From Burkholderiales bacterium (GTDB lineage: Bacteria; Pseudomonadota; Gammaproteobacteria; Burkholderiales; Usitatibacteraceae): DNA of 13,394 nucleotides. Positions within the stretch are counted from its first letter, which is position 1, and each line of letters starts with the position of its first letter. Positions 1 to 13,394 of the stretch are shown one piece after another. The translations under genes and the position numbers were made by a program. The stretch is taken from assembly GCA_017880705.1 (NCBI GenBank), contig JADGRS010000038.1, positions 1 to 13,394 of the forward strand, in the 5' to 3' direction. The notes under the pieces are model-generated. The model worked only from the letters and a program-made list of their open reading frames with translations. It did not search any database and was not told the DNA's origin.

Positions 1-1
1 G

Positions 2-1060
2 TGGCCGGTGCTGCGCGAGCTCGGCATCGAGCCCGCGATCGCGCGGAGGGCGGGCCCCGCGGTCGTGCGCGTCGGCCTCTTCTCGGGCGATGCCGCGACC
101 GACGCCGCGATGCCCGCGCCGGGTGGCGCGCCCGGCGAGTGGGGACATGCGATCGGCCGGGACATCCTCGACAGCGCGCTCCTCGCGCAGGCGCAGCGCG
201 CGGGCGCGACGCTATGGCAGCCCTGGGCGGCGTCGGCGGTGCGGCGCGAGGGCGAGGGCTTCGTCGCCACGGTGCGAGAGGCGCAGGGCGGGCAGGAGCG
301 GGAGATCCGCGCGAGAATCGTCGTCGATGCGCACGGCTCATGGGAGCGCAGTCCCTTCACGCGCAGCGGATCGCGGCCCTCGTCGCGCCCAGGCGATCTC
401 TTCGGATTCAAGGCGCGCTTTCGCGGCGCCCGGCTTCCCGAGGGCCTCATGCCCCTGCTGCTCTTTCCCGGCGGATACGGCGGCATGGTGCATACCGATG
501 GCGCCGAGGTGAGCTTCTCGTGTTGCATCCGGCGCGACGCGCTGCGGCGCCAGCGACGCTCCTCGAGTCTCGCGGCGGGCGATGCGGTCATCGCGCACGT
601 CGTGCGTCACTGCCGCGCCGCGCGCGAAATCCTGGCGGGAGCGCAGCGCGCGGGTCCCTGGCTTTCCGCGGGCCCGATTCGCCCCGGCATTCGCGCGCTC
701 GCCGACGACGGGGTCTTTGCCGTGGGCAATGCCGCGGGCGAGGCGCATCCGTTGGTGGCCGAAGGAATCAGCATGGCGATCCAATCGGCGTGGATTCTCG
801 CCGCCCTTCTCGCGCCGCATGCCGGTGTAGGGCTCACGCGCGCGGATCTCGATCGCCTGGGACGCGATTACGCCGCGCGCTGGAGGGCGCATCTCGCGTC
901 GCGCGTTCGGGCGGCTGCGATCTTCGCCGCCGTGACGGGCCGGCCCGCCGGAGCGCGCGCGAGCGAGATCGTCGTGGCGAAACTGCCGCGGCTGTTGTCG
1001 TGGGGCGCGCGTTGGAGTGGCAAGGCGCACATGCTCGCGGGGTCGCGGGAGATTCGATGA
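2..1060 (+). CDS. FAD-dependent oxidoreductase (5' end outside window)
   Basis: Probable flavoprotein oxidoreductase or monooxygenase of the geranylgeranyl-reductase/UbiH/halogenase-like superfamily. The frame is open from base 2 with no plausible true start. The N-terminal Rossmann GxGxxG that binds the ADP part of FAD is absent, so roughly 50 residues probably lie upstream. Visible family landmarks are the segment GRDILDSALLAQAQRAGA (about 157-210), matching the conserved Arg/Leu-Asp region after the first FAD strand, then IVVDAHGSW (about 317-350), and the second FAD-binding motif DDGVFAVGNAAGEAHP near 700-750, followed by LVAEGISMAIQSA. A GTG at position 8 is internal, not a credible start. 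Its stop TGA overlaps the ATG of the ACP gene (ATGA at 1057-1060). With an ACP and a ketosynthase behind it, it may oxidise or reduce a carrier-bound acyl or polyketide chain. The substrate cannot be read from sequence. Confidence 0.85.
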   Translation, partial: WPVLRELGIEPAIARRAGPAVVRVGLFSGDAATDAAMPAPGGAPGEWGHAIGRDILDSALLAQAQRAGATLWQPWAASAVRREGEGFVATVREAQGGQEREIRARIVVDAHGSWERSPFTRSGSRPSSRPGDLFGFKARFRGARLPEGLMPLLLFPGGYGGMVHTDGAEVSFSCCIRRDALRRQRRSSSLAAGDAVIAHVVRHCRAAREILAGAQRAGPWLSAGPIRPGIRALADDGVFAVGNAAGEAHPLVAEGISMAIQSAWILAALLAPHAGVGLTRADLDRLGRDYAARWRAHLASRVRAAAIFAAVTGRPAGARASEIVVAKLPRLLSWGARWSGKAHMLAGSREIR

Positions 1061-1317
1061 CGACGCTCGAGCGCTTGCAAGCGCTGCTGCGGAATGAGCT
1101 CGACCTCGCGCCCGAGCGGCTCGCCCCCGACGCTCGCCTCGAGGATCTCGACATCGATTCGCTGCGCCTCATCGAGATCCTCTTCAGTGTCGAGGATGCG
1201 TTCGCGGTGACGGTGCCCGCGGGCGCGGACGAGCTGCGCGCGCGGCTCGTCACCGTGGGCGACCTTGCCGCCTACATCGATTCCCTCCTCGCGCAGAAGG
1301 CGAATTCCGCGCCATGA
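1057..1317 (+). CDS. Acyl carrier protein
   Basis: An 86-residue acyl carrier protein, the usual ACP length. The phosphopantetheine attachment motif is DIDSLRLIE at residues 32-40, with Ser35 as the modified serine. It is preceded by the typical acidic helix I/loop (LAPDARLEDL) and followed by the recognition helix IEILFSVEDAF. It carries growing acyl intermediates in the cytoplasm as thioesters and needs a 4'-phosphopantetheinyl transferase for activation. The start is set by the ATGA overlap with the upstream oxidoreductase and a GGGAG ribosome binding site about 6 bases upstream. Its own stop overlaps the ketosynthase ATG in the same way. The tight coupling to one ketosynthase points to a dedicated pathway ACP rather than the housekeeping AcpP, which normally sits in the fab cluster with fabD and fabG. 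Confidence 0.93.
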   Translation: MTTLERLQALLRNELDLAPERLAPDARLEDLDIDSLRLIEILFSVEDAFAVTVPAGADELRARLVTVGDLAAYIDSLLAQKANSAP

Positions 1318-2549
1318 GGCGCGTCGCGGTGACGGGAGTCGGCGTCGTCTCGCCGCTCGGCAACGGCATCCGGCCGTTCTTCGAATCGCTCGCCGCGGGC
1401 CGTTCCGGCGTCGCCCGCCTGTCGATGCGCTTCGAGGAGCGCCTGGTGTGCAGGATCGGCGCGAGCGTGTCCGGTTTCGACGCGGAGAGCCTCTTCGCCG
1501 CGCCGCGGCTTCGCATGCTCGATCGCGTGAGCCAGTTCGCGCTCGCGGCGACGGCCGAGGCGCTGAGCGAGGCGGGAGAGGTCTTCGACGGCCTCGATCT
1601 CGAGCGCGCGGGCGTCTTCGTCGGCACCGGCATGGGCGGGGCGCGCACGACCGACGAGAGCTACTTCACGCTCTACGGCGAGCAATCGGATCGCTTGAAG
1701 CCCCTCAGCGTGCTCCTGGCGATGAACAACGCCGCCGCGTCGTGGATCGGCATGGAGCACGGGCTGCGCGGCGCCAATCTCACCTATTCGACCGCGTGCT
1801 CCTCCTCGGCGGTCGCGATCGGCGAAGCGGCGCGGCGCGTCGCGAGCGGGGAAGCGGACGTGATGATCGCGGGCGGGAGCGAGGCGCCGCTCAACTTCGG
1901 CACGCTGAAGGCATGGGATGCGATGCGCACGCTCGCCACCGAGGACCCGGAAGATGCATCGGCTTCGTGCAAGCCGTTCGCGCGCGATCGAAGCGGGCTC
2001 GTGCTGGGCGAAGGTGCGGCGATGCTGGTCCTCGAGGACTGGGATCGCGCGGTGCAGCGCGGCGCGCGCATTCGTGCCGAGATGGCGGGCTACGGGCTTT
2101 GCGCCGATCCGTCGCACATCACCCGGCCCAGCGTCGCGGGCCAGGCGGCGGCCATGCGCCGCGCTCTCGCCGATGCGCGCATGAGCGTCGCGGAGATCGA
2201 CTACATCAACGCGCATGGGACGGGAACGCAGGCGAACGACAGCGTCGAGACCGCGGCGATCAAGGAAGTGTTCGGCGCGCGCGCCCACGCGATTCCGGTG
2301 AGCTCGACCAAGTCGATGCACGGCCATTTGCTGGGCGCCGCGGGCGCGATCGAATTCGCGGCATCGTTGCTCGCGATGGAGGCGGGCATCGCTCCGCCCA
2401 CCATCAACCTGCGCCATCCCGATCCGGAATGCGACCTCGATTACGTCGCGCTCGTGGCGAGGAGTGGCGTCGGCATCGGAGCGTTCATGTCCAACTCATT
2501 CGCGTTCGGCGGGACCAACGCGGTGCTCATCGGCCGCCGGGCTCCCTAG
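1314..2549 (+). CDS. Beta-ketoacyl-ACP synthase, FabF-like (KAS II type)
   Basis: A condensing enzyme of 411 residues, the normal FabF length. It extends an acyl chain by decarboxylative Claisen condensation with malonyl-ACP. All catalytic residues are present: nucleophile Cys162 in TYSTACSSSA, His301 in NAHGTGTQAND, Lys333 and His338 in STKSMHGHLLGAAG, and the C-terminal FAFGGTNA loop (397-403). The N-terminus RRVAVTGVGVVSPLGNG is canonical. ATG 1314 overlaps the ACP stop, implying translational coupling. Intact Cys and His residues argue against a chain-length-factor role. Because it is paired with its own ACP and a flavoprotein, and the usual fabD/fabG/fabH neighbours are not visible, it more likely belongs to a specialised lipid or aryl-polyene/resorcinol-like pathway than to housekeeping fatty acid synthesis. 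That pathway assignment is inference. Its stop codon shares CTAG with the convergent 49-aa gene. Confidence 0.92.
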   Translation: MRRVAVTGVGVVSPLGNGIRPFFESLAAGRSGVARLSMRFEERLVCRIGASVSGFDAESLFAAPRLRMLDRVSQFALAATAEALSEAGEVFDGLDLERAGVFVGTGMGGARTTDESYFTLYGEQSDRLKPLSVLLAMNNAAASWIGMEHGLRGANLTYSTACSSSAVAIGEAARRVASGEADVMIAGGSEAPLNFGTLKAWDAMRTLATEDPEDASASCKPFARDRSGLVLGEGAAMLVLEDWDRAVQRGARIRAEMAGYGLCADPSHITRPSVAGQAAAMRRALADARMSVAEIDYINAHGTGTQANDSVETAAIKEVFGARAHAIPVSSTKSMHGHLLGAAGAIEFAASLLAMEAGIAPPTINLRHPDPECDLDYVALVARSGVGIGAFMSNSFAFGGTNAVLIGRRAP

Positions 2550-2695
2550 TCCTCGTCCTTCCACTCCTTCATCTTGGCGTAGTCGATCTTCTTGTCGAGC
2601 TCCTTGCTGTCCTTGAAGAAGACGCGCATCACCAGCAGGTAGCCGACCACGAGTGCGACGGCTACCGCGATCCCGATCATCACGGCCTGGTCCAT
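2546..2695 (-). CDS. Small single-pass membrane protein, 49 aa
   Basis: A short gene, not assigned to a known family. It encodes 49 residues beginning MDQAVMIGIAVAV. One hydrophobic helix spans about residues 5-24 (AVMIGIAVAVALVVGYLLVM) and is followed by a strongly charged tail (FKDSKELDKKIDYAKMKEWKDED) that would lie in the cytoplasm if the N-terminus faces out. A GAGGAG ribosome binding site sits a few bases before the ATG, at about 2701-2707 on the complementary strand. That site, a TAG stop and a membrane-helix-plus-charged-tail design make it a convincing real gene despite its size. It is the last gene after the MetE-like gene on the minus strand, separated by an inverted repeat. Its stop TAG and the ketosynthase stop TAG overlap in CTAG (2546-2549). 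Function unknown; a small accessory or assembly subunit of a membrane enzyme is one possibility. Confidence 0.72.
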   Translation of the reverse strand: MDQAVMIGIAVAVALVVGYLLVMRVFFKDSKELDKKIDYAKMKEWKDED

Positions 2696-2705
2696 AAACT
2701 CTCCT

Positions 2706-2777
2706 CGAAATTGGTGTCAGGTACGCATTTCGGCCGCACCGGCGCGCCGCCGAAATGCGTACCTGACACCAATTTCG
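2706..2777. repeat. Palindromic GTGTCAGGTAC repeat, long form, copy 1
   Basis: A 72-bp perfect inverted repeat with 29-bp arms (2706-2734 and 2749-2777) and a 14-base centre. Each arm holds one 21-bp unit (2709-2729 and 2754-2774, opposite orientations) of the form AATT, one base, GTGTCAGGTAC, two bases, ATT. It lies one base beyond the TAA stop of the minus-strand MetE-like gene and immediately before the ribosome binding site of the 49-aa gene. As RNA it would fold into a very stable hairpin without a following U-run. It may therefore act as a 3'-end stabiliser or weak attenuator rather than a classical terminator. Its layout resembles paired REP elements (BIME type); no transposase is in the window. 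Confidence 0.9.
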
Positions 2778-2778
2778 G

Positions 2779-3804
2779 TTAGACCAGCTCCGCGCGAACA
2801 AGTGCGGCGCCGGCGCCGAGGGATTCGAGCTTGCCGGCGGCGACCTCGCGGGGAAGGGGGACCATGCCGCAGTTGGTGCAGGGATAGAGGCGCTCGCGGG
2901 GCACGTGCTTCAGCGCTTCGCGGATGACCTTCGCCACGTCTTCGGGCGTCTCGACGCGATTGGTCGCGACGTCGATGCAGCCGACCAGCACGTCCTTGCC
3001 CTCCAGGAGCGCGATGAGATCGATGGGCACGCGCGAGTTGGCGCACTCGAGCGACACCTGGTCGATGGTGGACTTGGCGAGCAGCGGGAAGATCTGCTCG
3101 TACTGGCGCCACTCGTTGCCCAGCGACTTCTTCCAGACGATGTTCGCCTCAATGCCGTAACCGTAGCAGATGTGCACCGCGGTCTTCGCGGCGACGCCCT
3201 TGCGCGCGCGCTCGAGGGCGGCCACGCCCCACTCGCGCACCTCGTCGAAGTAGACGTTGAACGCGGGCTCGTCGAACTGGATCACGTCGATGCCGAGCGC
3301 GGCGAGCTCGCGCGCCTCCTGGTTCAGGATCGCGGCGAAGGCGAACGCGAGCTTCTCGCGCGAGCCGTAGTACTCGTCGTACAGCGTGTCGACCATCGTC
3401 ATCGGCCCGGGCAGCGTGAACTTGATCGCGTTCGCCGTCGCCGCGCGCAGGAATTTCACGTCCTCCGAGTGCACCGGCGCGGGCCGCGAGACCGGGCCCA
3501 CGACGCGCGGAACGCTCGCGTCGTAGCGATTGCGGATGCGCACCGTCTTCAGGTTCTTGAAGTCGATGCCCGTCAGCGTCTCCATGTAGCCGTTCACGAA
3601 ATGCCGGCGCGTCTGCTCGCCGTCGGTGACGATGTCGATGCCCGAGCGCTCCTGCATCTCGAGGACCAGGCGCACCGCGTCGCGCTTGCCCTCCGCGAGC
3701 GCCTCGCCCTCGAGCTTCCACGGCGCCCAGAGCTTGCGCGGCTCGGCGAGCCACGCGGGTTTCGGCAGGCTGCCGGCAATTGTGGTCGGGAGGAGGGGGA
3801 GCAT
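2779..3804 (-). CDS. Core MetE-type, cobalamin-independent methionine synthase family protein
   Basis: A 341-residue protein matching only the catalytic C-terminal half of classical MetE (about 750 aa), a standalone 'core' form. The family uses zinc to activate a thiol (homocysteine) for methyl transfer. All four expected zinc ligands are visible: His211 and Cys213 in VHICYGYG, Glu253 in VSLECANS, and Cys312 in CTNCGM. Other conserved stretches are the start TIAGSLPKPAW (8-18), DGEQTRRHFVNGY (61-73), LPGPMTM (131-137) and QFDEPAFNVYF (176-186). From memory it looks most like the MesD-type short methionine synthases, which work with an oxygenase-like partner MesX (DUF1852). No such partner is adjacent here. 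The conserved N-terminus fixes the start at or very near ATG 3802-3804, yet no Shine-Dalgarno sequence precedes it. It starts 22 bases after the upstream stop, so coupling is possible. Methionine synthesis is likely but the methyl donor is unknown. Confidence 0.85.
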   Translation of the reverse strand: MLPLLPTTIAGSLPKPAWLAEPRKLWAPWKLEGEALAEGKRDAVRLVLEMQERSGIDIVTDGEQTRRHFVNGYMETLTGIDFKNLKTVRIRNRYDASVPRVVGPVSRPAPVHSEDVKFLRAATANAIKFTLPGPMTMVDTLYDEYYGSREKLAFAFAAILNQEARELAALGIDVIQFDEPAFNVYFDEVREWGVAALERARKGVAAKTAVHICYGYGIEANIVWKKSLGNEWRQYEQIFPLLAKSTIDQVSLECANSRVPIDLIALLEGKDVLVGCIDVATNRVETPEDVAKVIREALKHVPRERLYPCTNCGMVPLPREVAAGKLESLGAGAALVRAELV

Positions 3805-3807
3805 AAA

Positions 3808-3828
3808 AATTCGTGTCAGGTACGAATT
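3808..3828. repeat. Palindromic GTGTCAGGTAC repeat, minimal single unit, copy 3
   Basis: A single 21-bp unit with the same GTGTCAGGTAC core as the two long inverted repeats. Its 7-bp arms AATTCGT (3808-3814) and ACGAATT (3822-3828) are perfectly complementary around a 7-base centre. It occupies the 22-base gap between the ketopantoate-reductase-like gene and the MetE-like gene on the minus strand. It supplies two of the three bases of the upstream TAA stop (3827-3829) and leaves only three bases before the downstream ATG, displacing any ribosome binding site. It appears to be the basic building block of the long copies. Confidence 0.7.
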
Positions 3829-4891
3829 ATCCTTTGCGGCGGTTGCGGACGAGCCAGGTGTCGACGAGCGAGACGATCTGGTCGACGGCGGCGGAGCGCT
3901 TGCCGTGCTGGGCGGCGACGGATTGGACGAGGCGATCGACGCGCTCGATGTTCTGGGCGCCGGCGCCGAGCGCGCGAGCGGCCGAGGACGGGCTTCCCAG
4001 CGATAGGGCGGCGTTGGCGTATTTCTCGAAGGGCACCATGTCGTCGTGGCTCGCGCCCAGCGACACGCACAGCTCGACGACCCAGTTGTAGACCTCGCGC
4101 GTGGCGGCCAGGTCGCCGTGCACGGCCTCCTTGATGGAGACCATCCGGTCTTCCCTCACGCATCGATAGTTGCCCGCGAGCAGCATCGCCCACTTGGCCA
4201 GCGGAACGAATACCGATTCGTGGACCTTCAGCTTCACCGGCAGCTCGAGCTTCTCGCCGTTCACCTCGAAGCGCGCGGCCTCGATGCCGGCGGCGAGCTC
4301 GCGCAGCAGCGCCGTGTGCACGTCGGAATCGAAACGCGCCGCCTTGAAATTCGTCGGCAGGCGCACCTGCAGCACGTTGACCCCTTCCTCGGGCGGGCGG
4401 AACGCCTGGGGATCCGGGCTGCAGAGCGTCATCAGCTTCGGATCGAAGCTCGCCCACACGGAAGGATCGGTATAGCTGTCGGCGCACTTCGCGGCGTCGA
4501 TGCCCGGAACGCGCGCGCGGTACGGCAGCGGCGGCATGTTCATGATCGACATGCACGGCACGCGCGACTTCGCGACGGCGTCGAGGAGCTCGCGCACGCC
4601 GGGCGAGCGGTATTGAGGCTCCTGCATCGCGAGCGCCACGAGATCGAAGTCGCGGGGATTCACGTCGGCGGGGCCCTTCGCGACGATCTTTCCGGGAAGG
4701 TCGCGCGAATTCACTTCGACCAGCCCTTCGCGGCCCTTCACCGGCATGCGCACGATGGCGCCCATCGAGTTGATGAGGGCGGCCTCCTGCGGAAGGCACA
4801 CGAGCGTCGTGTCGTGCCCGGCGAGCGCGAGCTTCACGCCCAGCAGCGAGCCGTACGACGCCCCGAGTATCAGGATCTTTCTGTTTGCCAT
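3827..4891 (-). CDS. Ketopantoate reductase (PanE/ApbA)-like NAD(P)-dependent dehydrogenase
   Basis: A 354-residue cytoplasmic oxidoreductase with the 6-phosphogluconate-dehydrogenase-like fold of PanE, opine and similar dehydrogenases. The nucleotide-binding loop is KILILGASYGSLLG (residues 5-18), with glycines at 10, 14 and 18 in the GxxxGxxxG spacing of ketopantoate-reductase relatives rather than the usual GAGAIG. The C-terminal helical domain contains VPLAKWAMLLAGN (229-241), where Lys233 and Asn241 fit the conserved PanE Lys/Asn pair. MSIMNMPPLPY (114-124) takes the place of the usual QNG segment. At 354 aa it is longer than PanE (about 300). The divergence makes pantothenate synthesis doubtful; reduction or oxidation of another 2-oxo/2-hydroxy acid is likelier. 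A GGGAGAG site lies about 6 bases before the ATG. The gene sits between a hydroxyacid dehydrogenase and a MetE-like gene, probably in one operon, and its stop codon is made by the repeat unit at 3808-3828. Confidence 0.72.
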   Translation of the reverse strand: MANRKILILGASYGSLLGVKLALAGHDTTLVCLPQEAALINSMGAIVRMPVKGREGLVEVNSRDLPGKIVAKGPADVNPRDFDLVALAMQEPQYRSPGVRELLDAVAKSRVPCMSIMNMPPLPYRARVPGIDAAKCADSYTDPSVWASFDPKLMTLCSPDPQAFRPPEEGVNVLQVRLPTNFKAARFDSDVHTALLRELAAGIEAARFEVNGEKLELPVKLKVHESVFVPLAKWAMLLAGNYRCVREDRMVSIKEAVHGDLAATREVYNWVVELCVSLGASHDDMVPFEKYANAALSLGSPSSAARALGAGAQNIERVDRLVQSVAAQHGKRSAAVDQIVSLVDTWLVRNRRKG

Positions 4892-4978
4892 GGGTTCTCT
4901 CCCGGTCCGACAGAGGCGCGGACGCCTTGAGGATAGCCCTCCCGGGATCGGCGCGTGGCGTCGCGCCCGTATGAACGG

Positions 4979-6127
4979 TTATGCAATCCGCTCCGGCATC
5001 AGGATGCTTTGGTCCACCGTGCGGATGTCCGTGCGCCCGCAAAACGCCATCGTGAGATCGAGCTCGTTGCGAATGATCTCGAGGGCCCGCGTGACGCCCA
5101 CCTCCCCCATCGCGCCCAATCCGTAGAGGAACGAGCGGCCGATGAGCGTCCCCTTGGCGCCGAGCGCGATCGCCTTCAGCACGTCCTGGCCCGAGCGGAT
5201 GCCGCCGTCCATCCACACCTCGATGCGCGAGCCCACCGCTTCGGCGATCGGCGGCAGCGCGCGGATCGACGACGGCGCGCCGTCGAGCTGGCGGCCTCCG
5301 TGGTTGGAGACGATCAGCGCGTCGGCGCCGGAGTCCGCGGCGAGCCGCGCGTCCTCGGCATCCATGATGCCCTTGAGGATGAGCTTCCCGCCCCAGCGCT
5401 TCTTGATCCATTCGACGTCGGCCCACGACAGGCGCGGGTCGAACTGCTCCCCCACCCACGTCATGAGCGACGACATGTCGCCCACCCCCTTCGCATGCCC
5501 GACGATGTTGCGGAACGTGTGGCGGCGAGTGCCGAGCATGCCGAGGCACCAGCGCGGCTTCGTCGTCATGTTGAGGATGTTGGCGAGGGTGAGCCGCGGC
5601 GGCGCCGATAGCCCGTTGATGATGTCCTTGTGGCGCTGGCCGATGATCTGCAGGTCGAGCGTGAGCATCAGCGCCGAGCAGCGCGCCGCCTTGGCGCGAT
5701 CGATGAGGCTTCCCACGAAGTCGCGGTCGCGCATCACGTAGAGCTGGAACCAGAAGGGCTTCTTCGAGCTCTCCGCGATGTCCTCGATCGAGCAGATGCT
5801 CATCGTCGAGAGCGTGAACGGCACGCCGAATTTCTCCGCCGCGCGCGCGGCGAGGATCTCGCCGTCGGCGTGCTGCATGCCGGTGAGCCCCGTCGGCGCC
5901 AGCGCGACAGGCATCGCGGCGTCGATGCCGACCAGCTTCGTCGCGAGGCTGCGCGTCTCGATGTTCACCGCGACGCGCTGGCGCAGCTCGATCTTCCCGA
6001 AGTCGCTTTCGTTCGCGCGATAGGTGCTCTCCGTCCAGCTGCCGGAGTCGGCGTAGTCGTAGAACATACGCGGCACGCGCTTCACCGCGAGCCGGCGCAA
6101 GTCCTCGATGCAGGTGATGACCGCCAT
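4979..6127 (-). CDS. FMN-dependent alpha-hydroxy-acid dehydrogenase/oxidase (LldD/glycolate oxidase family)
   Basis: A 382-residue TIM-barrel flavoenzyme that oxidises an L-2-hydroxyacid (lactate, mandelate, glycolate or similar) to the 2-oxoacid. Family landmarks in order: MFYDYADSGSWTE (21-33), ALAPTGLTGMQHADGE (75-90), FQLYVMRDRD (127-136) with catalytic Tyr130, Asp158 in LTLDLQIIGQR, Lys252 in LILKGIM, the catalytic His276 and substrate-binding Arg279 in SNHGGRQLDGAP, and the phosphate-binding MDGGIRSGQD and GRSFLYG. An in-frame ATG at 6232 exists but would run over the start of the divergent transporter gene. ATG 6127 is preceded by GGGAGAG and gives the normal family length and N-terminus. 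No transmembrane anchor is seen, but LldD-type enzymes often associate peripherally with the membrane to pass electrons to quinones. It is the first gene of the minus-strand operon. Confidence 0.92.
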   Translation of the reverse strand: MAVITCIEDLRRLAVKRVPRMFYDYADSGSWTESTYRANESDFGKIELRQRVAVNIETRSLATKLVGIDAAMPVALAPTGLTGMQHADGEILAARAAEKFGVPFTLSTMSICSIEDIAESSKKPFWFQLYVMRDRDFVGSLIDRAKAARCSALMLTLDLQIIGQRHKDIINGLSAPPRLTLANILNMTTKPRWCLGMLGTRRHTFRNIVGHAKGVGDMSSLMTWVGEQFDPRLSWADVEWIKKRWGGKLILKGIMDAEDARLAADSGADALIVSNHGGRQLDGAPSSIRALPPIAEAVGSRIEVWMDGGIRSGQDVLKAIALGAKGTLIGRSFLYGLGAMGEVGVTRALEIIRNELDLTMAFCGRTDIRTVDQSILMPERIA

Positions 6128-6188
6128 CCGTGCTCTCCCAAGTCGATCCAACAGTCCCGGAACGCAGAATACAACTAGAATCGCCCGC
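6128..6188. promoter_or_regulatory. Divergent promoter region between hydroxyacid dehydrogenase and ion transporter
   Basis: Only 61 bases separate the two divergent start codons, so promoters for both directions must lie here or within the genes. On the + strand a -10-like TAGAAT (6175-6180) lies 8 bases before ATG 6189, with AT-rich bases before it. Transcription starting from it would give a very short or leaderless message, in line with the lack of a clear ribosome binding site there. On the minus strand GGGAGAG is the ribosome binding site of the dehydrogenase gene. I see no clear operator palindrome. Confidence 0.4.
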
Positions 6189-7445
6189 ATGTTGACCGAC
6201 TCGACGCTGGGCCTGGTTCCCGGCGAGTTCATCCTCTTCGCCGTCGTGCTCGCGGGAATCGCGCTCCTGCAGCGCTACACGCTGGAGGTCGCCCTCACGG
6301 GGCTCGCGGCGGTCACGATCTACAAGCTCGAGTACACGGGCTTCGCGCAGGGGCCGGGCCTCGCCGGCCTCGCGGGCCTCCTCGCGCACGAGTGGGTCAT
6401 CCTCGCCAACCTCTTCGGCCTGCTCATGGGCTTCGCGCTCCTGTCGAAGCACTTCGAGGAGTCGCAGGTGCCCGCGGTGTTGCCCGCGATCCTTCCCGAC
6501 GACTGGAAGGGCGGGTTCTTCCTCCTCGTGATGGTCTTCGTCCTCTCGTCCTTCCTCGACAACATCGCCGCGGCGCTGATCGGCGGGACGATGGCCGCGG
6601 CGGTATTCCGCGGCAAGCTGCACATCGGCTACCTCGCCGCGATCGTCGCCGCGTCCAACGCCGGCGGATCGGGGAGCGTCGTCGGCGATACGACGACGAC
6701 CATGATGTGGATCTCGGGCGTCGATCCGCGCGACGTCTTCGAGGCCTACGTCGCCGCCGGCGTCGCGCTCGTCATCACCGGGGTCTTCGCCGCGCGCCGG
6801 CAGCAGGCGTACTCGCCGATCCTCAAGGATCCTCCGCCGGGGGTGCGCGTCGATTGGGTGCGCGTCGCGATCGTCGCGTTGATCCTCGTCGTCGCGATCC
6901 TCGCGAACGTCATCGCCAACCTGAAGTATCCGGAATCGCTCGATCGCTTTCCGGTGATCGGCGCCGCGGTATGGGCGGCGATCCTCGTCACCGCCGGAGT
7001 GCGCCGTCCCGATTGGTCGCTCCTGCCCTCGACCTTCCGGGGCACGCTGTTCCTCCTCGCGCTCGTCACCACCGCCGCGATGATGCCGGTGGAGAAGCTC
7101 CCCGCCGCGTCGTGGCAATCGACCCTGGGCCTGGGATTCTTGTCGGCGGTGTTCGACAACATTCCCCTCACGGCGCTCGCGCTGCACCAGGGCGGCTACG
7201 ACTGGGGATTCCTCGCCTACGCGGTGGGCTTCGGCGGCTCGATGATCTGGTTCGGCTCGTCGGCGGGGGTCGCCCTCTCGAACGCCTTCCCCGAGTCGCG
7301 CTCCGTCGGGAAGTGGCTGCGCGAGGGATGGCACGTTGCGCTCGCGTATGTCGTGGGCTTCTTCGTCCTTCTCGCGGTGCTGGGCTGGCATCCCCACGGG
7401 CAGCACACGCCGGCCGAGGCGCCCGTGTCCGGAACCGCGCACTGA
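6189..7445 (+). CDS. NhaD/ArsB/CitM-type ion transporter (ion transporter superfamily)
   Basis: A 418-residue polytopic inner-membrane protein with about 10-12 hydrophobic segments. Two inverted-repeat-like motifs are diagnostic: SSFLDNIAAALIGG (120-133) and, in the second half, LSAVFDNIPLTALAL (318-332), each with an Asp-Asn pair (124-125 and 323-324) in a broken helix. NAGGSGSVVGDTTTTMMWISG (157-177) matches the Asn/Gly-rich, GDxTTTM region of NhaD Na+/H+ antiporters. Citrate and arsenite permeases share the fold, so the substrate (Na+/H+ or an organic anion) is not settled. ATG 6189 is chosen because the hydrophobic N-terminus starts right after it. An earlier in-frame ATG (6108) would lie inside the divergent gene. 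The ribosome binding site is weak. Its place next to a hydroxyacid dehydrogenase and a TRAP system makes carboxylate transport or sodium-gradient upkeep for Na+-driven uptake plausible, but this is inference. Confidence 0.78.
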   Translation: MLTDSTLGLVPGEFILFAVVLAGIALLQRYTLEVALTGLAAVTIYKLEYTGFAQGPGLAGLAGLLAHEWVILANLFGLLMGFALLSKHFEESQVPAVLPAILPDDWKGGFFLLVMVFVLSSFLDNIAAALIGGTMAAAVFRGKLHIGYLAAIVAASNAGGSGSVVGDTTTTMMWISGVDPRDVFEAYVAAGVALVITGVFAARRQQAYSPILKDPPPGVRVDWVRVAIVALILVVAILANVIANLKYPESLDRFPVIGAAVWAAILVTAGVRRPDWSLLPSTFRGTLFLLALVTTAAMMPVEKLPAASWQSTLGLGFLSAVFDNIPLTALALHQGGYDWGFLAYAVGFGGSMIWFGSSAGVALSNAFPESRSVGKWLREGWHVALAYVVGFFVLLAVLGWHPHGQHTPAEAPVSGTAH

Positions 7446-7449
7446 GCCT

Positions 7450-7487
7450 CACCCCCGGTATCTTCATTTCATACCGGAATGGGGGTG
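7450..7487 (+). terminator. Possible terminator hairpin after the ion transporter gene
   Basis: An imperfect stem-loop a few bases after the TGA at 7443-7445. An inner stem CCGGTAT/ATACCGG (7455-7461, 7471-7477) encloses a 9-base loop and an outer stem CACCC/GGGTG (7450-7454, 7483-7487), with a 5-base bulge on the 3' side. No U-run follows directly; the first T-run is near 7511. It may be an inefficient terminator or an mRNA 3'-end structure. Confidence 0.4.
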
Positions 7488-7526
7488 GGGCGCACCCTGT
7501 CGAGGCGCAGTTTTGACTTTCGTCTA

Positions 7527-7555
7527 TTGCCTTTGCCCGCACCCGAGACTAGGAT
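7527..7555 (+). promoter_or_regulatory. Candidate sigma-70 promoter for the TRAP operon
   Basis: TTGCCT (7527-7532) and TAGGAT (7550-7555) are spaced by 17 bases. Each matches the consensus -35 or -10 box at four of six positions. They lie in the 202-base gap before the binding-protein gene and would give a leader of about 85 bases. Found by eye only. A nearby TTGACT (7513-7518) lacks a good -10 at the right distance. Confidence 0.35.
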
Positions 7556-7635
7556 TGGCCGGTCGATCGGGGGCCCAGGCCGACGGTCGCCCCGCGAAAA
7601 AAAGCGTCGTCACGAGCGCCGACAAAAATCCAATG

Positions 7636-7641
7636 AGGAGG
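7636..7641 (+). promoter_or_regulatory. Strong ribosome binding site fixing the TRAP binding-protein start
   Basis: A full-consensus AGGAGG lies six bases before ATG 7648. It selects this ATG over earlier in-frame start codons and predicts high expression, as expected for a periplasmic binding protein. Confidence 0.85.
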
Positions 7642-7647
7642 AATTCC

Positions 7648-8802
7648 ATGAAAGCCGACAAGACAAACGTCGCGTCCGCGACGCCGAGCCCGACGCGCCG
7701 CAAGTTCCTCGCCGCCGGCGCAGGGGCGGGCGCGCTCGCATTCCCGATGATCTCGAAGGGCCAGGCCGGCCCGCTCAACTTCCGCTTCCAGTCGACCTGG
7801 CCGCAGAAGGACATCTTCCACGAGTACGCGCAGGACTACGCGAAGATCGTGAACGACATGACCGGAGGCGACCTCAAGATCGAGGTTCTGCCCGCCGGAG
7901 CGGTCGTGCCGGCCTTCGGCCTGCTCGATGCGGTTTCCAAGGGCACGCTCGACGGCGGCCACGGCGTGCTCGTATATCACTACGGCAAGAGCAACGCGCT
8001 CTCGCTCTGGGGTTCCGGTCCCGGCTACGGCATGGACGCCAACATGCTGCTCGCCTGGCACAAATGGGGCGGCGGCAAGGAGCTGCTCGCGAAGATCTAC
8101 GAGGGAATCGGCGCGAACGTGGTCTCGTTCCCCTACGCTCCGCTCTACACGCAGCCGCTCGGCTGGTTCAAGAAGGTGATCACCAAGCCCGAGGACTTCA
8201 AGGGCCTCAAGTACCGCACGGTGGGCATCTCGATCGACCTCTTCACCGCCATGGGGGCGGCCGTCAACGCGCTGCCCGGAGGCGAGATCGTTCCGGCGAT
8301 CGACCGGGGCCTCCTCGACGCGGCGGAATTCAACAACACCTCGTCCGACCGCGCGCTGGGCTTCGCCGACGTGTCCAAGATCTGCATGCTGCAGAGCTAT
8401 CACCAGAACGCGGAGCAGCTCGAGATCACGTTCAACAAGACCAAGTACGACGCGCTCTCGCCCAAGCTGAAGTCGATCATCGCGAGCGCGGTCGACGCGG
8501 CCTCGGCCAACATGATGTGGAAGGCGATCGACCGCAACTCGCAGGACTACATCACGCTGCAGTCCGTGGACAAGGTGAAGTTCTACAAGACGCCGACCTC
8601 GATCCTGCAGAAGCAGATGGAGCTCTACGACGAGATCATCGAGAAGAAATCCCAGGGCAATCCGCTGTTCGCGGAAATCGTCGCCTCGCAGAAGAAGTTC
8701 GCCGAGCGCGCGGTGAAGTGGGAGCAGGACGTCGTCGTCAGCCGGGCCTTGGCGTACAACCACTACTTCGGCAAGGCCGCCCCCGCGGGGAAGAAGGCCT
8801 GA
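7648..8802 (+). CDS. dctP: TRAP transporter substrate-binding protein, DctP family (Tat-exported)
   Basis: A 384-residue periplasmic binding protein that delivers its ligand, usually an organic acid, to the TRAP permease. The N-terminus has a twin-arginine signal: TRRKFLAAGAGAGALAFP at residues 16-33, with cleavage likely near 36-40 (SKGQA). That implies export in folded form. The mature start LNFRFQSTWPQKDIFHEYA (43-61) and ILPAG-like LPAGAVVPAFGLLDAV fit the group of TakP/FcbT1-type binding proteins (2-oxoacid, mannitol or chloroaromatic uptake). Arg190 in LKYRTVG is the conserved arginine that salt-bridges the ligand carboxylate. The region after GLLDAAEF (221-228) reads NNTSSDRALGF and lacks the VGPxDD and YYYPGWHEPG-like segments I remember from typical members, so the ligand may differ. 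Together with the following two genes it forms a complete system. A terminator hairpin follows it, likely giving more binding protein than permease. Confidence 0.92.
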   Translation: MKADKTNVASATPSPTRRKFLAAGAGAGALAFPMISKGQAGPLNFRFQSTWPQKDIFHEYAQDYAKIVNDMTGGDLKIEVLPAGAVVPAFGLLDAVSKGTLDGGHGVLVYHYGKSNALSLWGSGPGYGMDANMLLAWHKWGGGKELLAKIYEGIGANVVSFPYAPLYTQPLGWFKKVITKPEDFKGLKYRTVGISIDLFTAMGAAVNALPGGEIVPAIDRGLLDAAEFNNTSSDRALGFADVSKICMLQSYHQNAEQLEITFNKTKYDALSPKLKSIIASAVDAASANMMWKAIDRNSQDYITLQSVDKVKFYKTPTSILQKQMELYDEIIEKKSQGNPLFAEIVASQKKFAERAVKWEQDVVVSRALAYNHYFGKAAPAGKKA

Positions 8803-8821
8803 CCGCCGGAAGGCACCCAGG

Positions 8822-8862
8822 GGCACCATCCGGGCTTCGATCCCGGATGGTGCCTCGTTTTT
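8822..8862 (+). terminator. Intrinsic terminator/attenuator between binding-protein and permease genes
   Basis: A perfect 13-bp stem (8822-8834 with 8842-8854) with a 7-base loop, followed by TCGTTTTT (8855-8862). It meets the definition of a rho-independent terminator. Because the permease genes start only 38 bases further and show no obvious promoter, it probably lets part of the transcription through and sets a binding-protein excess over permease. Confidence 0.85.
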
Positions 8863-8899
8863 CGTAGCGGCTCATTTCCCGGAAGCGTAGGCCCGTCCC

Positions 8900-9571
8900 A
8901 TGAAGATCCAGAGTTTCCTGCTCACCGCCGACCACATCAGCACGTGGGCCGGCAAAGCCGCCGCCTGGCTGGTCATGATCCTGATGATGGTCGTCTGCGT
9001 GGAGGTGTTCAAGCGCTACATCATGAACATGCCGACCGCGTGGATCTTCGACATCACGAACATGCTCTACGGCACGCTCTTCATGATGTGCGGCGCCTAC
9101 ACCCTCGCCCAGGACGCCCACGTCAGGGGCGACTTCCTCTACGGCTCGATGAAGCCGCGCACCCAGGCGACGCTCGACCTCATCCTCTACATCCTCTTCT
9201 TCCTGCCCGGGATGATGGCGCTCATCTACGCGGGATACGACTACGCCTCCATCTCGTGGCACATCAACGAGCATTCGAACGTCTCGTCCAACGGGCCGGC
9301 GGTGTACCCGTTCAAGACCATCATCCCGATCGCCGGCGTCCTCGTCCTCATCCAGGGGATCGCCGAGATCATGCGCTGCATCGTTTGCCTGAAGACCGGC
9401 GTCTGGCCGGACCGCCTGAAAGACGCCGAGGAGATCGATGTGATCGAGCAGCAGCTCGCGGGCAGCACGCTCGTGGACGACGAGTCGCGCAAGCGCGCGA
9501 TCGAGGGTGCCCACGAGATCGACGAGGCCGCGCACCAGCGCATCGGATCGAGAGGAGCGGAACGTGAGTGA
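8900..9571 (+). CDS. dctQ: TRAP transporter small permease subunit, DctQ family
   Basis: A 223-residue inner-membrane protein with four predicted helices, at about residues 19-37, 52-70, 90-112 and 138-160. This is the DctQ pattern. The conserved early segment VEVFKRYIMNMPTAWIFDIT (34-53) and the motif AYTLAQDAHVRGDFLY (66-81) are typical. It packs against DctM and forms the docking surface for the binding protein. About 60 hydrophilic, charged residues at the C-terminus (164-223) probably lie in the cytoplasm and make it longer than an average DctQ. GTAGG eight bases before ATG 8900 serves as a modest ribosome binding site. Its last 8 bases overlap the start of the large permease gene, showing translational coupling. 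Confidence 0.9.
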   Translation: MKIQSFLLTADHISTWAGKAAAWLVMILMMVVCVEVFKRYIMNMPTAWIFDITNMLYGTLFMMCGAYTLAQDAHVRGDFLYGSMKPRTQATLDLILYILFFLPGMMALIYAGYDYASISWHINEHSNVSSNGPAVYPFKTIIPIAGVLVLIQGIAEIMRCIVCLKTGVWPDRLKDAEEIDVIEQQLAGSTLVDDESRKRAIEGAHEIDEAAHQRIGSRGAERE

Positions 9572-11447
9572 TCCCGCACTCGGCCTGTTGATGCTCACGC
9601 TGATCGTGGTCGTGATCATGCTGGGCTTTCCGACCGCCTTCACGCTGATGGGCCTCGGCATGATGTTCGGCTTCGTCGCCTTCTACGACCCGTCGCACTC
9701 CTGGGCCGACAACAAGGTCTTCGACCTCATGGTCGAGCGAACCTACGGCGCGATGAACAACGACGTGCTCATCTCGATACCGTTATTCGTGCTCATGGGC
9801 TACGTGATGGAACGAGGGGCGCTCGTGGACAAGATGTTCTACAGCATCCAGCTCGCGTTCCGGCGCGTGCCCGCGTCCCTCGCGGTGGCGACCCTCATCG
9901 TGTGCACGTTCTGGGGCATCGCGAGCGGCCTCGTCGGCGCCGTCGTGGTGCTGATGGGCGTGATCGCGTTCAACCCGATGCTGAAGGCCGGCTACGACGT
10001 GCGCCTCGCCTCGGGCGTCATCACCGCGGGCGGCACGCTCGGCATCCTCATTCCGCCGTCGGTGATGATCATCGTCTACGCCGCGGTCGCCGGGCAGTCG
10101 GTCGTGAAGCTCTACGCCTCGGCGATGTTCCCCGGCTTCTTCCTTTCGTTCCTCTACCTCCTCTACATCATCGGCTGGGCGCTCTTGAATCCCAAGATCG
10201 CCCCGCGCCTTCCCGATTCGGAGACCAAGGTGCCGGTCCCGGCCTGGATCCCGAATTTCCAGAAGGCTTACTCGAAGAACATGCTGGTGGGCCTTTTCAC
10301 CGCGGTGGTCCGGCCCGCCAAGGCCCTCGCGATCGAAGTCGAGGGGACCCGGCTGACCTACTGGGGAATCTGGAAGAACCTCCTCGCCGCTCTCTTTCCG
10401 CTGATGCTCGCCGTGGTGAGCGTGTGGTTGATCTGGTGGTACGTGGTAATCCACCCTATGGCGGACGTCGAGCCGGTAGCGAGCGTCGCGCAACAGGCCG
10501 CTCCGGCGGCATCCGCGCGCGCGCCGGCGGCGAACGCCGACCAGCCGCAGGAGCTGGGATCGGGCATCTCGCCCGATGCCGCAACGCCCGCGCAGGATTC
10601 GACCGAGTCCGCCGAGCAGGTCGGCACGCCCGAGCTCCTCAAGCAGGGCGGCGCGGCACCCGTCGATGCGGGACCTCCGCCGGAATTCTTCTACTACTTC
10701 TGGGGCATCGTCGCCGCGACCGGGCTCGTGCTCCTCTGGTACTACTGGAAGCTCGAGGGCGAGTCGTTCGAGTTGCTGAAGCTGCTGAGCTCGTCGGTGA
10801 TGCCGCTCGGCATCCTCACGATCGTGGTGCTCGCGGTGATCCTCTTCGGCATCACGACCGCGACCGAGTCCGCCGCGATCGGCGCCGCGGGCGCGTTCAT
10901 CCTCGCGCTGCATGCCGGCACCTTCGACTGGGATCGCCTCAAGCAGTCGGTGTTCCTCACGGCGAAGACGACGGCGATGGTGTGCTGGCTGTTCATCGGG
11001 TCGGCGCTCTTCTCGGGCGTGTTCGCGATCCTCGGGGGGCAGCAGCTGGTCGAGACTTGGGTGCTGAGCCTCAACATGACGCCGATCCAGTTCATGATCC
11101 TGTCGCAGGCGATCATCTTCGTGCTCGGCTGGCCGCTCGAATGGACGGAGATCATCGTGATCTTCGTGCCGATCTTCCTGCCGCTGCTCAAGCACTTCAA
11201 CATCGACCCGATCCTGTGGGGCACGCTGGTGTTCGTGAACCTGCAGGCGGCGTTCCTCTCGCCGCCGGTGGCGATGTCGGCCTTCTACCTGAAGGGTGTC
11301 TCGCCGAAGCACGTGACGCTGAACCAGATCTTCGCGGGCATGATGCCCTACATGCTGATCGTGATCCTGTGCATGGTGATCATGTACCTGTGGCCGGGCA
11401 TGACGCTGTGGCTGCCCAACTACCTGTACGGGAACGCCGGCGGCTAG
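9564..11447 (+). CDS. dctM: TRAP transporter large permease subunit, DctM family, with central insertion
   Basis: A 627-residue membrane protein that moves the ligand through an elevator-type, Na+-coupled transport domain. It starts at GTG 9564 with GAGGAG upstream inside dctQ; an in-frame ATG at 9507 lies deeper in dctQ and lacks support. DctM landmarks are GFPTAFTLMGLGMMFG (21-36), IPLFVLMGYVMERG (72-85), SGVITAGGTLGILIPPS (150-166), TTATESAAIGAAGA (431-444) and VNLQAAFLSPPVAMSAFYLKG (558-578, an N- and P-rich hairpin). Typical DctM proteins have about 425-440 residues. Here about 160-200 extra residues sit between roughly 210 and 405. They contain a membrane segment near 271-296, an Ala/Pro/Gln/Ser-rich linker (about 303-373) and another membrane segment near 375-395. 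The reading frame is intact through it. Its stop TAG abuts the stop of the convergent gene. Confidence 0.9.
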   Translation: MSDPALGLLMLTLIVVVIMLGFPTAFTLMGLGMMFGFVAFYDPSHSWADNKVFDLMVERTYGAMNNDVLISIPLFVLMGYVMERGALVDKMFYSIQLAFRRVPASLAVATLIVCTFWGIASGLVGAVVVLMGVIAFNPMLKAGYDVRLASGVITAGGTLGILIPPSVMIIVYAAVAGQSVVKLYASAMFPGFFLSFLYLLYIIGWALLNPKIAPRLPDSETKVPVPAWIPNFQKAYSKNMLVGLFTAVVRPAKALAIEVEGTRLTYWGIWKNLLAALFPLMLAVVSVWLIWWYVVIHPMADVEPVASVAQQAAPAASARAPAANADQPQELGSGISPDAATPAQDSTESAEQVGTPELLKQGGAAPVDAGPPPEFFYYFWGIVAATGLVLLWYYWKLEGESFELLKLLSSSVMPLGILTIVVLAVILFGITTATESAAIGAAGAFILALHAGTFDWDRLKQSVFLTAKTTAMVCWLFIGSALFSGVFAILGGQQLVETWVLSLNMTPIQFMILSQAIIFVLGWPLEWTEIIVIFVPIFLPLLKHFNIDPILWGTLVFVNLQAAFLSPPVAMSAFYLKGVSPKHVTLNQIFAGMMPYMLIVILCMVIMYLWPGMTLWLPNYLYGNAGG

Positions 11448-11855
11448 CTATTTCCCGCAGATGGTGGCGAGCTGGCCGAGCCACGCGTCGCGCTTGTCGC
11501 GGCGGAACTGGAACCAGATCCGGTACGGCGAGAACACGGCCCCTGGAACTCCCACGGAGACCCAATGGTGCGTGACGCCGAGCGTCGATTCGTGCACCGG
11601 ATCGATCGATACGACGTCGTTGGGCGAAAGAACGCTCGCGTGGGGCCAGTCGACGAGCACGAGGCGGTTGCGGCCCTTCTCGTATCCCACGTAGGTGTCG
11701 CCCTTGCGATGGAAGACGTCGGGCTTGAAATCCGGCGGCAGGAGGCGGGCGACCTTCTCCGCGTAGGTGTCGCCTCGCATGAACAGGCTGTACGAGAACC
11801 AGATGCCGACGGTGAACGCGGCGAAGATTCCTACTCCGAACAATGTGCTCATCAT
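11448..11855 (-). CDS. Membrane-anchored protein of unknown function, 135 aa
   Basis: I do not recognise a family. The frame stays open far upstream (to 13070) only as a shadow of the opposite strand. The true start is most likely ATG 11855 (MMSTLFGVGIF) or the next codon, with AAGGGG or CAGGA before it. One hydrophobic helix spans about residues 5-25 (LFGVGIFAAFTVGIWFSYSLF), then a soluble domain with several beta-like stretches: GDTYVGYEKGRNRLVLVDW (52-70), DVVSIDP (80-86) and HHWVSVGVPGAVFSPYRIWFQFRRDKRD (96-123). This could be a PH-like or SH3-like small barrel; that is a guess. The stop TAG directly abuts the stop of the TRAP large permease, giving a convergent pair with no gap. It is divergent from the hydroxyacid dehydrogenase gene. 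Confidence 0.68.
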   Translation of the reverse strand: MMSTLFGVGIFAAFTVGIWFSYSLFMRGDTYAEKVARLLPPDFKPDVFHRKGDTYVGYEKGRNRLVLVDWPHASVLSPNDVVSIDPVHESTLGVTHHWVSVGVPGAVFSPYRIWFQFRRDKRDAWLGQLATICGK

Positions 11856-11945
11856 TCCTGCGGCCCCTTCCGTATCGATTGACCATGCTATGCTGATCGC
11901 GCCTCCGGCGCTCGGATATTTCCCGAGCTTCCGAATCCTCATTCC
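11856..11945. promoter_or_regulatory. Divergent promoter region upstream of the D-2-hydroxyacid dehydrogenase gene
   Basis: This 90-base gap between two divergent genes must carry promoters for one or both. On the + strand TGCTATGCT (11886-11894) fits an extended -10 element (TGN before TATGCT), giving a leader of about 45 bases. I see no good -35 at 17 bases. TTGACC (11879-11884) is too close to pair with it. No clear ribosome binding site precedes ATG 11946. Found by eye only. Confidence 0.3.
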
Positions 11946-12905
11946 ATGCGCAAGATCCTGATCACGCGTGCCGTGTTTCCCGAGGTCGTCGCCGCGCTTT
12001 CGCGGCGCTTCGAGGTCGTCCATAACGCCGAGGATCGCCCGTGGCCGCCGGAAGAGCTCGCGCGGCGCCTGGAGGGCGTGAGCGGCGCGATGGCCACCGT
12101 GATGGACAAATTCGACGAGCCCATCCTCGCTCAATGCGCGCAGCTCAAGGTGATCTCCAACATCGCGGTCGGGTACAACAACATCGACGTTCCGGCGTGC
12201 ACGCGGCGAGGCATTCGCGTGACGAACACACCCGGCGTCCTCGACGACACCACCGCCGATCTCACGTGGTCCCTGCTGATGGCCGCGGCGCGCCGCATCG
12301 CGGAGGCCGACGCGTACGTGCGCCGGGGCGATTGGAAGATCGCTTTCGGCGTGCAGTACTTCCTCGGGCAGGACATTCACCACGCGACGCTCGGCATCAT
12401 CGGCATGGGGCGCATCGGCCAGGCGATCGCGCGGCGCGCGTCGGGATTCGACATGCGCGTGCTCTACAACAATCGCTCGCGCCTTTCCGAATCCGACGAG
12501 AAGCGGCTCAACGCGACGCGCGTCGAGCGCGACGAGCTCCTCGCGCAGTCGGACTTCGTCGTGGTGATGGTTCCCTACTCGCCAGCGACCCATCACATGA
12601 TCGGCGCCGCCGAGATCGCGAAGATGAAACCCAATGCGATCCTCGTGAACAGCGCCCGCGGCGGCGTGGTCGACGATGCGGCCCTGGTCGAGGCGTTGAA
12701 GGCGAGGCGCATCGCCGGCGCGGGCCTCGACGTCTTCGAGGGCGAGCCGAAGCTCCACCCCGAGCTCGCGGCGCTTCCGAACGTGGTCCTCACGCCCCAC
12801 ATCGGCAGCGCCTCGCGCGCGACGCGCGTCGTGATGTGCAACGCCGCGGCGGGCAACATGACCGCGGTGCTCGAAGGCCGCGAGCCGGCGAATCCGGTAA
12901 ATTGA
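11946..12905 (+). CDS. D-2-hydroxyacid dehydrogenase (glyoxylate/hydroxypyruvate/2-ketogluconate reductase type)
   Basis: A 319-residue cytoplasmic NAD(P)H-dependent dehydrogenase, normal family length. It reduces a 2-oxoacid such as glyoxylate or hydroxypyruvate to the D-2-hydroxyacid. The cofactor loop is LGIIGMGRIGQAIA (149-162). The catalytic triad is visible as Arg238 in VNSARGGVVDD, Glu267 in DVFEGEP and His285 in TPHIGSAS. NIAVGYNNID (72-81) and TADLTWSLLMAAARRI (103-118) are typical of the GhrB/GyaR branch. After the first cofactor strand LYNNRSR (173-179) carries NRS rather than an acidic residue, which usually favours NADPH over NADH. The following gene, a tartronate-semialdehyde-reductase family member, would act on the same C2/C3 acid pool, and the pair probably forms an operon. 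A palindromic repeat starts one base after the stop. Confidence 0.9.
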   Translation: MRKILITRAVFPEVVAALSRRFEVVHNAEDRPWPPEELARRLEGVSGAMATVMDKFDEPILAQCAQLKVISNIAVGYNNIDVPACTRRGIRVTNTPGVLDDTTADLTWSLLMAAARRIAEADAYVRRGDWKIAFGVQYFLGQDIHHATLGIIGMGRIGQAIARRASGFDMRVLYNNRSRLSESDEKRLNATRVERDELLAQSDFVVVMVPYSPATHHMIGAAEIAKMKPNAILVNSARGGVVDDAALVEALKARRIAGAGLDVFEGEPKLHPELAALPNVVLTPHIGSASRATRVVMCNAAAGNMTAVLEGREPANPVN

Positions 12906-12906
12906 G

Positions 12907-12990
12907 GGGAAATTGGTGTCAGGTACACATTTCAGCGGTGAGCGCGGGCGTGCCCGCGTAGCTGAAATGTGTACCTGACACCAATTTCCC
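12907..12990. repeat. Palindromic GTGTCAGGTAC repeat, long form, copy 2
   Basis: An 84-bp inverted repeat with perfect 30-bp arms (12907-12936 and 12961-12990). The centre folds again into a 7-bp stem CGCGGGC/GCCCGCG (12943-12949, 12952-12958). Each arm holds one 21-bp unit (12911-12931 and 12966-12986) with the GTGTCAGGTAC core. It begins one base after the TGA of the dehydrogenase gene and ends five bases before AGGAGA, the ribosome binding site of the next gene. It lacks a U-run, so it is more likely an mRNA-stabilising or mobile palindromic element than a terminator. Confidence 0.9.
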
Positions 12991-13005
12991 AACCAGGAGA
13001 AGCGA

Positions 13006-13394
13006 ATGTCAGCGAAAGTCGCATTCATCGGCCTCGGAGTGATGGGGTTTCCCATGGCCGGGCACCTCAAGGCGAAGGGCTACGACGTCACCGTCTACAA
13101 CCGCACCGGCGCGAAGGCCGAGGCGTGGGTGCAGAAGCACGGCGGGCAATCCGCGCCGACGCCGGCGGCCGCGGCGAAGGACGCCGACTTCGTGATGCTG
13201 ATGGTCGGCAACGACAGCGATCTGCTGGAAGTCGCGCTCGGCAAGGAGGGCGCGCTGGCGGGAATGAAGAAAGGCGCGGTGCTGGTCGACCATACGACGG
13301 CGTCCGCCGACGCCGCGCGCAAGGTGTTCGCGGCCGCGAAGGAGAAGGGCGTCGGCTTCATCGACGCACCGGTTTCGGGCGGGCAGGCGGGGGC
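13006..13394 (+). CDS. 3-hydroxyisobutyrate dehydrogenase/tartronate-semialdehyde reductase family protein (3' end outside window)
   Basis: The first 129 residues of a beta-hydroxyacid dehydrogenase; the full protein is normally about 290-300 aa. The cofactor motif VAFIGLGVMGFPMAGHL (5-21) and the substrate-binding motif GFIDAPVSGG (117-126) are diagnostic of the MmsB/GarR/GlxR family. Asn32-Arg33-Thr34 after strand two suggests NADP preference. The catalytic lysine near residue 170 lies outside the window and cannot be checked. AGGAGA (12995-13000) precedes the ATG by 5 bases. Its neighbour, a glyoxylate/hydroxypyruvate reductase-type enzyme, makes tartronate semialdehyde reduction (glyoxylate or glycerate pathway) attractive. 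3-Hydroxyisobutyrate oxidation in valine breakdown is the main alternative. Confidence 0.88.
   Translation, partial: MSAKVAFIGLGVMGFPMAGHLKAKGYDVTVYNRTGAKAEAWVQKHGGQSAPTPAAAAKDADFVMLMVGNDSDLLEVALGKEGALAGMKKGAVLVDHTTASADAARKVFAAAKEKGVGFIDAPVSGGQAG

Follow-up and report, generated by a model that had tools for sequence, protein, structure and literature searches.

A GTCAG-loop hairpin family of probable REP/REPIN type and its candidate transposase in a Usitatibacteraceae genome

Three loci in a 13,394-nt stretch of DNA from a Burkholderiales bacterium (hereafter the window) share a short palindromic core, which raises the question of what kind of element this is and what spreads it. An earlier note on this DNA had proposed a 21-bp unit, used singly or as an inverted pair, of the REP/BIME class moved by REP-associated tyrosine transposases (RAYTs). 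The repeat itself is real: exact GTGTCAGGTAC occurs five times in the window, at 2714 (+), 2759 (−), 3813 (+), 12916 (+) and 12971 (−), spread over the loci 2706–2777, 3808–3828 and 12907–12990. Allowing up to two mismatches gives six occurrences, compared with a mean of 1.11 in shuffled sequences, and 2 of 200 shuffles reach six. No Rfam family matched in the window.

The short locus (3808–3828, + strand) is, as claimed, a single 21-bp unit. It reads AATTCGT-GTCAGGT-ACGAATT, a perfect 7-bp hairpin with a GTCAGGT loop, and folds as single-stranded DNA (3806–3830) with −5 kcal/mol (z −5.7). This unit lies immediately 5′ of the start of a gene on the minus strand (2779–3804) encoding a Meth_synt_2 domain protein (PF01717 by Pfam), and shares bases with the TAA stop (3827–3829, minus strand) of the gene at 3827–4891 (−), whose 354-residue product has no Pfam family at 1e-8. 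The locus 2706–2777, one base past the stop codon of the 2779–3804 gene, is an inward, REPIN/BIME-like pair in which a plus unit (2707–2731) and a minus unit (2752–2776) enclose a GC-rich spacer. The second pair, 12907–12990, belongs to the commonest, 82-bp class, with two units around an inner hairpin (12943–12958), and begins 2 bp after the stop of a D-2-hydroxyacid dehydrogenase gene (11946–12905, +; PF02826 and PF00389 by Pfam). Perfect arms of 29–30 bp had been described for both pairs; the arms measured here are 12907–12936/12961–12990 (30 nt, 100% complementary) and 2706–2737/2746–2777 (32 nt, 97%). The pairs fold with −39.8 and −40.5 kcal/mol (z −12.6 and −13.1). Their inverted arrangement stands, but neither is simply the perfect single unit taken twice, because the units within pairs are imperfect hairpins, and the one at 2707–2729, folded alone, yields −0.4 kcal/mol (z +0.3), no better than shuffles.

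The genome-wide search proposed beforehand extends the family far beyond three loci. In the source genome, a 3.28-Mb metagenome-assembled genome (MAG) that is 87% complete in 509 contigs, TGTCAGGTAC occurs 172 times exactly (87 + 85 on the two strands), above the ~100 copies at least that are expected of a REP/REPIN palindrome, and the reversed pattern does not occur (0 + 0). The inward-pair pattern matches 34 + 37 times, with controls at 0; some of these 71 matches are nested, and 65 pairs were analyzed. Inward pairs dominate over smaller numbers of singles and direct tandems: among the 155 of 172 units whose flanks were read (17 had none), 139 have an exact inward partner and 2 a degenerate one, 8 are single, and 6 have only a same-strand or outward exact neighbor. 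Such inverted doublets alongside singles are typical of REP/REPIN families, as is an extragenic position; only 3/65 pairs fall within a scored coding frame, by a simple codon model that left one side uncalled in 10/65. A G at −2 is present in 133/155 units, and in most units within pairs it lies opposite a G at +11, which makes their hairpins imperfect. Going beyond the earlier note, the base composition of the 155 units at positions −10 to −1 and 11 to 20 reveals no 5′ GT[AG]G foot.

A search for a Y1 (RAYT-type) gene flanked by the unit found one elsewhere in the genome, P0001, the only match to Y1_Tnp (57.1 bits against a cut-off of 23), though another could be missing because the MAG is 87% complete and in 509 contigs. 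Two units lie upstream of P0001 and one, inverted, at its 3′ end, the order of a REPtron; this is a single-copy RAYT with its own repeat on both sides in a genome 87% complete. The 3′ unit encodes the P0001 C-terminus (KCVPDTNF). The protein carries N59-H62 (NHVH), W99-E100 (WE), Y120-P125 (YIDLNP, with D for E) and S140-S141, corresponding to the subclass 2.1 set of NHVH, W[EQ], YIELNP and a tail SS, so that P0001 is assigned, by motifs rather than by reference alignment, to TnpAREP subclass 2.1, or RAYT group 1 (“TIRYT”). The NCBIfam model of REP-associated tyrosine transposases (NF047646) scores 72.8 bits (E 2.5e-20), below its curated cut-off of 80. The structure model (mean pLDDT 91) has the predicted Y1 HuH fold of TnpAREP/IS200 proteins; its best PDB match is 4er8 (E 5.9e-9, TMq 0.53), a REP-associated tyrosine transposase in complex with a REP hairpin, followed by IS608 chains. 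An IS200/IS605 insertion sequence was rejected, with a tyrosine motif of YIDLNP rather than the YxxxQ given for that family in the available text of PMC6006769, and a single transposase copy found. As to the helix-turn-helix-like domain described for the C-terminus of group 1 proteins, Pfam reports Y1_Tnp alone in P0001, and ~14 residues of the relatives’ tail are missing. Simple truncation of the gene by the unit does not follow from this, because the tail RGRKPKK is kept and the missing residues precede it.

The association recurs in homologs. Most close P0001 homologs end in what reads as a translated unit, and VPDT is retained in the tail of 22 of the 30 that were read. In a tree that left out one of 70 tnpA rows (172 aa), P0001 falls within a clade of nine (support 98/93), all of which have GTCAG hairpins on both sides. 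Across the 70 related tnpA loci, these hairpins occur on both sides at 19 and on at least one side at 33; a scored inward GTCAG hairpin is absent at 37, and 11 have one in the opposite orientation. The GTCAG loop is constant, and the stems differ yet pair, at 34/93 flanking sites (shuffled mean 10.5, maximum 19). Units of four relatives, folded in windows that miss one arm, gave z −0.9 to −3.7, and these values were set aside. Many relatives contain the GGGGWSAS TIR motif, from which the unit described here, GGTGTCAG, is off by one base. In relatives, to which the earlier note had suggested extending the search, exact TGTCAGGTAC is nearly absent from five congeners (0, 0, 0, 0 and 1 copies), and GTCAG-loop versions are dispersed in three of the five (199, 114 and 23 copies). 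A related-locus search of genome contigs returned two distant loci only, in a set that may omit records near the source genome. Genes 2779–3804 (−) and 3827–4891 (−) are not adjacent in the congeners G002, G003 and G005 among the matches listed. An apparent replichore strand bias in G005, with plus copies alone at 1.34 to 2.94 Mb among the matches listed, was ruled out by a minus partner at 18/20 such sites, one of them 434 nt off.

The dispersed hairpins with core GTGTCAGGTAC are therefore very probably a REP/REPIN family, and the RAYT-related class proposed initially is supported by the 172 copies together with the unit-flanked Y1 gene. Paired changes in the stems of 29 elements and the placement of most elements at stop codons, both detailed below, speak for it as well. 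The Y1 gene is most likely the spreader, and we infer that P0001 transposes the repeat. The system is a REP/REPIN that has no GT[AG]G foot and belongs to a transposase group described as REP-less; this group membership, too, was absent from the earlier note. Mechanistically, the transposase (His60, His62, Tyr120) would bind the single-stranded hairpin through its GTCAG loop, cut beside it and move single units or whole pairs. Surviving elements may be the ones that sit beside a stop codon and so spare both genes. Arm pairing could be maintained because a hairpin able to transpose is selected for, through template switching during replication, or in both ways.

Placement at gene ends is compatible with a stronger form of this explanation, in which the machinery itself favors insertion at stop codons (or at a T-purine-purine target) and each end of the element re-forms a stop. 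Reading frames entering an element end at its edge at 56 of 83 scored ends (of 130, 47 having no coding frame running in), with the stop codon beginning at −13 to −7, and in G005 at 31 of 38 (of 56, 18 having no coding frame). Where a tandem gap leaves 30 nt or more free, the element lies closer to the stop in 11/12 (p 0.006). Ten empty sites were sought by joining flanks; six gave no junction-spanning match and four were found, with both convergent stops lining up at two, C26 and C449. There, convergent genes whose stops lie 3–7 bp apart in congeners retain a stop on either side of the insert; of these four stops, one has moved by a codon. An exact target duplication could not be fixed at the sites compared because congener spacers are too diverged. 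The comparison covered one genome per species. Neither a transposition event nor an excision product came to light, nor did an empty site within the species. Selection against promoter or gene damage would, however, push the same way; all 28 tandem elements give a bias of only 19/28 (p 0.087), in 8 of the 38 G005 cases the stop is a TAA that belongs to the arm itself, at −5, and gene ends rest on a simple codon score. A built-in stop preference is conceivable rather than expected.

How pairs arise is a separate matter: they might form, and be kept perfect, mainly through replication template switching at single units, pairs themselves transposing little. Arm-specific bases agree within pairs and differ between them (54/65 compared with 26.6 expected), as do outer positions −7 to −9 (94/86/80% agreement versus 69/48/35% permuted); complementary runs of 17–20 nt extend into flanking DNA at C256 and C361, and one gene end at C449, TGGAAATAA compared with TGGGTGTAG in G004, now matches the other arm. 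Spacers nevertheless fall into classes, 29/65 pairs being one 82-bp type, which suggests that whole pairs are copied; template switching as the main route is rather unlikely. It is unlikelier still that the hairpins persist for a role as RNA devices (3′-end stabilizers, terminators or ribosome brakes), the transposase being no more than their historical source. The position at stop codons, the strong folds and the double changes that preserve pairing (12/36 base pairs across 29 elements; covariation score 0.159 versus 0.063 shuffled and 0.011–0.051 slid) would suit such a role, as would E. coli REPs ≤15 nt from a stop, reported to stall ribosomes (PMC12306157, available text). Against it, the unit stays fused to the gene in homologous transposases, Rfam is silent in the window, and elements are missing from collinear congener genes: the 2706–2777 pair from G001 and G003, and the 12907–12990 pair from G001, G002, G004 and G005, in each case among the matches listed. 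The RNA-device and REP/REPIN readings are compatible, and the elements may influence ribosome release or the ends of mRNAs. A MITE mobilized by an unrelated (DDE) transposase that duplicates a TA target would share the inverted-repeat architecture and the TA...TA seen at some ends. This reading is highly improbable given single units and direct tandems, TG...CA at other ends (e.g., C26, C202, C254), and a Y1 gene that has the unit both on its flanks and fused to it, a fusion kept in homologs.

In literature searches, GGTGTCAGG returned no title about REPs among the matches listed, GGGGTCAGA with transposase only unrelated papers, and Usitatibacter with repeat no title on a repeat family among the matches listed. 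Subclass 2.1/group 1 (group designations follow PMC6006769) is the second largest TnpAY1 subclass (14.9%) in the available text of that source, which lists no REP substrate for it. The constant loop with free stems can serve as a search signature and offers a substrate that can be tested directly. The repeat–transposase fusion and stop-codon placement pose testable questions on near-harmless spread, and the data lend themselves to distinguishing between selection and template switching as sources of hairpin covariation. Speculatively, RAYT group 1 could be the source of a large REP class, recognized by a constant GTCAG hairpin loop rather than a GT[AG]G foot and inserting preferentially at stop codons with a stop left on both sides, allowing near-harmless spread in a gene-dense genome.

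Among known systems, subclass 2.1/group 1 shares the NHVH, WE and YI[DE]LNP motifs with P0001 and is prevalent in epsilon-, beta- and deltaproteobacteria, as here; the available text of PMC6006769 reports no REP-like sequences near its genes by automatic or manual search. The TIRYTs of TIRtrons are RAYT-like genes between inverted repeats, many with GGGGWSAS, and some TIR families are dispersed singly, as dimers or in groups, some being self-complementary (PMC3733652, available text). P0001 relatives likewise carry GGGGTCAG, whereas the present unit is GGTGTCAG; unlike TIRs as described there, the repeats here form hairpin units in which the GTCAG loop is constant and the stems differ, present in 100–200 copies in three genomes, at stop codons, a distinction drawn from the text description rather than from TIR sequences, so that the two may partly overlap. 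Atypical hairpins without GT[AG]G also accompany TnpAREP subclass 2.6 and class 3, whose tyrosine motifs, YIH[QN]NP and YV..EQ, are different (PMC6006769, available text). REP/BIME/REPIN systems of group 2 and 3 RAYTs resemble this one in the RAYT flanked by its repeat, the many short palindromes and the inverted doublets, and stop-codon proximity is reported for part of the E. coli REPs (PMC2817692 and PMC8266576, available text); they differ in that here a constant loop replaces the GT[AG]G foot and a unit is fused to the transposase 3′ end.

The three repeat loci of the window (a pair at 2706-2777, a single unit at 3808-3828 on the forward strand, and a pair at 12907-12990) share a common core as the earlier note described, and the dispersed family that it proposed extends across the genome. 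The core pattern TGTCAGGTAC occurs 87 times in the forward and 85 times in the reverse orientation, with no occurrence of the reversed pattern. Among 150 genomes searched, this one included, the five congeners contain 0, 0, 0, 0, and 1 copies, and the highest count elsewhere, 15 in G058, faces 16 for its reversed control. A small excess, nine copies versus one reversed control, is seen in G111.

Unit statistics are based on the 155 of 172 units read with their flanks. The consensus, AAATTGGTGTCAGGTACGAATTTC, folds into a hairpin whose stem pairs positions -6:15, -5:14, -4:13, -3:12, -2:11, -1:10, and 1:9, leaving GTCAGGT as the loop. G lies opposite G at -2/11 in most units, and some stems are perfect, such as that of the window single 3808-3828. 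The single-or-paired design suggested previously is also found genome-wide, with an exact inward-facing partner within 100 nt for 139/155 units; the remainder have a degenerate inward partner (2), only a same-strand or outward exact neighbor (6), or are single (8). No outward simple pairs up to 90 bp apart were counted among these 155 units. The spacings of pairs form classes, the most populated of which measures 82 bp, contains an inner hairpin, and accounts for 29 of 65 pairs, including the window pair 12907-12990. The whole pair folds strongly, and a unit excised from it has no fold alone. The inner hairpin of the 82-bp pairs (GGYGAGCAYCGGC..GCCGRTGC, alignment A1) resembles a second short repeat nested in the outer pair; a second Y1 gene for it was not found in this genome.

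The genome contains one Y1_Tnp match, the protein P0001 (C33:4022-4681, minus strand). Its gene is bordered by the repeat, as the earlier note had anticipated for a RAYT, with two direct units upstream and one inverted unit at the 3' end in the gene sense. This inverted unit encodes the last codons of P0001, KKCVPDTNF-stop. An alignment of 40 sequences (P0001 and 39 of the 120 listed homologues) shows no variation at N59, H60, H62, or Y120. The structural model (mean pLDDT 91) best matches 4er8, a RAYT with a bound REP hairpin (PDB), which is also the only hit of a PDB sequence search (E 0.002). P0001 scores 72.8 bits against the NCBIfam RAYT profile, under the cut-off of 80, and on its sequence motifs is assigned to subclass 2.1 / group 1 (PMC6006769, Table 1). 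Homologues labelled MAG Usitatibacter sp. are 72% and 54% identical. P0001 would recognize the single-stranded hairpin through its loop and, as a Y1 HuH enzyme, would cut and rejoin DNA in the manner described for TnpAREP in PMC8266576, with elements probably surviving at gene ends.

The 65 pairs lie between convergent (23), tandem (28), or divergent (1) genes, inside a coding frame (3), or with one side unresolved (10). A coding frame enters 83 of 130 element ends, and in 56 of these 83 the stop codon starts at -13 to -7, as in TAG-GAAATTGG, TGA-AAATTGG, and TAA-TTGG at the element edge. In tandem gaps with at least 30 nt free, the element is nearer the stop in 11/12 cases (p 0.006), and in 19 of all 28 tandem elements (p 0.087). 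In 28 sampled pairs of the congener G005, 31/38 such ends fall within -14..+2, including eight whose stop is a TAA contained in the arm itself. Ten joined flanks were searched for empty sites, and four gave junction-spanning congener matches. At the C26 site, which reads TGA GGC TCA in G001 and TAG CGCC CTA in G003, the element sits between two stops, of which the right one aligns with the congeners and the left one lies a codon further. Both protein ends align with G004 at C449, the right one with a congener at C168, and the left one at C254. REPs close to stops are also described in E. coli: by a 15-nt rule, a study cited in PMC12306157 proposes that 260/496 REPs are translation-linked; the count made in PMC12306157 itself is 446/4,072.

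Across the 29 elements of the 82-bp class, 96.9% of cells in 36 proposed base pairs are paired, and 12/36 show changes on both sides. The covariation score is 0.159, versus 0.063 for shuffled and 0.011-0.051 for slid structures; by the weakest measure, further pair types, 18 are observed versus 15.0, and 19/500 shuffles reach 18. The inner dinucleotide is identical between arms in 54/65 pairs (expected, 26.6). The two arms of a pair also match at the outer bases -7 to -9, which vary from pair to pair, and this agreement drops at -10, thereby marking the element edge. Arm agreement and covariation may reflect selection on the hairpin or template-switch repair of palindromes, as discussed in PMC8794818. 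At the C449:11127 element, the gene end reads TGG AAA TAA versus TGG GTG TAG in G004 and now matches the opposite arm, a candidate template-switch alteration of the protein C-terminus.

Pair 2706-2777 is absent from the collinear stretches of G001 and G003, and pair 12907-12990 from those of G001, G002, G004, and G005. The single 3808-3828 marks a synteny break: its two surrounding genes are apart in G002, G003, and G005, the G001 contig ends at this site, and neither gene is among the matches listed for G004. In G002, the corresponding place upstream of the gene is occupied by a unit of the G002 GTCAG type. The window also encodes a TRAP transporter set (7336-11447; DctP, DctQ, DctM; PF03480, PF04290, PF06808).

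P0001 has matches in 89/150 genomes. At 70 related tnpA loci, inward GTCAG hairpins lie on both sides in 19, on at least one side in 33, and on neither side at the threshold used in 37; opposite-orientation hairpins occur in 11/70. P0001 groups with eight other tnpA sequences of its genus in a 98/93 clade, and each of the nine has flanking hairpins on both sides; two further congener copies, L072 and L092, fall outside this clade and are unflanked. At least 6/7 stem pairs form in 34 of 93 flanking GTCAG sites, which include near-copies of one genome (shuffled mean 10.5, maximum 19), and stem sequences vary while pairing persists. GGGGTCAGACNCC is dispersed in G005 (199), G002 (114), G039 (75), G006 (56), G004 (23), G078 (16), and G029 (14), with reversed controls of 0 or 1. 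It numbers 4 and 0 in the two remaining congeners and 0 in the genome of P0001; the type of stem thus varies from one species to another. In G039, GGGGTCAGACCCC units directly adjoin in small clusters, in both orientations (C4:474862-474900, C8:75111-75149). GGGGACAGACCACGG units, with GACAG for GTCAG, recur around another transposase clade (L055, L057, L059, L062), where no short hairpin is evident in them by eye. Long fold-back arms, GGGGTCAGGTTACTTTGCACA, lie on either side of the transposase gene in G022 (L054).

Among 30 homologues read for tails (the best 25 and five others), 22 end in a VPDT tail, e.g., CVPDTNF, VVPDTTF, and CVPDTIY, and the P0002 C-terminus, CVPDTNFYFVPDTNF, is readable as two tandem units. 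VPDT is missing from P0008, P0009, P0024, P0028, P0029 (which has VPGT), P0030, P0046, and P0079. Judged from these proteins and the P0001 gene, the homologous tails would likewise be translated units. In 17/70 tnpA loci, the gene's TGA lies inside CTGACC or CTGACA, its stop being supplied by the downstream unit. The unit travels with the transposase gene.

In its treatment of subclass 2.1, PMC6006769 reports that no REP-like sequences were found near these genes. TIRs at subclass 2.1 genes, the GGGGWSAS motif, and the dispersal of TIR families through certain genomes had already been described in PMC3733652. Our results bring these two accounts together.
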